Shown here: positions 1-64,000 of the stretch, one piece after another
Layout: every line of letters starts with the position of its first letter
Position numbering within the stretch: position 1 is the stretch's first letter
From: Brevibacterium atlanticum
GTDB lineage: Bacteria; Actinomycetota; Actinomycetes; Actinomycetales; Brevibacteriaceae
Direction: 5' to 3'
Length of the DNA: 64,000 nt
NCBI RefSeq assembly: GCF_011617245.1
Contig: NZ_CP050152.1
Location: 3,400,503 to 3,464,502 of the forward strand
Translations under genes and position numbers: made by a program
The notes under the pieces: model-generated
Seen by the model: the letters and a program-made list of their open reading frames with translations, nothing else
Told to the model about the DNA's origin: nothing
The model's database searches: none

Positions 1-866
1 CAGGACTGTCCCTGGCGGGCGAATCGGGTCGACAGCAGCACCTGCTGGAGGGTGTCGTCGTCGTTCGAGTCGGGGAAGATGATGTTCGGGGACTTGCCGC
101 CGAGCTCCATCGACGAATGTGCGAGGCGGCCGCCGGCCACCTCGGCGACGTGACGACCGACGCTCGTCGAACCGGTGAACGAGACCTTGTCGACGTCCGG
201 GTGGACGTTGAGGGCCTCACCGATGACCGAGCCCTTGCCGGTGACGACGTTGAGCACGCCGGCGGGGAGGATGTCGGCGATGATCTCGGCCATCTTGAGG
301 ATGGTCAGCGGCGCATCCTCGGCGCACTTGAGAACAATGGTGTTGCCGGCTGCGAGCGCGGCAGGGGTCTTGAACGCCGCGATCATCAGCGGGGAGTTCC
401 ACGGCAGGATGCCGGCGACGACCCCGAGCGGCACGCGCTTGGTGTATTGGAGCTGTCCGTCACCGGCGGGCAGAGTGTTGCCCTTGACCTCTCCGGCGAC
501 GCCGCCCATGTAGCGGAACAGGTCGGCCAGGGTGATGGTCTCGGGGCGGGCCTGCGTGCGGATCGCGTTTCCGGTGTCGATCGCGGTCAGCTGGGCCAGC
601 TCCTCCGAGGCGGCTTCGAGCGCATCCGCGCAGGCCAGCAGCTTCTTCTGGCGTTCCTTGAATGGCACAGCCGCCCACTCGGGGAAGGCCTTCCGCGCGG
701 CCTTGACGGCACGATCGGCGTCGGCCTCCTTGCCGTTGGGCACCTTCGCGATGACGACGTTTCGGTCGATCGGGGTGATGACATCGGTGGTGTCGCCGTC
801 AGCGGCATCGACCCACTCGCCGCCGATGAGCATCTTCCAGTTCTTGGCCTCGGGGAAATCCGACAT
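1..866 (-). CDS. aldehyde dehydrogenase, 5' part only
   Basis: Oxidises an aldehyde to the acid with NAD(P)+. Only the first 288 residues are inside the window and the frame is still open at the left edge. Landmarks are IGGEW (14-18), the cofactor-binding PWNSPL (155-160), FTGST (230-234) and ELGGKSP (254-260). The last complete residues are GQS, followed by a partial TG- codon, exactly where the family has its catalytic cysteine. The ATG at 866 has AAAGGAC upstream on the minus strand. Substrate specificity cannot be read from this part; betaine-aldehyde, aminobutyraldehyde and general aldehyde dehydrogenases all look like this. The family call is firm. Confidence 0.93.
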   Translation of the reverse strand, partial: MSDFPEAKNWKMLIGGEWVDAADGDTTDVITPIDRNVVIAKVPNGKEADADRAVKAARKAFPEWAAVPFKERQKKLLACADALEAASEELAQLTAIDTGNAIRTQARPETITLADLFRYMGGVAGEVKGNTLPAGDGQLQYTKRVPLGVVAGILPWNSPLMIAAFKTPAALAAGNTIVLKCAEDAPLTILKMAEIIADILPAGVLNVVTGKGSVIGEALNVHPDVDKVSFTGSTSVGRHVAEVAGGRLAHSSMELGGKSPNIIFPDSNDDDTLQQVLLSTRFARQGQS

Positions 867-1090
867 TCTCGTCCTTTCGTTCAACGATGAACTCCTGCCA
901 CGAGCTTATCGCCTCGCCCCGTCCGGAAAGAACGGTGGACCGATGGGCGATACTGCACACCAGGTCTGCGGTCCGTGCACACGTGCACGGGTGAGTGCAG
1001 TTGAGTGCACACGCGAGGCCCTCCGACTGTCAGATGGATTCCCTCGCCGAGGCGGCGCGACGAAATGTGCGGCGTTGCCCGCCGAAGGTC

Positions 1091-1151
1091 ATTGTTTGGT
1101 CGATCCGCCGTGATTTCATCAAGGCAGACCGCGGTGGATCGACCGAACAAT
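1091..1151 (-). repeat. 61-bp palindromic element, copy A
   Basis: The arms start ATTGTTTGGTCGATCC and end with its near reverse complement GGATCGACCGAACAAT; the 20-nt arms pair with 2 mismatches around a 21-nt centre. The reverse complement of this copy aligns without gaps to 49327-49387 over all 61 positions, with differences mainly in the centre. It is intergenic, upstream of ung. No transposase is nearby, so it looks like a small non-autonomous or REP-like palindromic repeat. Confidence 0.85.
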
Positions 1152-1270
1152 CCGGGCGAACCGGCGGTGTGCCCAGTTCCATTCGCCGAGGCTGCCCTGA
1201 CGTTCGCGCCCGAGCCCGGCGAAAGAGTCCCGCCTCCCGCACCAGTGCGACCGCTGCGGCACGGCCTCGC

Positions 1271-1276
1271 TACACT
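1271..1276 (+). promoter_or_regulatory. -10 box of leaderless ung transcript
   Basis: TACACT followed by 7 nt and the ATG at 1284; no ribosome binding site lies between. The spacing puts the transcription start at or next to the start codon. Confidence 0.6.
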
Positions 1277-1283
1277 CGTGCCC

Positions 1284-1985
1284 ATGACGTCGACGCCTCC
1301 GATGACCGAAATCATGTCCCCCGATTGGGCCGAGGCCCTGGCCGGGGTCGAGGACCGTATCCATGCGATGGGCGATTTCCTCCGCGCCGAACTCGCCGCC
1401 GGCCGCGAGTACCTTCCCACCGGGTCGAATGTGTTCCGCGCCTTCGCCGAACCGCTCGCCGAGGTGAAGGTCCTCATCGTCGGTCAGGATCCCTACCCGA
1501 CGCCGGGGCATCCGATCGGCCTGTCGTTCGCCGTCGACCCTGAGGTCCGTCCACTCCCCCGATCGCTGGGCAACATCTATAAGGAGCTCGAGGCCGATCT
1601 CGGCATCGCCCCGGCCGCCCATGGAGATCTGCGTGCGTGGTCACGGCAGGGAGTGATGCTGCTCAACCGGGCACTCACCGTCGCCCCGGGCCAACCGGCC
1701 TCCCACCGCGGCAAGGGCTGGGAGGAGATCACCGAACGCGCGATCACAGCGCTGACCGAACGGGATCAGCCCCTCGTCGCGATCCTCTGGGGCAGGGATG
1801 CCCGCAATCTCGCACCGCTGCTGACATCGGGCACCGCCGAGGTGGCCATCATCGAATCCCCGCACCCGTCACCGTTGTCGGCCAGCCGCGGGTTCTTCGG
1901 CTCCCGCCCGTTCTCACGGGTCAATGAGCTGCTCGGGCAGAAGGGGATCGCGCCCATCGACTGGGCGCTGCCGCCGCAGGGCTGA
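1284..1985 (+). CDS. ung: uracil-DNA glycosylase
   Basis: Removes uracil from DNA as the first step of base-excision repair, in the cytoplasm. The 233-residue protein has the catalytic water-activating motif GQDPYP (67-72) and the minor-groove motif HPSPLS (194-199), the two signatures of family 1 UDG, and its length is typical. The reading frame is open upstream to 1005, but the ATG at 1284 gives the usual N-terminus. It lies 7 nt after the -10 box TACACT (1271-1276), so the mRNA is probably leaderless. The gene converges on thrE. Confidence 0.96.
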
Positions 1986-2027
1986 GCCCTCATTACTCAG
2001 AACTGAGCCCTCAGGGCGTAGCCCTCA
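1982..2027 (-). repeat. stop-codon-containing repeats after thrE
   Basis: Reading the minus strand from the thrE stop, the unit TGAGGGCTACGCCC is followed by TGAGGGCTCAGTTC and, after a short spacer, by TGAGGGCTCAGCCC, which overlaps the end of ung. Each unit starts with TGA. See the finding on gene 3' ends that repeat their stop codon. Confidence 0.6.
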
Positions 2028-3848
2028 CGAGTCGGTCTGCGCCCCTGCCTGTGGCCCCGTCTGCGTCTTCGTCCCGCCGGTCTGGACGGTGTCGATGACC
2101 GCGGTCGCCGGCTCGCCGCTGCGCACCGATTCGACCTTCTCCTCCGCCGAGCTGCGGCTCTTGAGGTTCTTCAGCGGCAGCGCAAGATAGCTGCCGAACA
2201 CGGCCCCGACGGCCAGGGCCGCATTCGCCAGGATCGCGGTGAACAGCGAGGACAGCCCCACGGCGAAGGAGACGTTCTCCGAGTCCGAAGCGATCTGGTA
2301 GACAGCGGTGAAGATCGACAGCCCCTGCAGCAGGGTGTAGATGCCGGGGATCATGAGCACGATCGCCGGTGCGCCGAGTCGCAGCGCCAACGGCCTGGAC
2401 AGGAACCCGGTGACGGTGGCCGCGAGCAGGCTGGCGAGCACATTGTCGATGTGCAGCAGGGTCAGCGACATCATCGTGATGTGCGAAGCGAGTCCGACCA
2501 GGGCGGCCGGCAGGATGAAGCGCCGTCTGGCCGACATCGCCACGGCACCGGACATCGAGACCACCGTGGCCGCGAACATCGACAGGATGGCGGTGACCAC
2601 ATGCGGACTCGTCTTCGGTACGAGCACCTCGATATGGCTGAGCCCGATCGCCTGTCCGCACACGACGCCCAAGGCGATGCCGGAGACGATGCCCGCCAGC
2701 GTCATGAACACTCCGACCACGCGCCCGGCGGCGGTGAGCGGGAAGTTCGTCAACGCGTCCTGCACGGCCGAATAGAGCGACTGCGTCGGCAGCAGCAGAA
2801 CGATGCCGGCAGCCACGAGGTACTGCGGTGAGGCGATGATCCCGATGTCACCGGCGATCGTGGCGATGAGCGTCGCCGCCGCGGCTTGGAGCGCCGTGAT
2901 GAAGAACGACGGCAGATGCGTCCGGCCGATCCACTTGCCGACCTGGAAGATGAGGATGGCCATGGCGATGCCCAACGGCACCGCGATCGGGCCTCCCCCG
3001 AGCAGGAGGACCAGCGCACCGACCATCATCCCCCAGGCACCGGTGGTGAACCACTGTGGGAACGGCCGGCGCTGGGACCGGATCGCGTCGAGGCGGTTGC
3101 GTGCCTCGTTGAACTCGAGTCGACCATCGACGAGGTCGGTCACGAGTTTGTGCACCGAGGCGAGCTTCGCATAGTGCGTGGATTCGCCGCGGTTGACCCG
3201 CATCACCGTCAGCAGCCTGCCGTCGGAGGTCGAATAGTGCACGACGAGGGTGTTCGACGTCAGGTCCACCTCGACGGTGGCGAGACCGCAGGCGGTGCAG
3301 GCGGCGATGACCGAGACCTCGACATCGCTGGTGCCGGCACCGGCGCGCATCATCATCGCCGCGATGTCGGCGGCGAGGTCGAGGATCATCCGTGCCTCGT
3401 CCTCGCTCGGCTCGGTCGCCTGCACCGGCGCCTGGTACGGGGTGCCCTTGAGCGCAGTGACGATCGGCACCGGCTGGGTGTTCGTCGTGGTGGTGCCCGA
3501 GACGAGTTTGCCGACGGTGCGTCGGGCGACCTTCTGGGCGATCCGCTGAGATGCGCCGAGGTGGTCGGTCCTGGGCTTCGCCCGTCCTCCGCTCCGGCTC
3601 GGTTTCGCCGCCTTCGCGGCCGCTGCCTTGGCGACGTCCTCGGGTCGGGTGCCGCTCGGGGTCTCCCGCAGTTCGGCCAGTCTCTGCAGGCGTGTGCGTT
3701 CGAGCAGCTCCCTCAGGGCCTGGGATCCGGCCTCCGGGTTGCCGTTCGCGCTCGGGGACGGGGACGAACCGTGGACGGGACCGGGCGCGGTCGGGTCATC
3801 GACCCGCGCCTCGGCGGTGGTGGCGTCTTCGAGGTCGTCGTCGCTCAC
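2025..3848 (-). CDS. thrE: threonine/serine exporter family protein (ThrE)
   Basis: Exports threonine and serine across the cytoplasmic membrane by proton motive force in characterised actinobacterial relatives. The 607-residue protein has a charged low-complexity N-terminus (to about 150), then the soluble DUF1212-type domain (about 150-270, with AGAGTSDVE and RGESTHY), then about 10 hydrophobic segments. The last 45 residues are hydrophilic and rich in Thr and Gln. Its ATG overlaps the stop of the upstream amidohydrolase by 4 bp, so the two are translationally coupled. The length and two-part layout match ThrE; the physiological substrate is inferred from the family. Confidence 0.9.
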   Translation of the reverse strand: MSDDDLEDATTAEARVDDPTAPGPVHGSSPSPSANGNPEAGSQALRELLERTRLQRLAELRETPSGTRPEDVAKAAAAKAAKPSRSGGRAKPRTDHLGASQRIAQKVARRTVGKLVSGTTTTNTQPVPIVTALKGTPYQAPVQATEPSEDEARMILDLAADIAAMMMRAGAGTSDVEVSVIAACTACGLATVEVDLTSNTLVVHYSTSDGRLLTVMRVNRGESTHYAKLASVHKLVTDLVDGRLEFNEARNRLDAIRSQRRPFPQWFTTGAWGMMVGALVLLLGGGPIAVPLGIAMAILIFQVGKWIGRTHLPSFFITALQAAAATLIATIAGDIGIIASPQYLVAAGIVLLLPTQSLYSAVQDALTNFPLTAAGRVVGVFMTLAGIVSGIALGVVCGQAIGLSHIEVLVPKTSPHVVTAILSMFAATVVSMSGAVAMSARRRFILPAALVGLASHITMMSLTLLHIDNVLASLLAATVTGFLSRPLALRLGAPAIVLMIPGIYTLLQGLSIFTAVYQIASDSENVSFAVGLSSLFTAILANAALAVGAVFGSYLALPLKNLKSRSSAEEKVESVRSGEPATAVIDTVQTGGTKTQTGPQAGAQTDS

Positions 3849-5125
3849 GGCTCGCTGATGAGTGTCGGGCCGTGTGGGTCGGCGATGTCCGCGGTTCCCG
3901 TCTGCACGTCGAAGTCGAAGACCCGGCGGCCGGAGACGAACACGGTCTCGGCGCGGGAGTCGAGGTCGAGCGGGTCGCCGGACCAGATGACGATGTCGGC
4001 ATCGCGGCCGGCGGCCAGGCTGCCGAGGCGGTCGTCGAGTCCGAAGATCGCGGCGGGGTTGATCGTCAGGGCCTCGATGGCCACGACCGGGTCGAGTCCT
4101 TCCTTCACGGCCAGGGAAGCCTCATGGATGAGGAAGTTGATCGGGATGACGGGATGGTCGGTGGTCAGGGCGATGCGCACGCCCGCGTTGGCCAAGGAGG
4201 CAGCAGTGGCCAGGGTGCGGTCGCGCAGTTCGACCTTCGACCGGGTGGTCATGAGGGGCCCGAGGATGACGTCGATGCCCTTATCGGCGATGTAGTCGGC
4301 GATCTTGTGGCCTTCGGTGCCGTGGTTGATGACGAGGCGGTACCCGAATTCCTCGGCCAGGCGGATGGCGGTGGCGATGTCGTCGGCACGGTGGCAGTGC
4401 TGGTCCCACGCGAGCGTGCCCTCGAGGACCTCGACGAGGGTCTCCTTGACGAGGTCACGGGCGAACGGGGTGCCCTCGGCCTCGGCGTGATCGCGTTTGG
4501 CCTGGTAGTTCCGGGCCTCGACGAAGGCGTCACGGATGATCTTCGCGGTGCCCATCCTCGTCGACGGGGTGACCTTCTTGTCCCCGTAGACGCGCTTCGG
4601 GTTCTCACCGAGCGCGGACTTCACGGACAGGTCCTGGGTCACGAGCATCTCGTCGACGATCCGGCCCCAGGTCTTCACGAAGGCCGTGCGACCGCCGATG
4701 GGGTTGCCGGATCCGGGTTTGATGAGCGCCGAGGTGACTCCCCCGCGCAACGCATCCTTGAACCCGAGGTCGGTGGGATCGATCGCATCGATCGCCCGCA
4801 GTCCCGCCCCGTTGGGGTCGGTCATCTCGTTCGTGTCATCGCCGGACCAGCCCTCACCGTCCTCATGCACGCCGAGGTGGCCATGGGCTTCGATGAAACC
4901 GGGCAGGACCCAGCGTCCGTCGGCGTCGATGACCTCGGTTCCGGCGGTCAGCGCGGAAGTGTCGACCGACCCGGGCACCACCTCGGCGATGCGGCCGTCG
5001 CGGACGGTCAGCGTGCCCGACTCGATCGCTTCGGTGCGGCGCCCGTTCTCGTCGGCCACGGGCACGATTCGTGCGTTGGTGATGACGAGATCTGTGGAGG
5101 TGGGGACCGGAACCGAACGATACAT
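3845..5125 (-). CDS. amidohydrolase family protein (imidazolonepropionase/dihydroorotase-like fold)
   Basis: Predicted metal-dependent hydrolase of cyclic amides or related bonds. In the 426 residues I see the metal-binding HGH (81-83) after LPGFIEA, later conserved histidines in DQHCHRADD and INHGTEGHK, and TTDHP near the end of the barrel, as in the amidohydrolase superfamily. The ATG at 5125 is chosen because AAGGAG lies 6 nt upstream; the frame is open to 5218 but without such a site. The stop overlaps the thrE start by 4 bp (ATGA). The substrate cannot be deduced; the coupling to an amino-acid exporter suggests a peptide- or amino-acid-derived compound. Confidence 0.88.
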   Translation of the reverse strand: MYRSVPVPTSTDLVITNARIVPVADENGRRTEAIESGTLTVRDGRIAEVVPGSVDTSALTAGTEVIDADGRWVLPGFIEAHGHLGVHEDGEGWSGDDTNEMTDPNGAGLRAIDAIDPTDLGFKDALRGGVTSALIKPGSGNPIGGRTAFVKTWGRIVDEMLVTQDLSVKSALGENPKRVYGDKKVTPSTRMGTAKIIRDAFVEARNYQAKRDHAEAEGTPFARDLVKETLVEVLEGTLAWDQHCHRADDIATAIRLAEEFGYRLVINHGTEGHKIADYIADKGIDVILGPLMTTRSKVELRDRTLATAASLANAGVRIALTTDHPVIPINFLIHEASLAVKEGLDPVVAIEALTINPAAIFGLDDRLGSLAAGRDADIVIWSGDPLDLDSRAETVFVSGRRVFDFDVQTGTADIADPHGPTLISEP

Positions 5126-5240
5126 AGTGCTCCTTGCGAAGGGGTCGGCGGCGACGTTTGGATGCGGTGTCGAGTCTACGCCACCTGAGGGTGCCCACGG
5201 GGAACCCTGCCCGGGCACACGACCCGTGTCAGGCCAGGCG

Positions 5241-5246
5241 TATAGT
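5241..5246 (+). promoter_or_regulatory. -10 box of the SGNH hydrolase gene
   Basis: TATAGT, 34 nt before the ATG at 5281, the best -10 match in the 155-bp divergent gap between the amidohydrolase and SGNH genes. The gene has a leader, unlike many neighbours. Confidence 0.45.
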
Positions 5247-5280
5247 CTGGTGGAATCGACCGAAGAGAGAGGGATCCCTG

Positions 5281-6099
5281 ATGCTCGAGACCATCACCTC
5301 ATACGTCGCTGTCGGAGACTCGTTCAGCGAAGGGCTGATGGATCCGGACCCGCGTGCCGACGACCGTTTCCGCGGGTGGGCCGACCGCCTGGCACTCATG
5401 CTCACCGAATCCGCGGTGGGCTGTCCGGACGTGTCCTATGCCAACCTCGCGATCCGCGGTCGGCTCCTCGATCGCATCATCGACGAGCAGGTGCCTCGTG
5501 CCCTGGAGATCAAGCCGGACCTCGTGAGCCTGTGCGCCGGGGGCAACGACTGCCTGCGACCGAAGGCCGATATCGATGCCCTGGCTGCGAAGTTCGAACG
5601 CGCCGTCGTCGCGCTGCGTGAGGCCGGCATCGAGGTGCTCATGTGCAACGGCTTCGACACCGAGTTCAGCACTCCGCTCATCCGCGCGGTGCGACCGCGA
5701 GTGGGTGTCTACAATGCGCATCTGTGGTCGATCGCGCAGAGGCACGGCTGCCACATGATCGATGTGTGGGGGCTGCGTTCGCTCTACGCTGCGGAGATGT
5801 GGGCCGATGACCGTATCCACCTCTCCCCCAAGGGCCATCACCTCGTCGCCGAGCAGGCTCTGGCCACCCTCGAGTCCGGTCATTCCCTGCCGGTCGAGGG
5901 CTTCGGTATTCCGGCTCGACCGACGCGGGCGATCCGTGAGGTGATGAGCGAGGAGTCTCGGTGGGCCAAGCAGTACCTGGGTCCGTGGGTCGGACGGCGT
6001 CTGCGCGGAGAGTCCTCCGGCGACAAGCTCGATCCGAAGCTGCCCGAACTCACTCGCGTCCGTGACCTCGTCGAACGGGCTGAAGGGACGGCCGGATGA
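5281..6099 (+). CDS. SGNH/GDSL-family hydrolase
   Basis: Predicted esterase or acyl hydrolase. The 272 residues carry block I GDSFSEG (catalytic Ser 14), block III in the form GGNDC (about 87-91), and a C-terminal D-x-x-H in DRIHLSPKGHH that supplies the other catalytic residues. There is no signal peptide, so it is probably cytoplasmic. The ATG at 5281 has GAGAGAGGG upstream. It diverges from the amidohydrolase and is followed by the alpha/beta hydrolase gene after 63 bp, possibly one operon. The spacer repeats TGAGG-type tracts. Confidence 0.88.
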   Translation: MLETITSYVAVGDSFSEGLMDPDPRADDRFRGWADRLALMLTESAVGCPDVSYANLAIRGRLLDRIIDEQVPRALEIKPDLVSLCAGGNDCLRPKADIDALAAKFERAVVALREAGIEVLMCNGFDTEFSTPLIRAVRPRVGVYNAHLWSIAQRHGCHMIDVWGLRSLYAAEMWADDRIHLSPKGHHLVAEQALATLESGHSLPVEGFGIPARPTRAIREVMSEESRWAKQYLGPWVGRRLRGESSGDKLDPKLPELTRVRDLVERAEGTAG

Positions 6100-6162
6100 A
6101 GGTGCCTGCGGTGCGACCGAGTGAGGGTATCGACATGAGGACGGCGGAGTGAGGGCAGAGAA

Positions 6163-7035
6163 GTGAGCGACGAGAGTGCGCGCATCGTCGAACTCGCCGA
6201 GGCGGGTGCGAAGCTCGGTGGTCCGAGCGCGGGTGCCGATGCATCGCTCGATCCGACTCACCGATCCGGAGACCGCGAACCCCTCACACCGAGCGGCGAT
6301 TCCCAGGTCGGTGCGGGTCGAGCGGTGCCCGCGTTCCGGCACGTGTACGGGCCGGCGAAGGAGCAGTTCGTCGAGGTCTACGGCGACCCGGCGGCCGCCT
6401 CAGCGACGGTGGTCTTCGTCCACGGCGGCTACTTCCGTCCCCGCACGGACCTCGCTCACGCTCGCCCCCTGGCTCGAGCGCTGGCCGCGTCCGGGGTGCT
6501 CGTCGCGCTCGTCGAATACCGGCGGGTCGGCGGACAGCCGCGCCTACTCGACGATGTCACTGCGGCCATCGACTCGGTGTGCGCAGAGCTGCCCGGCTGG
6601 GGCGTGAACGGCGCGGCGCGCGAGAACCTCATGGTCTCCGGGCACTCGGCCGGCGGCTGCCTCGTCCTCGCCTGGGCTTCCCATCTGCCGGCAGAGGGAC
6701 CGCGGATCCGCTTGCGACCGCTGGCTCCGGTGACGGACCTGCTGCGCGAGGTGGCGGACGGGCTCGGTGATGGGGCGGTGCTCGACTATATGGGGCTGCG
6801 CCCCGAGGAGGACCTCGCCGCCTATCTGCGCCACGATCCGCGCTCGCGCGCCGCGCTCATCCCGGAGCGCGTTGACGTGCATTCGATCCACGGGGATGCC
6901 GACGGGGTCGTGAACGTCGAATTCTCTCGCGTCTTCCCGGCCGTCTGCACGGAGCTGGCGGGGGCGAACCATGCCGATGTCATCGACCCCGAGTCCCGAT
7001 ACTTCGCGCAGGTCAGCAAGCTGCTGCTCGGCTGA
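6163..7035 (+). CDS. alpha/beta hydrolase, probable kynurenine formamidase of the HGGYF type
   Basis: Likely hydrolyses N-formylkynurenine, the product of the convergent tryptophan 2,3-dioxygenase. In 290 residues the oxyanion motif HGGYF is at 87-91, the nucleophile elbow GHSAG at 160-164 (Ser 162), the acid in HGDADG, and the histidine near ANHADV. This is the carboxylesterase-like arrangement of animal and yeast arylformamidases rather than the metal-dependent bacterial KynB. The GTG at 6163 (AGAGAAGTGAG) is the only plausible start. The function is inferred from motif plus neighbour; a general esterase remains possible. Confidence 0.75.
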   Translation: MSDESARIVELAEAGAKLGGPSAGADASLDPTHRSGDREPLTPSGDSQVGAGRAVPAFRHVYGPAKEQFVEVYGDPAAASATVVFVHGGYFRPRTDLAHARPLARALAASGVLVALVEYRRVGGQPRLLDDVTAAIDSVCAELPGWGVNGAARENLMVSGHSAGGCLVLAWASHLPAEGPRIRLRPLAPVTDLLREVADGLGDGAVLDYMGLRPEEDLAAYLRHDPRSRAALIPERVDVHSIHGDADGVVNVEFSRVFPAVCTELAGANHADVIDPESRYFAQVSKLLLG

Positions 7036-7044
7036 ATCTTCTGC

Positions 7045-7965
7045 TCACACCCCTTCGGGGCTGATCCCGGGGCCGTTCTCGATGCCGGTGCGGATGTCGA
7101 AGAGTTCGGGGAAGAAGGTGAGCTCGAGGGCCTTCTGAAGGAAGCCGACCCCGCTCGACCCGCCCGTGCCGCGCTTCATGCCGATGATCCTCAGCACCGT
7201 GCGCATGTGCCGGTAGCGCCAGATCTGGAAGTTCTCCTCGAGGTCGACGAGCTCTTCGCAGCTTTCGTATTCCTGCCAGTACTTCTGCGGGTTCTCGTAG
7301 ATGATTCGGAATGTCTCGACCAGCTCTTCGTCGAAGGTGTGCGCCTCGGACTTGTCACGGTCGAGCAGGCGCTTGGGCACTGGGAGTCCGCGGCGGGACA
7401 GGCAGGCGAGGAACTCGTCGTAGATGCTCGGCTCGTTCAGGTACTGCTCGAGGGCTGCTCGCGCCTCAGGTTCGCCGTCGAAGACCTGGAGCATGCCGCG
7501 GTTCTTGTTCCCGAGCAGGAACTCCACGGCCCGGTACTGCCAGGATTGGAATCCCGAGGCGCGGCCGAGCTGGTCGCGGAAGCCCACGTATTCGCTCGGG
7601 GTGAGCGTGGCCAGCACGGACCACTGTTCGGTCAGGGTCTTCTGGATGTGCTTGACCCGGGCGATGCGTTTGAGCGCGGTCTGCAGTTCATCGGCGGCGA
7701 TGAGCCGGCGGGCATCGAGGAGTTCGTGGATGACGAGGCGGAACCACAGCTCGGTGGTCTGATGCTGGATGATGAAGAGCATCTCGTCGTGGTGTTCGGG
7801 GCTGCTGACGGGGTGCTGTGCGCCGAGCAGTCGGTCGAGATCGAGATAGGACCCGTAGGTCATCGTCTCTTTCAGGTCCGTGTGGATCCCGGATTCGAGG
7901 TCGCGGACGTTCTGCTCTGCGGTCGTCCGAGCGGCACTGGTCGGAGTCGGTTTCTCGTCGGTCAT
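7045..7965 (-). CDS. kynA: tryptophan 2,3-dioxygenase
   Basis: Heme enzyme that opens the indole ring of L-tryptophan to N-formylkynurenine, the first step of kynurenine catabolism. The 306 residues include the family N-terminus [13 protein letters not shown], the substrate-binding [11 protein letters not shown] region with the distal His, [15 protein letters not shown], and the C-terminal WRYRHMRTV that carries the proximal heme His, then GTGGSSGV. The ATG at 7965 lies 7 nt after TAAGCT (minus strand), a leaderless start. The gene converges on the hydrolase at 6163, with 9 bp between the stops. Confidence 0.96.
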
Positions 7966-7972
7966 GGCATCA

Positions 7973-7978
7973 AGCTTA
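7973..7978 (-). promoter_or_regulatory. -10 box of leaderless kynA transcript
   Basis: TAAGCT on the minus strand, then TGATGCC, then ATG. No Shine-Dalgarno sequence. The box lies just past the stop codon of the upstream inhibitor-like gene. Confidence 0.55.
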
Positions 7979-7982
7979 GGGG

Positions 7983-8390
7983 TCAGCCGGGGCGTCGCCG
8001 TTCGGGTTCGGTGCTCTCGCGCACCGTGTCGACGAGCCGCTTCCACTCCTCGGGCATCTGCCCCTCACCGAAGCGCACATGGCCGTAACGACTCTCGATG
8101 AGATACGCGTAACGGTCGGCACCGACAGACATTCGACTCGAACCGTCCTCTGCCGCCCCTGCCTCTGCCGATCCTGCTGCTGTCACGCCGGAGGCTGCCG
8201 CTTCCCCGGAAGGCGCTGACTCGGAGTTGTGCCCGGTCCACGGCAGTTCGGCGACGCGGGGTCCGATCTCATCTCGTCGCGCGCTGGCGTCGATGTCGAG
8301 GTCCCACACGAGGAGGAATCCGCCGATCCCTCCGGAGCGTTCGACGAGCACCCGCCCGAAGCCCTCGTCGCCGTCGGAATCCTCGCTCAC
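7983..8390 (-). CDS. emfourin-like inhibitor of the adjacent M4 peptidase
   Basis: A 135-residue protein whose N-terminal strand [13 protein letters not shown] (13-25) and following WDLDID resemble emfourin, the small protein that inhibits protealysin in Serratia. A Ser/Ala/Gly-rich insert (about 45-80) separates this from a C-terminal [12 protein letters not shown] and EEWKRLVD segment. The GTG start at 8390 overlaps the TGA of the M4 peptidase (GTGA), so the inhibitor is made with the enzyme. The pairing and the GG motif carry the assignment; sequence similarity is short, so the functional call is an inference. Confidence 0.62.
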
Positions 8391-9529
8391 CAGCTGCTCC
8401 CCTGATTTCCGCGGCCCGAGCCCGCATGGGAGATGCCCACGGCCTCCCACCCGGTCACGACCGCGTCGTGGACGTCGGATCCGGTTCCGAACTGGTCGGC
8501 CGCCTCGGCGATGGTCAGCTCTGCGAAGCCGGCGAAATCGGTCTGCTTCGTAATGTCCTCGCCGGTGAGAACCCCGTACCAGACCTGGCCGACGCTCTCC
8601 CAGGCCGGTCCGCCGACGCTGACGGCAGCGAGCGCGAAAGCACGATTGGGGATGCCGGAGTTGAGGTGGACGCCGCCGTTGTCCGAATCGGTGGTGACGA
8701 AATCGTCCATGTGCGCCGGCTGCGGGTCCTTGCCGAGCACATCGTCGTCATAGGCGGTGCCGGGCTCGATCATCGAACGCAGGGCACGACCGGTGACCTC
8801 GGGAGTGAAGATGCCGGCCCCGATGAGCCAGTCGGCGTCCTCGGCGTTCTGGCTGTTGTCGTGCTGGTCGGCCAGTGCTCCGAAGACATCGGCGCAGTGT
8901 TCATTGAGCGCGCCCGGCTGCCCGAAGTACTCGAGGTCGGCGGTGTGGCTGATGACGCCGTGGGAGAGTTCGTGGCCGATGATCGACACGGATCCGGTGA
9001 ACCCGGTGAAGACCTCGTCGTCGCCGTCGCCGAAGACCATGAGACGGCCGTCGAAGAATGCGTTGTCGTAGTCCTGGCCGTAGTGGACGCTGGCCATGAG
9101 CGGCATCCCCTTGCCGTCGAGGGAATCACGATCGAAGACCTCGGAGAACAGAGAATAAGAGGCGCCGAGACCGTCATAGGCTTCGTTGACCCGTTCGTCG
9201 CTCACCGGGTCCTCACCTTCGGAGCGGACGAGAGTGCCGGGCAGCACCTCGGCGTTCTCGGCATCATGGATGAGGCGCTGCAGCCCGGCAGGGGCAGGTG
9301 TGGCGAGTGCCGAGGTCTCCTTGCCGAGGTCGGCCGGCGGCGTGTAGCGCAAGCCCGCCACCCGCAGGTTCCGGCAGCTCTCATCGGACATCCGACAGCT
9401 GCGGGCGGCGGCCGCGGCGCGGGGGAACTTCTCGGGACCGCGCTCGGCGATCGCATCGAGGAGATAGGGCGGGACGACACTGTGGATCGTGGGGGCACTG
9501 TGGATGTTGGGGGCACCGTGGAAGCTCAT
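8387..9529 (-). CDS. protealysin-like M4 (thermolysin-family) metallopeptidase
   Basis: Zinc endopeptidase of 380 residues. The N-terminus has the protealysin-type short propeptide motif PPYLL (20-24) and no signal peptide, which sets it apart from secreted thermolysins. The zinc site is HELSH (186-190) with the third ligand Glu 210 in GALNE. SGIPNRAF later on is the usual substrate-side motif. The ATG at 9529 follows GGAGAC; the frame is open to 9559 but with no better site. The downstream emfourin-like gene overlaps by 4 bp. Protealysin-type enzymes act inside the cell or are released without a Sec signal, and the same is expected here. Confidence 0.92.
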   Translation of the reverse strand: MSFHGAPNIHSAPTIHSVVPPYLLDAIAERGPEKFPRAAAAARSCRMSDESCRNLRVAGLRYTPPADLGKETSALATPAPAGLQRLIHDAENAEVLPGTLVRSEGEDPVSDERVNEAYDGLGASYSLFSEVFDRDSLDGKGMPLMASVHYGQDYDNAFFDGRLMVFGDGDDEVFTGFTGSVSIIGHELSHGVISHTADLEYFGQPGALNEHCADVFGALADQHDNSQNAEDADWLIGAGIFTPEVTGRALRSMIEPGTAYDDDVLGKDPQPAHMDDFVTTDSDNGGVHLNSGIPNRAFALAAVSVGGPAWESVGQVWYGVLTGEDITKQTDFAGFAELTIAEAADQFGTGSDVHDAVVTGWEAVGISHAGSGRGNQGSSW

Positions 9530-9584
9530 GTCTCCAGCGTCCCACGTTCGTCCACGCATCGGTAGGTCACGACGACAGGCGACT

Positions 9585-9670
9585 GTCGTCGCTCACCCGG
9601 CGACCACCTCGGCGGAGGATTCCCGCCCCCGCATCTGCCGGTCGTCGCTCACCCGGTGACCACCTCGGCG
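9585..9670. repeat. 30-bp direct repeat duplicating the 3' end of ltrA
   Basis: GTCGTCGCTCACCCGG plus the next 14 nt occurs at 9585-9614 and again at 9641-9670 with one mismatch. The second copy contains the last codons and the stop of ltrA; the first is in the spacer. Both contain the CCACCTCGGCG motif that is common in this window. Confidence 0.75.
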
Positions 9671-10845
9671 TCGTATTCCGAGCCTCCGCCCTTCGGCGGG
9701 ATGACGATGAGGGTGATGACGATGATGATCATGAAGAACGTCGTGAGGAACGTCGGGATCGGGATGATCGGGTCGAGGAGGACGAGGACCGCACAGACCG
9801 GGACGACGGTATTGACGATGCCGTTCGCGTTCGCGCGGATCGCGAGCAGCCACACGCCCAGCACGAACACGGCGATGGGCACCGAGACCGTGAACGTCGC
9901 CAGCACCGGATCGAGGGCGCTGTCTCCGAGCTGGGAGTCGGCTTCGACGCCGACTCCGGCCGAGAACGCACCGGCGGCGGCGAAGATGAAGTAGTGGCCG
10001 TACCCGTACTTCAATGACCCGCCGAGGCTGCCGATCGCCCGGTGGTGCGGCGGCCAGAAATAGATCCACCACATCGCGGCGGTGACGGTGAGGCTGAGGA
10101 CGCCGAGTGAGATGAGCGGGACGATCTCCTCGACCTCGGCGAGGGCGTCGAAGATCGTGTCCGCCGAGGCCAGCAGGCTCTCGCCGAGCACGATGATGGT
10201 GAAGCAGCCGTAGCGTTCGGTGATGTGGTGCGGGTGCCACGGGGTATTGCCTCGGGTCTCGGCGACGACCGGCACCGCCACCTCGGCGAGGATGAGCAGG
10301 CCGAGGCCGACCGCCCGCATGACGGGGTCGTCGATGGCCAGCCAGGCCACCCACAGGACCTGCGCGATCCCGATTCCGCAGGCGTAGACGATCGTCGTCC
10401 ACCGTGTGGGCCCGGCGCCGCGGGCCGCGCGCAGCCATTGCGAGATCATGATGATGCGCATGAGGACGTAGCCGGCGATGAGGAGCCGGAAGTCCCCGTC
10501 GGAGAACACCGGCCCGATGCCGGCGGCGAGGATGAGCACCCCGCCCATCTGCACGATCGTCAGCACCCGGTAGAGCCAATCGTCGGTGTCGAACGAGGTG
10601 GCGAACCAGGTGAAGTTCATCCACGCCCACCAGATCCCGAAGAACACGAGCAGATAGTTCGTCACACCCTCGCCGAGGCGGCCGGCCGTGACCGTGTCAT
10701 GCAAGTGCGAGGACGCGATCGAGACGGCGATGACGAAGACGAGGTCGAAGAAGAGTTCGAGCGTGCTCGCCGCCCGGCCCTCCTCCCCCGGATCGCGAGG
10801 ACGCATCGGGACGAGGCGGAAGCGTGCGGAGGACGTCGAGGTCAT
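9649..10845 (-). CDS. ltrA: low-temperature-requirement protein A family membrane protein
   Basis: LtrA-family multi-pass membrane protein of 398 residues, biochemical role unknown. It has STLELFFDLVFVIAV near the N-terminus, the family hallmark, then about 11 to 12 hydrophobic segments with HHITERYGCFTIIVLGES in the middle and WWIYFW further on, both typical of LtrA. The start is uncertain: the ATG at 10845 gives the usual N-terminus, while an in-frame ATG at 10872 would add 9 residues. Neither has a strong ribosome binding site; TAAGCT at 10886-10891 is a plausible -10. Its 3' end is duplicated downstream (9585-9670). Confidence 0.85.
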   Translation of the reverse strand: MTSTSSARFRLVPMRPRDPGEEGRAASTLELFFDLVFVIAVSIASSHLHDTVTAGRLGEGVTNYLLVFFGIWWAWMNFTWFATSFDTDDWLYRVLTIVQMGGVLILAAGIGPVFSDGDFRLLIAGYVLMRIIMISQWLRAARGAGPTRWTTIVYACGIGIAQVLWVAWLAIDDPVMRAVGLGLLILAEVAVPVVAETRGNTPWHPHHITERYGCFTIIVLGESLLASADTIFDALAEVEEIVPLISLGVLSLTVTAAMWWIYFWPPHHRAIGSLGGSLKYGYGHYFIFAAAGAFSAGVGVEADSQLGDSALDPVLATFTVSVPIAVFVLGVWLLAIRANANGIVNTVVPVCAVLVLLDPIIPIPTFLTTFFMIIIVITLIVIPPKGGGSEYDAEVVTG

Positions 10846-10908
10846 GTCAGGTGCTTTCGCGGTATGGTTCATCGGGACTGAGGACAGCTTAGGACGAACT
10901 GAGCCGAG

Positions 10909-12354
10909 TCACCACGCACTCTGCATGAGGTGCACGAGGACGAGGGTGAAGGCAAGCTGTGTGGACAGCAGCCAGGTCCGCGACCGCTCCGAGACCGCGG
11001 CCAGAGAGACGAGCAGCCACGGCACCATGAACAGCCAGATCCGCTCCACCTCCGCCCGGCTCATGCTCGACAGATCCGCGGCGACGACCATGCCGACGGC
11101 CGCCACAGAGAGGATGAAGACGACATTCCGACCGCTCCCCTTGTTCAGCGGCGCCCGACTGCGGTCCAACAGCGCAGTGCCCATCACTGCGATGCCTGCG
11201 CCGAGGGCGGGGCCGGTCGCGCACAGGAGCGCCGCGAGGTTCGCCCATAGCCAGTAGACCGGGGGCCGGCTGGCGGCGAATCCGTCGAAGTAGCGGTCAC
11301 GGAGCACCGGATAGGCCTCCCACCATTCGAAACCGCCGAGGGTGAAGAGCGCGACGACGATGAGCCCCCCGCCGATGAGCCAGGGCAGCGAGCGCAGGTT
11401 CCGCGCAATGACGAACACGGCGAGGACGACGAGTCCGAGGAGGGGGAACCCATAGCTCGCATATGTGCCGAGACCGAGCAGGACTCCGGACACAAGGCCT
11501 CCGAGGATCGCTCGCCCACTCATGAACCTCGTCGCCTGCCGCTGCTCGGGCCGAACGGTCCCCCAGACCAGGACCGCCACCGCCCACGCCCCCGTGGTTG
11601 CGAACACCGCATCGGCTGAGACGGCCAGCCAGATGGCAGCCGGGGCGCACACCAGGAACGGCGCGATGCTGCGCGCGGCCGCCTCGGCGCCGAGGCTGCG
11701 GAGGGTCGACATCACGGCGGCGGGGATCGTCGCCGCCAGCAGGGTCACGACCAATCCGATCGCCCACGTCGAGGACACCCCACAAGAGAGCAGGAGTGCG
11801 AAGAACAGCACGGCCCCCGGTGGATGCCCGGCCAAGTGAACGGGCAGATTGTCCGGTGCCGCGAGTGGGATCCGTGCCACGTACCCGGTGAGCAGGTCGG
11901 GCACAGAGGAGAGGAGCCCATCGGCGGCGAGGGCCCGCGCGCTCGGCAGGTACTCCTCGGCGCTGTCGAGGATCCCGCCGAGGTGGCCGAACCCGTCGAT
12001 CGCGTCGAGGCTGAGCATCCATGCCGCCGAGGTGAGAGTCATCAGTGCCAGCAGCGCCCACCACCCCGTTCGGCGTGCGAGGCCGAACCCACCGAGGGCC
12101 ACGGCCACGCCGATCACCACGGCGAATATGCTGCCCGGTCCGAATCGCGGGCGCAGCTCGGCGAACAGCGGCGGAAATGACAGCGCTTTGACCTCCCAGC
12201 CCGTCAACGGAGGAACCGCGATCGCGACAGCGATGAGGGCGAGAGCCGAAGCGGCGCCGATGACCTCGGCTCGGCCCGCGCGAGTCTCGGTCCTGCCTGC
12301 ACATGTCTCGGCCCGGCTGGCGCGGATCGGCGAGGTGTGTTCTCGTTCCGGCAT
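10909..12354 (-). CDS. polytopic membrane protein, probable GT-C-type glycosyltransferase
   Basis: 481 residues with about 10 to 12 hydrophobic segments. After the second or third segment comes an acidic loop ILDSAEEYLPSARAL, then HLAGHPPGAVLFF, the HPPG motif seen in actinobacterial GT39/GT87-like membrane sugar transferases. Such enzymes move a sugar from a polyprenyl-phosphate donor to an acceptor outside the membrane. The ATG at 12354 is the only reasonable start. It is the last gene of the unit MTAP-epimerase-this gene (18-bp gap to the epimerase). Donor and acceptor are unknown; the GT2 protein at 17935-18618 is a natural candidate to make the lipid-linked donor. Confidence 0.7.
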   Translation of the reverse strand: MPEREHTSPIRASRAETCAGRTETRAGRAEVIGAASALALIAVAIAVPPLTGWEVKALSFPPLFAELRPRFGPGSIFAVVIGVAVALGGFGLARRTGWWALLALMTLTSAAWMLSLDAIDGFGHLGGILDSAEEYLPSARALAADGLLSSVPDLLTGYVARIPLAAPDNLPVHLAGHPPGAVLFFALLLSCGVSSTWAIGLVVTLLAATIPAAVMSTLRSLGAEAAARSIAPFLVCAPAAIWLAVSADAVFATTGAWAVAVLVWGTVRPEQRQATRFMSGRAILGGLVSGVLLGLGTYASYGFPLLGLVVLAVFVIARNLRSLPWLIGGGLIVVALFTLGGFEWWEAYPVLRDRYFDGFAASRPPVYWLWANLAALLCATGPALGAGIAVMGTALLDRSRAPLNKGSGRNVVFILSVAAVGMVVAADLSSMSRAEVERIWLFMVPWLLVSLAAVSERSRTWLLSTQLAFTLVLVHLMQSAW

Positions 12355-12371
12355 GGGTCTGGGACCGTCCC

Positions 12372-13565
12372 TCACACCCGGGTGCCGCCGGTCTGCCGAG
12401 CGTCGACGTCGTCGCGCATCGCATCGACGGCGTCCCGCATCGGGGCGTGGGCGAATTCGGTCATCCCCTGAGAGAAACCGATCTGCGGAGCCCAACCGAG
12501 TTCTTCGCGGATCCGCTGCGCCGAGGCGGTGATGTGGCGGACATCTCCGAGGCGGTATTCCCCGGTGACGACAGGTGTCGGCCCGTTGAGAGCCGAGGCG
12601 AGTGCCTCGGCCATGTCCCCGATCGTGTGGACGTCTCCGCTGGCGACGTTGAAGGCTCTCACCGTCCCGGGCTCCTGTGCTCCCGCCCATTCGAGGGCGG
12701 CGATATTGGCTCGTGCGACATCGCCGACGTGGATGAAGTCCCGCCGTTGCCGGCCGTCTTCGAACACTCGGGGACGTCCGCTGTTTTGGAGCACCGAGCG
12801 GAAGATCGAGGCGACGCCGGCATACGGCGTGCCCTGCGGCATGTTGGGTCCGTAGACGTTGTGATAGCGGAGGAACGCGGCGCGTCCTCCGCTCGCCCGC
12901 GCCCATGCGGAGGCGAGATGTTCCTGCGAGAGCTTCGTCGCGGCGTAGACGTTGCGGGGATCGGCGGGCGCATCCTCGGTGATGAGCTCGGGTTCGAGTG
13001 GTCGGCCCGTGCGTGGTGAGATGGGATCGAAGCGACCGGCGTCGAGGTCAGCGACGGACCGCGGTCCCGCCGCGACCGGACCGTGTTCGTCCCGGTAGGC
13101 ACCTTCTCCGTAGACGACCATTGAGGAGGCGAGGACGAGGCTGGATATCTCGTGTCTGGTCATCGCCGCGAGCAGGATGGCTGTGCTGAGATCGTTGCTC
13201 GCGACGTAGTCGGGGCTGTCGGCGAAGTCGACGCCGAGGCCGACCTTCGCGGCCTGATGGCTGACCGCGTCGATATCCGGCAGCAGCCGATCGAGCAGAG
13301 CGGATTCGGCGACGTCGCCGCGGACGATGCGCAGGCGAGCCGGCTCGGTCTGCGATGCCCCGGTTGGAGACATCAGCATTCCGGCGAACTCGTCGCCGAA
13401 GCGCCCGAGGATCTCGTCGGCATCAAGGGCGGTGGAATGGACGTCGGCGCGGAAGCTGTCGAGGACGCTCACCCGCCACCCCGCGCGCAGAGCCGCGGCG
13501 ACCACCTCGGCGCCGATGAAGCCTGCGCCTCCGGTGACGAGCAGATGCGGAGGGGACGACGTCAT
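12372..13565 (-). CDS. NAD-dependent epimerase/dehydratase family protein
   Basis: Extended short-chain dehydrogenase acting on a nucleotide sugar. The 397 residues begin with the NAD-binding GGAGFIG (12-18); the catalytic Ser is in LASSMVVYGEG, and the Tyr/Lys pair in NVYAATKLSQEH. RYHNVYGPNMPQGTPYAGV and RRDFIHVGDVA match UDP-glucose 4-epimerase-like members. An insert with DAGRFDPISPRTGRPLEPE (about 180-200) is unusual. The ATG at 13565 overlaps the upstream phosphorylase stop by 4 bp. The sugar is not identifiable from sequence. Confidence 0.88.
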   Translation of the reverse strand: MTSSPPHLLVTGGAGFIGAEVVAAALRAGWRVSVLDSFRADVHSTALDADEILGRFGDEFAGMLMSPTGASQTEPARLRIVRGDVAESALLDRLLPDIDAVSHQAAKVGLGVDFADSPDYVASNDLSTAILLAAMTRHEISSLVLASSMVVYGEGAYRDEHGPVAAGPRSVADLDAGRFDPISPRTGRPLEPELITEDAPADPRNVYAATKLSQEHLASAWARASGGRAAFLRYHNVYGPNMPQGTPYAGVASIFRSVLQNSGRPRVFEDGRQRRDFIHVGDVARANIAALEWAGAQEPGTVRAFNVASGDVHTIGDMAEALASALNGPTPVVTGEYRLGDVRHITASAQRIREELGWAPQIGFSQGMTEFAHAPMRDAVDAMRDDVDARQTGGTRV

Positions 13566-14461
13566 CGGGCGACCTCCTCGGCAGCTGACGTGTTCCCTCC
13601 GCCGGCGCACTCGCCGGCCGGGGCAGCAGCCGGGACAACGGGACGGGCGAGGATCCGCCGGGTGACCGCCTCGGGGACCAGCCTCGGCGGCGTGTAGTCG
13701 GGGTCGATCACGGCCACGATGGCGGCGAGCGCCGCGCGGATCCGCGGCTGGGCGGCGCTGAGCCGGTGGAGCACCGTGTCGGCGTCGACCGCGTCGTCAT
13801 GCGTCTCGCCGGCATCGGAGTCAGTGACGAACGAGAGGTTGACGATGCCCATGCCGAGTTCCTGCGCGAGCGCGGCCTCCGGGTATTGGGTCATGTTGAT
13901 GATGTCGGCGCCGTCGCGGCGCAACACCCGTGACTCCGCCCTCGTCGAGAACCGCGGGCCGTCGATCACCGCGATCGTGCCGAAGTCGGGAATCTCCTCG
14001 CCGAGTGTCCGGACGGCGTCACGGGCGATGGCAACGAGTTCGGGGGTGAAGGGATCGGAGAAGGGCAGATGGATGAGCAGTCCTTCGCCGGAGTAGCTCG
14101 ACTCGCGTGTCGTCGTGCGGTCGAGCATCTGGTCAGGGATGACGAAGCCGCCGATACCCACTTCGGTGCTGATCCCGCCGACGGCCGAGGAACTCACGAC
14201 CACACGGACCCCGAGGGAGGCCAGGGCCCACATATTTGCCCGATAGTTGATCTCGTGCGGGGCGAGCGCATGCCCGGCTCCGTGCCGAGTGACGAAGGCG
14301 ACCCGTCGGCCAGCGAAGTCACCGACCGTGATCGTGCCCGACGGCGAACCGTACGGAGTCGCAATCTCGACGTCGATGCGGGAGTCCTGATCGAGGAGTT
14401 CGTAGAGTCCCGACCCGCCGATGACGGCGATGCGCGGGCGTGTGTCGTCTGTCTCGTCCAT
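13562..14461 (-). CDS. S-methyl-5'-thioadenosine phosphorylase / purine nucleoside phosphorylase family
   Basis: Cleaves a 5'-modified adenosine or purine nucleoside with phosphate to base plus ribose-1-phosphate. The 299 residues include IAVIGGSGLYELL, the phosphate/ribose motif TRHGAGHALAPHEINYRAN, SSSAVGG, DGPRFSTRAESR, INMTQYPEAALA and FVTDSDAG, the order seen in MTAP. It has a C-terminal extension of about 35 residues rich in Ala, Gly and Pro. The ATG at 14461 follows AAAGGA. It heads the unit with the epimerase and the membrane transferase. Being tied to sugar genes, it may supply or recycle a sugar-1-phosphate, but simple MTA salvage is equally possible. Confidence 0.85.
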   Translation of the reverse strand: MDETDDTRPRIAVIGGSGLYELLDQDSRIDVEIATPYGSPSGTITVGDFAGRRVAFVTRHGAGHALAPHEINYRANMWALASLGVRVVVSSSAVGGISTEVGIGGFVIPDQMLDRTTTRESSYSGEGLLIHLPFSDPFTPELVAIARDAVRTLGEEIPDFGTIAVIDGPRFSTRAESRVLRRDGADIINMTQYPEAALAQELGMGIVNLSFVTDSDAGETHDDAVDADTVLHRLSAAQPRIRAALAAIVAVIDPDYTPPRLVPEAVTRRILARPVVPAAAPAGECAGGGNTSAAEEVAR

Positions 14462-14528
14462 CTGGGTTCCTTTCCCTGCTGGGGTCGTCGACGTGCCCCA
14501 CCGGGTTCGTCGGCCGGCTTCCCTCGCC

Positions 14529-14573
14529 ATTGTGTCGCGGCAGCGGTGCCGGGGTGCCGGGAATCTGCTTACG
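14529..14573 (-). promoter_or_regulatory. CGTAAG box plus -10 of the MTAP-epimerase-membrane protein unit
   Basis: On the minus strand CGTAAGC starts at 14573 and a -10-like CACAAT starts at 14534, a distance of 39 bp. The same box and the same 39-bp distance occur upstream of the molybdoenzyme gene and of the GT2 gene. The -10 is weak, as expected for an activated promoter. Confidence 0.55.
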
Positions 14574-14688
14574 AGACGATGACAGAACCGCCTCGCACAG
14601 ATCACCTGTCCCCTACAGGTCGCGTGTCCCCGTACAGCGCCTGTCACACGCGCAGCGCTTCTCCCCCGGGACTTGTCTGTCCTCGAAC

Positions 14689-14733
14689 CGTAAGGAAATC
14701 CGGACGCGCCGCGGAGCTCGGTCAGCTTAGTGT
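14689..14733 (+). promoter_or_regulatory. CGTAAG box plus -10 of the molybdoenzyme gene
   Basis: CGTAAGG starts at 14689 and the -10 box TAGTGT at 14728 (39 bp). TAGTGT is 6 nt before the ATG at 14740, so the transcript is leaderless. The sequence CTTAGTGTCGG is identical to that of the GT2 promoter. Confidence 0.65.
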
Positions 14734-14739
14734 CGGGGA

Positions 14740-16008
14740 ATGCCGCTACCGCCGCCTGAAGACCGCCCCTCTGCACCGGACGACCGCCTCACCGCACTCC
14801 GCCAAACCGTGCATGAGCGCCTCCGCGTACCGGATGACGACGTCGTGCGGGGACCCCGCACCACCGTCGTCATCGGCCGGCTGCTCGGACTCGCCTTCGC
14901 ACTCTGCTTCGCCACCGGCCTGTTCAGCCACTTCCTCCAGGATCCGCTGCCGTGGATGCGTTTTCCCACCCGTCCGGCCGCGCTCTACCAAGTCACTCAA
15001 GGTGTGCACGTCGCAGCGGGGCTCGCTTGCGTCCCTCTGCTGCTGGCGAAGCTGTGGACGGTCTATCCGCGGCTCTTCGTCTGGCCGCCGATCCGCTCAG
15101 GGCTCCACGCCCTCGAACGCGGCTTCGTCGGCGTGCTCGTCTCCGCGAGCCTGCTCGAACTGACGATCGGGGTGATGAACATATACCACTGGTATGCGTG
15201 GCCGTTCTCCTTCCGCACCGTCCACTACGCGCTCGCATGGATCATCGTTGGCGCGCTGCTCGCGCACATCGCCTTCCAGCTGCCGACGATCCGCGCCCAC
15301 TGGCGTGCGAATCCCACGCCGAGGCGGCCTCAAGCTTCCGTACGCACGGTGCCTGTACATGGCCGCGACGTTGCGAGCAGCGAATCCGTCGCTGCCGTCG
15401 ACAGCGACGTCACTTTCGATCGGCGCCTCTTCCTCGCGTCGATCTTCACAGCGGTCGGCGCGATCACCGTGTTCACTGCAGGGCAGTCGACGCGACTGCT
15501 CTCGGGGCTCAATCTCTTCGGCCCCCGCAACTACGGCGATGGGCCCCAGGGGCTTCCTGTCAACCGCACAGCCGCCGCTGCCGATGTCCTGACCACCGCC
15601 GTCGACCCGGCGTGGACCCTCACGGTCCGGGACGGAGCGACGGTGCACGGATTCAGCCGCGCCGACCTCCAGGAGATGGAGCAGACGACGGCGACGATTC
15701 CGATCGCGTGCGTCGAAGGATGGTCGACCTCGGCGAGGTGGACCGGCGTGCGAATCCGTGACCTCTTGGCACGGGTCGGGCTCGACTCACATTCGCGACT
15801 GCGGATCACGAGCCTGCAGACGCGAGGCGGCTATGCGGTCAGCGAGATGGGCCCGGAGTTCACCTCCGACGACCTCACCCTCATCGCACTAGAGCTCAAC
15901 GGTGAGGTCCTCGACCTCGACCACGGATACCCAGCGAGGATCATCGCCCCGGGGCGACCGGGGGTGCTGCAGACGAAATGGATCAGAACGATCGAGGTAC
16001 TCGAATGA
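14740..16008 (+). CDS. molybdopterin-dependent oxidoreductase with cytochrome b-like membrane domain
   Basis: 422 residues. The first half (about 45-190) has four to five hydrophobic segments with spaced histidines (FSHFL, GVHVAAG, NIYHWY, VHYALAW), which could bind heme like a formate-dehydrogenase gamma-type b cytochrome. A further hydrophobic segment (about 228-245) leads into a sulfite-oxidase-type Mo domain. There the ligand cysteine is in PIACVEGWS and the domain ends PGVLQTKWIRTIEVLE. The Mo domain probably faces outward. The start is set by the -10 TAGTGT 6 nt upstream. The next gene overlaps by 4 bp. The electron partner is presumably the quinone pool; the substrate is unknown. Confidence 0.87.
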   Translation: MPLPPPEDRPSAPDDRLTALRQTVHERLRVPDDDVVRGPRTTVVIGRLLGLAFALCFATGLFSHFLQDPLPWMRFPTRPAALYQVTQGVHVAAGLACVPLLLAKLWTVYPRLFVWPPIRSGLHALERGFVGVLVSASLLELTIGVMNIYHWYAWPFSFRTVHYALAWIIVGALLAHIAFQLPTIRAHWRANPTPRRPQASVRTVPVHGRDVASSESVAAVDSDVTFDRRLFLASIFTAVGAITVFTAGQSTRLLSGLNLFGPRNYGDGPQGLPVNRTAAAADVLTTAVDPAWTLTVRDGATVHGFSRADLQEMEQTTATIPIACVEGWSTSARWTGVRIRDLLARVGLDSHSRLRITSLQTRGGYAVSEMGPEFTSDDLTLIALELNGEVLDLDHGYPARIIAPGRPGVLQTKWIRTIEVLE

Positions 16009-16592
16009 CACGCAACCAAGCCGATTCGGTTCGGACACCTACGGCCGTACGGACTCCCACGACCAATGACAACCGCTTCCGCGCAGTCCTCATCCTCGCC
16101 GGAATCTGCCTCACCATCTACGGGGTCGTCCTCGTGCTCACAGGGCTTCGCATCAACAACATCATCGGTCTCGGACTATGGCTGGCCGCCGCCGTCATCG
16201 CCCATGACTTCGTCCTCGTGCCGGCTGTCACGGTGGTCGCTCGTCTGCTCTTTTCACGCAGGCCGGCTCCGTCGCCGACTGCCACCGGCGCACCGGACGT
16301 GCGACGCCGCGGATCCGGCCACCGTCTCCTTGCAGTCGTCCGTCCGAAGTCGGCTGGCTCTGCGTTCGCCGGGTCGAGATACGAGGCCATCACCCGGTCG
16401 CTGCTCGTCGCCGCCTGCTTGGTCTCTGTGATCGTCGCTCCCGAGATCTGGGCTCAACGGCGCGGGGTCGCTAATCCGACGATCCTGCCGGGCGACTATG
16501 CCCAGAACCTGCTGGCACTGTGGGTCGTTGTTCTGGCGGTCTCCGCAATCGTGCTCATCGTCGGCCTCATCGCAGTCCGCCGGTCCCGGTAA
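16005..16592 (+). CDS. small membrane protein co-translated with the molybdoenzyme
   Basis: 195 residues with about four hydrophobic segments (roughly 30-48, 55-80, 132-150 and 167-190), a charged loop rich in Arg, and a basic C-terminus ending RRSR. The ATG overlaps the molybdoenzyme stop (ATGA), so it is coupled to it and is likely an accessory or anchoring subunit. I do not recognise a named family. It ends 4 bp before the convergent methyltransferase. Confidence 0.72.
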   Translation: MTRNQADSVRTPTAVRTPTTNDNRFRAVLILAGICLTIYGVVLVLTGLRINNIIGLGLWLAAAVIAHDFVLVPAVTVVARLLFSRRPAPSPTATGAPDVRRRGSGHRLLAVVRPKSAGSAFAGSRYEAITRSLLVAACLVSVIVAPEIWAQRRGVANPTILPGDYAQNLLALWVVVLAVSAIVLIVGLIAVRRSR

Positions 16593-16595
16593 ACC

Positions 16596-17273
16596 TCACC
16601 GCCGACTCGCCGATCGCAGTGCGAGGAAGGCGCGGGAGCCATAGGACCAGCTCTCTTCGACCTGCAGCCCCAGACTCTCGGCAATGCGAGTCAGACTCCG
16701 ACTGCCGACCTGTGCCCAGGGGAAAGCTGCACTCGTGCGGCCGCCGCTGTCTCGGACTTCGGCGAGGAATACTCTGTGTTCGTCCGGCTCCTGGGCCGTT
16801 TCGACGATGACGAGTCCGCTCGGGTCAATGAGTCGACGGGCACGCTCGAGGAGTCGCGCGGGATCACCGCCGATGCCGATGTTCCCGTCGAGGAGCAGTG
16901 CCGCGTTCCACTGACCCTCGAGTGGCAGCGGGTCACCGATATCACGGCAGAGCACAGGCAGCCCCTCCGCCTGTGCCATCGCCACGGCAGCGGCGGAGAT
17001 GTCGATGCCGAGAGCGAACCGCTCCGCCGCGATCGCCGCACGCACAATTCGCCCTGGCCCACAGCCGAGGTCGATGACTGCCCCCGTTGCGCGGGCGATC
17101 ACGGTGAGGTCGGCGGCATCGGCCGGCCCGGTGTAGCGATCGACGTCCATGAGCGTCGGCGTCTCGTCAACACCGGCCGCCGTGAGCAGCAGCGGCCCTC
17201 CGCGGACGAGGGCGCGCTCATAGGGTCGGGCACCACCGTGGCCGAAGCTGGTCGCTGCGACCGCTTGGCTCAT
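16596..17273 (-). CDS. class I SAM-dependent methyltransferase
   Basis: 225 residues with the SAM-binding motif I VIDLGCGPGR (about 66-75), the acidic residue ending strand 2 in LGIDIS, CRDIGDPLPL, and LLLDGNIGIGGDP. The rest is a Rossmann methyltransferase of normal length. It is the third gene of the GT2-DUF2064-methyltransferase unit and overlaps the DUF2064 stop by 4 bp. The acceptor is unknown; by context it is a sugar or a glycosylated lipid or peptide. Confidence 0.87.
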   Translation of the reverse strand: MSQAVAATSFGHGGARPYERALVRGGPLLLTAAGVDETPTLMDVDRYTGPADAADLTVIARATGAVIDLGCGPGRIVRAAIAAERFALGIDISAAAVAMAQAEGLPVLCRDIGDPLPLEGQWNAALLLDGNIGIGGDPARLLERARRLIDPSGLVIVETAQEPDEHRVFLAEVRDSGGRTSAAFPWAQVGSRSLTRIAESLGLQVEESWSYGSRAFLALRSASRR

Positions 17274-17938
17274 GATGCTTGCCGACTCTCGGCGTCGAGG
17301 GCGAGCTCCGCCGACTCCTCACTCTCGGAAAGACTCCCGACTAGCTTCGCCAGCGGCGACCACGGCAGCAGACGGGCGACCGCGTGCAGGTCATCGATCG
17401 TGTCGATGTCGCGCAGCGTCGGCAGCAGTTTTGTGCGCCGTCCCGCAGTGCGCAGCCGGTCGAGCTGGATGGCGCCCGTGTCCGGCCGGGACATCGGCAC
17501 GCCTCTGACCAACTCACCGTCGGGCTCGCGCAGGCCCAGCGCCCAGAACCCGCCGTCGGCAGCCGGACCGAACCAGGCGTCGCAGTCCTCGGGCCATTCG
17601 GCGCTCAACCGGTCGAGGACTCGACGATCGAGCTGCGGGGAGTCCATGCCGATGAGCACGGTCGGACCCGTGCAGACATCGAAGGCGGCGGCAATCCTCT
17701 CATCGAGCCCGCCGGTGACCTGCTCGATGATCTCCCACCCGGTGAAGTCCCTGGGCAGGGACGTGCCGTCGAAGCAGAGGATCGTGCGCGTCCATGTACA
17801 GGAGTCGACGGCGGTCGTGGTGATGTCGATGCAGGCCGCGGCCACCTCGGCGGCCTGGGTGAGGCTCAGCGGAGGGTGGAGACGGGTCTTGACCTTCCCC
17901 GGCACGCATTCCTTGGCGAGCATAATGAGCGTGGTCAT
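17270..17938 (-). CDS. DUF2064 / TIGR04282-type glycosyltransferase-like protein
   Basis: 222 residues of the GT-A-like family annotated elsewhere as arsenosugar-biosynthesis transferase. Landmarks are the N-terminal MLAKECVPGKVKTRL, which resembles a nucleotide-binding P-loop of nucleotidyltransferases, then IGMDSPQL (about 124-131) and GPAADGGFWALGL (about 146-158). It overlaps the GT2 gene upstream and the methyltransferase downstream by 4 bp each. No radical-SAM or ArsM gene is near, so an arsenosugar role is not supported here; nucleotide-sugar or sugar-phosphate transfer is more likely. Confidence 0.83.
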   Translation of the reverse strand: MTTLIMLAKECVPGKVKTRLHPPLSLTQAAEVAAACIDITTTAVDSCTWTRTILCFDGTSLPRDFTGWEIIEQVTGGLDERIAAAFDVCTGPTVLIGMDSPQLDRRVLDRLSAEWPEDCDAWFGPAADGGFWALGLREPDGELVRGVPMSRPDTGAIQLDRLRTAGRRTKLLPTLRDIDTIDDLHAVARLLPWSPLAKLVGSLSESEESAELALDAESRQAS

Positions 17939-18618
17939 CGCTTCTCCTGTCCGATCAGGCGGGCCATGTCGGTGATTGCGGTAAGGGTTCCGCGCAGCGT
18001 CCCGGTCACTTTCGACCGCCCGATGCGGGGGAAGTAGCTCACGGTGACCTCACGAATGCGCAGGCCTGCGCTCCCGGCCCGCAGCAGCATTTCGAGCGGA
18101 TAGCCGCTGCGCCGATCATGAAGGTCGAGGCCGAGCAGGACCTGCCTGCGCATCGCCCGCATCGGTCCGAGATCGTGGACGACAATGCCGGTGCGCAGCC
18201 GGATGAGTCCGGCGAGGACGCGGTTGGCCACCCGGGCATGCAGTGGCCAGGCATGCCGTTCCGCCGCGTGCCTGCGCCCGAGGACGAGGTCCGCCTGCCC
18301 GGCGAGGACGGGTCCGGTCACTCGGTCGAGTTCGGCGAGGTCGAACGACCCGTCGGCATCGCAGATCGCCACCACCTCGGCGGTGGCCGCGAGGACTCCG
18401 GCGTATACGGCCGATCCGAACCCGCGCCGGGGTTCGTCGATCACGTGGGCGCCGAGCGCGCGGGCCACCTCGGCGGAGGAATCGGTCGAACCGTTGTCAA
18501 CGACGATCGGCCGGACGTTCGGCGGCAGCCCCGCCAGCACTCCGGGCAGGGCGGCGGCCTCATCGAGGCACGGGAGGACGAGATCGATGAGAGCGCTGCG
18601 CGGTGGTGATTTCGGCAT
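17935..18618 (-). CDS. family 2 glycosyltransferase (polyprenyl-phosphate sugar synthase-like)
   Basis: Transfers a sugar from a nucleotide donor, probably to polyprenyl phosphate at the inner face of the membrane. The 227 residues contain DLVLPCLDEA, VVDNGSTD, the metal-binding AICDADGSFDL (DAD), GRRH, and a C-terminal amphipathic stretch without clear membrane helices. The order matches DPM1-like GT2 proteins. The ATG at 18618 is 6 nt after TAGTGT, a leaderless start. It heads the unit GT2-DUF2064-methyltransferase, all coupled by 4-bp overlaps. Confidence 0.87.
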   Translation of the reverse strand: MPKSPPRSALIDLVLPCLDEAAALPGVLAGLPPNVRPIVVDNGSTDSSAEVARALGAHVIDEPRRGFGSAVYAGVLAATAEVVAICDADGSFDLAELDRVTGPVLAGQADLVLGRRHAAERHAWPLHARVANRVLAGLIRLRTGIVVHDLGPMRAMRRQVLLGLDLHDRRSGYPLEMLLRAGSAGLRIREVTVSYFPRIGRSKVTGTLRGTLTAITDMARLIGQEKR

Positions 18619-18624
18619 GCTCCG

Positions 18625-18669
18625 ACACTAAGGATTCCGGACCGGCACAGACGCGGTCGAATCCTTACG
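18625..18669 (-). promoter_or_regulatory. CGTAAG box plus -10 of the GT2 unit
   Basis: On the minus strand CGTAAGG starts at 18669 and TAGTGT at 18630, 39 bp apart; the ATG at 18618 follows 6 nt after TAGTGT. Box, distance and -10 are the same as at the molybdoenzyme promoter. Confidence 0.65.
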
Positions 18670-18728
18670 AAATACGGACAAAGCCCGCGACGACCCGCAT
18701 TTCCTCGATTGCGGACCGTGCGGGTTCC

Positions 18729-18734
18729 TACACT
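18729..18734 (+). promoter_or_regulatory. -10 box of the leaderless response-regulator gene
   Basis: TACACT, 6 nt before the ATG at 18741. No CGTAAG box lies 39 bp upstream, so this promoter is not part of the shared set. Confidence 0.55.
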
Positions 18735-18740
18735 GGAACC

Positions 18741-19502
18741 ATGACCGACACCCCGCCCGATTCCACCCTGCGCGACCGCCGGATCCTCCTCGTCGAGGAC
18801 GACCCTACCGTCGCCGAGGTGGCCCGCAACTATCTGCATACAGCCGGGTTCCTCGTCGACGAGGTCACCGATGGGTTCCAAGCCATCGACGCCGTCCGCG
18901 ACGTCCGCCCCGACCTCGTCGTCCTCGACCGGAAGCTGCCGGGCATCGACGGGACCGAGGTGTGCCGGCGCCTGCGGGGCTTCACCGATACTCCCGTGCT
19001 CATGCTCACAGCACTCTCGGCCACGGAGGACCGCATCGACGGGCTCGAGTCCGGGGCCGATGACTACCTGACCAAGCCGTTCTCCCCACGCGAGCTCGTC
19101 CTCCGGGTTCGGTCGATCCTCAAGCGCACGGTCGACGAGGCGACTCCCGAAGCGCCCTTCGCGCTCGGCCCCTTCCAGCTCGATGCCTCGGCCCGGAAGG
19201 TCAGCCGGGACAGCCGACCGCTCGAGCTCTCGGCCCGGGAGTTCGACCTTCTTGCCTTTTTCCTCAAGCATCCGAATCAGGTCTTCGACCGGGAGACGCT
19301 GCTGCGCTCCGTCTGGGGCTGGGAGGTCGGCGACCTGTCGACGATCACCGTCACGGTGCGCCGACTGCGGGAGAAGATCGAGGACGATCCTTCACACGCC
19401 GTATTCCTCACCACGGTGTGGGGTGCCGGCTACCGTTTCGACGCTGACGTCGACACCGATGGTGATGTCGATGCTGACGGTGACACCGAAGGGGTGCGCT
19501 GA
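18741..19502 (+). CDS. OmpR-family response regulator
   Basis: 253 residues. The receiver domain has the acidic pair ED/D (19-21), the phosphoacceptor Asp 63 in VVLDRKLPG, MLTALS and the Lys in YLTKPFS. The winged-helix domain (about 140-235) ends LTTVWGAGYRF. The C-terminal 15 residues are Asp-rich with a VDTDGDVDADGD repeat. The ATG is leaderless. The histidine kinase follows with a 1-nt overlap (TGATG). Position between the GT2 unit and its kinase makes it the prime candidate to bind the CGTAAG boxes. Confidence 0.93.
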   Translation: MTDTPPDSTLRDRRILLVEDDPTVAEVARNYLHTAGFLVDEVTDGFQAIDAVRDVRPDLVVLDRKLPGIDGTEVCRRLRGFTDTPVLMLTALSATEDRIDGLESGADDYLTKPFSPRELVLRVRSILKRTVDEATPEAPFALGPFQLDASARKVSRDSRPLELSAREFDLLAFFLKHPNQVFDRETLLRSVWGWEVGDLSTITVTVRRLREKIEDDPSHAVFLTTVWGAGYRFDADVDTDGDVDADGDTEGVR

Positions 19503-20668
19503 TGCCCTTACCGCTTCCCGATCTCACGATCATCTTCCTCGTCGCGATCGGCTGTTCCCTCCTCGTCGGCGCACTCGGGGTCTTCGCCCTGTGGCTGGCC
19601 AGACGCCGCACCCTGACGGTGCGGCTGACGATCATCGTGGCGACGACGCTGATCTCCGTGCTCGCCGGGATGGTGGCGATCGCCTCGGCGATGTACCTTT
19701 CCGAACACGACCTCATCGTCTTCCTCACGGTGGCCGCGGCCTCACTCGTCTCTACCGCCCTGGTCACCCTCATCCTCGGGCGGATCGTCGCTCGTGAGCA
19801 CCGGGAGCTGCGGGCGTTGGCCGCCGAGGTGGGACTGGGACGCCGCCTCGGAGAGGTCCCCGATGAGCGGGACGCCTCGGAGACTGCACAGCTGCGAGCC
19901 GAGCTTGTGGCCACGAGCGTCAGGCTTGCTGACACCCGCGATGAGGTCGCCGCCCTCGACCGCTCCCGGCGGGAGCTCATCGCGTGGATCGCCCACGACC
20001 TGCGGACGCCGATGGCCGGCCTCAAGGCAATGGCTGAGGCCCTCGAGGACGGAATGGTCGACGACCCCGACCGCTATTATGCGAACATCCGCGTGCAGGT
20101 CGATCGGCTCTCCCGCATGGTCGATGACCTCTTCGCGCTCTCCCGAATCCAGTCTGGCAGCCTCGAACTCGAGAGCATCGAGGTCAGCCTCTATGACCTC
20201 GTCTCCGATGCGGTGGCAGATCTGCGCCTGGTGGCGGCGTCCAAGCAGATCACCGTAGAAGCCCGCGGACTCAAGGACCTCACCGTCATCGGCGACCCCA
20301 AGGAGCTCACCCGCGTCGTCGAGAATCTGCTGATGAATGCCCTCCAACACTCCCCTGACCGCGCCGAGGTGGTGCTCGAGACGAGCCGTCACAGTGACGG
20401 TCAGGCGGTGCTCACCGTCTCTGACTCAGGCGGCGGCATTCCCACCGAAGCTCTCACCGAAATCTTCACAACCGGGTGGCGTGGGACTCCGTCGCGGACT
20501 CCCGACGAACCCATCGGTGGCGGCGACGTGCTCTCCGGCGGGGCGGGGCTCGGGCTGGCGATCGTGCGTGGGATCGTCGAAGCCCATGCCGGCACCGTCG
20601 GCGTCTCGAACACGCAGGTAGGAGCCTGCTTCGAGGTGCGTCTGCCGGCGGCTGTCCCCGTGGAGTGA
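19502..20668 (+). CDS. membrane sensor histidine kinase
   Basis: 388 residues. Two hydrophobic segments start close to the N-terminus and a third lies around 75-95, with almost no extracytoplasmic loop, so it probably senses within the membrane. The H-box is WIAHDLRTPMAG (His about 166), the N-box NLLMNALQHS, followed by SDSGGGIP and GAGLGLAIV. It is partner of the response regulator upstream by a 1-nt overlap. The signal is unknown; by context it relates to the envelope or redox state. Confidence 0.92.
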   Translation: MPLPLPDLTIIFLVAIGCSLLVGALGVFALWLARRRTLTVRLTIIVATTLISVLAGMVAIASAMYLSEHDLIVFLTVAAASLVSTALVTLILGRIVAREHRELRALAAEVGLGRRLGEVPDERDASETAQLRAELVATSVRLADTRDEVAALDRSRRELIAWIAHDLRTPMAGLKAMAEALEDGMVDDPDRYYANIRVQVDRLSRMVDDLFALSRIQSGSLELESIEVSLYDLVSDAVADLRLVAASKQITVEARGLKDLTVIGDPKELTRVVENLLMNALQHSPDRAEVVLETSRHSDGQAVLTVSDSGGGIPTEALTEIFTTGWRGTPSRTPDEPIGGGDVLSGGAGLGLAIVRGIVEAHAGTVGVSNTQVGACFEVRLPAAVPVE

Positions 20669-20726
20669 GCCGACGGCTGTGTTTCGTGCGGGATCGCGCT
20701 GCGTCCGGGTCGACACCATGACGAAC

Positions 20727-20732
20727 TAGACT
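20727..20732 (+). promoter_or_regulatory. -10 box of the leaderless MFS gene
   Basis: TAGACT, 6 nt before the GTG at 20739. Confidence 0.55.
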
Positions 20733-20738
20733 TGACGG

Positions 20739-22064
20739 GTGCTCAAACCCATCCTGTGGCCGGTCCTCGCGCCGTCCCTGCTCTTCGCCGTCGGATTGGG
20801 TGCGATCATGCCGATCCTCGTCCTCGGCGCGCTCACCTTGGGTTCGACCGCCTCGTTCGCGGCGGCGATCGTCGGCATCATGGGGGCCGTGTCGCTGACC
20901 GCGACGGTCCCGGCGGGGATCCTCATCGACCGCCTCGGCGATTTCCGGGCGATGCTCGTGGCCACGCTCGCCGCCGTCGTCGTCCTCACCGCCGTGGTCG
21001 CGGCCTTCGTATGGCACTCCCCGTACTCGCTGCTCGTCTACACGATCGCGCTCATGCTCTTCGCCCCGGTCTCCGACGTGTGGAGCCTGGCCCGGCAGGC
21101 CGTCGTCGCCGAGGTCATGCCCGCGGCCGATCTGGCCAAGGCGATGACCGCGCTCGGCGGCACGCAGCGGGTGGGCAACCTCGTCGGCCCGATGGTCGGC
21201 GCCGGGCTCATGCTGTTCCTGCCGATCTGGTCGGTGTTCGTCTTCTCCGGCGTCACCGCCGTCGCCGCGATCGTCATCATGGCGCTGCCGATCGCACGGA
21301 TCCCCGGCTTCGACGATCACCCGCGGGCCGCCTCGGCGAAGGATTCTCCCGCCGAGGCGGCCCCCGGTCGGCCGTCGATCGATCCGACCGGCCCCGGTCG
21401 GAACTCCTCCGGCGAACATTCCCGCACCGAGGCGGCTGCGGGCGCTCGCGGGAAGAGGCCGAAACGGGAACGCCGCCCGTCCTTGGATGTGCGCTGGAAG
21501 TCAGTCGTGCTCGTCGGCATCACGATCATCACCCTCGCGGCCGCACGCGCCGCTCAGCCCGTGGTCATCCAGCTGGGGGGTGTGGAGATCGGCCTGCACG
21601 AGTCCTCGATCTCGCTCGTCATCGCCTTCGGCGCGGGCCTCGAACTCATCGTCATGTTCCTCGGCGCCTACATCAAGGACCACCTCGGGCGGATCGCCAC
21701 CCTCGTCGCATGCCTGACCATCTTCGGGGCCGGGTTCATCATCATGGTTACCCTCCCCGATCTGTCGGGAATGGTCATCGCTGCCGCCGTCATGGCCTTC
21801 GGCAACGGCCTCGGCGCCGGAGTGAACATGACGATCGGGGCGGACCTGTCACCGGCGGTGGGGCGGCCGCGCTTCCTCGGCATCTGGGCGATCTTCAACA
21901 ACGGCGGCAAGCTCGGCGGGCCGAGCCTGCTCTCCCTCATCATCACCCTGACCACGCTGAGGTTCGGTGTGCTCTTCCCCGGACTCTTCGCCCTCCTCGG
22001 AGCGGTCTGGGTGCTCGTCTGGGCACGTCAGATCGGACTGCCCGGACGGCGCCGCCGGGTCTGA
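20739..22064 (+). CDS. major facilitator superfamily transporter
   Basis: 441 residues with 12 hydrophobic segments; IDRLGDFRAM between segments 2 and 3 is the MFS A-motif and RQAVVAEVMP is typical of drug-type exporters. The long cytoplasmic loop between halves (about 190-250) is low-complexity Ala/Pro/Arg and coincides with a perfect DNA hairpin at 21326-21362. The GTG start is leaderless. After the stop at 22064 a different frame continues for about 72 codons with strong coding bias (see findings), so the true C-terminus may be longer. The substrate is unknown. Confidence 0.85.
   Translation: MLKPILWPVLAPSLLFAVGLGAIMPILVLGALTLGSTASFAAAIVGIMGAVSLTATVPAGILIDRLGDFRAMLVATLAAVVVLTAVVAAFVWHSPYSLLVYTIALMLFAPVSDVWSLARQAVVAEVMPAADLAKAMTALGGTQRVGNLVGPMVGAGLMLFLPIWSVFVFSGVTAVAAIVIMALPIARIPGFDDHPRAASAKDSPAEAAPGRPSIDPTGPGRNSSGEHSRTEAAAGARGKRPKRERRPSLDVRWKSVVLVGITIITLAAARAAQPVVIQLGGVEIGLHESSISLVIAFGAGLELIVMFLGAYIKDHLGRIATLVACLTIFGAGFIIMVTLPDLSGMVIAAAVMAFGNGLGAGVNMTIGADLSPAVGRPRFLGIWAIFNNGGKLGGPSLLSLIITLTTLRFGVLFPGLFALLGAVWVLVWARQIGLPGRRRRV
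21326..21362. repeat. perfect 13-bp inverted repeat inside the MFS gene
   Basis: GGCCGCCTCGGCG and its exact reverse complement are separated by 11 nt. Both arms contain the over-represented CGCCGAGGCGG motif. It encodes part of the disordered central loop, so it is tolerated in the protein. Confidence 0.8.
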
Positions 22065-22267
22065 CGCTCACCCCGGCACGGACTCCGGTGCCGACTTCGG
22101 TGCCGGACCTGACTCCAGCGCCGCGCTCGGCCCCGGCGCAGCACCTGTCTCCAACTCCGTCGCCGCCTCTGGTCCCGTACCTGAGCCCGCCCCGGCTTCG
22201 GACGCCGCACCTGACCCCGTCCCCGACCCTCGGGACCACGCCCGCCCGCAGGAGCAGCCCAACGGTC

Positions 22268-22273
22268 TAGGCT
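22268..22273 (+). promoter_or_regulatory. -10 box upstream of the UbiB-like gene
   Basis: TAGGCT, about 75 nt before the ATG at 22348. The leader ends in AGGAGAG, so this gene has a conventional 5' untranslated region. Confidence 0.4.
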
Positions 22274-22347
22274 GGAGGTGACCGATTCGACGATGTTCGG
22301 CTCACGGCCCGAAGCCGAGCGCCCGAACAGGATCAGGAGAGTCATCG

Positions 22348-24360
22348 ATGGGAGCCCTGGACGTCGGCGGGTACGTGCTGGTGAGCCTGGCCGCGCTCGT
22401 CTTCCTCTTCCTGCAGTCGTGGTTCGCCGCCACCGTGGTCCGTCGTGTCGTCGGAGTCCCCACCGGCTGGCCGCGCACTCTCGCCGTCGGCCTTGCCATG
22501 AGCGCCCTCGTGGCCGTGACCGTCCAGTACCTCTATCGGGCCGGAACCGGTCAGAACTCCACAGGCCTCGACGTCTCCCCCGGTGTGGCGCTGCTGTTCA
22601 CGGTGCTCGCGCTCGGCTGGATCTTCGCCCTCGGCGTCGGTGCCCTCGTTATGCTCGAGGCGGCCTTCCCCACGGGATCTCTGCCCGGGCCGCAGTCGCT
22701 GTTCTTCGGGTGGAAGTCCCGCCGTCGGCGCACCCGCCGCTACGCCCAGGTCGTGTCGATCGCGGTCAGGCACGGTCTCGGCTCCCAGCTGCGCGGCTTC
22801 GGCGGCGACTCCCCCGGCCGCGAGGTCAAGACAGCGCGAGCCCTCAAGGAATCCCTCGCCGAGGCGGGGGTGACCTTCGTCAAACTCGGACAGATGCTCT
22901 CGACCCGCCGAGACATCCTCCCTCCCGTCTTCGTCCGTGAGCTCGAGACCCTCCAGACCCAAGTCACTCCCGAACCCTGGTCGGTCATCGAACCGGCCAT
23001 CGAGGAGCGGCTCGGCCGACCCATCGGCGAAGTGTTCGCCCGGATCGATTCCACCCCGCTGGCGGCCGCCTCGGTGGCGCAGGTGCACGAAGCGACCCTG
23101 CTCAACGGCACTGAGGTCATCGTCAAGGTGCAACGGCCGAAGGCGCTCAACCAGGTCACCCAGGACCTCGACATCATCCTGCGGCTGGCGGCGTGGCAGA
23201 ACAAGACCACGTCGTGGGGCCGGGATCTGGGCGTGCGGTCACTGGCCGCTGGGTTCGCCACCACGCTCGAAGAGGAGCTCGACTACCGGATCGAACTCGA
23301 CAACATGGCCAGCATCGAAGCCTCTCTCAAGCGTTCGGGGAAGTTCGAGGTCACCGTTCCCCACGGCTATCCCGAGCTCAGCGGGGAACGTCTGCTCGTC
23401 ATGGACCGGCTGCCCGGCCAGCCGGTATCACGGGCGGGCGCGCTGCTGGCCGATCTCAGCGTTGCCGAACGATCGCGTTTGGCAACCACCCTGCTGGGCG
23501 CTACGCTCGAGCAGATCATCGGCGACGGGATCTTCCACGCCGATCTGCATGCCGGCAACATCTTCATCACTCCCGAGGGGAAGTTGGGTCTGCTCGACTT
23601 CGGTGCGGTCGGTCGCCTCGATCCGGGCACGCAGACCTCGTTGGGCCTCATGCTCTATTCGATCGACCAGAACGACAGTGCCGGTGCCACCGATGCCCTC
23701 ATCGAACTGCTCGGTCGTCCCGATGGGCTCGATGACCGGGAGGTCGAACGCGCCGTCGGGGCACTCCTGCTGCGCTACGGCGGAGGCACCCGGGCGGCGC
23801 AGGGACAGAAGCTCTTCGACGACCTGTTCAATCTCGTGCTCTCGCATCGGTTCTCGGTGCCGGCACCGATCAGCGCCGCCTTCCGCGCGATGGCCTCGGT
23901 CGAGGGTGCCCTGCTGACGATCGACCCCGGCTTCGACGTCGTCGCCGTGTCCAGGCGAGAGGGCAACAGGCTCGTGCGCTCGAAGCTCAAGGGCACGAAG
24001 TTCACCGATGAGTTCCAGCGGCGGATGCTGCAGCTGATGCCGATGATCGACCGGATGCCGCGGCGGATCAATAAGATCACCGAGGATCTCGAGCAGGGGC
24101 GGTTCTCGATGAACATGCGGGTGCTCGAGAATCCCTCCGACCGCAGTTTCCTCACCAGCCTGTTCCAACAGCTCATCGTCGCCGTCCTCGCCGGAGCGGC
24201 CGTGGTGGGTGCGATCATGCTCATCACCAGCGATGAGGGACCGCTGCTGACGAAGGACATCCACCTGTACTCGTTCTTCGGCTTCGTGCTGCTCTTCGGC
24301 GGCTTCGTCTTGAGCATGCGCTCCCTCATGCTCGTGTTCAGACGCGACGGCGGCGGATAG
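22348..24360 (+). CDS. UbiB/ABC1 (ADCK)-family atypical kinase, membrane anchored
   Basis: 670 residues, longer than usual because three to four hydrophobic segments precede the domain (to about 115) and two follow it (about 610-660). The family signatures are present: FVKLGQMLSTRRDILP (KxGQ motif), AAASVAQVHEA (Ala-rich loop replacing the Gly-rich loop), IVKVQRP (catalytic Lys), HADLHAGNIF and LLDFGAVG. UbiB-type proteins bind ATP and support isoprenoid-quinone synthesis or lipid handling; in a menaquinone-using actinobacterium the role is inferred. The ATG at 22348 has AGGAGAG upstream. Confidence 0.9.
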   Translation: MGALDVGGYVLVSLAALVFLFLQSWFAATVVRRVVGVPTGWPRTLAVGLAMSALVAVTVQYLYRAGTGQNSTGLDVSPGVALLFTVLALGWIFALGVGALVMLEAAFPTGSLPGPQSLFFGWKSRRRRTRRYAQVVSIAVRHGLGSQLRGFGGDSPGREVKTARALKESLAEAGVTFVKLGQMLSTRRDILPPVFVRELETLQTQVTPEPWSVIEPAIEERLGRPIGEVFARIDSTPLAAASVAQVHEATLLNGTEVIVKVQRPKALNQVTQDLDIILRLAAWQNKTTSWGRDLGVRSLAAGFATTLEEELDYRIELDNMASIEASLKRSGKFEVTVPHGYPELSGERLLVMDRLPGQPVSRAGALLADLSVAERSRLATTLLGATLEQIIGDGIFHADLHAGNIFITPEGKLGLLDFGAVGRLDPGTQTSLGLMLYSIDQNDSAGATDALIELLGRPDGLDDREVERAVGALLLRYGGGTRAAQGQKLFDDLFNLVLSHRFSVPAPISAAFRAMASVEGALLTIDPGFDVVAVSRREGNRLVRSKLKGTKFTDEFQRRMLQLMPMIDRMPRRINKITEDLEQGRFSMNMRVLENPSDRSFLTSLFQQLIVAVLAGAAVVGAIMLITSDEGPLLTKDIHLYSFFGFVLLFGGFVLSMRSLMLVFRRDGGG

Positions 24361-24427
24361 GACGCCTCGGAGTGTTTCCGTCTGCGGTCGACGCGGGCAG
24401 AGTTCTCCACGCTTCGGCCCGCCCTGT

Positions 24428-24462
24428 GCTGAGCAGCCCAGGGCGGAACTGGGCTGCTCAGC
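24428..24462. terminator. hairpin downstream of the UbiB-like gene
   Basis: GCTGAGCAGCCCAG and its exact reverse complement (14 bp) around a 7-nt loop. No T-tract follows. It ends 66-102 nt after the UbiB-like stop. Confidence 0.6.
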
Positions 24463-24518
24463 GTCGATTGGGCTGATCTGCGCGGCCGCCTGGCAGCAGG
24501 CCGTTTGAGGGACATGTC

Positions 24519-24558
24519 TCTCCGAACGACTCACGTTCTTCGGTGAGTGATTCGGAGA
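24519..24558. repeat. 16-bp inverted repeat of unknown role
   Basis: TCTCCGAACGACTCAC pairs with the segment at 24543-24558 with 2 mismatches; loop GTTCTTCG. It lies between the UbiB-like gene and the tRNA, where no protein gene is visible. Confidence 0.55.
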
Positions 24559-24649
24559 AACCTGTGCCTTTTCCGCGTGATCCGCTCTCGGCTGTTGCAT
24601 CCGCACCGCACCACATGGCGAAAACGACGAGTGATAGGCGAAAACGACT

Positions 24650-24683
24650 CAGGGCAGATGCCGTATTCACGACATCTGCCCTG
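24650..24683 (-). terminator. intrinsic terminator of tRNA-Thr
   Basis: CAGGGCAGATG and its exact reverse complement with a 12-nt loop, starting 5 nt after the tRNA 3' end on the minus strand and followed by AGTCGTTTTCG, a short T-tract. Confidence 0.8.
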
Positions 24684-24688
24684 GTGGG

Positions 24689-24764
24689 TGGAGCCCCCTG
24701 TCAGACTCGAACTGACGACCTTCGCTTTACAAGAGCGGTGCTCTACCAACTGAGCTAAGGAGGC
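24689..24764 (-). tRNA. tRNA-Thr (anticodon UGU)
   Basis: 76 nt including an encoded CCA. The acceptor GCCTCCT pairs with AGGGGGC; the D arm GCTC/GAGC surrounds AGTTGGTA; the anticodon loop CTTGTAA gives UGU; the T arm GTCAG/CTGAC surrounds TTCGAGT. The anticodon stem CCGCT/AGCGA has one C-A mismatch at its outer end. The 3' end is TCCA. Confidence 0.95.
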
Positions 24765-24829
24765 GTGGTGCAGACCGAGCATCTGCGCCTACACGATAGT
24801 AGTCCATGGTCCGTGCCCGCCACAAAACC

Positions 24830-24937
24830 GCGGCGGGACGTCGAGGGCCGGCTCCCATCCACCCCGCGGGGAACGTCGAGGACCGGCCCCCGCCCAACCT
24901 CGCGGGGAACGGCGAAGGCCGGCCCCACCTCGGCGGG
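24830..24937. repeat. three imperfect 36-bp tandem repeats
   Basis: Units start at 24830, 24866 and 24902, each with GCGG(G/C)G, then ACGTCGAGG or a close variant, then CCGGC. The third unit runs into the hairpin that ends the DsbA-like gene. The units are contiguous, without spacers. A related but degenerate set occurs at 42550-42640. Confidence 0.7.
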
Positions 24938-24949
24938 GCCGGCCTTCGC
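24912..24949 (-). terminator. terminator hairpin after the DsbA-like gene
   Basis: GCGAAGGCCGGCCCC and its exact reverse complement (15 bp) with the loop ACCTCGGC. It lies about 33-70 nt downstream of the DsbA-like stop. No clear T-tract follows. Confidence 0.65.
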
Positions 24950-24981
24950 GCACGATGCGCTTGCGTGAAGTGCCTCGGCGA

Positions 24982-25842
24982 TCAGCCCTTGACTTCTCCG
25001 GTGGCCTTGAGGATCTCGGTGGCGAGAGCCTGCGGGTCACTGGTGTTCTCGGTGTGCTTGCCGTTGATGAGCACCCACGGGGTGGCCTCGACCTTGTCGT
25101 CGAGGGCGTCCTGGCTCGACTGCTCGACGAACTTCTTGAACGTCTGGTCGGTGACGCAGGACTCCACGGTCTGTTCGGAATCGGCCTTGAGCTTCGCCGA
25201 GGTGTCGATGCCGGCGTCCTTGGCCACCTTGAGCAGCTCTTCATCGGAACGGCCGTCGGTGCCCTCCTCGGGCTGCTGGGCGTAGAGCGCATCGAAGAGA
25301 TCGATGGCCTTGTCCGGCTGGCTGTCGACGACGCAGGCAGCGAGGTTGGCCGAGCGGGTCGAGTACTCGTTGCCGCTGGACATCCGGTCGAGGAACGACA
25401 CGGGCTTGTAATTGATGACGACCGATCCCTCGTTGGCGAGCTTCTTGAGCATGCCGGAGTTCGACTCTTCGAAGGCCTTGCAACCCGGGCACTGGAAGTC
25501 GAGGTAGACGGTGACAGTGGCAGCGCTGTCCTTCGCCCCGGCCTCGGTCGGGGCCGGGAGGTCGGACTGCTCGCCTTCGGGCATCTTCTGCGGCTGGACC
25601 AGGGTGTTGTCCTTGGACACGGTGATGCCGTTCGAGACGTAGTTCGTGGGGTTCACCGCCGGCTTGTTCTGCTGGAAGATGAGCACGGCGACCACGGCCA
25701 CGACGGCGACGATGACGACAACGATGCCGACGTACAGAATCGTCTTGGCGGTCTTCTCCTTCTTCGCCTGATTCGCTGCGATCTGGCGGGCGTTCTCACG
25801 CGCCTGCTTGCGCTTATCGTCTCCGGAGCTGTTCTTCGCCAT
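24982..25842 (-). CDS. membrane-anchored DsbA/thioredoxin-like protein
   Basis: 286 residues: a basic cytoplasmic N-terminus (1-33), one transmembrane helix (about 34-56), then an exported DsbA-type domain with the active site CPGC in FQCPGCKAF (about 118-126). PWVLING near the end is the cis-Pro loop (normally TPxxxxNG). Two further cysteines (CVVDS and ESCVTD) may form a structural disulfide. It probably forms or isomerises disulfides in exported proteins, as in actinobacterial DsbA-like proteins. It stands alone, with its own terminator. Confidence 0.9.
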   Translation of the reverse strand: MAKNSSGDDKRKQARENARQIAANQAKKEKTAKTILYVGIVVVIVAVVAVVAVLIFQQNKPAVNPTNYVSNGITVSKDNTLVQPQKMPEGEQSDLPAPTEAGAKDSAATVTVYLDFQCPGCKAFEESNSGMLKKLANEGSVVINYKPVSFLDRMSSGNEYSTRSANLAACVVDSQPDKAIDLFDALYAQQPEEGTDGRSDEELLKVAKDAGIDTSAKLKADSEQTVESCVTDQTFKKFVEQSSQDALDDKVEATPWVLINGKHTENTSDPQALATEILKATGEVKG

Positions 25843-26064
25843 TGTTCCTCACGTTGGATCGTCTGACATCGGTACGGCCTGCGGCCCGACGGGTACGGGG
25901 CGGCTGTGGCGACCCGACGGCACCACTGTACCGAAACTGGCTCCGCACCGACTCCCAGTAATATTCAAGGTTCAACTAGAGAGCGGCGCAGCCCGTCCCC
26001 TGTTCACGACGATCATGGCAGAGCGTCCCTCGCCCCAGGTGCCTCCGGCAGACCACACCGCTGA
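25843..26064. other. intergenic region between the Ser/Thr kinase and the DsbA-like gene
   Basis: 222 bp containing the promoter of the leftward DsbA-like gene and the 3' flank of the kinase. CCCAGTAAT occurs here (near 25954) and again upstream of metP; I see no gene or clear terminator. Confidence 0.4.
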
Positions 26065-28248
26065 CTACACCGGTCCCGGCAGGTAGTCGAATGGGTTGAA
26101 CGGCAGCGGCCACCAGGACATGGCCGCACCCGACTGGATGACCATGACTGCGAGCACGACGAGCAGCGTCGTCACCGCCAATGCGATGAGCCGCCCGAGG
26201 TGGTTCCGCGTCGCTCCTGAGACGACCACCCTCGAGCCGTAGCGCAGGCTGGATGCTCCGGGACCGACCCACAGCACGAGCGAACCGGCTGCTCCCGCGG
26301 CCCACACCGACCACTGTTCGGAGGCACCGCTGGGCACGATGCCGGCAATGTCGAGGCGCGTGAGGACGAGCATGGCGATGGCCGCGATCGCCGGCAGGAT
26401 GAACGAGGCGATCGAGGTCAGGACCGAAGCCAGCACTGCTCCCGGCGCCGAGGCGAGCGCCCGCCCGAATCCGCCCGATTCCAGTCCGCGGTCGAACCTG
26501 TACCGTTGGACCTTCCGCTCCAGACGTGTGCCCGTGCGCGCGAGAACCGACCAGATCAGTGCGACGAGGCAGATGGCCAGCGGACCCAGCGGCATCACGG
26601 CCACGGCGAGGACGATGAGACCGAAGACGACCCATCCGCCGCTGCGCACCCGCCGATAGGTCGTCGGGGTCCACGGATAACCGGATTGCCCGGGTTGCCT
26701 GCCCGGCTGCATGGCCTGCCCGCCGGGCTGCATGGCCTGCCCGCCCGATCCGCCGGGCTGGGCGATCTGCCCGCCGGGTCCACCCGGCTGCATGATCTGA
26801 CTGCCGGGACCGTGACTGCCGGAACCGGGACCACCCTGGCCGGACCACGCCCCCTGCCCGTTGCCCGGCTGGACGAATCCTGCCCGGCCGAGGTCGGCGC
26901 CGGCCATCGGAGATCCCGGTGCGGCCTGGATGCTGCCGTTCGGGTTGCCGACCGGCGGCGCCGTGCCCTGCTGCGTGGGGTTGGGCCTCTGTCCGGGTCC
27001 GCGCACCGAACCGCCGAGGTGGCCGGAACCGGCATGATTGGTCGGACGGCTGGCGCCCGGGTACTGCGGCTGGCTGCCGGCACCCGGACTGCCGGTACCT
27101 GGGCCGCCGGTACCCGCGCCTCCGTTCGCGGCCCCTGGATAGCCCGAGGCTGAATAACCCGAGCCCGGATAGGCAGAACCCGGGTAGCCCGAGCCCGCGT
27201 TCGCTCCGCTCCGACCGTCGGCCGCGCCATATCCGTTCGCACCGTACCCGGACGCACCGTACTCAGCCGCACCGTACCCAGCCGCACCACCAGCCGCTCC
27301 CCCGGCGAGCGCCCCACCGGCGGCACCGAGTGCACCAGCACCGCCACCGACCCCGGCACCACCGTCATCGACGGCGGGCATGACCGCGGTTCCGCTCGGG
27401 GAACGGCTGACTCCCCGGCCGGAACCGCCGCTGGGTCCGGAGCCGAGCTGCGGCATCCGACCGGATTCGATGTCGACGAGAGCGTCGAGGATCATCTGCC
27501 CCGAGGGGCGACGTTCGGGCTTCGGGTCGAGGCACGCGGAGATGAGGGGAACGAAGTTCTTCGGCGCTCCGTCGAGGTCGAACTTACCCATGGCCACACG
27601 TCCGAGCACCGCCTCGAGGGGCCCGGTGCCATAGGGGTTGCGGCCGGTCGCGGCGAAGGCCATCGTCGCGGCCCACCCCCACCAATCGGTCTTCTCGCTC
27701 GAGGACTTCCCGTCGGCGATCTCCGGCGACAGGTAGCCCGGTGTGCCCATGACCAGCCCGGTCGCGGTCACCCGCACCTCGTCGGCAACCTGGGCGATGC
27801 CGAAGTCGATGACCATGGGCTCTCCGTCCATGATCATCACGTTCGCAGGTTTGAGGTCGCGGTGGATGACGCCGGCATCGTGGACGGCGTTGAGAGAGTC
27901 GAGCAGCGCGTGCCCGAAGTGGACGAGTTCGTCCTCGGCGAAGGGGCCGTTGTCGCGGACGTCGTCGGACAGCGTCTGCCCGTCGACGAATTCGGTGATG
28001 ATGAACGGCTGTGCGGAGTCGAGCTCCGCGTCGAGCACCTCGGCGATGCGGGGGTGGCGGATGCGCCGCAGGGTCCTCGTCTCTCTGGCCAGGCGTTTGC
28101 GCGCGGTCTCATCGTTGGCGATGTGCGGGTGGAGGACCTTGACGGCGACCGGGTTGTTTCCGCCGTCGACACCGAGGTAGACGACACCCATGCCGCCCGA
28201 GCCGAGCTCCTCGATGAGGCGGTAGCCCCCCAGTTCCTGAACCATCAC
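26065..28248 (-). CDS. Ser/Thr protein kinase with Gly/Pro-rich linker and polytopic membrane domain
   Basis: 727 residues. The N-terminal kinase domain (about 9-270) is complete: GSGGMG (16-21), Lys 37 in VAVKVL, HRDLKPAN, DFGIAQ and GTPGYLSPE. A linker of about 260 residues consists of Gly/Ala/Tyr and Gly/Gln/Pro repeats (GYGANGYGAA, YPGSGY, then QPGG units such as GGQAMQPG). The C-terminal 180 residues have four to five hydrophobic segments. There are no PASTA repeats, so it is not a PknB-type wall sensor. The GTG at 28248 is leaderless, 7 nt after TAGGCT. It diverges from otsA by 62 bp. Targets are unknown. Confidence 0.9.
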   Translation of the reverse strand: MMVQELGGYRLIEELGSGGMGVVYLGVDGGNNPVAVKVLHPHIANDETARKRLARETRTLRRIRHPRIAEVLDAELDSAQPFIITEFVDGQTLSDDVRDNGPFAEDELVHFGHALLDSLNAVHDAGVIHRDLKPANVMIMDGEPMVIDFGIAQVADEVRVTATGLVMGTPGYLSPEIADGKSSSEKTDWWGWAATMAFAATGRNPYGTGPLEAVLGRVAMGKFDLDGAPKNFVPLISACLDPKPERRPSGQMILDALVDIESGRMPQLGSGPSGGSGRGVSRSPSGTAVMPAVDDGGAGVGGGAGALGAAGGALAGGAAGGAAGYGAAEYGASGYGANGYGAADGRSGANAGSGYPGSAYPGSGYSASGYPGAANGGAGTGGPGTGSPGAGSQPQYPGASRPTNHAGSGHLGGSVRGPGQRPNPTQQGTAPPVGNPNGSIQAAPGSPMAGADLGRAGFVQPGNGQGAWSGQGGPGSGSHGPGSQIMQPGGPGGQIAQPGGSGGQAMQPGGQAMQPGRQPGQSGYPWTPTTYRRVRSGGWVVFGLIVLAVAVMPLGPLAICLVALIWSVLARTGTRLERKVQRYRFDRGLESGGFGRALASAPGAVLASVLTSIASFILPAIAAIAMLVLTRLDIAGIVPSGASEQWSVWAAGAAGSLVLWVGPGASSLRYGSRVVVSGATRNHLGRLIALAVTTLLVVLAVMVIQSGAAMSWWPLPFNPFDYLPGPV

Positions 28249-28255
28249 CTGGCCA

Positions 28256-28277
28256 AGCCTAGTCGAGCGGGTACAGT
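28256..28277. promoter_or_regulatory. tightly packed divergent promoters for the Ser/Thr kinase and otsA
   Basis: The kinase -10 TAGGCT (minus, 28256-28261) and the otsA -10 TACAGT (plus, 28272-28277) are only 10 bp apart, so the two -35 regions overlap the opposite -10 and start site. RNA polymerase probably cannot occupy both at once. Confidence 0.5.
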
Positions 28278-28310
28278 TCATTCCAAGGACAGACACAGGA
28301 GGAGGCGCAG

Positions 28311-29900
28311 ATGAGCACCGTCGACTCTGCCGAGCCGAGCACCGAGTTCCCCACCCAAGGCAGCGATTTCGTGGTCGTGGCCAATCGCCTGCCCGTTGAC
28401 CGCGACCCCGATGATCCCAAAGCGCAATGGCGTACTTCACCTGGGGGTTTGGTCACAGCGGTGGCTCCGGTGATGAAGTCCCAAGAGGGTGCGTGGATCG
28501 GGTGGACGGGGGTGCCCGACGAGGAGTTCGAGCCCTTCACGATCGACGGCATGCACCTGACCCCGGTGACCCTGACGAGTGAGGATGTCCTCAGGTATTA
28601 CGAAGGGTTCTCCAACGCCACATTGTGGCCGCTCTATCACGATGTCATCGTTCCCCCCGAGTACCACCGCACCTGGTGGGACGCGTATGTGCGGGTGAAT
28701 GAGCGCTTCGCGAACAAGGTCGCCGAGGTGGCTGCGCAGTCCGCGACCGTGTGGGTCCACGATTATCAGCTCCAGTTGGTTCCGCAGATGGTGCGTCGGC
28801 TGCGCCCTGACCTCGCGATCGGCTTCTTCAACCACATCCCGTTCCCTCCCTATGAGCTCTTCGCCCAGCTGCCCTGGCGCGATGAGATCCTCCGCGGCCT
28901 CCTCGGCGCCGACCTCATCGGATTCCAGCGGCCGGGGGACGCGGCGAACTTCCGGCGCGCTGTCCGCGGGCGTCTGGGGTATTCGACGAAGGGGTCGACG
29001 GTCTCAGTCCCGCCGGGCGACTTCCTTCCTGCCCACCTCGTCCGCGCCGAGTCGTTCCCGATCTCGATCGACACCCCCTACCTCGAGGAGCTCGCTCGCG
29101 ACCCGGAGATCCTCGAGCGGGCGAAGCAGATCCGCGAGGAGGTCGGCAATCCGCGGGTGGTCATGCTCGGCGTCGATCGCATGGACTATACGAAGGGCAT
29201 CCGCCACCGACTCAAAGCGTTCGGGGAGCTCATCGCCGAGGGACGGCTCAACGTCGATGACGTCGTGCTCATTCAGATCGCCACGCCCTCGCGGGAGCGG
29301 CTCGAGCAGTACAAGATCATCCGCCACGACGTCGAACTGGCTGTCGGGCGGATCAACGGCGAACAGGTCGACGTGGGGTCGATCCCCGTCCGCTACCTCC
29401 ATCATTCGTATCCGCGCGATGAGATGACGGCGTTCTTCCTCGCCGCCGATGTCATGCTCGTGACCGCTCTGCGCGATGGCATGAACCTCGTGGCGAAGGA
29501 GTATGTGGCCTGCCGGAGGCGCGATGACGGAGCCCTCGTGCTCTCCGAGTTCACCGGCGCGGCCGAACAGCTCAAGGGCGCGGTGATGGTCAATCCCCAC
29601 GACATCGCCGACCTCAAAGCGGGCATCCTCGAGGCCGTGCAGATGGACGAGAGGACCCGCTCACGTCGGATGAAGCAGATGCGCAAGCGGGTCGCCACGG
29701 ACACCGTGAGCCGGTGGTCGCAGAACTTCCTCGCCGAACTCGAGCACATCAAGCACCATCCCGAGGTCATCGTTCCCGACCGGCCGGTGGTGCAGAAGAA
29801 CCGGACCGCGCCTCCCCCGGATGTGCCGGCCGCGCCCTCCGATCGGGCCGACCGACCCGATGATGCCGAGTGGACAGACGACATCTCCACTGCCCGCTAG
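28311..29900 (+). CDS. otsA: trehalose-6-phosphate synthase
   Basis: GT20 enzyme joining UDP-(or ADP-)glucose and glucose-6-phosphate. The 529 residues include [11 protein letters not shown] (about 19-29), [50 protein letters not shown] and [12 protein letters not shown], all expected for OtsA. The C-terminal 45 residues are Pro-rich and disordered. The ATG at 28311 follows AGGAGGCGCAG, the best ribosome binding site in the region. otsB follows 10 bp after the stop, so the two make and dephosphorylate trehalose-6-phosphate in one operon. Confidence 0.97.
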
Positions 29901-29910
29901 GAGAAGCTGA

Positions 29911-30858
29911 GTGACATCGAAACCGACCGTGCTCGTCCCTGCCCTGTCCACCCCCGCCGAGGTGGATCTGCGTGATCTCACCATCGCCGATTCCCTGCTG
30001 GTGGCCCTCGACTTCGACGGGGTGCTCGCACCCCTGCAGGACGATCCCGAGACCTCGCGGATGACCGCGGGATCGGAAGCGGCGATCGCGGCCTTGGCCA
30101 GGCTGCCGCGCACCCGGGTGGCACTGGTCTCCGGCCGCGACATCGCGACCCTGCGACAGCTGACCGAGACACCGGAGTCGGTATGGATGATCGGCTCCCA
30201 CGGCGCCGAGGCGGAACTCGGCTCGGACACCGGACGTGACCCTGCCGGCACCGGAGTCTCGCACTCCCCCGAACTCACCGCGGCCGAGCAGGAGAGGCTT
30301 GCGGCCATCGACGCACACATCGAAGCGTTCGAAGACGCTCTTCCGCCGACGGCATCGGAGACTCTGACCGACCTGCTCGTCGAGCGCAAACCCTATTCGC
30401 GGACCGTACACACCCGCGGCTTCGATCCCGAGGTCGCCGCGGCGCTGCACGAGCATGCCACGCAGGTCGCCGAGGAGTTCCCCGACATCCGCGTCATCGA
30501 GGGCCACGACATCACCGAGCTCGCGGTCAAGCAGGCGACGAAGGGCGACGGTGTCAGGCTCCTGGCGCGGGCGGGTGCGCCGACGGCGATGGCCTATCTC
30601 GGCGACGACGTCACCGATGAGGATGCCTTCACCGCCCTGGCCGATCTCTCAGCTGATCAGACTCTCGACTCTGACCAGGCGCCCACATCCAGGCTGAGTG
30701 ACACAACCGGCCGGACTCTCGAAGCCGGCCTGACCGTCAAGGTCGGCACCGCTCCGACTCGGGCGAGGTGGCGGATCACCGGACCCGACGCCGTGGCCGA
30801 TCTCCTCAGCCGACTCGCAGCCGAACGCGCAGACCACCTCGGCGCTGAGCACAGCTGA
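29911..30858 (+). CDS. otsB: trehalose-6-phosphate phosphatase
   Basis: HAD-superfamily phosphatase of 315 residues producing trehalose. Motif I is ALDFDGVLAP (catalytic Asp about 33, 35), motif II VSGRD, and GDDVTDEDAF is the late acidic motif. The segment with DQTLDSDQAPTSRLSD (about 250-265) is a longer-than-usual insert. The GTG at 29911 follows GGAGAAGCTGA. It is co-transcribed with otsA. The two LacI-type regulators downstream point the other way. Confidence 0.95.
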   Translation: MTSKPTVLVPALSTPAEVDLRDLTIADSLLVALDFDGVLAPLQDDPETSRMTAGSEAAIAALARLPRTRVALVSGRDIATLRQLTETPESVWMIGSHGAEAELGSDTGRDPAGTGVSHSPELTAAEQERLAAIDAHIEAFEDALPPTASETLTDLLVERKPYSRTVHTRGFDPEVAAALHEHATQVAEEFPDIRVIEGHDITELAVKQATKGDGVRLLARAGAPTAMAYLGDDVTDEDAFTALADLSADQTLDSDQAPTSRLSDTTGRTLEAGLTVKVGTAPTRARWRITGPDAVADLLSRLAAERADHLGAEHS

Positions 30859-30994
30859 ACCACCTCGGCGGATGCTGCGCGTCCGTTTCCGTCCCTCGCC
30901 CGACGGTCTCGGAGAGGACAGTCACCGGCTGATCCGCGATCACCGGTCGGCCACCTCGGCGAGGGTATTCGCGTTCCTCCGCACCGCCTCGCCT

Positions 30995-32182
30995 TCAGCG
31001 ACGCTGCGGGGGAACCGCGCTGGCGCGCAGCACGAGATCGGGGTTGACGGTGTAGTCGATGTGGACGCGATCGTCGCCGGCGGCGATCATCGTGCGGATC
31101 TCGTCGATCGCGGACTGTGCGACGGTCGACCAGTCGTAGACGACCTGCGACAGCGGGGGTTCTATGACATCGGCATCGGGCACGTCGCCGACCGTGAGCA
31201 CGGACAGGTCGCGGGGCACGTCGAGGCGCAGGCGTTGGGCGGCCTCGAGCAGGCCGAAGGACAGCGACGGGGCGCAGGCGATGACGGCCGTGCAGCGCAG
31301 GTCGATGAGTTCGTCGGCGGCGGCGACGCCGGCCATCGCTCCTCCTGCTGCTTCGACGACGGGAGCCTGGTCGCGGGTGGCGGGGATGTGGAGGATGCCG
31401 GCCATCGACCGGCGGAATCCGGCGATGCGGGCGGGTGCGGCGGAATCGCGGAGCACCGCGAGTCCGATCCGGCGGTGTCCGAGGTGGACGAGGTGGGCCA
31501 CGGCAGTGTCGATGCCACCGGTCGCGTCGAGGTAGATGCGCGAGATCCCGTCGTCGTGGCGGGCATTCGAGATGCGGATGAGCGGCAGCCCGCGGTGGGC
31601 GAGCATCCCGGCGAGCACTCCGGCGGCACCGCCGCCGACGACGATGGCCCCGGACACCTTCGGACCGCCGCGCCCGTCGTCGAGGATCGTCTCGGCGAGG
31701 GTCTCATTGTGCTCCGCGACGGCTTCGATGTGGACGACGGCGATGCGCAGGCCGAACATCCGGTTCGTCAGGATCTCGGCCAACCGCGCATAGGGGTCGA
31801 CATTGCCCGCGGACACCGCGGGTTTGATGAGAGCGATGAGCGGTTCTCCGCCCGCAGGCCCCGAGGTGCGCGACCGCCCGGCGGTCTGCGGTTCGGGGCC
31901 GTGACCGGCCGCGCCGAGGATGGCCAGCGCCTGCTGCACCTTCTGCCTCGACGACGCCGAGACCGAGTCGGGATCGCGCAGGGCACGGGAGGCCGTGGCC
32001 TTCGAGACCCCGGCCGTACCGGCGATCTCGGCGAGACGGACGTGCCGATGCTCGGGCGTGAGCGCGTGGCCGAGGCTGTTCTCATTCGTCCGGCCGGTGT
32101 TCGTCCGGCGGGTGTTCGTCCGGCCGGCGGTCGTACCCGCGTGATCATTGGGCCCTGTGCCCGTACTGCTCTGTCCGTTCAC
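30995..32182 (-). CDS. LacI-family transcriptional regulator with N-terminal extension
   Basis: 395 residues. The helix-turn-helix is VRLAEIAGTAGVSKATASRAL (about 48-68), about 45 residues later than usual, behind a tail with the repeat RTNT encoded by three 15-bp DNA repeats (32084-32128). The sugar-binding domain follows (HLGHRRIGLAVL, VLTVGDVPDAD). The ATG at 32182 is supported because it overlaps the stop of the second LacI gene (ATGA). Effector and targets are unknown; otsAB, the MalK-like gene or itself are candidates. Confidence 0.87.
   Translation of the reverse strand: MNGQSSTGTGPNDHAGTTAGRTNTRRTNTGRTNENSLGHALTPEHRHVRLAEIAGTAGVSKATASRALRDPDSVSASSRQKVQQALAILGAAGHGPEPQTAGRSRTSGPAGGEPLIALIKPAVSAGNVDPYARLAEILTNRMFGLRIAVVHIEAVAEHNETLAETILDDGRGGPKVSGAIVVGGGAAGVLAGMLAHRGLPLIRISNARHDDGISRIYLDATGGIDTAVAHLVHLGHRRIGLAVLRDSAAPARIAGFRRSMAGILHIPATRDQAPVVEAAGGAMAGVAAADELIDLRCTAVIACAPSLSFGLLEAAQRLRLDVPRDLSVLTVGDVPDADVIEPPLSQVVYDWSTVAQSAIDEIRTMIAAGDDRVHIDYTVNPDLVLRASAVPPQRR
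32084..32128. repeat. three 15-bp tandem repeats inside the LacI gene
   Basis: GTTCGTCCGGCCGGT three times with one to two changes per unit. In frame they encode the RTNT-type repeats of the N-terminal tail, so copy number could vary without a frameshift. Confidence 0.75.
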
Positions 32183-33180
32183 TGGCGGGCCGCCGTCGTC
32201 GAGGTGCGGGCGATGAGACGGGGCCGGAACACCGGCGGCACCGTCGGCAGACCCGTCGTCGAGATCCGCAAGGTATTGAGCGTCGCCGCGACCAGCGCGT
32301 TCGACAGCCCCTCGATGTCGAGACCGAGGACCGTGGCCGGAGGACCGGTGAACTTCATCGTCGGGGAGTCCCCGAATCCGACGATCGACATATCGCGCGG
32401 CACCTGCAGGTGCCGATTGCGCAGGCCGTAGAGGGCGCCGTGCAGCTGCAGCGCCGACTGCACGATGACGGCTGTGCAGGTGGCATCCTTGAGCTCGAGG
32501 ATCGCTCGCGAGCCGCCGGAGAACGACTTCGGCACCCGCGCGATCCAGTCCTCGAGGTCGAGACCGAGGTTCCGGGCGGGGTGTTCGGCGAGGAAGCGGC
32601 GGATCAGCTGCACGGCGAGCTCGCCGCTGTCGTTGCAGATCAGACCGATCCGCCGGTGCCCGATCGCACGCAGATGTTCGAACGCGGTGGTCATTCCGCC
32701 GCCGAGATCGAGCCGAGCGGCGATGATGTCCGAGCCGACCGGGTCGGCGGACTGCTCGGCGGACTGGTCTGCGCTGGCGGACTGCTCATCGACGCGGATG
32801 CAGGGGATCTCGGTGTGCAGGCTCGTCAGAGTCGGTGTCACCAGGGCAACGGCCCCGGCGTCGATGGCGACCTGCAGCGGTTCGGGGTCGGTCTCCACCA
32901 GGGGGCGGGTGACGAGCAGATCATGGTCCTGCAGGGACTGGGCCACACGTGTGCACACCTGGACCTGCCAGTATTCGGGATTGCCGGGGGCACTGACGGC
33001 GACGAGCCGCCTCGGCGCATCATGGAGCAGGGTCGAACGCGAATAGCCGAGCTCATTCATCGCTTCGAAGACCTTCGCCCGCGTGGACTCCGCGACGGCC
33101 CCACGACGGCCGAGGACGCGGGAGACCGTGGCCAGGGAGACTCCCGCCCGGGCGGCGACCTCGTCGAGCGTGACCTTCAT
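32179..33180 (-). CDS. LacI-family transcriptional regulator
   Basis: 333 residues with the helix-turn-helix at the very N-terminus (VTLDEVAARAGVSLATVSRVL) and a periplasmic-binding-protein-like effector domain (HLRAIGHRRIGLICND, SIVGFGDSPTMKFTGPPAT). An acidic, Gln/Ser-rich insert occurs about 130-145. The ATG at 33180 is 7 nt after TAGACT, a leaderless start. It precedes and is coupled to the second LacI gene, and diverges from the MalK-like ATPase gene with a 184-bp gap, where its operator would be expected. Confidence 0.9.
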   Translation of the reverse strand: MKVTLDEVAARAGVSLATVSRVLGRRGAVAESTRAKVFEAMNELGYSRSTLLHDAPRRLVAVSAPGNPEYWQVQVCTRVAQSLQDHDLLVTRPLVETDPEPLQVAIDAGAVALVTPTLTSLHTEIPCIRVDEQSASADQSAEQSADPVGSDIIAARLDLGGGMTTAFEHLRAIGHRRIGLICNDSGELAVQLIRRFLAEHPARNLGLDLEDWIARVPKSFSGGSRAILELKDATCTAVIVQSALQLHGALYGLRNRHLQVPRDMSIVGFGDSPTMKFTGPPATVLGLDIEGLSNALVAATLNTLRISTTGLPTVPPVFRPRLIARTSTTAARQ

Positions 33181-33187
33181 GCGTGCC

Positions 33188-33193
33188 AGTCTA
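33188..33193 (-). promoter_or_regulatory. -10 box of the leaderless LacI operon
   Basis: TAGACT on the minus strand, then GGCACGC, then the ATG at 33180. On the opposite strand TAGGAT near 33287 is a possible -10 for the MalK-like gene. Confidence 0.5.
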
Positions 33194-33364
33194 CTTTCGG
33201 CTGTTGTGTGCGTCGGCGCAGAGCCATCGTGCTGAGAATCACTCTACGCTTTGTCGAATAGACTGAGCACCCGACCGGCCCACCACGTAGGATGAGAGTG
33301 ACTGAGCATCCCCGCCAGGTCACCGACGACCAGCTGCTCAACGAGTTACCTAAGAGGAGGACTT

Positions 33365-34066
33365 ATGTCAACGGTGTCGTTGAATGGCCTCAGTCATGTC
33401 TACGAGAACACGACATCCGAGTCCGTTCATCCGTTCAACCTCTTCGTCGACACAGGCGAATTCCTCGTCCTCTACGGCCCGTCAGGGTCCGGGAAATCGA
33501 CGATCCTGCGGATGCTCCACGGACTCGAGAGCCCGAAGACCGGGACCATCCTCATCGATGGCGTCGACATCACCCACACTGCAGTCAACGACCGCGACGT
33601 CACCCTTGCGCTCGAGAGCTACGCCCTCTACCCGCATATGAGCGTGCGCGACAATCTCGGCTTCGCGCTGCGCGTCGACGGGCTGCCGGCCGAGGAGATC
33701 ACCGACCGCGTCGAATCCGTGATGGAGACGATCGGACTCACCGACGTCCTCGATTCCGTACCCGGCGACCTCAGTCAGCTGCAGCGCCAGACCGTCGCGC
33801 TGGCTCGCGCCGTCGTCCGCCGCCCCAAGGTGCTCATCATGGACGAGCCCGTGGTCAACCTCGTGCCCGAACAGCAGGCCGAGACCCTGTCGCTGATCAA
33901 GGAGCTCCAGCAGGAGTTCGAGCTGACCACCATCTATGCGACCTCGAACCTCGAGGATGCGAAGGTCCTCGGGGACCGGATCGCCTTCCTCGACCACGGC
34001 AGGCTCATCGGAGTGGAGAAGCCCGAACTCGCCGAGGCGCTCGTGGCCTCGATCTCGGACCAGTAA
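33365..34066 (+). CDS. degenerate MalK-like ABC ATPase, nucleotide-binding domain only
   Basis: 233 residues related to the sugar-importer ATPases (YALYPHMSV, Walker A GPSGSGKST at about 39-47), but without their C-terminal regulatory domain. Four catalytic elements are changed: Q-loop Gln to Glu (LALESYALYPH), LSGGQ to LSQLQ, D-loop Asp to Val (VVNLV), and the switch His to Ser (IYATSN). Walker B with its Glu (VLIMDEP) is kept. It could bind ATP but should hydrolyse it poorly. No permease or binding protein is nearby. AGAGGAGGACTT precedes the ATG. The DUF4032 gene follows after 3 bp. Confidence 0.88.
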   Translation: MSTVSLNGLSHVYENTTSESVHPFNLFVDTGEFLVLYGPSGSGKSTILRMLHGLESPKTGTILIDGVDITHTAVNDRDVTLALESYALYPHMSVRDNLGFALRVDGLPAEEITDRVESVMETIGLTDVLDSVPGDLSQLQRQTVALARAVVRRPKVLIMDEPVVNLVPEQQAETLSLIKELQQEFELTTIYATSNLEDAKVLGDRIAFLDHGRLIGVEKPELAEALVASISDQ

Positions 34067-34069
34067 CCC

Positions 34070-35356
34070 GTGCCGGGCACCCCGTCCCAGCCGCCGTCCG
34101 TGGGCACGGCGGCCGATCCGGGCACGGCGCCCGAGATCCACACGGTCCGCCACGCCGATCGCACCGCTCTCGCCGAGCTGCCGTGGCATCTGCCGCTGGC
34201 GCAGTGGCCGGAGAACCTCCTCGGCGGACTCCCCCGCGGCATCTCCCGCCACGTCGTGCGCTATGTCGAGATCGGCGATGAGGTCCTCGCGATCAAGGAG
34301 ACCGACGACAAGCAGGCGATGCGGGAGTTCGACATCCTCGGGGCGTTGGGCAACCTCGACGTACCTCTGGTCGAACCGCGGGCCGTCGTCAGCGGCCGCA
34401 CCACTGCCGACGGGCAGAAGCTCAACGGCGCACTCATCACCGCCTACCTCGAATTCTCCCTCCCCTACCGGGCCCTGTTCTCCCGCGATCTCGCCACGGA
34501 CACCGGTGGCCGCCTCGTCGACGCTCTGGCCGTGCTGCTCGCTCGGCTCCACCTCGTCGGGTTCTACTGGGGAGACGTCTCACTGTCGAACACCCTCTTC
34601 CGCCGCGACGCCGACGCCTATGCCGCGTACGTCGTCGATGCCGAGACCGGGGAGCTGCACGATCAGCTCTCCGACGGACAGCGGAACATGGACCTGAGGA
34701 TCGCGCGGATGAACATCGCCGGGGACTTCCTCGACCTGCAGGCCGCGGGGCTCGTCGATCCCGAGACCGACCCGATGGCCGCAGGAGAACGGCTGTGCGA
34801 GTCGTATCAGGCTCTGTGGACGGAGCTGACCCGAGTCGAGGAGTTCAGCGTCAATGAACGCTGGCGCATCGATGAGCGCATCCGCCGCCTCAACGACTTG
34901 GGCTTCGACCTCGGCGAGCTGACCGTGACGACCGACATCGACGGCATCAGCCTGCTCGTCGAACCGAAGGTCGTCGAACCCAACCACCACTCCCGGCGTC
35001 TGCTCCGCCTGACCGGGATCGGCGCGAACGAGAACCAGGCCAGAGCGATGCTCAACGACCTCGACTCGTTCCGGTCAGCGCCCGAGATCGCCGAGGTGGA
35101 CGAGCTCGACGAATCCGAAGCCGCCCGACGCTGGCTCGACGAGGTCTACAAACCGCTCATCCAGGCGATCCCGCAGAACCTCACCCGCAAGCTCGAACCG
35201 GGACAGATCTTCTACGAATTCGCCGAGCACCGGCGCACCATGGCCCGTGCCCGCCAGCGCGACGTTCCGACCATGGAAGCCATCGCCTACTTCATCGTCG
35301 ACTATCTCGCGAACCTCCCCGATGAGATCCGCTACGTCGACAGCGAGAAGTTCTGA
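34070..35356 (+). CDS. DUF4032 protein with a kinase-like fold
   Basis: 428 residues. The N-terminal half resembles a lipopolysaccharide-kinase/RIO-type fold: AIKETDDKQAMREFDIL supplies a candidate Lys-Glu pair, GFYWGDVSLSNTLF looks like a catalytic loop (usual form HxDLxxxN), and VVDAETGE sits where DFG would be. The C-terminal half (about 250-428) is the DUF4032-specific part with VEPNHHSRRLLRLTG and RKLEPGQIFYEFAEHR. The GTG at 34070 is 3 bp after the ATPase stop, so both are made together. The biological role is not established; a phosphotransferase or ATP-sensing function is inferred. Confidence 0.82.
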   Translation: MPGTPSQPPSVGTAADPGTAPEIHTVRHADRTALAELPWHLPLAQWPENLLGGLPRGISRHVVRYVEIGDEVLAIKETDDKQAMREFDILGALGNLDVPLVEPRAVVSGRTTADGQKLNGALITAYLEFSLPYRALFSRDLATDTGGRLVDALAVLLARLHLVGFYWGDVSLSNTLFRRDADAYAAYVVDAETGELHDQLSDGQRNMDLRIARMNIAGDFLDLQAAGLVDPETDPMAAGERLCESYQALWTELTRVEEFSVNERWRIDERIRRLNDLGFDLGELTVTTDIDGISLLVEPKVVEPNHHSRRLLRLTGIGANENQARAMLNDLDSFRSAPEIAEVDELDESEAARRWLDEVYKPLIQAIPQNLTRKLEPGQIFYEFAEHRRTMARARQRDVPTMEAIAYFIVDYLANLPDEIRYVDSEKF

Positions 35357-35520
35357 CCCTCGCCGAGGTGGCCCGCCCCGCTGCACGGCCCCGCCGGCGG
35401 GAAGCCCTGCCGAAATCGGCGGCTCCCACGGAGGGAAGCGGAGATCCGCCCCGTCCATGTTCCACAGGGTGAAACGATCGCGGCAGAACCGCCTCGGCGG
35501 GCATAGCTTTGATCTCAGCG

Positions 35521-35540
35521 GAGGGACGACGTCGTCCCTC
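35521..35540. promoter_or_regulatory. perfect 20-bp palindrome in the SDR leader
   Basis: GAGGGACGAC followed directly by its reverse complement, 29 bp before the SDR start and just after a possible -10 (TAGCTT at 35504-35509). The position fits a repressor operator. The rest of the 213-bp gap holds a CGCCGAGGTGG-type motif near 35363 and CCGCCTCGGCG near 35490, but no gene. Confidence 0.5.
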
Positions 35541-35569
35541 GCCGACGAAACCCCACGGAAGGACCCCTG

Positions 35570-36391
35570 ATGACCGCCACCGAACCGATGCCCACGAATG
35601 AGAACAACCCGTCGATTCCCGGTCTGTTCGACCTGACCGGTCGCACCGCGGTCGTCGTCGGCGCCGGATCCGGACTCGGCCAGGCCAGCGCCATCGGTCT
35701 CGCCGACGCCGGAGCCCACGTCGTCGCCGCCGATCTCAACCTCGCGGGAGCCGAGGAGACCGCCGCACTCGTCGCCGACCGCGGGGCCGGATCCGCCGAA
35801 GCCGTCGCCGTCGACATCACGGGTACTGATTCCGTCGACGCTCTCGTCGCGGCTCAGGCCGAGGCGCAGGTCCTCGTCGTCACCCCCGGGGCGAACGTGC
35901 GCAAGCGACTGATCTCGACGACCGATGACGAGTTCGACAGGGTCATCGACATCAACCTCAAGGGCACCTACCGGCTGATGCGCGGCTTCGGCCGGGAGAT
36001 GGCTGCTCGGGGCCGTGGCTCCATCGTCACCTACGCGTCGTTCAGGGCGCTGGCCATCGAACCCGGTCAGGGTCTGTACGCGGCGGCCAAGGCTGGGGTC
36101 GTACAGCTGACGAAGACGCTGGCCAGCGAGCTCGGCGGACAGGGTGTGCGGGTCAATGCGATCCTGCCCGGACCGTTCGACACCCCACTGACGCAGCAGA
36201 TCAAAGCCGACGAAACATGGTGGAACGCCTACGCCGACAAGACCGCCCTGGGCCGCTGGGGTCGTCTCCACGAGATCGCCGGGCCCGTCCTCTTCCTCGC
36301 CTCGGACGCCTCGAGCTACATCACCGGGCACTCGCAGCTCGTCGACGGCGGGTGGATGGCTCAGGACGGCCGCTTCACCCCCGACGTGTGA
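35570..36391 (+). CDS. short-chain dehydrogenase/reductase
   Basis: NAD(P)-dependent oxidoreductase of 273 residues with the classical SDR motifs: GAGSGLGQA (32-40), DLN at the end of strand 2 (NAD preference), a degenerate NAG-type motif TPGANV, the catalytic Ser in TYASFRA, YAAAK (Tyr/Lys), and PGPFDTPL. The C-terminus DGGWMAQDGRF is typical. The ATG at 35570 has GGAAGGACCCCTG upstream. It is monocistronic, followed by an APC permease after 127 bp. The substrate is unknown. Confidence 0.9.
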   Translation: MTATEPMPTNENNPSIPGLFDLTGRTAVVVGAGSGLGQASAIGLADAGAHVVAADLNLAGAEETAALVADRGAGSAEAVAVDITGTDSVDALVAAQAEAQVLVVTPGANVRKRLISTTDDEFDRVIDINLKGTYRLMRGFGREMAARGRGSIVTYASFRALAIEPGQGLYAAAKAGVVQLTKTLASELGGQGVRVNAILPGPFDTPLTQQIKADETWWNAYADKTALGRWGRLHEIAGPVLFLASDASSYITGHSQLVDGGWMAQDGRFTPDV

Positions 36392-36488
36392 CAAGGCCGG
36401 TTCGGGGCCTGCCAGGCGGCGTTGTTCGTGTGAGATCGGCGACGCGGCAGGCGACCGTTCCCCGTGATCGCGGGGAACCCGACCGAGA

Positions 36489-36520
36489 GGATATGCAACA
36501 TTATGCAAAAATATTCATAT
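36489..36520 (+). promoter_or_regulatory. AT-rich operator-like segment before the APC permease
   Basis: In otherwise GC-rich DNA the sequence has TATGCAA twice, 10 bp apart, and then ATTCATAT running into the start codon at 36519. TATGCAA and TTCATA form an imperfect palindrome. It could be a repressor site or the core promoter; there is no ribosome binding site. Confidence 0.4.
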
Positions 36521-38018
36521 GACCGATCCTGATACGCCATCCGCACCACCGACAGCCACCTCGGCGGGGGTGCTGCGCCAACTGGGGCGGCGCAAATCGA
36601 TCGGATCGATGGTCGCGGACGCACAGACCGACGCCGAGGGATCGGGCCACCTGCGGCGGACGTTCGGCGTCTTCCAGCTGACGATGATCAGCGTCGGCGC
36701 CACCCTGGGCACGGGAATCCTCGTCATCCTCGGCGAGGCCGTCCCCGTGGCCGGACCCGCGGTATGGCTGGCGTTCGTCCTCGCCGGAGTCACCGCGCTG
36801 CTCTCGGCGGTCAGCTACGCCGAGATGGCCGGCATGGTGCCGGTGTCGGGATCGAGCTATTCGTACTCCTATGCGACCCTCGGCGAGGGTGTGGCCTGGG
36901 TCTGCGGCTGGTGTCTCGTCCTCGAATACGCGGTCTCGGTCGCCGCGGTCGCCGTCGGCGCCGCCGACTACGTCAATGAGACTCTGCGGGTGTTCGGACT
37001 CGAACTGCCCGCCTCCCTGACCGCCGGGCCCGGGGTGGCGGACGATCCCGGCGGCATCATCAACATCTCTGCGCTCGTCGTCGTGGCCCTGGCGACGGTG
37101 CTGCTTATGCGCGGGGCCGGGGAATCCGGCATCGTCAATACGATCCTCGTGTTCGTCAAACTCGGGATCCTCGTGTTCTTCGCAATCGTGGCCTTCACCG
37201 CGTTCAAGGCCGGCAACTTCGCGCCTATGCTGCCGATGGGGGCCGCCGGAGTCACCGCGGCCGCCTCGAGCGTGTTCTTCTCCTACATCGGCTTCGACGC
37301 GGCCTCGACGGCCGGCGAGGAAGCGAAGAACCCCCGCCGCGATCTGCCGCGGGCGATCATCTTCTCGATGCTCATCGTCACTTCGATGTACGTGCTCGTG
37401 GCCGTGGCCGCGATCGGGGCCAGGCAGTGGCAGTGGTTCTCCGGCGCAAACGCTCCGCTCGTCCAGATCGTCGAGGAGATCACGGGTTCGAACCTCGCCG
37501 TCCTCGCCTTCGCGGTGGCTGCGGTGCTCGCGATCTTCTCCGTCGTCATCACCGTCCTCTACGGACAGTCGCGGATCCTGCTGACGATGGCGCGCGACGG
37601 CATGGTGCCGAAGATCTTCGGCGTCGTCTCCCGGCGCACCGGCACTCCTCTGGCCGGCACCCTCATCGTCGGCGGGCTCGTCGCGATCACTGCGGCGCTG
37701 ATTCCCCTCGGCGAGCTCGCCGACGCCACAAGCATCGGCACTCTGTTCGCGTTCTTCCTCGTCAACCTCGCCGTCATCTACCTGCGCGTGAAGCGACCTG
37801 ACCTCGAGCGGTCGTTCACGGTCCCCTTCGGCCCGGTCATCCCGGCCCTCGGTGCGCTCGCGTGCGCGTTCCTCATGATCAACCTCGGCGGGACGACCTG
37901 GGCCGTCTTCGGCGTGTGGATGGCCGTCGGCGCGCTCGTCTACTTCGCCTACAGCCGCCGCCACTCGGTCGTCGGCCGACTCAGTGAACAGGACTACCGC
38001 ACCACCCTCACCCCCTAA
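36519..38018 (+). CDS. APC-superfamily amino-acid permease (cationic amino-acid transporter-like)
   Basis: 499 residues with about 12 to 14 hydrophobic segments. The segment 1 unwound motif GATLGTGILVILG, SYAEMAGMVPVSGSSYSYSYATLGE and FFSYIGFDAASTAGEEAKNPRRDLP are characteristic of CAT-type exchangers or importers. The N-terminal 40 residues are hydrophilic. The ATG at 36519 lacks a Shine-Dalgarno sequence and abuts an AT-rich segment, suggesting a very short leader. Its gene ends at the perfect palindrome at 38019. Confidence 0.9.
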   Translation: MTDPDTPSAPPTATSAGVLRQLGRRKSIGSMVADAQTDAEGSGHLRRTFGVFQLTMISVGATLGTGILVILGEAVPVAGPAVWLAFVLAGVTALLSAVSYAEMAGMVPVSGSSYSYSYATLGEGVAWVCGWCLVLEYAVSVAAVAVGAADYVNETLRVFGLELPASLTAGPGVADDPGGIINISALVVVALATVLLMRGAGESGIVNTILVFVKLGILVFFAIVAFTAFKAGNFAPMLPMGAAGVTAAASSVFFSYIGFDAASTAGEEAKNPRRDLPRAIIFSMLIVTSMYVLVAVAAIGARQWQWFSGANAPLVQIVEEITGSNLAVLAFAVAAVLAIFSVVITVLYGQSRILLTMARDGMVPKIFGVVSRRTGTPLAGTLIVGGLVAITAALIPLGELADATSIGTLFAFFLVNLAVIYLRVKRPDLERSFTVPFGPVIPALGALACAFLMINLGGTTWAVFGVWMAVGALVYFAYSRRHSVVGRLSEQDYRTTLTP

Positions 38019-38080
38019 TTGCTACCTGACGGCGGCCCAGCAACCTCGCGCGAGGTTGCTGGGCCGCCGTCAGGTAGCAA
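38019..38080. terminator. perfect 62-bp palindrome between convergent genes
   Basis: Two 31-bp arms, TTGCTACCTGACGGCGGCCC onward, meet with no spacer and pair without a mismatch. It starts at the base after the APC permease stop and ends 9 bp before the rlmB-like stop; outer CCCC/GGGG tracts could extend the stem. It should terminate transcription in both directions. Confidence 0.85.
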
Positions 38081-38089
38081 ATGGGGGTT

Positions 38090-39028
38090 TCAGGCGCGGC
38101 GGGCTCTCGCCACTTCGTAGAGTGAGACGGCCGCGGCGATACCGGCGTTGAGGGATTCGGTCGTCGCGGCGATCGGGATCGAGACGATCTGGTCGCACTT
38201 CTCCGAGATCAGTCGGGACAGTCCCTTGCCCTCGGAGCCGACGACGATGCACAGCGGGTCACGGGTGAAGCTCAGCTCGGGCAGCTCCACATCTCCGTCC
38301 ATGTCGAGGCCGACGACGAAGATGTTCTGCTTCTTCAGCTCATCGATCGCCCGGGCCAGGTTGACCACCTGGGCGACGCGGATTCGAGACGCGGCACCGG
38401 CCGAGGTCTTCCACGCGGCCGCCGTCATCGACGCGGCGCGCCGTTCGGGGATGATCACTCCGTGACCGCCGAAGGCCGCGGTCGAGCGGACGATCGCGCC
38501 GAGGTTGCGCGGATCGGTGATCCCGTCGAGAGCCACGAGCAGCGGGGTCTCGGCCCGGTCGGCGGCGAATTCGAGCAGATCGGAGGGGTCGGCGTACTCG
38601 TACGGCGGGACCTGCAGGGCGATGCCCTGGTGGATCGCGTCGTCGGTGAGCCGGTCGAGGTCGGGCTTGCTCGCCTCGAGCATCGAGATGCCGCGTTGCG
38701 TGGCCAGGGTGATCGACTCGCGGACACGATCGTCGGAGTCGATGCGACCGGAGACGTACATCGCGGTCGCCGGCACCCCCTCGCGCAGCGCCTCGAGCAC
38801 AGAATTGCGCCCGGCGACCATATTCGGCCCGAGCTCCTTCTTCTTCCGCTTCGCCTGCGCCGAGGCGTTGGCGGACTTGCGATTCTGTGCGGCCTTGTGC
38901 GCCTTGTGGTAGACGCGGTCCTCGGCCTTGGGCGTCGGGCCCTTGCCGCGCAGTCCGCGCTTGTTCTTACCGCCCGACCCTTTGGTCGGACCCTTCTTCG
39001 AACCGCCGGAGCGGGGATTGGAAGCCAT
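38090..39028 (-). CDS. rlmB: SpoU/TrmH-family RNA 2'-O-methyltransferase (RlmB-like)
   Basis: Methylates a ribose 2'-OH, in relatives G2251 of 23S rRNA. The 312 residues have a basic, Lys/Gly-rich N-terminus (1-68), the substrate-binding subdomain MVAGRNSVLEALREG, then the knotted SpoU domain with VALDGITDPRNLGAIVRSTAAFG, VGSEGKGLSRL and IPIAATTESLNAGIAAAV (motifs 1 to 3). The ATG at 39028 follows AGGAATCAC. cysS lies 61 bp upstream on the same strand, the usual actinobacterial order. Confidence 0.92.
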   Translation of the reverse strand: MASNPRSGGSKKGPTKGSGGKNKRGLRGKGPTPKAEDRVYHKAHKAAQNRKSANASAQAKRKKKELGPNMVAGRNSVLEALREGVPATAMYVSGRIDSDDRVRESITLATQRGISMLEASKPDLDRLTDDAIHQGIALQVPPYEYADPSDLLEFAADRAETPLLVALDGITDPRNLGAIVRSTAAFGGHGVIIPERRAASMTAAAWKTSAGAASRIRVAQVVNLARAIDELKKQNIFVVGLDMDGDVELPELSFTRDPLCIVVGSEGKGLSRLISEKCDQIVSIPIAATTESLNAGIAAAVSLYEVARARRA

Positions 39029-39089
39029 GTGATTCCTATCAGGTGCGTAGAGGCCGCGGGCGTGTGCCCGTGACCGAGATTCGTGGTCC

Positions 39090-40541
39090 TCAGCCCTCGC
39101 CGAGGTGGTAGCGGTACCCGTCGGCCGTGTCCTCGACGATGACGCCGGCCGCGGCGAGTTCGTCGCGGATCGCATCCGCAGTCGCGTAGTCCTTGTCCCG
39201 CTTGGCCTCGGCACGCTTGTTCGCCAGGGTGGCGACGAGGGAGTCGAGTGCCGATTCCGCCTTCTCATCGGCGTCCGAGCCGGCCCAGACCGCAGCGCTG
39301 GGGTTGACGCCGAGGATGTCGAGCATGAGTTCGACCTCGGCGACGATCCTCGCCAGAGTCTCCGGATCGCTTCCCGCATCGAGCAGCTTCGCGCCCTCGC
39401 TCACCGCCGCGAAGACCACGGACAGTGCCCGCGGAATGCCGAGGTCGTCGTCGAGGGCCGCGGCGAACTCAACAGGGACATCGACCGTGCGGGCCGCATA
39501 CCCGTCGCTGACATCCGGCAGGGCCGGAGCGCTCGCGCCGAGTGACTGCCGAGCCCGCTGGAGGAAGTTCGACAGCCGTTCGAGCGAGGCCGCCGAGCGT
39601 TCCATCGCTTCAGGCGAGAAGTCCAGGATCGACCGGTAGCTCGCCCCGGTGAGGAAGTAGCGCAGAGCCAGCGGGCTGAAGGACTCGAACAGGTCGGAGG
39701 CGAAGACCGAGTTGCCGAGCGACTTCGACATCTTGTCCCCACCGACGTTGAGCAGTCCGGAGTGCATCCAGACGTTCGCAAACCGATCCCCGGCCGCCCT
39801 TGACTGGGCGAGTTCGTTCTCATGGTGGGGGAAGCGCAGGTCGAGGCCGCCGCCGTGGATGTCGAAGTTCGACCCCAGATACTTCGTCGACATCGCCGAG
39901 CATTCGATGTGCCAGCCTGGACGACCCCTCCCCCAGGGGGACGGCCACGAGGCGGTGATGGGCTCAGTGTCCTTGTGCGCCTTCCACAGCGCGAAGTCCC
40001 GAGCGTCCTTCTTCCCGCGCAGTTCGGCGCCTTCGGCTAACTCCATGTCCTCGAGCTTCTGGTTCGTCAGCTCACCGTAGTCGGCCCACGAGGCGGCGTC
40101 GAAGTAGACATCGGCACTGCCGTCGAGAGCGGGATAGGCATGGCCCGCCTCGATGAGGCGGGAGATGAGTTCGATCATCTCGGTGATGTGGCCGGTCGCA
40201 CGCGGCTCATTGCTCGGAGGCAGCACGTCGAGTGCGTTGTAGGCGTCGGTGAACGCCCGCTCGTATTTGTAGGCGTGAGCGAACCACTCGCGGCCCTCTT
40301 CGACGGACTTCGACAGGATCTTGTCGTCGATGTCCGTGACATTGCGGACCATCGTCACCGAATACCCGCTGTAGAGCAGCCAGCGGCGCAGGGTGTCGAA
40401 GACCGATGCCGAACGCAGATGACCGATGTGCGGCTCGCCCTGCACCGTGGCGCCACAGACATAGATCCCGACGTGCCCGTCGTTGACGGGACGCAGTTCT
40501 TCGGTCCTGCGGCTGGCGGTGTTATAGAGCGAGATAGTCAC
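39090..40541 (-). CDS. cysS: cysteinyl-tRNA synthetase
   Basis: Class I synthetase of 483 residues charging tRNA-Cys. The zinc-binding cysteine is in VYVCGATVQGEPHIGH, which includes the HIGH motif; DIDDKI, PSPWGRGRPGWHIECSAM (second zinc ligands) and KMSKSLGN (KMSKS) follow. C-terminal DALR and anticodon-binding regions are present. The GTG at 40541 is 7 nt after TAGACT, so the mRNA is leaderless. In related genomes ispF and ispD precede cysS; here they are not adjacent. Confidence 0.97.
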   Translation of the reverse strand: MTISLYNTASRRTEELRPVNDGHVGIYVCGATVQGEPHIGHLRSASVFDTLRRWLLYSGYSVTMVRNVTDIDDKILSKSVEEGREWFAHAYKYERAFTDAYNALDVLPPSNEPRATGHITEMIELISRLIEAGHAYPALDGSADVYFDAASWADYGELTNQKLEDMELAEGAELRGKKDARDFALWKAHKDTEPITASWPSPWGRGRPGWHIECSAMSTKYLGSNFDIHGGGLDLRFPHHENELAQSRAAGDRFANVWMHSGLLNVGGDKMSKSLGNSVFASDLFESFSPLALRYFLTGASYRSILDFSPEAMERSAASLERLSNFLQRARQSLGASAPALPDVSDGYAARTVDVPVEFAAALDDDLGIPRALSVVFAAVSEGAKLLDAGSDPETLARIVAEVELMLDILGVNPSAAVWAGSDADEKAESALDSLVATLANKRAEAKRDKDYATADAIRDELAAAGVIVEDTADGYRYHLGEG

Positions 40542-40789
40542 GTCCTCAAGTCTACCGGGCCGCTCCGAATTCGCGGTTTCCCTGCCTTCGACATAGGACT
40601 GTTACGCACCTCACGTGACGCGGCACACAATACACAGCCAATTCCCAGTAATGTGGACGCAAGCAATGAAGGCCGACGTGAGAGGCGTTCTCGCAATCCG
40701 GACTTCGCACGAACTCACCCGCCTCACAGACGAGACTGCGGGAGCTGAACTCGGTCTCGAAACCCCGCGACCGATCGAGAAAGGACACT
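40542..40789. other. divergent intergenic region between cysS and metP
   Basis: 248 bp with the cysS -10 box TAGACT (minus, 40549-40554) at one end and the metP ribosome binding site GAAAGGACACT at the other. CGAGAC and GTCTCG near 40731-40760 could form a small hairpin in the metP leader. I do not recognise a known riboswitch. Confidence 0.45.
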
Positions 40790-42352
40790 ATGTCTGCCAA
40801 GACATCACCCCAGAGGGAGGTCTTCGCCACCCGCGGCGCGTTCATCTTCGCGGCCATCGGCTCGGCGGTCGGCCTCGGCAACATCTGGCGTTTCCCCTAT
40901 GTCACCTATGACAACGGTGGCGGCGCCTTCATCATCCCTTATCTCGTCGCACTGCTGACGGCGGGCATCCCGCTGCTCTTCTTCGACTATGCGATGGGCC
41001 ACCGCTCACGCGGTTCGGCACCCCTGTCGTTCCGGATGGCCTCGAAGATCGCCGAGCCCATCGGCTGGTTCCAGACCGGCGTGGCCTTCGTCATCGGCGT
41101 CTACTATGCGGCGATCATCGGCTGGGCCGGCTGCTACATGTTCTTCTCCCTCAACCAGGCGTGGGGAGACGATGCGGCCTCCTTCTTCCAGTCGGACTTC
41201 CTCAAGCTGACCGATCCGGGCATCTCCTTCGAGTTCGTCCCCGGCGTGCTCATCCCGATCATCATCGTCTGGGTCATCACCCTGGGCATCCTGCTCCTCG
41301 GTGTGCAGAACGGCATTGCGGGCTTCTCGAAGATCTTCATTCCGCTGCTCGTGATCCTCTTCCTCGCTCTCGTCATCCGCGCCCTGTTCCTGCCGGGTGC
41401 CGCCGAGGGACTCAATGCCCTCTTCACGCCCGACTTCTCGGCCCTGACTGACCCGACGGTGTGGATCGCGGCCTACGGGCAGATCTTCTTCTCCCTGTCC
41501 ATCGGCTTCGGCATCATGATCACCTACGCCTCGTACCTGAAGAGGAAGACGAACCTCACCGGTTCCGGTCTCGTCGTCGGCTTCTCGAACTCCGCATTCG
41601 AGATCCTCGCCGGTGTCGGCGTCTTCGCCGCACTCGGATTCATGGCTGCGGCGCAGGGCACTGAGGTCTCCGAGGTGGCCGACTCCGGGATCGGGCTGGC
41701 GTTCATGGCCTTCCCGACGCTGATCTCGGAGATGCCCGGCGGCGGACTCTTCGGCTTCGCCTTCTTCGCCTGCCTCGTCTTCGCCGGCCTGACCTCGCTC
41801 GTCTCGATCGTCCAGGTGCCCATCCAGGCGCTGCGCGAGAAGTTCAGGATCGGGAACAAGGCTTCGATCCTCCTCGTCGGAGGCGTCATGGCGATCATCT
41901 CGATCGTGCTGCTTCCCACGGTCACCGGCCTCTACGTGCTCGACACGATCGATGCCTGGGCGAACAACATCGGCATCGTCGGCGGCGCCGTCATCGGTCT
42001 CATCGCGATCGGGTGGGCACTGAGGAAACTGCCGGTGCTGCGCAACCACCTCAATGCGATCTCGAGCTTCAAGGTCGGCTGGACCTGGATGATCATCCTC
42101 GGCGGGCTGACCACTCTGGTGCTCGCCTATATGCTCATCCACCAGATCATCGCCTACGCCACCGAGGGGTACGAGGACTACCCGGTCAGTGTCACCGGAA
42201 TTATGGGCTGGGGCATGATCGGCCTGATCATCGTGGCAGCGATCGTGCTCACGCTCATCAGATGGCCGAAGCAGACCATCGCCGAGGCGGAATCGGCGAT
42301 CGCCGATTCCGTGGCCGAAGAGAATCTCCGCAACGAAACCACAGGAGCCTGA
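40790..42352 (+). CDS. metP: sodium-dependent methionine/alanine importer, large subunit (SNF family)
   Basis: 520 residues with about 12 hydrophobic segments of the neurotransmitter:sodium symporter family: GAFIFAAIGSAVGLGNIWRFPYV at the N-terminus is the segment 1 sodium and substrate site, and FFSLSIGFGIMITYASYL is segment 6. The assignment to MetP comes from the 34-residue MetS-like gene that follows immediately, the arrangement known from Corynebacterium glutamicum MetPS. The ATG at 40790 follows GAAAGGACACT. Confidence 0.9.
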   Translation: MSAKTSPQREVFATRGAFIFAAIGSAVGLGNIWRFPYVTYDNGGGAFIIPYLVALLTAGIPLLFFDYAMGHRSRGSAPLSFRMASKIAEPIGWFQTGVAFVIGVYYAAIIGWAGCYMFFSLNQAWGDDAASFFQSDFLKLTDPGISFEFVPGVLIPIIIVWVITLGILLLGVQNGIAGFSKIFIPLLVILFLALVIRALFLPGAAEGLNALFTPDFSALTDPTVWIAAYGQIFFSLSIGFGIMITYASYLKRKTNLTGSGLVVGFSNSAFEILAGVGVFAALGFMAAAQGTEVSEVADSGIGLAFMAFPTLISEMPGGGLFGFAFFACLVFAGLTSLVSIVQVPIQALREKFRIGNKASILLVGGVMAIISIVLLPTVTGLYVLDTIDAWANNIGIVGGAVIGLIAIGWALRKLPVLRNHLNAISSFKVGWTWMIILGGLTTLVLAYMLIHQIIAYATEGYEDYPVSVTGIMGWGMIGLIIVAAIVLTLIRWPKQTIAEAESAIADSVAEENLRNETTGA

Positions 42353-42353
42353 C

Positions 42354-42458
42354 ATGGGTACTTCAGCAATCATCATGATGGTCATCGCCATGGTCACCGT
42401 CTGGGGCGGCCTCGGCGCCGCGATCATGCACCTGCGCAAGCACCCCGACGAGGAGTGA
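42354..42458 (+). CDS. metS: methionine/alanine importer small subunit
   Basis: A 34-residue protein: a single hydrophobic helix (about 5-25, with IIMMVIAMVTVW) and the charged end HLRKHPDEE, the pattern of the MetS small subunit. The ATG is 1 nt after the metP stop and has CAGGAGCC upstream. It is required with MetP for uptake in C. glutamicum. A terminator follows 34 nt later. Confidence 0.88.
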   Translation: MGTSAIIMMVIAMVTVWGGLGAAIMHLRKHPDEE

Positions 42459-42491
42459 GCACCCCGCCCGCTCCAACGGCGTGACACGAAG

Positions 42492-42531
42492 AAGGCGGTC
42501 CGATCCCTGTCATCAGGGGTCGGACCGCCTT
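42492..42531 (+). terminator. terminator of metPS
   Basis: AAGGCGGTCCGATCCC pairs with the segment at 42516-42531 with one T-G wobble; loop of 8 nt; followed by a pyrimidine-rich TCTCATTC. Confidence 0.8.
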
Positions 42532-42549
42532 TCTCATTCGCCGTGCGAC

Positions 42550-42640
42550 TTCCCCCCACCGAGGTGGCCGGTCGGGCTCTTTCCCCGCACCGTGGCGGCC
42601 CGTCGGGGTCCAGCCCTTCCCCTCACCGAGGTGGCGGACC
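42550..42640. repeat. degenerate tandem repeat in the metS/APC gap
   Basis: TTCCCC starts at 42550, 42581 and 42617, each followed by a CACCG(A/T)GG(T/C)GG core and a GTCGGG or GGACC segment. It resembles, in reverse complement, the 36-bp units at 24830-24937. Confidence 0.5.
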
Positions 42641-42673
42641 ATGGTCACGGCCGCCTCGGCGAAGGAGCCGCGG

Positions 42674-44167
42674 CTATGCTTCGACCGGCTCAGCGGGCTT
42701 ATTGAGTCTGCTGTGCTTGCGCGAGTACAGGAAGTACACGGCCAGGCCGATGGCCAGCCACACGAGGAAACGGATCCACGTGTCCATGTTGAGGTTGAGC
42801 ATGAGGTAGAAGCAGATGATCGCGGAGATGATCGGCAGCACCGGGACGAACGGGACCTTGAACGGTCGCTCGAGCTCGGGGCGAGTCCGACGCAGGACGA
42901 TGACGCCGATCGAGACGAGCACGAAGGCCGAGAGCGTACCGATGTTGACGAGCTCGGCGAGCGTGGACAGCGGCACGAACGCGGCGATGATCGCGATGAT
43001 CACGCCTGTGATGATCGTGAACCGGTAGGGTGTGCCGAACTTCGGGTTCGTCTTCGCCAGCCACTGCGGCAGCAGGCCGTCGCGGGCCATCGAGAAGCCC
43101 ACACGCGTCTGCCCCATGAAGAGGATCATGCAGACGACGATGAGGCCGATGCAGGCACCGACCGCGATGAGGCTGCCCATCACGGGCAGACCGACATTGA
43201 CGAACGCCGTCGCCAGCGGGGCGCCGTCCTCGGGGTCGATGTCCTTGTAGTTCTGCATACCCGTGATGACGAGCGAGACGGCGATGTAGAGGCCGGTGAC
43301 GATCGCCAGCGAACCGAAGATGCCGATGGGCAGGTTCTTCTGCGGGTTCTTCGTCTCCTCGGCGGTGGTCGCGACGACGTCGAAGCCGATGAAGGCGAAG
43401 AAGACCATGGCGGCCGCGGCGAAGATGCCGCCGACGCCGAAGACGCTCGGTTCGAGACCGAAGAGTCCCTGCACGATGGGCAGGTGCAGCATCGAGCCGC
43501 CGGTGTCGGCAGGCTCCTCGGCCGGCGGGATGAAGGGCACCCAGTTCGCGACCTTGACGAAGAAGAGACCGACGATGATGACGGCGAGGACGACGAGGAC
43601 CTTGAGGATGGTGACGAAGATGTTGATTCGGCTCGAGAGCTTGATGCCGGTGACGAGCACGACAGTCAGGCCGAGGACGAGGAGGCCCGCGGGCAGATTG
43701 ACCCAGCCGTTCTCAGCTGTCGCGATCGCTTCGGGAATCGCCAGCGGTGTGCCGTCGAGGACGACGGCGAGGTATTGGCTGAATGAGGTCGCCAGTGCAG
43801 CCGAACCGACGGTGAACTCGAGGATGAGGTCCCAGCCGATGATCCAGGCGAGCAGCTCGCCCATCGTGGCGAAGGTGAACGTGTAGGCGCTGCCGGCGAC
43901 CGGGACGGTCGAAGCGAACTCCGCATAGCACAGCGCCGCGAGCCCACAGGCGACGCCGGCGATGAGGAAGGACAGCGCGATGCCGGGTCCGGCGTTCGTC
44001 GCGGCCGCCTGCCCGGTGAGGACGAAGATTCCGGCACCGATGCAGACGCCGACTCCGAAGATGACGAGGTCGAGGGCGCCGAGGTTCTTCTTCAGCTGAT
44101 GTTCGGGGTCTTGGGTGTCACGGATGCTCTGCTCGATGGATTTGGTGCGTTTCCATTCGCCGGCCAT
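42674..44167 (-). CDS. APC-superfamily amino-acid permease
   Basis: 497 residues, about 12 hydrophobic segments, with GVGVCIGAGIFVLTG in segment 1, CYAEFASTVPVAGSAYTFTFATMGE, and FFAFIGFDVVATTAEETKNPQKNLP, placing it with cationic amino-acid transporters. The ATG at 44167 has AAAGGAGGAGTC upstream, an optimal site; extension to 44290 is not supported. TAAACT (minus, 44245-44250) is a probable -10. It is monocistronic and converges on metPS. Confidence 0.9.
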   Translation of the reverse strand: MAGEWKRTKSIEQSIRDTQDPEHQLKKNLGALDLVIFGVGVCIGAGIFVLTGQAAATNAGPGIALSFLIAGVACGLAALCYAEFASTVPVAGSAYTFTFATMGELLAWIIGWDLILEFTVGSAALATSFSQYLAVVLDGTPLAIPEAIATAENGWVNLPAGLLVLGLTVVLVTGIKLSSRINIFVTILKVLVVLAVIIVGLFFVKVANWVPFIPPAEEPADTGGSMLHLPIVQGLFGLEPSVFGVGGIFAAAAMVFFAFIGFDVVATTAEETKNPQKNLPIGIFGSLAIVTGLYIAVSLVITGMQNYKDIDPEDGAPLATAFVNVGLPVMGSLIAVGACIGLIVVCMILFMGQTRVGFSMARDGLLPQWLAKTNPKFGTPYRFTIITGVIIAIIAAFVPLSTLAELVNIGTLSAFVLVSIGVIVLRRTRPELERPFKVPFVPVLPIISAIICFYLMLNLNMDTWIRFLVWLAIGLAVYFLYSRKHSRLNKPAEPVEA

Positions 44168-44541
44168 GACTCCTCCTTTGCAGTGTGGCTGCGTGGCCCT
44201 ATCACCACGGGTGGTCTCCAAGGTGATGCAGACCACTACGGTCGAGTTTACCGACCAATGGTACTTCACATAGTGAGACGCAGGCGACATTTCGGCAACG
44301 ATTCGCCGCGTCCGGCAGGCACCACCGCAGCCTCACCGCCGGGCACGGCCGCGGGCTCCCGCCCGGCGCCGCGAGCAGGGTTCCGCGATGCCCGGACAGC
44401 CGCCGTATCGGCCGTGGTGCGAAGTCAATTCCCGGACCGTGCTGGTCGCCGGGGCACGGCCTCGTTAGGGTGGGGGTTGCACGGACTTTCCGTCGGGCGG
44501 GACCGGCCTCGGTCGACGCCCCTCGAACACTAGGAGCCGCA
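44168..44541. other. divergent intergenic region upstream of the mycothiol dehydrogenase
   Basis: 374 bp. Contains the promoter region of the leftward permease (TAAACT at 44245-44250) and the leader of the rightward dehydrogenase (TAGGGT near 44465, TAGGAGCCGCA before the ATG). The middle part (44300-44450) is GC-rich and I see no gene, repeat or hairpin in it. Confidence 0.5.
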
Positions 44542-45633
44542 ATGCCACAGACCGTCAAGGGCGTCATCTCTCGCAGCAAGGGAGCCCCGGTCGAACTCAC
44601 CGACATCGTCATCCCGGATCCGGGACCGGGCGAGGTCATCGTCGATGTGAAGTCGTGCGGCGTCTGCCACACCGATTTCCACTACCGCGAAGGCGGGATC
44701 AGCGACGACTACCCGTTCCTGCTCGGCCACGAATCCGCCGGAGTCGTCTCCGAGATCGGCGAGGGTGTCACCAACGTCGAGGTCGGAGACTTCGTCATCC
44801 TCAACTGGCGCGCCATCTGCGGAGAGTGTCGCGCATGCAAGCGCGGAGAGCCGTGGTACTGCTTCGCCACGCACAATGCCTCGCAGAAGATGACGCTGCC
44901 CGACGGCACCGAGCTCGAGGCCGCACTCGGCATCGGCTCCTTCGCGGAGAAGACCCTGGTCGCCGCCGGCCAGTGCACGAAGGTCCCCGAATCCGATCCC
45001 GCCGTCGTCGGTCTGCTCGGCTGCGGCATGATGGCCGGCATCGGTGCCGCCATCAACACCGGTGAAGTCACCCGCGGCAAGTCCGTGGCGGTCATCGGTG
45101 CCGGTGGTGTCGGCTGTGCAGCGATCGCCGGTTCGGCTCTCGCCGGGGCCGGAACGATCATTGCGCTCGACATCGACGAGAAGAAGCTCGAATGGGCGAA
45201 GGACCTCGGCGCTACGGACACTGTGAGCACCAAGGGCATGAGCGAGGACGAGGTCGTCGCCGCGATCCAGGAACGCACGGGCGGCTTCGGCGCCGACGTC
45301 GTCATCGACGCCGTCGGACTTCCCGCGACCTGGCGGCAGGCCTTCTACGGTCGCGACCTCGCCGGCACCGTGGTCCTCGTCGGCGTGCCCACACCGGAGA
45401 TGGAGCTGACCGTGCCGCTGCTCGACGTGTTCGGCCGCGGCGGCAGGCTCAAGTCCTCGTGGTACGGCGACTGCCTGCCCGACAGGGATTTCCCGATGCT
45501 CGTCGACCTCTACCAGCAGGGACGATTCCCACTGGAGAAGTTCGTCACCGAACGGATCGGACTCGGCGACGTCGAGGCCGCATTCGAGAAGATGGGCAAG
45601 GGTGAAGTTCTGCGATCGGTGGTGGAGTTCTGA
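44542..45633 (+). CDS. S-(hydroxymethyl)mycothiol dehydrogenase
   Basis: Zinc alcohol dehydrogenase of 363 residues that oxidises formaldehyde bound to mycothiol. Catalytic zinc ligands are in [11 protein letters not shown] and LLGHESAG; structural zinc cysteines are in [15 protein letters not shown]; the NAD site is [10 protein letters not shown]. The [14 protein letters not shown] segment and length match the mycothiol-dependent class rather than the glutathione one. The ATG at 44542 follows TAGGAGCCGCA. The MBL-fold gene overlaps by 1 nt. mshA at 57933-59393 supplies the cofactor pathway. Confidence 0.92.
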
Positions 45634-46304
45634 TGACAGCCATCGAGCATCTCGTCACCTCCGGCACGTTCTCCCTCGACGGTGAGACCCACGATGTCGA
45701 CAACAATGTGTGGATCATCGGCGACGATTCCGAGGTCATCGTCATCGACCCCGCTCACAACATCGATGCCATCGCCGAGGCGGTCGGATCGAGAGAGGTC
45801 AAGGCCGTTCTGCTCACACACGGTCACGATGACCATGTGGGAGTCGTCCGTGACTTCGCGCAGCGGGTGGGCAATCCCACCGTGTACCTCAATCCCGACG
45901 ACTATGTCCTGTGGGACATGACCTATGACAGCTACCGCCCGGACGGGCGGATCGCCGACGGCGATACCTGGTCCGTCGGCGGTGTCCGGCTCAAGGCTCT
46001 GCACACTCCGGGCCACTCCCCCGGTTCCACGTGCTTCTTCGTCGAGACGGGACTGCCGGCACCTGCCACGGCCGGTGCCGGTCGCGCGGTCGGTCCGGTG
46101 CTGTTCTCCGGTGACACGCTGTTCAACGGCGGCCCCGGAGCGACCGGTCGGTCGTATTCGAGCTTCGAAACGATCATCGAGTCGATCCGCGACGTGCTCT
46201 TCGAACTCCCCGACGCGACGGTCGTGCTCACCGGGCACGGCGATGCGACCTCGATCGGAGCCGAACGCCCCTCGCTCGAAGAATGGATCAAACGCGGTCA
46301 CTGA
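45633..46304 (+). CDS. MBL-fold hydrolase paired with the mycothiol dehydrogenase
   Basis: 223 residues with the metallo-beta-lactamase motifs THGHDDH (about 67-73), HTPGHSPGS, FSGDTLF and LTGHGDAT. It overlaps the dehydrogenase stop (TGATG), the standard pairing in mycothiol-using actinobacteria, where it probably hydrolyses S-formylmycothiol to formate and mycothiol. It acts in the cytoplasm. The function follows from the pairing rather than from a residue unique to the substrate. Confidence 0.88.
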   Translation: MTAIEHLVTSGTFSLDGETHDVDNNVWIIGDDSEVIVIDPAHNIDAIAEAVGSREVKAVLLTHGHDDHVGVVRDFAQRVGNPTVYLNPDDYVLWDMTYDSYRPDGRIADGDTWSVGGVRLKALHTPGHSPGSTCFFVETGLPAPATAGAGRAVGPVLFSGDTLFNGGPGATGRSYSSFETIIESIRDVLFELPDATVVLTGHGDATSIGAERPSLEEWIKRGH

Positions 46305-46414
46305 GCCTTCGGTCAGTGATCAGTCTGGCGCAGCATGCGGCCCTCGGTTCGAATGAGCCGGGGGCCGCATCGCGTCCGGCACACCCGGCGGCCAGTGTCT
46401 CCGACGCCGACGGC

Positions 46415-46420
46415 TAGACT
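46415..46420 (+). promoter_or_regulatory. -10 box of the leaderless APC permease gene
   Basis: TAGACT, 7 nt before the GTG at 46428. Confidence 0.55.
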
Positions 46421-46427
46421 CGACGCC

Positions 46428-47846
46428 GTGCCTGATTCGAACTCACAGCAGCCCTCCGACGCGCCATCCGCCTCGGCTCGCGGCGCTTCCGACACCTCCG
46501 CAGACGCCACCGGCCTCAAGGTGGGGATGAAGCCCCGCCACCTGGTGATGATGAGCCTGGGCTCGGCGATCGGCGCCGGCCTCTTCGTCGGTTCCGGTGC
46601 CGGCGTGCAGGCGGCCGGCCCAGCTGTCCTCGTGTCCTATGTCGTCGCCGGCCTCATCGTCATCTTCGTCATGCGGGCCCTCGGCGAACTCGTCGCCGCG
46701 GATCCGAACCCCGGAGCGTTCTCGCACTACGCGGGCAAGGCGATGGGACCTGCCGCCGCTTTCGCCGTCGGTGCCCTGTGGTGGGTGCAGCTGTGCCTCG
46801 TCGTCGCTGCCGAGGCCACCGCTGCCGCGCAGATCGCCGCAGCCTACGTACCCGCGATCCCGCAGTGGGTCATCGCCCTGGCGATCATGCTCGTCTTCAC
46901 TGCCATCAACCTCACCACCTCAGGCAGCTTCGGTGAGTTCGAGTTCTGGTTCTCACTGCTCAAGGTCGCCTTCGTCGTGCTCTTCCTCGTGCTCGGCATT
47001 GCGTACCTCCTCGGCTGGACTCCGGCCGATCCGCCCACGCAGATCTTCACCGATGGGTTCATGCCCACCGGGATCTCGGGCATCGCCGCGGGCCTGCTCG
47101 TCGTCGCATTCGCCTTCGGCGGCATCGAGATCGTCGCGGTCGCCGCCGCCGAGACCGCGAACCCCGAGCGCAGCGTGAGCCAGGCGATCAGGACCATCGT
47201 GTGGCGCATCCTCTTCCTCTACATCGGATCCGTGGCGATCATCGTCCTCGTTCTGCCATGGACCGACGACCGCCTCGCTGAATCGCCGTTCGTGGCCGTG
47301 CTGGAGACCGCGGGCCTGCCGTTCATCGCGTCCCTGCTCGCCGCAGTCATCGTCATCGCCCTGCTGTCGTCGATGAACGCGAACATCTACGGCGCCTCCC
47401 GGATGGCGTTCTCGATGTCGCAGCGATCCATGCTGCCGCGCGGGCTCGGCCGGACGACCCGCCGCGGCGTGCCTGTGCCCGCGGTGCTGGCCACTTCGGC
47501 GTTCGGCTTCGTGGCCGTCGCACTCAACTACTTCTGGGCCGCCGAGGTGCTCGGAGTCCTGCTCAACATCGTCGGTTCGACGCTCATCGTCACGTGGGTC
47601 GCGACATTGGTCTCGCAGATCGTGCTCCGTCGTCGCGCCGAGGCGGCCGGGGACTCCCTGCCGCTGCGGATGTGGGGCTACCCGTGGCTGTCGTATCTCA
47701 CGCTCGCGGGCATCGCCGTGATCATCGGTCTCGGTCTCACCGTCGCATCCGTGCGCTTCCAGATCATCGGGACGCTCATCTTCGTTCTCGCGCTCTACCT
47801 CGTCGGCCTCATCGTCACGAAGCGCCACCCCGACGCGAAGGTCTGA
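46428..47846 (+). CDS. amino-acid permease of the AAT/GABA-permease type
   Basis: 472 residues, about 12 hydrophobic segments after a 35-residue Ser/Ala-rich tail. KPRHLVMMSLGSAIGAGLFVGSG is the segment 1 signature of the AAT family (GabP, CycA, AnsP); RALGELVAADPNPGAFSHYAGKAMG and FAFGGIEIVAVAAAETANPERS follow. The GTG start is set by TAGACT 7 nt upstream. The stop codon opens an array of 10-bp repeats. The substrate is not resolved. Confidence 0.9.
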   Translation: MPDSNSQQPSDAPSASARGASDTSADATGLKVGMKPRHLVMMSLGSAIGAGLFVGSGAGVQAAGPAVLVSYVVAGLIVIFVMRALGELVAADPNPGAFSHYAGKAMGPAAAFAVGALWWVQLCLVVAAEATAAAQIAAAYVPAIPQWVIALAIMLVFTAINLTTSGSFGEFEFWFSLLKVAFVVLFLVLGIAYLLGWTPADPPTQIFTDGFMPTGISGIAAGLLVVAFAFGGIEIVAVAAAETANPERSVSQAIRTIVWRILFLYIGSVAIIVLVLPWTDDRLAESPFVAVLETAGLPFIASLLAAVIVIALLSSMNANIYGASRMAFSMSQRSMLPRGLGRTTRRGVPVPAVLATSAFGFVAVALNYFWAAEVLGVLLNIVGSTLIVTWVATLVSQIVLRRRAEAAGDSLPLRMWGYPWLSYLTLAGIAVIIGLGLTVASVRFQIIGTLIFVLALYLVGLIVTKRHPDAKV

Positions 47847-47942
47847 GCCCGACCGAATCGAACGGAATCAGGTGAATCGAACTGAGGCAGGCTGAGTCCT
47901 ACTGAGTCAGACCGAATCGGGCTGAGCCGCGCTGAGCTCGTC
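47843..47942. repeat. ten-copy 10-bp tandem repeat beginning at a stop codon
   Basis: From the last codons of the permease the DNA runs in ten degenerate decamers, such as CTGAGCCCGA, CCGAATCGAA, TGAGTCAGAC and TGAGCCGCGC, with CTGA or CCGA recurring every 10 bp until just before the convergent PanE-like stop. Periodicity equals one helical turn. Confidence 0.7.
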
Positions 47943-47945
47943 ACT

Positions 47946-49022
47946 TCAGCCGATCGCACCTGCGGCTGAGGCGTCGAGGGCAGCGATCTGCTCGCGCAGA
48001 GCTGTCGGTGCCGTGGCAGCCGCCGCCCAACCGGTGAGCATGTCCCGGGTCTGCCCGACGTGACGGCCGAAGTGACGACCCGCATAGCTGGTGACGTCGA
48101 TGGGCAGCAGGGTCTCCATCGTCCCGAGCACCGCCCGAGCAAGCGGCACCGATACAGCCCGAGCGACACCTGCGGACGTGGGAACGGGCAGGCCGCTGCG
48201 TGCCCGCACCGCCTCGGCGGCTGCTCTCGCCGGTCGATCGAGGTGCGACGTCAGCTGGGCCCAATTCCCGTCGCCGATAGTGAGTTCCGCGACGTAGGGG
48301 ATGAACACCGTCGGCGGCAGCGCGATCACGGCGTGCGGCACGGGCATGACGAGCCGGCCGAGCCCATGAGCCAAGTGCGTGACCGTCTCGCGCCGCCCGT
48401 TGATGAGGAACCTCGGCGCTCCAGGCGGTGCCCAATAACGCACCTCTCGCCCGGTCTCGACCTCACCGTCGGCGACGCGTTCGGATACGAACGCGGGACC
48501 GAAGACGACCACCTCGGCGTCGGGGAACTGCGTCCTCGCACGATCCAGGTCCCCGTCGACCTGGCTGGTGATCGCAATGACGGGCGCACGGGTCGTCCGA
48601 ATCGCCGAGGCGACCGTCGGGTCGAGGTCGCCCGGACGGGTGGAGAGGACGATGAGGTCCCACCGCCCGGCCTCCCGCGCCCCCACCCAGTCGGTGACCG
48701 TCACCCGCCTCGTCGACGCCACTTCCGTCACCGACCATCCGCGTGCAGCTTGGCCGGAGACTTCGGTGTCAGCGGGTGCACCGGACCACGAACCGGAGGC
48801 GTCGTCGATGTCGTCGCCGAGGTCACCGTCGCGGGGTCCGCGCCCAGCCGGCCCAACCGGGCACTGGGTACCGCTCGAATCGAGTACGCTCACCCGTCGC
48901 GGATAGACCGCTCGCGGCCTCGGTGCAGGAGTACGGGACACGACGGCGACGTGGTGGTCGTCGGTGAAGAGTGCGGCTCCGGCGATGCCGATGGCGCCGG
49001 CTCCTTGGAAGAGGACTCTCAT
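47946..49022 (-). CDS. ketopantoate-reductase-like (ApbA/PanE family) dehydrogenase
   Basis: 358 residues. The N-terminal Rossmann motif is FQGAGAIGIAGA; a Gly/Asp-rich insert (about 45-100) interrupts the fold; then WDLIVLSTRPGDL, the C-terminal helical domain with FIPYVAELTIGDGNW, and a low-complexity Ala tail. Family members reduce 2-dehydropantoate with NADPH, but the conserved Lys and Glu of true PanE are not evident, so the substrate may differ. The ATG at 49022 follows AGGTGGACG. It lies 28 bp after the ispD remnant on the same strand. Confidence 0.75.
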   Translation of the reverse strand: MRVLFQGAGAIGIAGAALFTDDHHVAVVSRTPAPRPRAVYPRRVSVLDSSGTQCPVGPAGRGPRDGDLGDDIDDASGSWSGAPADTEVSGQAARGWSVTEVASTRRVTVTDWVGAREAGRWDLIVLSTRPGDLDPTVASAIRTTRAPVIAITSQVDGDLDRARTQFPDAEVVVFGPAFVSERVADGEVETGREVRYWAPPGAPRFLINGRRETVTHLAHGLGRLVMPVPHAVIALPPTVFIPYVAELTIGDGNWAQLTSHLDRPARAAAEAVRARSGLPVPTSAGVARAVSVPLARAVLGTMETLLPIDVTSYAGRHFGRHVGQTRDMLTGWAAAATAPTALREQIAALDASAAGAIG

Positions 49023-49050
49023 CGTCCACCTGCCTCTCTGATCGGGGCGC

Positions 49051-49897
49051 TCAGCCGGGATGGCTCAGCACGAGCCCCTCGGCGCCCGTCTCTCGGTTCG
49101 GGTACACGAGGGCGTCGGCGATTTCAGCGAACCCCTCGTCGGATTCGGCGACCCCGGCGGGCGCAGCATCGTCGGCCACGCCGACCACATGATGGTCGTA
49201 AGCGCGCAGCAGAGTCTCGGTGCGGAACCCCTGCGGGGCCTGAACCCGTCGCAGGTGTGCCCGATCGAGGTCTCCCCGCACCAGTGCGTGGGGCCCGAAG
49301 GTGCCCATAGACATTGCCGGAACCGAATTGTTTGGTCGATCCACCGCGGTCTGAGGCGTCAGAATCACGGTGGATCGACCAAACGCTCACGTCCGAAGTG
49401 AGAGCCGCACGCGCTTCGGCGCCCCCGCTTGGGTCTGATTCCGTCGCGGGGTGAACACCTGCCCGCCGGACAGGATCGGCCATGGGCGGAACGGGAACAA
49501 CCGCCTCGGCGCCGGAGAGCAGCGCTGCATGCACGCGACGGAACACATCGGGCGGGGTCAGACACCCCGCCGCGTCATGGACGAGCACGAGGTCGGCAGC
49601 GCCGATATGTTTCAAGGCGAGTTGCGCCGACACGGTACGGCCTTTTCCGCCTGCTACGGCTGTGATTGGAATATCGGAATTCATCCGCGCAATTACCGAG
49701 ACGATTCCCTCTCGTGCGCGCAAAAGAAAATCCTCGGGAGTCGCCACCACGACTGTGGTGGCGACTCCCGAGGAGATGATCGTCGCGAGAGTGCGGGCCA
49801 ACACGCTCCGCATGTGCAGCCGAACGACAGCCTTCGGCTCCCCGCCGCGAAGACGAGCTCCCGACCCTGCGGCCGGGATGGTGACACAAGTGATCAG
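49051..49897 (-). pseudogene. ispD: ispD-like gene broken by a 61-bp palindromic element
   Basis: The first part (from about 49897 to 49388) encodes an IspD N-terminus: IPAAGSGARLRGGEPKAV, GGKGRTVSAQLAL, DLVLVHDAAG, VVPVPPMADPVRR. The second part, in another frame (about 49326 to 49051), resumes with LRRVQAPQGFRTETLLRAYDH. Between them lies the element at 49327-49387, and deleting 61 nt joins the frames. Other damage: no ATG, GTG or TTG start in frame (the first codon after carD is CTG overlapping its TGA), VHDAARP changed to VHDAAGC, and no C-terminal KITTP-type segment with the catalytic Lys. IspD makes CDP-methylerythritol; another copy must exist if the MEP pathway is used. Confidence 0.8.
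49327..49387 (+). repeat. 61-bp palindromic element, copy B, inside ispD
   Basis: ATTGTTTGGTCGATCCACCG at one end and CGGTGGATCGACCAAAC near the other. The reverse complement of copy A (1091-1151) aligns over the full length without gaps. The right end reads GCT instead of AAT, so the exact border is uncertain by about 3 nt. Confidence 0.85.
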
Positions 49898-50376
49898 GAT
49901 GCGAGCACTTCGTCCAGCAGGGCCTCTGCCTCGGACTCTTCCTTCTTCTCGGCCAGCGCGAGCTCGGAGACGAGGATCTGACGGGCCTTGGAGAGCATGC
50001 GCTTCTCTCCGGTCGACAGGCCGCGATCCTGCTCGCGGCGCCAGAGGTCGCGGACGACCTCGGCGACCTTGATGACGTCGCCGGACTGCAGCTTCTCAAG
50101 ATTGGCCTTGTAGCGGCGGGACCAGTTGGCGGGCTCCTCGACAAATTCCGCGCGGAGGACGTTGAAGACCTTTTCCACGCCTTCCTCACCGACGACATCT
50201 CGCACACCGACGAGATCGCAGTTCTCGGCCGGCACCTCGATCACGAGATCGCCGTGGGCGACCTGGAGCTTGAGATACAGTTTCTCCTCACCCTTGATGG
50301 ATCGCTTCTTGATTTCTTGGATTGTCGCTGCACCGTGATGTGGATAGACAACAGTGTCGCCGACCTGGAAACTCAT
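49894..50376 (-). CDS. carD: CarD-family transcriptional regulator
   Basis: RNA-polymerase-binding activator that stabilises open complexes at rRNA and many other promoters. The 160 residues start [21 protein letters not shown], the Tudor-like polymerase-interacting domain, followed by the helical DNA-binding domain with [18 protein letters not shown] and RRE; length and sequence are typical of mycobacterial CarD. The ATG at 50376 has GAAGAGAAT upstream, and TAAACT (50407-50412, minus) is the probable -10. The ispD remnant follows directly. Confidence 0.97.
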
Positions 50377-50785
50377 ATTCTCTTCAAACCCCTTTCGCGG
50401 AATCCCAGTTTACCATGAGGCGCGCCACAGAAATCACTCAGAGTAATGAATCTTCATGCTAGGCTCCGCGCCTCATGATCGGCCGAGGGAGCCGCTCAAC
50501 CGCCTCGCCAGCGGGGATGTCGGCATCGGGCACCCTGCCGTCGGCGCGGGATCCGTCGATGATCTCCCCCGCCCGTGATGAGGAATGAACTTCCCATGAA
50601 CTCACGACACGCGCGACCCTGGACAAGCTTCCGAGCGACACCCAGAGCCACCCGAGCACCACCGACCACTCCCCGTCCATGGCCACCGTTCGCGGACTTC
50701 GTCTGCAGATCGGACCCGGTTCTACAGCAGGTCAAAAAGCGGGTAGTATACAGACTGATCTTGTATTGCCACTTCAAGGAGCATA
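50377..50785. other. divergent intergenic region between carD and the lipoprotein gene
   Basis: 409 bp. carD has a -10 TAAACT (minus, 50407-50412). The lipoprotein gene has TAGTAT near 50744 with TTCTAC 18 bp upstream, and AAGGAG before its ATG. The intervening 50460-50710 shows no convincing gene; short frames there lack ribosome binding sites and family features. Confidence 0.5.
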
Positions 50786-51388
50786 ATGAAACGGCACAAC
50801 CGCGCGGCGCTCGCCGTTGCCGCACTCGCTCTCGTTATCCCCGTCAGCGGATGTGCAAGCCTGCTGTCTCCCCACCAGACCGCCGAATACCACTACAACG
50901 GCGGCGACGGCGCCTCGGGCACGGTCGGTGATGTCGAGGTCCGCGGACTGATGCTCATTATGGACGAGAAGGGCGAAGGCCCGGCGCAGCTGTTCTTCAC
51001 CCTCCTCAACAAGGGCGACTCCACCGCCGATGTGACCATCGAGGCCTCGGGCACCACAGTGGACGAATCCGTCAAGGCGGGCGAGGCCTTCGTCCAGGAT
51101 CCGAAGAGTCCCGAGACCACATCCAAGGACGTCGTCACGGTCGATAAGCTCGACGCTCAGCCGGGCGACCTCGTCGACATCACCGTCACGGTCGGCGGCG
51201 AAGAGAAGACGATCCGCACCCAGGTGCTCTCGGACTCCCTGCCCTACTACGAGGAGTATGTGCCGACCGAGTCGCCCTCGAGCGTCCCCAGCGACGATGC
51301 CACGTCCTCCGATGAGGCCACCTCGACCGACGATGCCACGTCGTCCGACGAGGCCACCTCGACCGACGACGCAACGGCCAACGGCTGA
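50786..51388 (+). CDS. lipoprotein with acidic repeat tail
   Basis: 200 residues: a lipoprotein signal peptide with lipobox VSGC (Cys 23), then a beta-rich exported domain (about 35-155, with GTVGDVEVRGLMLIMDEKGEGPAQLFFTL in part) and a low-complexity tail of DDATSSDEATST-type repeats (about 168-197). In other actinobacteria a similar DUF461-like lipoprotein lies between carD and the phosphate two-component genes. It is anchored outside the membrane; the function is unknown. The ATG at 50786 has CAAGGAGCATA upstream. Confidence 0.87.
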   Translation: MKRHNRAALAVAALALVIPVSGCASLLSPHQTAEYHYNGGDGASGTVGDVEVRGLMLIMDEKGEGPAQLFFTLLNKGDSTADVTIEASGTTVDESVKAGEAFVQDPKSPETTSKDVVTVDKLDAQPGDLVDITVTVGGEEKTIRTQVLSDSLPYYEEYVPTESPSSVPSDDATSSDEATSTDDATSSDEATSTDDATANG

Positions 51389-51447
51389 TCACACGGTCGC
51401 CTGCCGAAGCAGACGGTCAGCCGGAACAGGTAAACTTCCGGAACAGA

Positions 51448-51486
51448 CGAAAGGAGCCGCTCACATCATGTGAGCGGCTCCTTTCG
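51448..51486. terminator. bidirectional terminator between the lipoprotein gene and regX3
   Basis: CGAAAGGAGCCGCTCACAT and its exact reverse complement (19 bp) around one base. The gene on each side ends toward it; AAAGG/CCTTT at the base gives a T-run on each strand. Confidence 0.88.
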
Positions 51487-51515
51487 CATTCACTGTCGGA
51501 TCAGGCGTCTGCCTC

Positions 51516-52199
51516 TCAGGCTTCGAACTTGTATCCGAGCCCGCGGACGGTCGTGAGCAGTCGCGGTTCCGAGGGATTCTCTTCGACCTTCGCACGCAGA
51601 CGCTTGACGTGGACGTCGAGGGTCTTCGTGTCTCCCACGTAGTCCTCGCCCCAGATGCGATCGATGAGCTGACCGCGGGTCATCACCCGACCGGAGTTGC
51701 GCACGAGGATCTCGAGCAGCTCGAACTCCTTGAGCGGCATCGACAGCTCCTCGCCGCGCACGGAAACGACGTGGCGTTCGACGTCGATGCGCACTCCCCC
51801 GGCCTCGAGCACCGACTCGTCCTCGAAGCCGTCGGATTCGACGTTGCGCCGCAGCACCGCACGCACGCGGGCGAGCAGTTCGCGGGAGGAGTAGGGCTTG
51901 GTGACGTAGTCGTCGGCGCCGAGTTCGAGCCCCACGACCTTGTCGATCTCCGAGTCCTTGGCCGTGAGCATGATGATCGGCACGTTCGACTTCGCCCGCA
52001 GCTCACGGCACACCTCGGTGCCGGAGACGCCGGGCAGCATGAGATCGAGGAGGACCAGGTCAGCGCCGCTGCGGTCGAATTCCGCGAGCGCCTTGAGCCC
52101 GTCGTCGGCGACCGTCACCTCGTATCCTTCCTTCCCGAGCAGGTACGACAGCGGGTCCGAGAACGAATCCTCATCCTCGACAAGCAGAATACGAGTCAC
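51516..52199 (-). CDS. regX3: phosphate-response regulator RegX3/PhoP type
   Basis: OmpR-family regulator of 227 residues: TRILLVEDEDSF, the phosphoacceptor in LVLLDLMLPGVSG (Asp about 52), MLTAKDSE, YVTKPYSSRELLARV and a winged helix ending LLTTVRGLGYKFE. The GTG at 52199 overlaps the senX3 stop (GTGA). Orthologues activate phosphate-starvation genes through GTTCACC-like boxes. Neighbours phoU, senX3, gpmA, ybjN and mshA match the mycobacterial block. Confidence 0.95.
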   Translation of the reverse strand: MTRILLVEDEDSFSDPLSYLLGKEGYEVTVADDGLKALAEFDRSGADLVLLDLMLPGVSGTEVCRELRAKSNVPIIMLTAKDSEIDKVVGLELGADDYVTKPYSSRELLARVRAVLRRNVESDGFEDESVLEAGGVRIDVERHVVSVRGEELSMPLKEFELLEILVRNSGRVMTRGQLIDRIWGEDYVGDTKTLDVHVKRLRAKVEENPSEPRLLTTVRGLGYKFEA

Positions 52200-53617
52200 G
52201 TTGTGAGCTTCCTTTGTTCGCTTTCATCGGTCAGTTCCTCAGTCGGACCGTCACGGTCGGCCCGGGCGACGTCGCCGTCTCCATTATTATCACCGGCGGA
52301 GGGTGCGTTGTCCTCTCCACCGTCATCGCCGACGTCGTTCTCACTCGCCGAGGCGGCGCCCGCCGAGGCTGCAGCGCCGTCCGAATCGGAGCCCTCCTCA
52401 GATTCCCCGGTCGCGACCGCTGCCGGCGCCGGGTCTGCGGAATGCTCGATGAGCACCCCGTCGGGGGCCGAATCGCTGGCTGAGTGTTCGGGTGCGGTGC
52501 CCGCCAGAGGCAGCACGATCGTGAAAGTCGACCCTTTGCCGAGCCGGCTCCACACCCGGACCTCACCGCCGTGGGTGGCGATGATGTGCTTGACGATGCT
52601 CAGGCCCAGACCGGTGCCGCCGGTGATCCTGGACCGTGCCGGGTCGACGCGGTAGAAGCGTTCGAAGACCCGCTCGGTGTCCTGGGCGGACATGCCGATG
52701 CCCTGGTCGGTGACGGCGATCTCGACGCGTTCGTCGACGAGGTCGACCCCGACGCCGACGCGGGTGCCGTCGGGTGAGTAGTTGATGGCGTTGTCGATGA
52801 GGTTGCGCACCGCATTGACGAGGAGCTCGTAGTTGCCCTCGATGAGCAGATCCGACGGCGGGGAGATCTCGATGTGGATGTTCTTGCCCTCCGCACGCGT
52901 GCGTGCACGATCGGCGGCATCGTCGACCACCTCGGCGGCGGAGATCTTCTCCGTGGTCGCGGGAGCGGCGTGATCCTGGACGCGGGAGAGGTCGATGATC
53001 TCCTGGACGAGCTGGGTCAGCCGCTTCGACTCGCGCTGCATGCGCCCGCCGAAGCGTTCGACCGCGGCGGGATCGTCGGCGAAGTCGGTGACCGCCTCGG
53101 CGAGGAGGGCCATCGCTCCGATCGGGGTCTTGAGCTCATGGGAGACGTTGGCGACGAAGTCGCGGCGGACGGCGTCGACGCGCTTGGATTCGGTCTGATC
53201 GTCGCAGAGGACGAGAACGAAGGAGGTGCCCAGCGGTGCCACGCGGGCGTGGAGGAAGCGAAGCACGGAATCGGAGTTCTCACGCTTCTGTTCGAGGTCG
53301 ATCTCCTCGATGAGGCCTCGGGCACGCACCCGGCCGACGACGCGCAGCATCTCGGGTGAGGCGAGAGAATGGCCTCTGACCAGGCCGAACGTATACGCTG
53401 CCGGAGAGGCTTTGACGACATCGTCGCCGGCGTCGATGACGATCGCGGCCGACGGGAGGACGGCGAGCACCTCGGCGATGCCTTCGGGAAGGTCGTCCTC
53501 GGAATGCAGATCGGCAGCATCGCGGGAGCGTTCGCTGAATCGGAACGCCAGAATGCCCGCTATGCCAAGGCCCAGGCCGACGACGCCGGTCAGGACCGCC
53601 ACTACCAAGAGATCCAC
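52196..53617 (-). CDS. senX3: phosphate sensor histidine kinase SenX3/PhoR type
   Basis: 473 residues: one N-terminal hydrophobic hairpin (about 2-25), a PAS-like domain (about 45-140), the H-box FVANVSHELKTPIGAM, NLIDNAINYSPDG (N-box), TDQGIGMSAQD and GGTGLGLSIVKHI. A C-terminal tail of about 90 residues is acidic and Ala/Ser/Gly-rich. I start it at the GTG at 53617, 7 nt after TAAGCT; a longer frame to 53695 exists, but the leaderless signal and SenX3 topology favour the GTG. It is coupled to regX3. Confidence 0.93.
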   Translation of the reverse strand: MDLLVVAVLTGVVGLGLGIAGILAFRFSERSRDAADLHSEDDLPEGIAEVLAVLPSAAIVIDAGDDVVKASPAAYTFGLVRGHSLASPEMLRVVGRVRARGLIEEIDLEQKRENSDSVLRFLHARVAPLGTSFVLVLCDDQTESKRVDAVRRDFVANVSHELKTPIGAMALLAEAVTDFADDPAAVERFGGRMQRESKRLTQLVQEIIDLSRVQDHAAPATTEKISAAEVVDDAADRARTRAEGKNIHIEISPPSDLLIEGNYELLVNAVRNLIDNAINYSPDGTRVGVGVDLVDERVEIAVTDQGIGMSAQDTERVFERFYRVDPARSRITGGTGLGLSIVKHIIATHGGEVRVWSRLGKGSTFTIVLPLAGTAPEHSASDSAPDGVLIEHSADPAPAAVATGESEEGSDSDGAAASAGAASASENDVGDDGGEDNAPSAGDNNGDGDVARADRDGPTEELTDESEQRKLTT

Positions 53618-53624
53618 AACCTCA

Positions 53625-53630
53625 AGCTTA
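53625..53630 (-). promoter_or_regulatory. -10 box of the leaderless senX3-regX3 operon
   Basis: TAAGCT on the minus strand, then TGAGGTT, then GTG at 53617. Confidence 0.55.
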
Positions 53631-53656
53631 GGTGCTGTCCACCGTCTCGGCGCACC

Positions 53657-53724
53657 GAATTCACCTTGCCGCGGCCCATTTGCCGAGGAATTCACCTTTC
53701 CGACAGGTGACGTTCATTCGTTCG
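53657..53724. promoter_or_regulatory. candidate RegX3 (PHO-box-like) sites between senX3 and phoU
   Basis: GAATTCACCTT occurs at 53657 and 53688 (31 bp apart), and GTTCATTCGTTCG at 53712. The TTCAC/TTCAT cores at 53691 and 53713 are 22 bp apart, two 11-bp PHO-box units. The site is well placed to control both divergent genes. Confidence 0.5.
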
Positions 53725-53765
53725 TGGGAAGCTGACGTCTGTGTGCCTGCGCTCCCCCACCCTCG

Positions 53766-53841
53766 GCCGCTGACCGGTTCACCGGTCCGTGACCGGATTG
53801 CCCGTCCGTGATCGGACCGCCTGTCCATGATCGGCTGAGGA
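53766..53841. repeat. four 19-bp tandem repeats upstream of phoU
   Basis: Units start at 53766, 53785, 53804 and 53823; the middle two share GTCCGTGA(C/T)CGGA. They lie between the PHO-box-like sites and the phoU ribosome binding site. Confidence 0.75.
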
Positions 53842-53911
53842 CCGGATGCGCGCGCAAGCAGTCATCCCGATGAAACCCCCTCGCACGATCGAGAGTAAGG
53901 AAGAGCCGTCA

Positions 53912-54574
53912 ATGCGCGAAGTCTTCAAGAACGAATTGGACGATCTGGCCACCCAGCTGGTCGGCATGTCCACCAAGGCGCTCGAAGCGATTCGGCTCGC
54001 TAATCAGGCGCTGCGGTCCAACGACCTCGAACTGGCCGAACAGGTCATCGAGGCCGACGCCGTGATCGACAACATGCAGTTCACCCTCGACCAGCAGGCC
54101 GCGGAGATGCTCGCCCTCCAGGCTCCCGTCGCCGCCGACCTGCGCGCCGTCATCGGTTCGCTGCGGATGTCCGCGTCGCTCGAACGGATGGGCGACCTCG
54201 CCCGGCACATCGCCCAGCAGGTGCGCATCCGCTACCCCGAGTCGGCGATTCCCGAGAGCTTCGAGTCGACTTTCGCCCGCATGGGTGAGTCCGGAGAGAA
54301 GATCGCCGAGGCGACGCAGCGGCTGCTCTCGAATCCCGGCCTGACCGATGTGCCCACCATCAACGCGATCGACGAGGAGCTCGATGAGCTCCACCTCAGC
54401 GTCTTCGCGAAGCTCGCCGAGGCACCCGCCGCCTCACTGGCCCCGCGCCACATCGCCGACGTCACTCTGCTCTCGCGCTACTATGAGCGCTTCGGCGATC
54501 ACGCGGTCTCGGTCTCGCAGAAGGTCGAATACCTGCTCACCGGCAATTGGGAGCCGTACCTGTCGAAGAAGTGA
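53912..54574 (+). CDS. phoU: phosphate signalling protein PhoU
   Basis: 220 residues of two three-helix PhoU repeats. MREVFKNELDDL opens the first; the metal-binding ExxxD-type motifs are in LERMGDLARHIA (about 89-100) and RYYERFGDHAVSVS (about 188-201). It links phosphate transport to SenX3-RegX3 and keeps the response off when phosphate is ample. The ATG at 53912 has GGAAGAG about 9 nt upstream; an in-frame ATG at 53846 would add 22 non-family residues. Confidence 0.95.
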   Translation: MREVFKNELDDLATQLVGMSTKALEAIRLANQALRSNDLELAEQVIEADAVIDNMQFTLDQQAAEMLALQAPVAADLRAVIGSLRMSASLERMGDLARHIAQQVRIRYPESAIPESFESTFARMGESGEKIAEATQRLLSNPGLTDVPTINAIDEELDELHLSVFAKLAEAPAASLAPRHIADVTLLSRYYERFGDHAVSVSQKVEYLLTGNWEPYLSKK

Positions 54575-54628
54575 GGCGGGCCCGCAGAAGCGAGGCGCGC
54601 TTCCAGAACTGAGGCCCGCACGACGCAC
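54572..54628. repeat. three 19-bp repeats starting at the phoU stop codon
   Basis: Units at 54572, 54591 and 54610; units 1 and 3 begin TGAGGC and unit 2 CGAGGC, and units 1 and 2 end CAGAA(G/C). The first TGA is the phoU stop. Confidence 0.65.
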
Positions 54629-54631
54629 AGA

Positions 54632-54672
54632 CGACGATCGCCGAGGTGGTTCCTCCACCTCGGCGATCGTCG
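54632..54672. terminator. bidirectional terminator between phoU and gpmA
   Basis: CGACGATCGCCGAGGTGG and its exact reverse complement (18 bp) around a 5-nt loop. The stem is made of the over-represented CGCCGAGGTGG-type motif in inverted orientation. Confidence 0.85.
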
Positions 54673-54696
54673 CTGTCGCCCCAGCTTCAGCTAGCC

Positions 54697-55440
54697 TCAG
54701 CGTCCCTGGTTCGCGACCTGGCCGATTGCGTCGGCGGCGGCGTCGGGATCGAGGTAGGTGCCTCCGGGCTTGACCGGGGTGAAGTCCTCGGTCAGCTCGT
54801 AGTGCAGCGGGATGCCGGTGGGGATGTTCAGCCCAGTGATGTCGGCGTCGGAGATGCCGTCGAGGTGTTTGACCAGAGCACGCAGCGAGTTGCCGTGGGC
54901 AGCGACGAGCACGGTCTTGCCGACGGTGAGTTCGGGGACGAGGACGTCGTACCAGTAGGGCAAGAGACGGTCGATGACGTCGGCGAGGCATTCGGTGCGG
55001 GGAAGCGAATCGCCGAGGTTGGCGTACCGGGCCTCACCGGCCTGCGAGAACTCGGAGCTGTCGGCCAGCGCCGGCGGCGGGGTGTCGAAGGACCGGCGCC
55101 AGGTCATGAACTGCTCTTCGCCGAACTCCTCGCGGATCTCCTTCTTGTTCTTCCCCTGGAGGGCTCCGTAGTGGCGTTCGTTGAGTCGCCAGCTGCGGTG
55201 GACGTCGAGCCAGGAGAGGTCGGCGGCTTCGAGGGCGAGGTTCGCGGTGAGGATCGCCCGCTTGAGGCGTGAGGTGTGCACGACGTCGGGGACGAGGTCC
55301 TTCTCGCGCAGGAGCTCTCCGGCACGCTGGCCCTCGGCACGGCCCTTGTCGGTGAGGGGCACGTCGACCCACCCGGTGAACAGATTCTTCTGGTTCCATT
55401 CGCTCTCGCCGTGGCGCAGCAGGATGAGGTTATACGTCAT
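54697..55440 (-). CDS. gpmA: 2,3-bisphosphoglycerate-dependent phosphoglycerate mutase
   Basis: Interconverts 3- and 2-phosphoglycerate in glycolysis. The 247 residues begin [11 protein letters not shown] with the phosphohistidine (His 10), then [38 protein letters not shown] and [11 protein letters not shown] with the second catalytic His. The ATG at 55440 has no strong ribosome binding site. Its place next to phoU-senX3-regX3 is the conserved actinobacterial order. Confidence 0.96.
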
Positions 55441-55512
55441 GGCACCATTTTTGCACGACTGCGATGATGACCATCATTCGGTCCAGCGTCTCGCATATCA
55501 AAACAGGGAAGG

Positions 55513-55518
55513 TATCCT
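55513..55518 (+). promoter_or_regulatory. -10 box of the leaderless BASS transporter gene
   Basis: TATCCT, then 6 nt, then the ATG at 55525. Confidence 0.5.
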
Positions 55519-55524
55519 GTCGCC

Positions 55525-56670
55525 ATGACCGACGCACCGACACCGCAGTCCCCTGGAAATATGCCCCCGGGAAACCGGCCGGCTGGAGGCACATCTGCAG
55601 GGGGCACATCCCCTGGGAGCGCCGACGCTCCTGCCGCCGACCGCAGCTCGATCATCGCCGTCACGGCCCTGCCCGTGCTCGTCGTCATCGCCGGCGTACT
55701 CGGGTTCCTCCTCCCCGACGCCTTCACTCCCCTGGCGCCGTCGATCACCTGGGCTCTGGGTGTGGTCATGTTCTTCATGGGGTTGACGCTGACGCTGCCG
55801 GACTTCGCACGCATCGCCAAACGCCCGTGGGTCGCTGTCCTCGGCGTCATCACTCAGTTCGTGGCGATGCCGCTGCTCGGCCTTCTCGTCGTCTCGGTGT
55901 TCAGTCTTCCTGCCGAGATCGCCGTCGGCGTCATCCTCGTCGGCTGTGCTCCCGGCGGTACGGCATCGAACGTGGTCACGTATCTGGCCAAGGGCGATAC
56001 CGCGCTGTCGGTATCGATCACGACGATGTCGACGCTGCTCGCCCCGGTGCTCACTCCCCTGCTGACCCTGTGGCTGGCCGGCTCGTACATGGACGTGCCG
56101 TTCTGGTCGATGTTCGTCTCGATCTGCCAGACGGTGCTCGTGCCCGTCATCGTCGGTGTCATCGTCCGCGTCTTCGCGTCCGGATTCGTCGATGCGATCG
56201 CCCCGGTGCTGCCGTGGCTGGCATCGATCGCCATCGCCTACATCGTGTCCGTAGTCGTGGCCGGTTCGGCCGGGTCGATCGCGACTGCGGGTGTGCTCGT
56301 GCTGCTGGCCGTCGTCACGCACAATGTGCTCGGCCTGGCAGTCGGCTACGGCGTGGCCGCGGCCTGTCGCCTCGACACCCCGACGCGTCGGGCTATGTCC
56401 TTCGAGGTCGGACTCCAGAACTCCGGACTGGCATCGACCCTGGCGACCACGTACTTCTCGCCACTGGCGGCTCTGCCGGGCGCGGTGTTCAGCGTGTGGC
56501 ACAACGTCTCCGGTGCGCTGCTCGCCTCGATCTTCGCCCGCCGACCCTACGTCAAGGCACCGGTCGATGCGCCCGAGCGCGTCTCCGTGGGCGCCTCCGC
56601 GTCCGCTACCGAAGACACCGGATCTACCGGCGGAAGCACCGGATCCATCGATGGGAGCACCGAACGATGA
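55525..56670 (+). CDS. bile acid:sodium symporter (BASS) family transporter
   Basis: 381 residues: a 40-residue Pro/Gly/Ala-rich tail, then about 9 to 10 hydrophobic segments with GVVMFFMGLTLTLPDF, VGCAPGGTASNVVTYLAKGD (the crossover-helix motif) and MSFEVGLQNSGLASTLA (second crossover). The last 40 residues are a Gly/Ser/Thr repeat tail. BASS proteins import organic anions such as pantoate or pyruvate with sodium; the substrate is open. It overlaps the acetyltransferase gene by 4 bp. Confidence 0.9.
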   Translation: MTDAPTPQSPGNMPPGNRPAGGTSAGGTSPGSADAPAADRSSIIAVTALPVLVVIAGVLGFLLPDAFTPLAPSITWALGVVMFFMGLTLTLPDFARIAKRPWVAVLGVITQFVAMPLLGLLVVSVFSLPAEIAVGVILVGCAPGGTASNVVTYLAKGDTALSVSITTMSTLLAPVLTPLLTLWLAGSYMDVPFWSMFVSICQTVLVPVIVGVIVRVFASGFVDAIAPVLPWLASIAIAYIVSVVVAGSAGSIATAGVLVLLAVVTHNVLGLAVGYGVAAACRLDTPTRRAMSFEVGLQNSGLASTLATTYFSPLAALPGAVFSVWHNVSGALLASIFARRPYVKAPVDAPERVSVGASASATEDTGSTGGSTGSIDGSTER

Positions 56671-57254
56671 GCACACCGATGAGCGCCGAGGCGGCTCCGA
56701 GCCGGGGATTCGAGTCCTTCACCGGCGAATCACTCGAGGTGACGGGCCGACGGTTCACGATCCGGCGCGCGGTGGAGTCCGATCTGTCGGCCCTCGTGGC
56801 ACTGCTGCGCGACGACGTGCTCGGCGCCGCCCGCGAGGGCACTGCCGATACTGCCGCGGGCCGCACGAACACAGGCGACACCGACGCGTCCGACTCTGAC
56901 GATCTGGCCGCCTATGCTCGTGCCTTCGGACTCATCAACGCCGACCCCAACCAGCTGCTCGTCGCTGTCGAAGAGGATACGGAAGTCGTCGGCACGCTCC
57001 AGCTCAGTCTCATGCCGAGCCTGTCGCGTCGCGGCACTCTGCGTCTGCAGATCGAAGCGGTGCGCATCGGTGCCGCCGCACAGGGAATCGGCCTCGGCAC
57101 CTCGGTCTTCGAATGGGCGCATGACTGCGGTCGCCGCTTCGGTGCCCGGCTCGTCCAGCTCACGACCGACAAGTCACGTGGCGATGCGCAGCGCTTCTAC
57201 GCACGACTCGGTTACGTCGCCAGCCACGAGGGTCTCAAACTCCCACTCACCTAG
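56667..57254 (+). CDS. GNAT-family N-acetyltransferase
   Basis: 195 residues. After an unconserved N-terminus, RRFTIRRAVESDLSALVAL opens the GNAT fold; VGTLQLSLMPSL is strand 4, EAVRIGAAAQGIGLGTSVFEWA carries the acetyl-CoA-binding Q-x-x-G-x-G/A loop, and RFYARLGYVASHEGLKL is the end. A Thr/Asp-rich insert lies about 70-85. It is coupled to the BASS gene (ATGA). Its stop shares the bases CTAG with the convergent YbjN gene. Confidence 0.9.
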   Translation: MSTPMSAEAAPSRGFESFTGESLEVTGRRFTIRRAVESDLSALVALLRDDVLGAAREGTADTAAGRTNTGDTDASDSDDLAAYARAFGLINADPNQLLVAVEEDTEVVGTLQLSLMPSLSRRGTLRLQIEAVRIGAAAQGIGLGTSVFEWAHDCGRRFGARLVQLTTDKSRGDAQRFYARLGYVASHEGLKLPLT

Positions 57255-57862
57255 CGAGCATCACCTGCGGATTCGGCTTCCTGCGGCCGGTCGGCGATGC
57301 TCGTGGTGTCCGGCTCCGCCTCGGCGAACTCGGTCTCACCCTGACCGAAGGTGCCGAGGAACTCGTTGTCGTCGCCGCTGAGTTCCTTCTCGAATGCGGC
57401 GAGGTTGCGCGTCGACTCTCCGCGACTGACCCTCCACGCCCATTCCCTCTTCATCCCGGTGCGGAATCCGATGAGGAGGAGTTCGTTGAACGAGGAATCG
57501 GCAGTGGCGAGCATGGCTCCGAGCAGCCTGTCGAGCTCATCGAGCAGGTGCTCCCTGGGCACGCTGGCGCGCAGATAGACATCGCCGAGGCTGTCGATCG
57601 CGAACGCGACCGGTCCTGGCCTGAGGTTCTTCTGCAGCAGCCACCGGTTGAACTCGGCGGCGTTCTCGTCGGGGTGGCGGATGACGAAGGCCTGCAGGTG
57701 GGCTGTGCGGGCGAAGACGCTGATGGCGACGTTCGTTTTGAGCTTCTTTTCGCCGGGCAGGGTGACGACGATCTCGGAGTCCTCGACGGAGTCGACGGGC
57801 ACGTCGTTGCTCTCGGCCCACGTGCGCACGCCGGTGAGGATCGCCTCGGTGTCGGTGCTCAT
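57251..57862 (-). CDS. YbjN-domain protein
   Basis: 203 residues with a secretion-chaperone-like YbjN fold (about 25-140, with KLKTNVAISVF, LQAFVIRHPDENAAEFNRWLLQKN and DVYLRASVP) and an acidic tail. In mycobacteria a YbjN protein (Rv0487) lies between mshA and gpm1, and the order is kept here apart from the inserted BASS-GNAT pair. CGAAAGGCGTGAGACC precedes the ATG at 57862. The function is unknown. Its TAG and the stop of the GNAT gene overlap in CTAG. Confidence 0.88.
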   Translation of the reverse strand: MSTDTEAILTGVRTWAESNDVPVDSVEDSEIVVTLPGEKKLKTNVAISVFARTAHLQAFVIRHPDENAAEFNRWLLQKNLRPGPVAFAIDSLGDVYLRASVPREHLLDELDRLLGAMLATADSSFNELLLIGFRTGMKREWAWRVSRGESTRNLAAFEKELSGDDNEFLGTFGQGETEFAEAEPDTTSIADRPQEAESAGDAR

Positions 57863-57932
57863 GGTCTCACGCCTTTCGTTCGACTCTCGTGCTCACCATC
57901 GACTTTAGTCCTTCAGCACGCGCCGAACTCCT

Positions 57933-59393
57933 TCAGTACGCTCCCAGCGCTGCGGATCTCGGCCGCGACCCTGCATCCGCCGTCGCCTTGTGGGCGGTCA
58001 CAGCGTCGGGGTCCGGGAGGACGTCGAGGACGGCGGCGACAGTGCACCCCCAGTCGAAGCGCTCGGCTCGGTCGACAGCGTGGGCACCGAGTTCGCGGCG
58101 CAGCTCCTCATCGCGCAGCAGGGTCTCGATCGCCGTCGCCCAGTGGCGCGGGTTGTGGTCGGCGATGAGCAGTCCCGAATGTCCGTGCTCGACGATCTCG
58201 GGCAGTCCACCCACCGCCGAGGCGATTGCGGGCAGTCCGGAGGAGGCGGCTTCGGCGGCGACGAGGCCGAAGGATTCGCTGCGGGAGGGCACGATGAGCA
58301 CATCGGCGGCGCGGTAGTAGTCGACGAGGACGTGTGCGGGCACGGGCAGCCGCACCTCGACGCTGGGTTCTGCCGCGATGGCGGAAGTGAGTGAACGCAG
58401 GTACGTCGAGGAGACCGTCGCGGGCCGGCCACCGGCGCCCGCCGGTGTCCGGGGATCGACTCCGGAGGCCGCACCGAGGAGGATCCCCCGGGTGCGGGAG
58501 GCCAGGTGCGGATCGCGCTCACGCAGCTCGGCCAGGGCATCGACGGCGACGTCGGTGCCTTTGATGAACTGCATCCGCCCGACGTAGAGGACGATCGCTT
58601 CGTCGTCGCCGAAGCCGAGTCGCTGCCGGGCGGCGGACTTCTCACCGGGCCGGTAGAGAGTGTGGTCGACGCCGGGGCGGGCGATGACGACCGAGTCCGG
58701 TTCGGCACCGACTTCGCTGATGAGGTCGCGCCGCTCGACCGGGGTGCCGGCGACGAGGAGGTCGGCTTCCGCTGCGATCCGCTCTTCGGCCTGCAGGCGC
58801 TGGGGCCGCTCGTGGTTGGTCTCCGAGTCGCGGTTCTTCACCGCACCGATCGTGTGCATACTCACGGCGATGGGCACACGGACGCGATCCGGTTCGAACG
58901 CTCGGTCGGCATGGGCGGGTTCGCTCGGAGCCAACGAGGACTCCGCGGTGATCTCACGGGCGCGCAGGGCCGCCTCGGCGGAGATCCAATAGTGGGCCCA
59001 GATGAACTCGGCGGCACGGAAGTCCGGGTGGTCGTTGAGCAGCTGTGCGAGCTCGTCGATGGCGTCGGCGAGTTCGTCCTTCGTCATCGCATCGGTCGGC
59101 AGGTGGTGGAGGGTGATGGATTCGGCGATCTCCATACGGGTGCTGTCGTGCCCCCCTGTGCCGTTGTCGTCCCCGGTTCCCACATCGGCCCCGGTGCCCG
59201 TACTGACCCGGTCGCCGTCATTGCCCCCGGACCCGTCCAGCCCGCCGGGATCTGCGGTGAAGACGTCGACCCTGTGCCCCGCCTCGGCGAGAGCGCGCAC
59301 CGACTGATCGACGTAGACGTTCATTCCTCCGGCATCGCCCTGGCCGGGCTGAGCGGCGGGTGACGTGTGGAGGGAGAGGACGGAGATGCGCAC
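57933..59393 (-). CDS. mshA: D-inositol-3-phosphate glycosyltransferase (mycothiol biosynthesis)
   Basis: First step of mycothiol synthesis: joins UDP-GlcNAc to 1L-inositol-1-phosphate. The 486 residues of the GT4 fold contain SLHTSPAAQPGQGDAGGMNVYV, HYWISAEAA, VSMHTIGAVKN, VYVGRMQFIKGTDV, VPSRSESFGLVAAEAASSGLPAIAS and GHSGLLI. A Gly/Asp/Thr-rich insert of about 35 residues at 50-85 is not in typical MshA. The GTG at 59393 is 6 nt after TAGACT, leaderless. It follows the mycobacterial mshA-ybjN order. Confidence 0.94.
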   Translation of the reverse strand: MRISVLSLHTSPAAQPGQGDAGGMNVYVDQSVRALAEAGHRVDVFTADPGGLDGSGGNDGDRVSTGTGADVGTGDDNGTGGHDSTRMEIAESITLHHLPTDAMTKDELADAIDELAQLLNDHPDFRAAEFIWAHYWISAEAALRAREITAESSLAPSEPAHADRAFEPDRVRVPIAVSMHTIGAVKNRDSETNHERPQRLQAEERIAAEADLLVAGTPVERRDLISEVGAEPDSVVIARPGVDHTLYRPGEKSAARQRLGFGDDEAIVLYVGRMQFIKGTDVAVDALAELRERDPHLASRTRGILLGAASGVDPRTPAGAGGRPATVSSTYLRSLTSAIAAEPSVEVRLPVPAHVLVDYYRAADVLIVPSRSESFGLVAAEAASSGLPAIASAVGGLPEIVEHGHSGLLIADHNPRHWATAIETLLRDEELRRELGAHAVDRAERFDWGCTVAAVLDVLPDPDAVTAHKATADAGSRPRSAALGAY

Positions 59394-59399
59394 GGGGAC

Positions 59400-59405
59400 A
59401 GTCTA
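59400..59405 (-). promoter_or_regulatory. -10 box of the leaderless mshA gene
   Basis: TAGACT on the minus strand, then GTCCCC, then GTG at 59393. Confidence 0.55.
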
Positions 59406-59413
59406 GCCAACGA

Positions 59414-60223
59414 CTAACCGAGGAAATCGCCGAGGATGCGGCGCACTTCGTGGCGTCCGCGCCACAGGATCGACCCCGGAGGGAGCACCTCGAGGCGAGC
59501 GTTCGGGATGGCTGCGTCGATCGCCTCGGCGATGGGGACCGGGTGAGCCGCGTCGGCCTCGTGGGTGAGGATGAGGACCTCGCCAGGGAAGGTCCGCAGA
59601 TTCTCAGCGGCATCGGCAGTGTCGTCGACAGCGGTCTCGAGCGCGAGCCCGAGCCCGTCGGACATGTCCGTGTGGACGAGATTCTCCGCCTTCGCCTTCG
59701 TCCACGCCCGCGCGGGGAGCATCTCGGCCACCTCGGCGGGTTCCCGGGTGAGCATGAGATCGACGATGCCGTCGACATCTTCACCGGCGACAAGACCGCG
59801 CAGTCGCTCGAGGTAGGAGCGGTTGGCAGCGGTCACCTCGGCGGGGAATCCGGTGAAGGAGGCGGGCAGGACGAGGGCGACCTTCTCAAGGTCCGCGATC
59901 ACGGGGTGCGCCGTGCTGAGCAGGTAGAGCAGACCGCCGGCGGACATCGATACCCCGAGGGCCTGCGTCGCCGAGGTGGCGCGCAGGGCGTCGGCGAGCG
60001 ACTCGGCGATCTGAGGGTAGGTCCATCCGGGGCCGGGTGAGGGTCGGCCGCCGTGGCCGGGCAGGTGAAGGAAATGGCGGGTGCCGGAGATGCCGGTGCC
60101 GAAGGGGCGGGTGTCGCGGATGGCACCGGCGAAACCGTGGCTGAAGAGGGTGTGCGGAAGGCCTGCGCCGAAAGTGGCGATGTAACCGGTGTCGGGACCC
60201 GGCAGGCTGAGGTCGTCGCTCAT
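59414..60223 (-). CDS. alpha/beta hydrolase
   Basis: 269 residues with an N-terminal oxyanion-type FSHGFAG, HLPGHGGRP, the nucleophile elbow LGVSMSAGG (Ser in G-x-S-x-x/S-A-G-G), and a C-terminal HEADAAHPVP acidic region with a late histidine in GRHEV. The role is unknown; it resembles small-molecule esterases. The start at 60223 is the first ATG and has no strong ribosome binding site. It ends 20 bp upstream of mshA, on the same strand. Confidence 0.8.
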   Translation of the reverse strand: MSDDLSLPGPDTGYIATFGAGLPHTLFSHGFAGAIRDTRPFGTGISGTRHFLHLPGHGGRPSPGPGWTYPQIAESLADALRATSATQALGVSMSAGGLLYLLSTAHPVIADLEKVALVLPASFTGFPAEVTAANRSYLERLRGLVAGEDVDGIVDLMLTREPAEVAEMLPARAWTKAKAENLVHTDMSDGLGLALETAVDDTADAAENLRTFPGEVLILTHEADAAHPVPIAEAIDAAIPNARLEVLPPGSILWRGRHEVRRILGDFLG

Positions 60224-60271
60224 GCGGTGTGTGCGGTCATCGCGTCTCGTGCGGTCACGGTGCGTACAGCC

Positions 60272-60583
60272 TCAGCGGTTGCGGTAGCGCGGGTCGACGG
60301 CCCTGACCTTCGGGCGGACGTCGGTGAGGTAGACGATGCCGGCGACGAGGGCGATGATGTTGAGGAAGATCATGCGCATACCCATCGGCGGGAGTGCGAT
60401 GAGCGCGAGCGCGAGTCCGACGCCGAGGAGGATGACCCAGAACTTCTTGCTCTGCTTGTCCACGGCGCGGTAGTTCTCGTCTTTGAAGCGCAGGCAGTCG
60501 ATGAACGCCCACAGCTGGACGATGAAGGCGGCCACCGTCAGCGCGAGAAAGACGAGACTCTGAAAGCCCGCAATGTATTCCAT
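60272..60583 (-). CDS. DUF2516 family membrane protein
   Basis: 103 residues with three hydrophobic segments (about 8-28, 48-65 and 68-87), FIDCLRFKDENYRAVDKQSKKFW between the first two, and the basic end VRPKVRAVDPRYRNR, as in the actinobacterial DUF2516 family often found near mshA-type loci. The ATG at 60583 is 6 nt after TAGGCT (minus, 60590-60595), a leaderless start. The function is unknown. Confidence 0.87.
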   Translation of the reverse strand: MEYIAGFQSLVFLALTVAAFIVQLWAFIDCLRFKDENYRAVDKQSKKFWVILLGVGLALALIALPPMGMRMIFLNIIALVAGIVYLTDVRPKVRAVDPRYRNR

Positions 60584-60668
60584 TCCCCCAGCCTAGCAAT
60601 TCCCGCCCGCTCGGGTCAGGCCGGGCTGGCGATCCTGGGCGATTGCCCACCCCCGACTCACCGCACTC

Positions 60669-61070
60669 TCAGAGGATGCCCGTCGTGCGGATGAGTGCGC
60701 ACATCCCCATGCCGATGACGACGGCGAGGAGCATGGGGACCCGCACGATTGCGGCGAGCACCCCGGCCCCGACGCCGATGAGGCGGGCCGGGTCGGCGAG
60801 GTCCTGGCCGTCGAAGATCGCCGTCGTGGCGAACACGGCGCCGATGAGCACGACCGTCGCGCGGTCCATCCACATCGTCACGCGCTCGGTCGAGGTGCCC
60901 GAATCGTCCACCCCCGCTGAGGTGGTGCCCGCGCCGCCGCTGGTCACCGGCTGACCGCGGCGACCCTTCGTGGCGATGGCGCCGCCGAGCTTCACCCCGG
61001 CGAAGCGCATGAGGTAGGTTCCGAGGCTCAGCGCTGCGAGCGCGATGAGGAAGCTGCCGGCGCTCATCAT
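60669..61070 (-). CDS. azlD: branched-chain amino-acid exporter small subunit AzlD
   Basis: 133 residues with four hydrophobic segments, starting LALAALSLGTYLMRFAGVKLG, typical of AzlD. A Gly/Thr/Ser-rich insert (about 38-62) is unusual. It forms the export complex with AzlC. The ATG at 61070 overlaps the azlC stop (ATGA). The transported compound is inferred from the family (branched-chain amino acids or analogues). Confidence 0.87.
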   Translation of the reverse strand: MMSAGSFLIALAALSLGTYLMRFAGVKLGGAIATKGRRGQPVTSGGAGTTSAGVDDSGTSTERVTMWMDRATVVLIGAVFATTAIFDGQDLADPARLIGVGAGVLAAIVRVPMLLAVVIGMGMCALIRTTGIL

Positions 61071-62044
61071 CGTCCCTCCCCTGCATCGACGGATCGTTCC
61101 GGGTGCTGTGGTCGATCCGGGTTCGGTGGATGTTCCGGGCTCTGCCGATATGCAGCGTCGTCGCCACCCGAGGCGACTGCGCCCCCGCCGGCCAGTCCCA
61201 CGCCTCCGTCACCGGGGGTATTCTCGTCTCCGCTATCCGGGTGGCCTGCACCGCCTCGGTGATGGTCTGCGGTTCGGCGCCGGCGGATCAGAGAGCGCAC
61301 CGCCCAACCTGTCGCGACGAAGACGAACACGGACAGCGAGGTCACCGCGCCCAACCCCAACGGCAGCACGGGGGTGAGGAGCACGGCGATGAGGACGCCG
61401 ACGAGAGTCAGTGACAGGGTGGCGCGGTTCTTCAGGTCGCCTCGAATGAGGCAGAAGAGGATGATCGGGAAGGCAGCGTCGAGGCCGAGGAAGTCGGCGT
61501 CGATGACGTTGCCCAGCCATTGGCCGAGCATGGAACCGCCGGGCCACATGATGGCGATGGCCGCACCCATGAGGAGGAAAGCGTGCCAGCGTGCGCGGTC
61601 GTTGTGCCCGGTCCGCGAGATCGCGGTGGATTCGTCGTTGACCCAGTGGGCGGCGATGAGTGCCCGCCAGTCCTGGGGGAAGAAGGGGCCGACGGCGACG
61701 CCGAAGGCGAAGTTCCGGGAATTGACCAGCAGCCCGGCGAGCACCGCGAGGATCGGAGCACCACCGGCGGCGATGACGCCGACGAAGGTGAACTCGGCGG
61801 CACCACCGAGGGCGAACATCGCCAGCAGCAGCGTCTGCCACCACACGAAGCCCGAGACCGCCGAGATCGCACCATAGGACAGCGCGACCGCGATGATCGT
61901 CACGGTGACGATGGCGATGGCACGGTAAGTCGAGCCTGGCAGTACGCGCTCGATCGGGGGCTGGCGCTCCTGCGACCGCCCGCCCTCCTGCGCCCGCCGG
62001 CGACCGGGAAGCACCCTTCCGATCGTGCGAAATAATGAACTCAT
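61067..62044 (-). CDS. azlC: branched-chain amino-acid exporter large subunit AzlC
   Basis: 325 residues; seven to eight hydrophobic segments with GGAAEFTFVGVIAAGGAPILAVL in part, LLVNSRNFAFGVAVGPFF and HWVNDESTAIS, the AzlC core. Residues 1-35 and the last 70 are disordered (Gly/Asp/Pro-rich tail). The ATG at 62044 sits within a GAACTCATGTTC palindrome, a likely operator. It is divergent from the XRE-cupin regulator by 66 bp. Confidence 0.88.
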   Translation of the reverse strand: MSSLFRTIGRVLPGRRRAQEGGRSQERQPPIERVLPGSTYRAIAIVTVTIIAVALSYGAISAVSGFVWWQTLLLAMFALGGAAEFTFVGVIAAGGAPILAVLAGLLVNSRNFAFGVAVGPFFPQDWRALIAAHWVNDESTAISRTGHNDRARWHAFLLMGAAIAIMWPGGSMLGQWLGNVIDADFLGLDAAFPIILFCLIRGDLKNRATLSLTLVGVLIAVLLTPVLPLGLGAVTSLSVFVFVATGWAVRSLIRRRRTADHHRGGAGHPDSGDENTPGDGGVGLAGGGAVASGGDDAAYRQSPEHPPNPDRPQHPERSVDAGEGR

Positions 62045-62118
62045 GTTCTATACACTGCACCCCACACATTCGTTCGTCAACCCGAACAGCACTGCCGGTA
62101 TGCTGAACACATGAGTTC
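62037..62118. promoter_or_regulatory. paired operator-like palindromes at the azlC and XRE starts
   Basis: GAAC-TCAT-GTTC at 62037-62048 covers the azlC start; GAAC-ACATGA-GTTC at 62105-62118 covers the regulator start. The XRE -10 TATGCT is at 62099-62104, 6 nt before the ATG at 62111. Both genes begin ATGAGTTC. Confidence 0.5.
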
Positions 62119-62728
62119 TCAATCTCAGCCCGAACCGGAATCCGAATCCGAACCGGGCTCGTCCGAGACAACCGGCTCGGCTCTGTCACCCAGCGAGCAG
62201 ATCGCCGCCGCGCTCAAGCGCGAGCGGCTGCGGGCGGGTCTGTCCCTGTCGGAGGTCGCCCGGCGAGCGGGGATCGGCAAGTCGACGATGTCCGGCCTCG
62301 AAACGGGCAGCGGCAACCCCAGCCTGGAGACGATGTGGGCGCTTGCCGCCGCGCTCGACATCCCGCTGGCGCGTCTGCTCGACCCTCCCCCGCACGAGGT
62401 GGCCCTCCAGCATGTCGGCGACATGCCCAGCCTGCCCTCGACGACGGCGAACTATGTGGCCACACTGCTCTCACCGTCACCGACGAACGCCCGCCGTGAC
62501 ATCTACTTCATCCAGGCCGAGCCGAGTGAGCCGCGGATGTCGCAGCCGCATCCGCAGGGAACGGTCGAACACGTCATCCTCGGCAGCGGGGCGGCACGCA
62601 TCGATGTCGTCGGACAATCCTTCGAACTCGGTGTCGGCGACTATCTCACGTACCCCGGCGACCAGCCGCATCGCTTCACGGCACTGGCTCCGGGCACGAA
62701 CGCCGTCTTCGTCGTCGAAAGCAGCTGA
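62111..62728 (+). CDS. XRE-family regulator with cupin domain
   Basis: 205 residues: a disordered N-terminus, a helix-turn-helix (about 37-90, LRAGLSLSEVARRAGIGKSTMSGLE), and a cupin_2 domain (about 140-203, SQPHPQGTVEHVILGSG and DYLTYPGDQPHRF) that would bind a small effector. It is divergent from azlCD, as such regulators usually are, and probably represses them until an amino acid accumulates. The ATG is leaderless. Confidence 0.92.
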   Translation: MSSQSQPEPESESEPGSSETTGSALSPSEQIAAALKRERLRAGLSLSEVARRAGIGKSTMSGLETGSGNPSLETMWALAAALDIPLARLLDPPPHEVALQHVGDMPSLPSTTANYVATLLSPSPTNARRDIYFIQAEPSEPRMSQPHPQGTVEHVILGSGAARIDVVGQSFELGVGDYLTYPGDQPHRFTALAPGTNAVFVVESS

Positions 62729-62732
62729 GTCT

Positions 62733-63881
62733 CTACTCTGCGACCTGCCCGTCATCGTTGTCGGCGCTGCCGTCCAGGGGTGGCATCCGTGATTGGGCTT
62801 CTTCCCTCGTCAGGCCCGCGGCCTGCAGGAGGTCGACGGCCACGGTGCGGAGCAGGAGGACGAGGGATTCGTCGTGGATGTCCCAATCGGACTTCGCCCG
62901 CGGATCCAGCGTGCTCGCGGCTTCGGACAGGGCCGCCTCGGCGAGGGATCGGTCCGTTCCTCTGCGCAGGGCGATCTCGAGCTTCTTCGCTCCGTCGGCC
63001 AACGATCCGACGTAATCGGCGATGACGGGCTTGTCGACGTCGAGCTCGGTGATGCCCACGACTCGGCGGGCGATCACACGGATGGTACGCATCGCCCGGT
63101 CGGAGAATTTGTGGGCGCGGGAGAGTCGGGTCACCTCGGCGGCATGGCGACGGGCCCGGGCATTGATCTTCGCGGCTTCGCGGGAGATCCGCAGCGACGA
63201 GCCCCACGAGTCGATGATGTCCTGGGTCTCGCGGGCGCGTTCGAGAGCTCGGTTGGCCAGTGCGGAATCGGAGTTCTGCAGCGCCCGCCGCATCATCTTG
63301 AGGACGACGTCGATCTCCTCGAGCATGTCCGCGGCCAGTCGCCGGGGTGCCTTGCGGGCGTCGCGCGGGATGAGGAAAGCCAAGAGGATCGCGCACACGG
63401 AGCCGGTCAGGGCGTCGAGGGTGCGTGGGAAAGGGGAGCTCGTGGCGGTCGCCGGAACCACGACGACGTAGACGGATTGGACGGCGATCTGGGTGATGAA
63501 GATGCCGCCGGAATTGAGGATCGTGCCGATGACCAGGCCGATGATGAGGGTGAGGGCGAGCTGCCAGATGCCGGTGCCGTAGACGTTGACGAGGAGCTCC
63601 CCGACCAGCACTCCGAAGGTCGCGCCGATGCCGATCTCGAGTGCTCGACGGAGGCGACGGTCGGCGACGGGACCGATGCCCACGGCTGAGGCGACGGCGG
63701 CGAGGAACGGGTAGGGGTGGCCGAGGACGTAGACGCAGAAGGTATAAGCGGCGGTGGCGGCGATGGGGATCTGGATCAGCTGGCCCGAGTTCGCCCACAG
63801 GCGCTTGAGCCCGAGGCGGAGGCGGTGACCGGCGACATTGACCGCCCGCCGCGGCAGTTCGCCGACCCGATTCTCCGCCAT
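62733..63881 (-). CDS. FUSC/aromatic acid exporter-like membrane protein
   Basis: 382 residues. Six hydrophobic segments (about 30-165: IPIAATAAYTFCVYVLG, PFLAAVASAVGIGPV, ALEIGIGATFGVLVGELLV, LALTLIIGLVIGTIL and others), then a long helical cytoplasmic domain (about 175-370) rich in Arg and Glu. This is the half-size FUSC/YgaE-type layout; related proteins export aromatic acids or lipids. The ATG at 63881 has GAGGGGACTG upstream; the frame is open to 63935. Confidence 0.85.
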   Translation of the reverse strand: MAENRVGELPRRAVNVAGHRLRLGLKRLWANSGQLIQIPIAATAAYTFCVYVLGHPYPFLAAVASAVGIGPVADRRLRRALEIGIGATFGVLVGELLVNVYGTGIWQLALTLIIGLVIGTILNSGGIFITQIAVQSVYVVVVPATATSSPFPRTLDALTGSVCAILLAFLIPRDARKAPRRLAADMLEEIDVVLKMMRRALQNSDSALANRALERARETQDIIDSWGSSLRISREAAKINARARRHAAEVTRLSRAHKFSDRAMRTIRVIARRVVGITELDVDKPVIADYVGSLADGAKKLEIALRRGTDRSLAEAALSEAASTLDPRAKSDWDIHDESLVLLLRTVAVDLLQAAGLTREEAQSRMPPLDGSADNDDGQVAE

Positions 63882-63966
63882 CAGTCCCCTCTGCCACTCA
63901 CTGTTGCTGTACTCAGAGTACCGGAAATGTGGCATGCTAAAGTCGGTGCGCCGAGGAGGCTATTGA

Positions 63967-64000
63967 ATGACAACGAATCTCACCCGGAACGAAGCGCAGA
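63967..64000 (+). CDS. pepN: start of a gene, probably aminopeptidase N
   Basis: Only 11 codons are visible. The ATG at 63967 has GAGGAGGCTATTGA upstream and TAAAGT near 63938 as a possible -10. The first residues MTTNLTRNEAQ closely resemble the N-terminus of actinobacterial PepN (NLTRxEAxxRA). The rest lies outside the window. Confidence 0.5.
   Translation, partial: MTTNLTRNEAQ

Follow-up and report, generated by a model that had tools for sequence, protein, structure and literature searches.

The CGTAAG box is probably the control switch of a neighbouring two-component pair for a gene cluster in Brevibacterium atlanticum

Results

The window analyzed here is a 64,000-nucleotide stretch of Brevibacterium atlanticum DNA, in which three operons and a two-component gene pair lie close together. 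Operon 1, on the minus strand, starts with the gene of a GT2 glycosyltransferase (17935..18618; PF00535), whose resemblance to dolichyl-phosphate hexose transferases was far below the cut-off. It continues with genes for a DUF2064 (CofC-like) protein (17270..17938; PF09837, with TIGR04282 below cut-off) and a SAM-dependent methyltransferase (16596..17273). The first gene of operon 2, on the plus strand, encodes a membrane-anchored molybdopterin oxidoreductase with a sulfite-oxidase-type domain (14740..16008; PF00174), hereafter the molybdoenzyme. It is followed by the gene of the small membrane protein TM204 (15978..16592), which has an uncertain start codon and matched no family above cut-off. 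Operon 3, on the minus strand, begins with the gene of an MTAP-like phosphorylase (13562..14461; PF01048). The methylthioadenosine phosphorylase models scored below cut-off for this protein, and the methylthioinosine phosphorylase model NF006599 scored just above (223.3 vs 223). A NAD-dependent sugar epimerase/dehydratase (12372..13565; PF01370) is encoded next, and the polytopic membrane protein TM483 (10909..12360), which has an uncertain start and matches no family, probably also belongs to operon 3.

The gene of an OmpR/PhoB-type response regulator (RR; 18741..19502, plus strand), the proposed binder of the boxes described below, lies next to operon 1. Both its receiver domain (Response_reg, PF00072) and its winged-helix effector domain (Trans_reg_C, PF00486) scored above cut-off. 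The RR open reading frame overlaps that of a sensor histidine kinase (19502..20668, plus strand; HisKA and HATPase_c), which is probably its cognate partner. Hydropathy analysis of the kinase indicated three hydrophobic segments close to the N terminus and no large extracytoplasmic domain. This two-component system is present in Brevibacterium, Microbacteriaceae, Streptomyces, Kitasatospora, and others, and the RR segment that we take to be the recognition helix is nearly invariant among the orthologues.

The first-pass annotation had placed a CGTAAGC/G box 39 bp from a -10-like hexamer at all three promoters, and its coordinates and spacing proved exact in each case. At the MTAP-epimerase operon, the box (14567..14584, minus strand) consists of two half-sites with an 11-bp period, TGTCATCGTCT followed by the core CGTAAGC (14573-14567), and the hexamer 39 bp away is the weak CACAAT (14534-14529, minus strand). 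The box of the molybdoenzyme operon (14678..14695, plus strand) reads TGTCCTCGAAC followed by the core CGTAAGG (14689-14695), with the -10 hexamer TAGTGT at 14728..14733 (plus strand), again 39 bp from the box. The GT2 operon box (18663..18680, minus strand) reads TGTCCGTATTT followed by the core CGTAAGG (18669-18663), and its TAGTGT hexamer (18630-18625, minus strand) keeps the same 39-bp distance. The latter two promoters have CTTAGTGTCGG in common and a gap of 6 nt between hexamer and ATG, as had been noted before, and both transcripts are predicted to be leaderless. A feature overlooked in the first-pass annotation is the second half-site, TGTC, located exactly 11 bp 5′ of each of the three boxes.

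The earlier judgment that chance is an improbable source of this arrangement was borne out: the pattern CGTAAG-N30..36-TANNNT occurred twice in the window compared to 0.07 expected, and none of 100 shuffles contained it at least twice. CGTAAGS by itself is common (four in the window, 3.9 expected), and the information therefore lies in the spacing, the half-site, and the conservation. The CACAAT hexamer of the MTAP promoter does not fit TANNNT. However, its box, half-site, 39-bp distance, and CACAAT recurred in all three other Brevibacterium loci that were fetched (L001-L003).

For the motif architecture, 61 sites were used that had been selected for CGTAA[GCT] and for TANNNT at 38-40 bp, so that these columns are invariant by construction, and a position weight matrix (PWM) built from 35 of them, all from outside the window, favours such sites. 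In the 64 kb, the PWM exceeded 10 at three places only, namely the GT2 box (29.4), the molybdoenzyme box (23.4), and the MTAP box (19.1). A total of 171 matches scored above 10, compared to 10 with one column-shuffled PWM. With the half-site 5′ of it, each box makes up a tandem direct repeat at intervals of 11 bp, of which the box is the second half: among the 35 non-redundant sites, GT was found at offset 11 in 27, and in 0-4 at any other offset from 6 to 19. Such a repeat is expected of a site for an OmpR/PhoB-family RR. In the same 35 sites, the half-site and the box flanks are conserved and the spacer is not; it is uninformative from about +10 and contains no -35 element. We looked for a third half-site 3′ of CGTAAGG and saw none.

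The distance between box and promoter was measured for 137 strong boxes, where TANNNT lay at 38-40 bp 67 times, at 28-30 bp eight times, and elsewhere within 12-79 bp four times. The shorter spacing is one helical turn closer, and the operator keeps a fixed helical phase relative to the promoter. Bare CGTAAG gave the same spacing peak (53 of 61). Since the spacing is mostly 38-40 bp across 80 loci, 39 bp is the commonest value and not an absolute one.

Many random matches in the genome would have spoken against the motif. Instead, the box-plus-promoter models R1 and R2 each returned three sites with E ≤ 10 in the 4.16 Mb of the host genome, and these were the three of the window; each of the host-genome searches, that with R3 (below) included, scored 150 first-look candidates out of about 950-2080. 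Both models include the window's own sites, and the R1 E values for the GT2, molybdoenzyme, and MTAP boxes (7.6e-10, 4.3e-7, and 1.5e-5) are to be read with this in mind. R3, which holds neither these sites nor any from Brevibacterium, ranked the GT2 box (E 7e-5) and the molybdoenzyme box (E 0.02) first, and it did not find the MTAP site in the host genome. R1 (23 sequences) and R3 (16 sequences) were built from 39-bp-spaced sites.

The box and its spacing were conserved at orthologous loci, where their absence would have argued against a function. Among 80 GT2 orthologue loci, the box (counted as [TC]CGTAA[GCT] between positions -260 and +60 relative to the extrapolated start of GT2) was present 5′ of GT2 in 48 of the 50 loci with a divergent RR within 500 bp, vs 7 of the 30 other loci. 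All seven of the latter are in genomes with an RR orthologue elsewhere. TRNNNT followed 36-42 bp past the box in 44 of the 50 RR-adjacent loci; the two of these loci without a GT2 box were L021 and L076. At the other genes, where the box was defined as [TCA]CGTAA[GCT] from -260 to +40, it was missing at 31 of 62 molybdoenzyme genes and 19 of 26 MTAP genes. [TCG]ANNNT followed 36-42 bp on at 10 of the 31 molybdoenzyme boxes and at all seven MTAP boxes. Of 72 epimerase loci, 22, most of them from streptomycetes, had a reversed box at a fixed distance 5′ of the epimerase gene.

The box also accompanies the RR across genomes. In 57 genomes of the same genus, searched with R1 under stricter filters (90 candidates scored per genome), E < 0.01 was reached in four of the nine genomes with the RR and in none of the 48 without it, with three sites in each of the four; two of the three other box-holding genomes (G023 and G004, the sources of L001 and L002) had supplied sequences to R1. 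A fourth site in G023 (C17:164138; R1 E 0.049, R2 E 0.41) lacks a -10 at the typical distance and is likely to be noise. The remaining five of the nine RR holders (G002, G003, G015, G046, and G049) kept RR and kinase, but neither the R1 search at E < 0.01 nor the DNA beside the RR gene gave a box. In these box-less RRs, the recognition helix was expected to have drifted, yet its STITVTVRRLR core was unchanged. In G002 and G046, a divergent, differently arranged cluster is located about 180 kb away (GT2 49-50% and molybdoenzyme 39-41% identical), with no box above a PWM score of 12 and none before its genes. RR and cluster can thus coexist without the box.

The same trend was found in 30 genomes with a GT2 orthologue that has no divergent RR beside it. 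R1 reached E < 0.01 in 8 of the 14 with an RR orthologue and in 0 of the 16 counted as without, where RR orthologues were set apart from other RRs by the break in E values from 2e-66 to 2e-57, and the 16 include G070 (locus L046), in which a contig end truncates the RR. The other 6 of the 14 genomes had no R1 match below 0.01. Related genomes are not independent, and Fisher values therefore overstate the significance of the co-occurrence. Within 400 bp 5′ of the RR gene, a box scoring above 12 was present in 10 of the 15 RR regions of these 14 genomes, vs 122 of 2000 random windows; the box of one of the ten (L148) is weak and reversed, and five regions had none. Five of the ten boxed RR stretches lacked any cluster gene. 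At some loci, the RR gene stands alone and the box points away from it.

Discussion

The box, its half-site, the spacing, the conservation, the co-occurrence with the RR, and, at the sensitivity of the models, the exclusivity to three promoters are computed properties of these genomes. The proposal that one regulator serves the three promoters, with the adjacent RR as the best candidate, gains support from the RR-box co-occurrence, the box near 10 of 15 RR genes, and the 11-bp tandem repeat. We consider it likely that the phosphorylated RR activates the GT2, molybdoenzyme, and MTAP-epimerase operons as a dedicated local regulon, in which binding, phosphorylation dependence, activation, and start sites are what we infer. 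A phosphorylated RR dimer would bind head to tail on half-sites 11 bp apart, (C/T)GTC(C/A)-N7-CGTAAG(G/C), with a footprint of about -62 to -45 relative to the predicted start sites, just 5′ of the -35 region. Once bound, the RR may recruit RNA polymerase to these promoters, in which a -10 is present (TnCnTAgnGT in the family) but no -35 can be recognized. The MTAP transcript is predicted to be leadered, unlike the leaderless GT2 and molybdoenzyme transcripts. The three operons would be switched together and would constitute the whole regulon detected in this genome.

An activating role is suggested by the fixed position and helical phasing of the boxes. The RR could instead bind them and repress, or do both, so that kinase activity would turn the cluster off. 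The reversed epimerase boxes (22 of 72 loci) and the boxes facing away from a lone RR leave room for roles that differ by site, but repressors usually bind to sites that overlap with the core promoter, whereas the boxes lie 5′ of the -35 region with constant helical phasing, at promoters without a -35, which is the pattern of an activator; we regard repression as unlikely. It is rather unlikely, too, that the adjacent RR is a bystander and that the box is read by another regulator, such as MtrA or another OmpR-type RR. In favour of this view, MtrA, RegX3, and PhoB provide the models and solved structures closest to the RR, the genome encodes further OmpR-type RRs, one of them, at another place, 45% identical, and five same-genus genomes, two of them with the divergent cluster, have the RR with no detected box. 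However, a global regulator would have many sites and three were found; the MtrA and PhoB models scored far below cut-off for the RR, and box and RR co-occur, often as neighbours even after relocation.

Box and -10 are rigidly paired, and the box could also be taken for the upstream promoter element of an alternative sigma factor. However, the usual -35/-10 spacing is about half of 39 bp, and the box is a tandem repeat whose co-occurring partner is an RR; we hold this explanation to be very improbable. Chance, or shared descent without function, could account for CGTAAGS alone, which occurs in the window at its expected frequency, but hardly for a spacer that drifts while the half-site and box flanks stay, for the exclusivity in 4.16 Mb, for the spacing peak, or for the RR co-occurrence, and it is scarcely credible. 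On this evidence, we reject the sigma factor, chance, and a global regulator and retain activation by the adjacent RR as the preferred reading.

An OmpR/PhoB-family two-component regulon is a known kind of system. PhoP of Mycobacterium tuberculosis, a member of this family, is described to bind, as a tandem dimer, directly repeated 7-bp motifs that are separated by 4 bp (PMC4832192). The 11-bp period is common to the PhoP repeats and the present box. In contrast, the PhoP motif given there is TCACAGC and ours is of CGTNNG type; moreover, the RR gave higher scores with MtrA and RegX3 than with PhoP, and its putative regulon is local, with three operons. MtrA of MtrAB provides the best NCBIfam model and the best solved structure for the RR, but the RR did not reach the MtrA equivalog cut-off (213.9 vs 300 bits), nor that of PhoB (204.7 vs 296.2 bits). 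CutR/CutS of Streptomyces is a two-component system that is likewise conserved in actinobacteria and has promoters as direct targets; the CutR site is TAWATAAA, unlike the present box (PMC12802291). Searches of the literature by motif letters, cluster, and regulators did not find the motif and regulon, although a paper that mentions only the motif may have escaped them; the motif-letter matches examined were a construct sequence, an ArgR site, and a primer. A word search of a review of S. coelicolor two-component systems found nothing on these genes; the orthologue in that species may have been described under a different name.

The locus may possibly represent an undescribed actinobacterial signalling module, a suggestion that we make tentatively. 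It would combine a two-component system, whose sensor is short and embedded in the membrane, with an operator code of its own (forward boxes at 38-40 or 28-30 bp, and reversed boxes at a fixed distance before the epimerase gene, mostly in streptomycetes) and would be dedicated to a single pathway comprising glycosyl transfer, methylation, and oxidation by the molybdoenzyme. The analysis yields an operator sequence that can be tested and a list of targets for a two-component system found from Brevibacterium and Microbacteriaceae to Streptomyces, Kitasatospora, and others, and ties a gene set without a known pathway into one putatively co-regulated unit. The promoters of the three operons could be used as reporters for signal finding and, if such a dedicated module exists, the signal of the sensor would reveal the purpose of the pathway.

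Box and promoter architecture

In the window (G000:C1:3400503-3464502, in a genome consisting of a single contig of 4,156,794 bp), CGTAAGC at 14573 (minus strand) lies 39 bp from CACAAT, and CGTAAGG at 14689 (plus) and 18669 (minus) each lies 39 bp from TAGTGT. These coordinates and the spacing to a -10-like hexamer, described in the first-pass annotation, match the window sequence. The boxes head the units GT2 (glycosyltransferase)-DUF2064-methyltransferase, molybdoenzyme-TM204 and MTAP-epimerase-TM483. CGTAAG-N30..36-TANNNT occurred twice in the window versus 0.07 expected.

From 80 loci and the window, 61 sites were selected for CGTAA[GCT] and TANNNT at 38-40 bp; keeping only those whose spacers were dissimilar left 35, all from outside the window. 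Outside the selection-fixed letters, the box consensus in these 35 sites was CGTCCgcgtTTCGTAAGGa and the -10 consensus was TnCnTAgnGT. Between about +10 and the -10, the spacer carried almost no information, save T and C immediately before the -10, and the alignment contained no -35 element. GT was present exactly 11 bp upstream in 27 of the 35 sites, and at any other offset from 6 to 19 in 0 to 4 sites each. The CGTAAG described earlier is real, but its extent was set too small, as this second half-site (TGTCC, TGTCC and TGTCA in the window) belongs to the box. A weight matrix from the 35 sites scored only the three boxes above 10 in the 64-kb window.

The 11-bp direct repeat resembles the 7-bp motifs with 4-bp gaps on which, according to PMC4832192, PhoP of M. 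tuberculosis binds as a tandem dimer. An OmpR/PhoB-type system with direct-repeat operators is of a known kind. The response regulator (RR; 18741..19502, plus) scored below the MtrA and PhoB model cut-offs, and the box differs from the CutR site as given in PMC12802291. No published account of the motif or its regulon was found in the literature searched, in which subscription journals were thinly covered.

Spacing was counted for 137 strong boxes from the 80 loci and the window over distances of 12 to 79 bp. TANNNT lay at 38-40 bp in 67 cases, at 28-30 bp in 8, and at all other distances in 4. One helical turn separates the 38-40 bp class from the 28-30 bp class, which suggests that RNA polymerase is contacted from one face. 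Among the 62 boxes without TANNNT at 38-40 or 28-30 bp, a weaker -10 was enriched at 38-40 bp (22 versus ~0.9 expected per distance); the remainder were not explained in this way. The promoters of loci L050, L053, L045, L058 and L033 have the box one turn nearer the -10, at 28-29 bp.

Conservation and genomic exclusivity

All 80 GT2 loci examined were the best 80 of 459 GT2 relatives from one scan of genome contigs. The box preceded GT2 in 48 of the 50 loci with a divergent RR within 500 bp (the exceptions being L021 and L076), with TRNNNT 36-42 bp beyond it in 44 of the 50, and in 7 of the 30 loci without one. Together with the 38-40 bp peak (67/137), this bears out the conservation of box and spacing expected in orthologous loci. 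The box also preceded 31/62 molybdoenzyme and 7/26 MTAP genes; L001-L003 retain the box at MTAP together with its TGTC half-site, and CACAAT again lies 39 bp away.

Upstream of the epimerase gene, a reverse-orientation box was found in 22/72 loci, mostly from Streptomyces and relatives (L016, L042, L048, L066, L073-L075, L077 and others). Its place is near-constant: relative to the extrapolated start, the C falls at -47 to -49, and TANNNT is ~50 bp from the box. It represents the same operator with its orientation flipped. In the GT2 promoters of five loci from Kitasatospora and relatives (L025, L030, L031, L032, L035), the box at its usual position is accompanied by another lying 27-125 bp farther upstream. 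Genome G064 has two GT2 cluster copies (L127 and L027), of which one is RR-adjacent and the other unlinked, with a box at each.

Many random genome hits were not found. Model R1, built from 23 sites among which are those of the window, gave only the three window sites at E<=10 in the whole genome, with 150 of 2080 first-look candidates scored. Model R2 (box only) returned the same three (150 of 954 scored). Model R3, built without Brevibacterium sequence, ranked the GT2 site first (7e-5), then the molybdoenzyme site (0.02) and a place elsewhere (0.65), and missed the MTAP site (150 of 1846 scored).

Association with the response regulator

An RR orthologue (E<=1e-90) was present in 9/57 same-genus genomes. 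R1 sites (E<0.01, strict filters) were found in 4/57, all among these 9, each with three sites before GT2, molybdoenzyme and MTAP; besides the window, two of these genomes had contributed sequences to R1, so the positive results lack independence. No R1 hit came from the 48 genomes without RR, a result independent of R1 training.

In the other five RR holders, no box was detected by R1 or R2 searches or in the RR surroundings. All five retain an intact RR and kinase, with no change in the recognition-helix core of RR. In G003, G015 and G049, no GT2 exceeds 37% identity and the molybdoenzyme is without a match at E<=1e-15; G002 and G046 have a divergent, box-less cluster ~180 kb away. These five genomes weigh most heavily against an exclusive role. 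In L154 and L155, from two same-genus genomes with a divergent cluster and no box, GT2, DUF2064, methyltransferase, molybdoenzyme, MTAP and epimerase run in one direction, with TM483 divergent. An LtrA-family gene (9649-10872) flanks the window cluster. In 4/5 of the box-less loci L118-L122, such a gene starts ~100 bp from RR; one of these matches is partial, and L118 gave none at E<=1e-5. The arrangement looks as though the intervening cluster had been removed or never inserted.

Among 30 genomes whose GT2 locus lacks a divergent RR, 14 have an RR orthologue elsewhere. R1 hits (E<0.01) occurred in 8 of these 14 versus 0/16 others, and all 7 boxed GT2 loci lacking a divergent RR are in RR-holding genomes. 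A box (matrix score >12) lay within 400 bp upstream of RR in 10/15 RR regions of the 14 genomes versus 122/2000 random windows; 3 lie by a second GT2 copy, 2 by the methyltransferase, and 5, one with a weak box, have no cluster gene on the stretch. Fisher tests on the box-RR comparisons gave 7e-12, 3e-4 and 5e-4, values that are overstated because the genomes are related. In L131, L133, L134 and L137, the stretch around RR contains no cluster gene, yet a divergent box precedes RR by 26-90 bp, suggesting autoregulation or another target. The gene next to RR in L133 presumably resembles a SAM hydroxide adenosyltransferase.

Proposed mechanism and pathway

The kinase (19502..20668, plus) has three hydrophobic stretches and lacks a large outer domain. 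Most likely, it would phosphorylate RR, a tandem dimer of which would bind the box at about -62 to -45 of the predicted starts and recruit the housekeeping polymerase to promoters that lack a -35. Family matches of GT2, epimerase and DUF2064 suggest that the pathway so controlled may handle a lipid- or polymer-linked sugar, and further matches suggest that it may also include methylation and a membrane molybdoenzyme.
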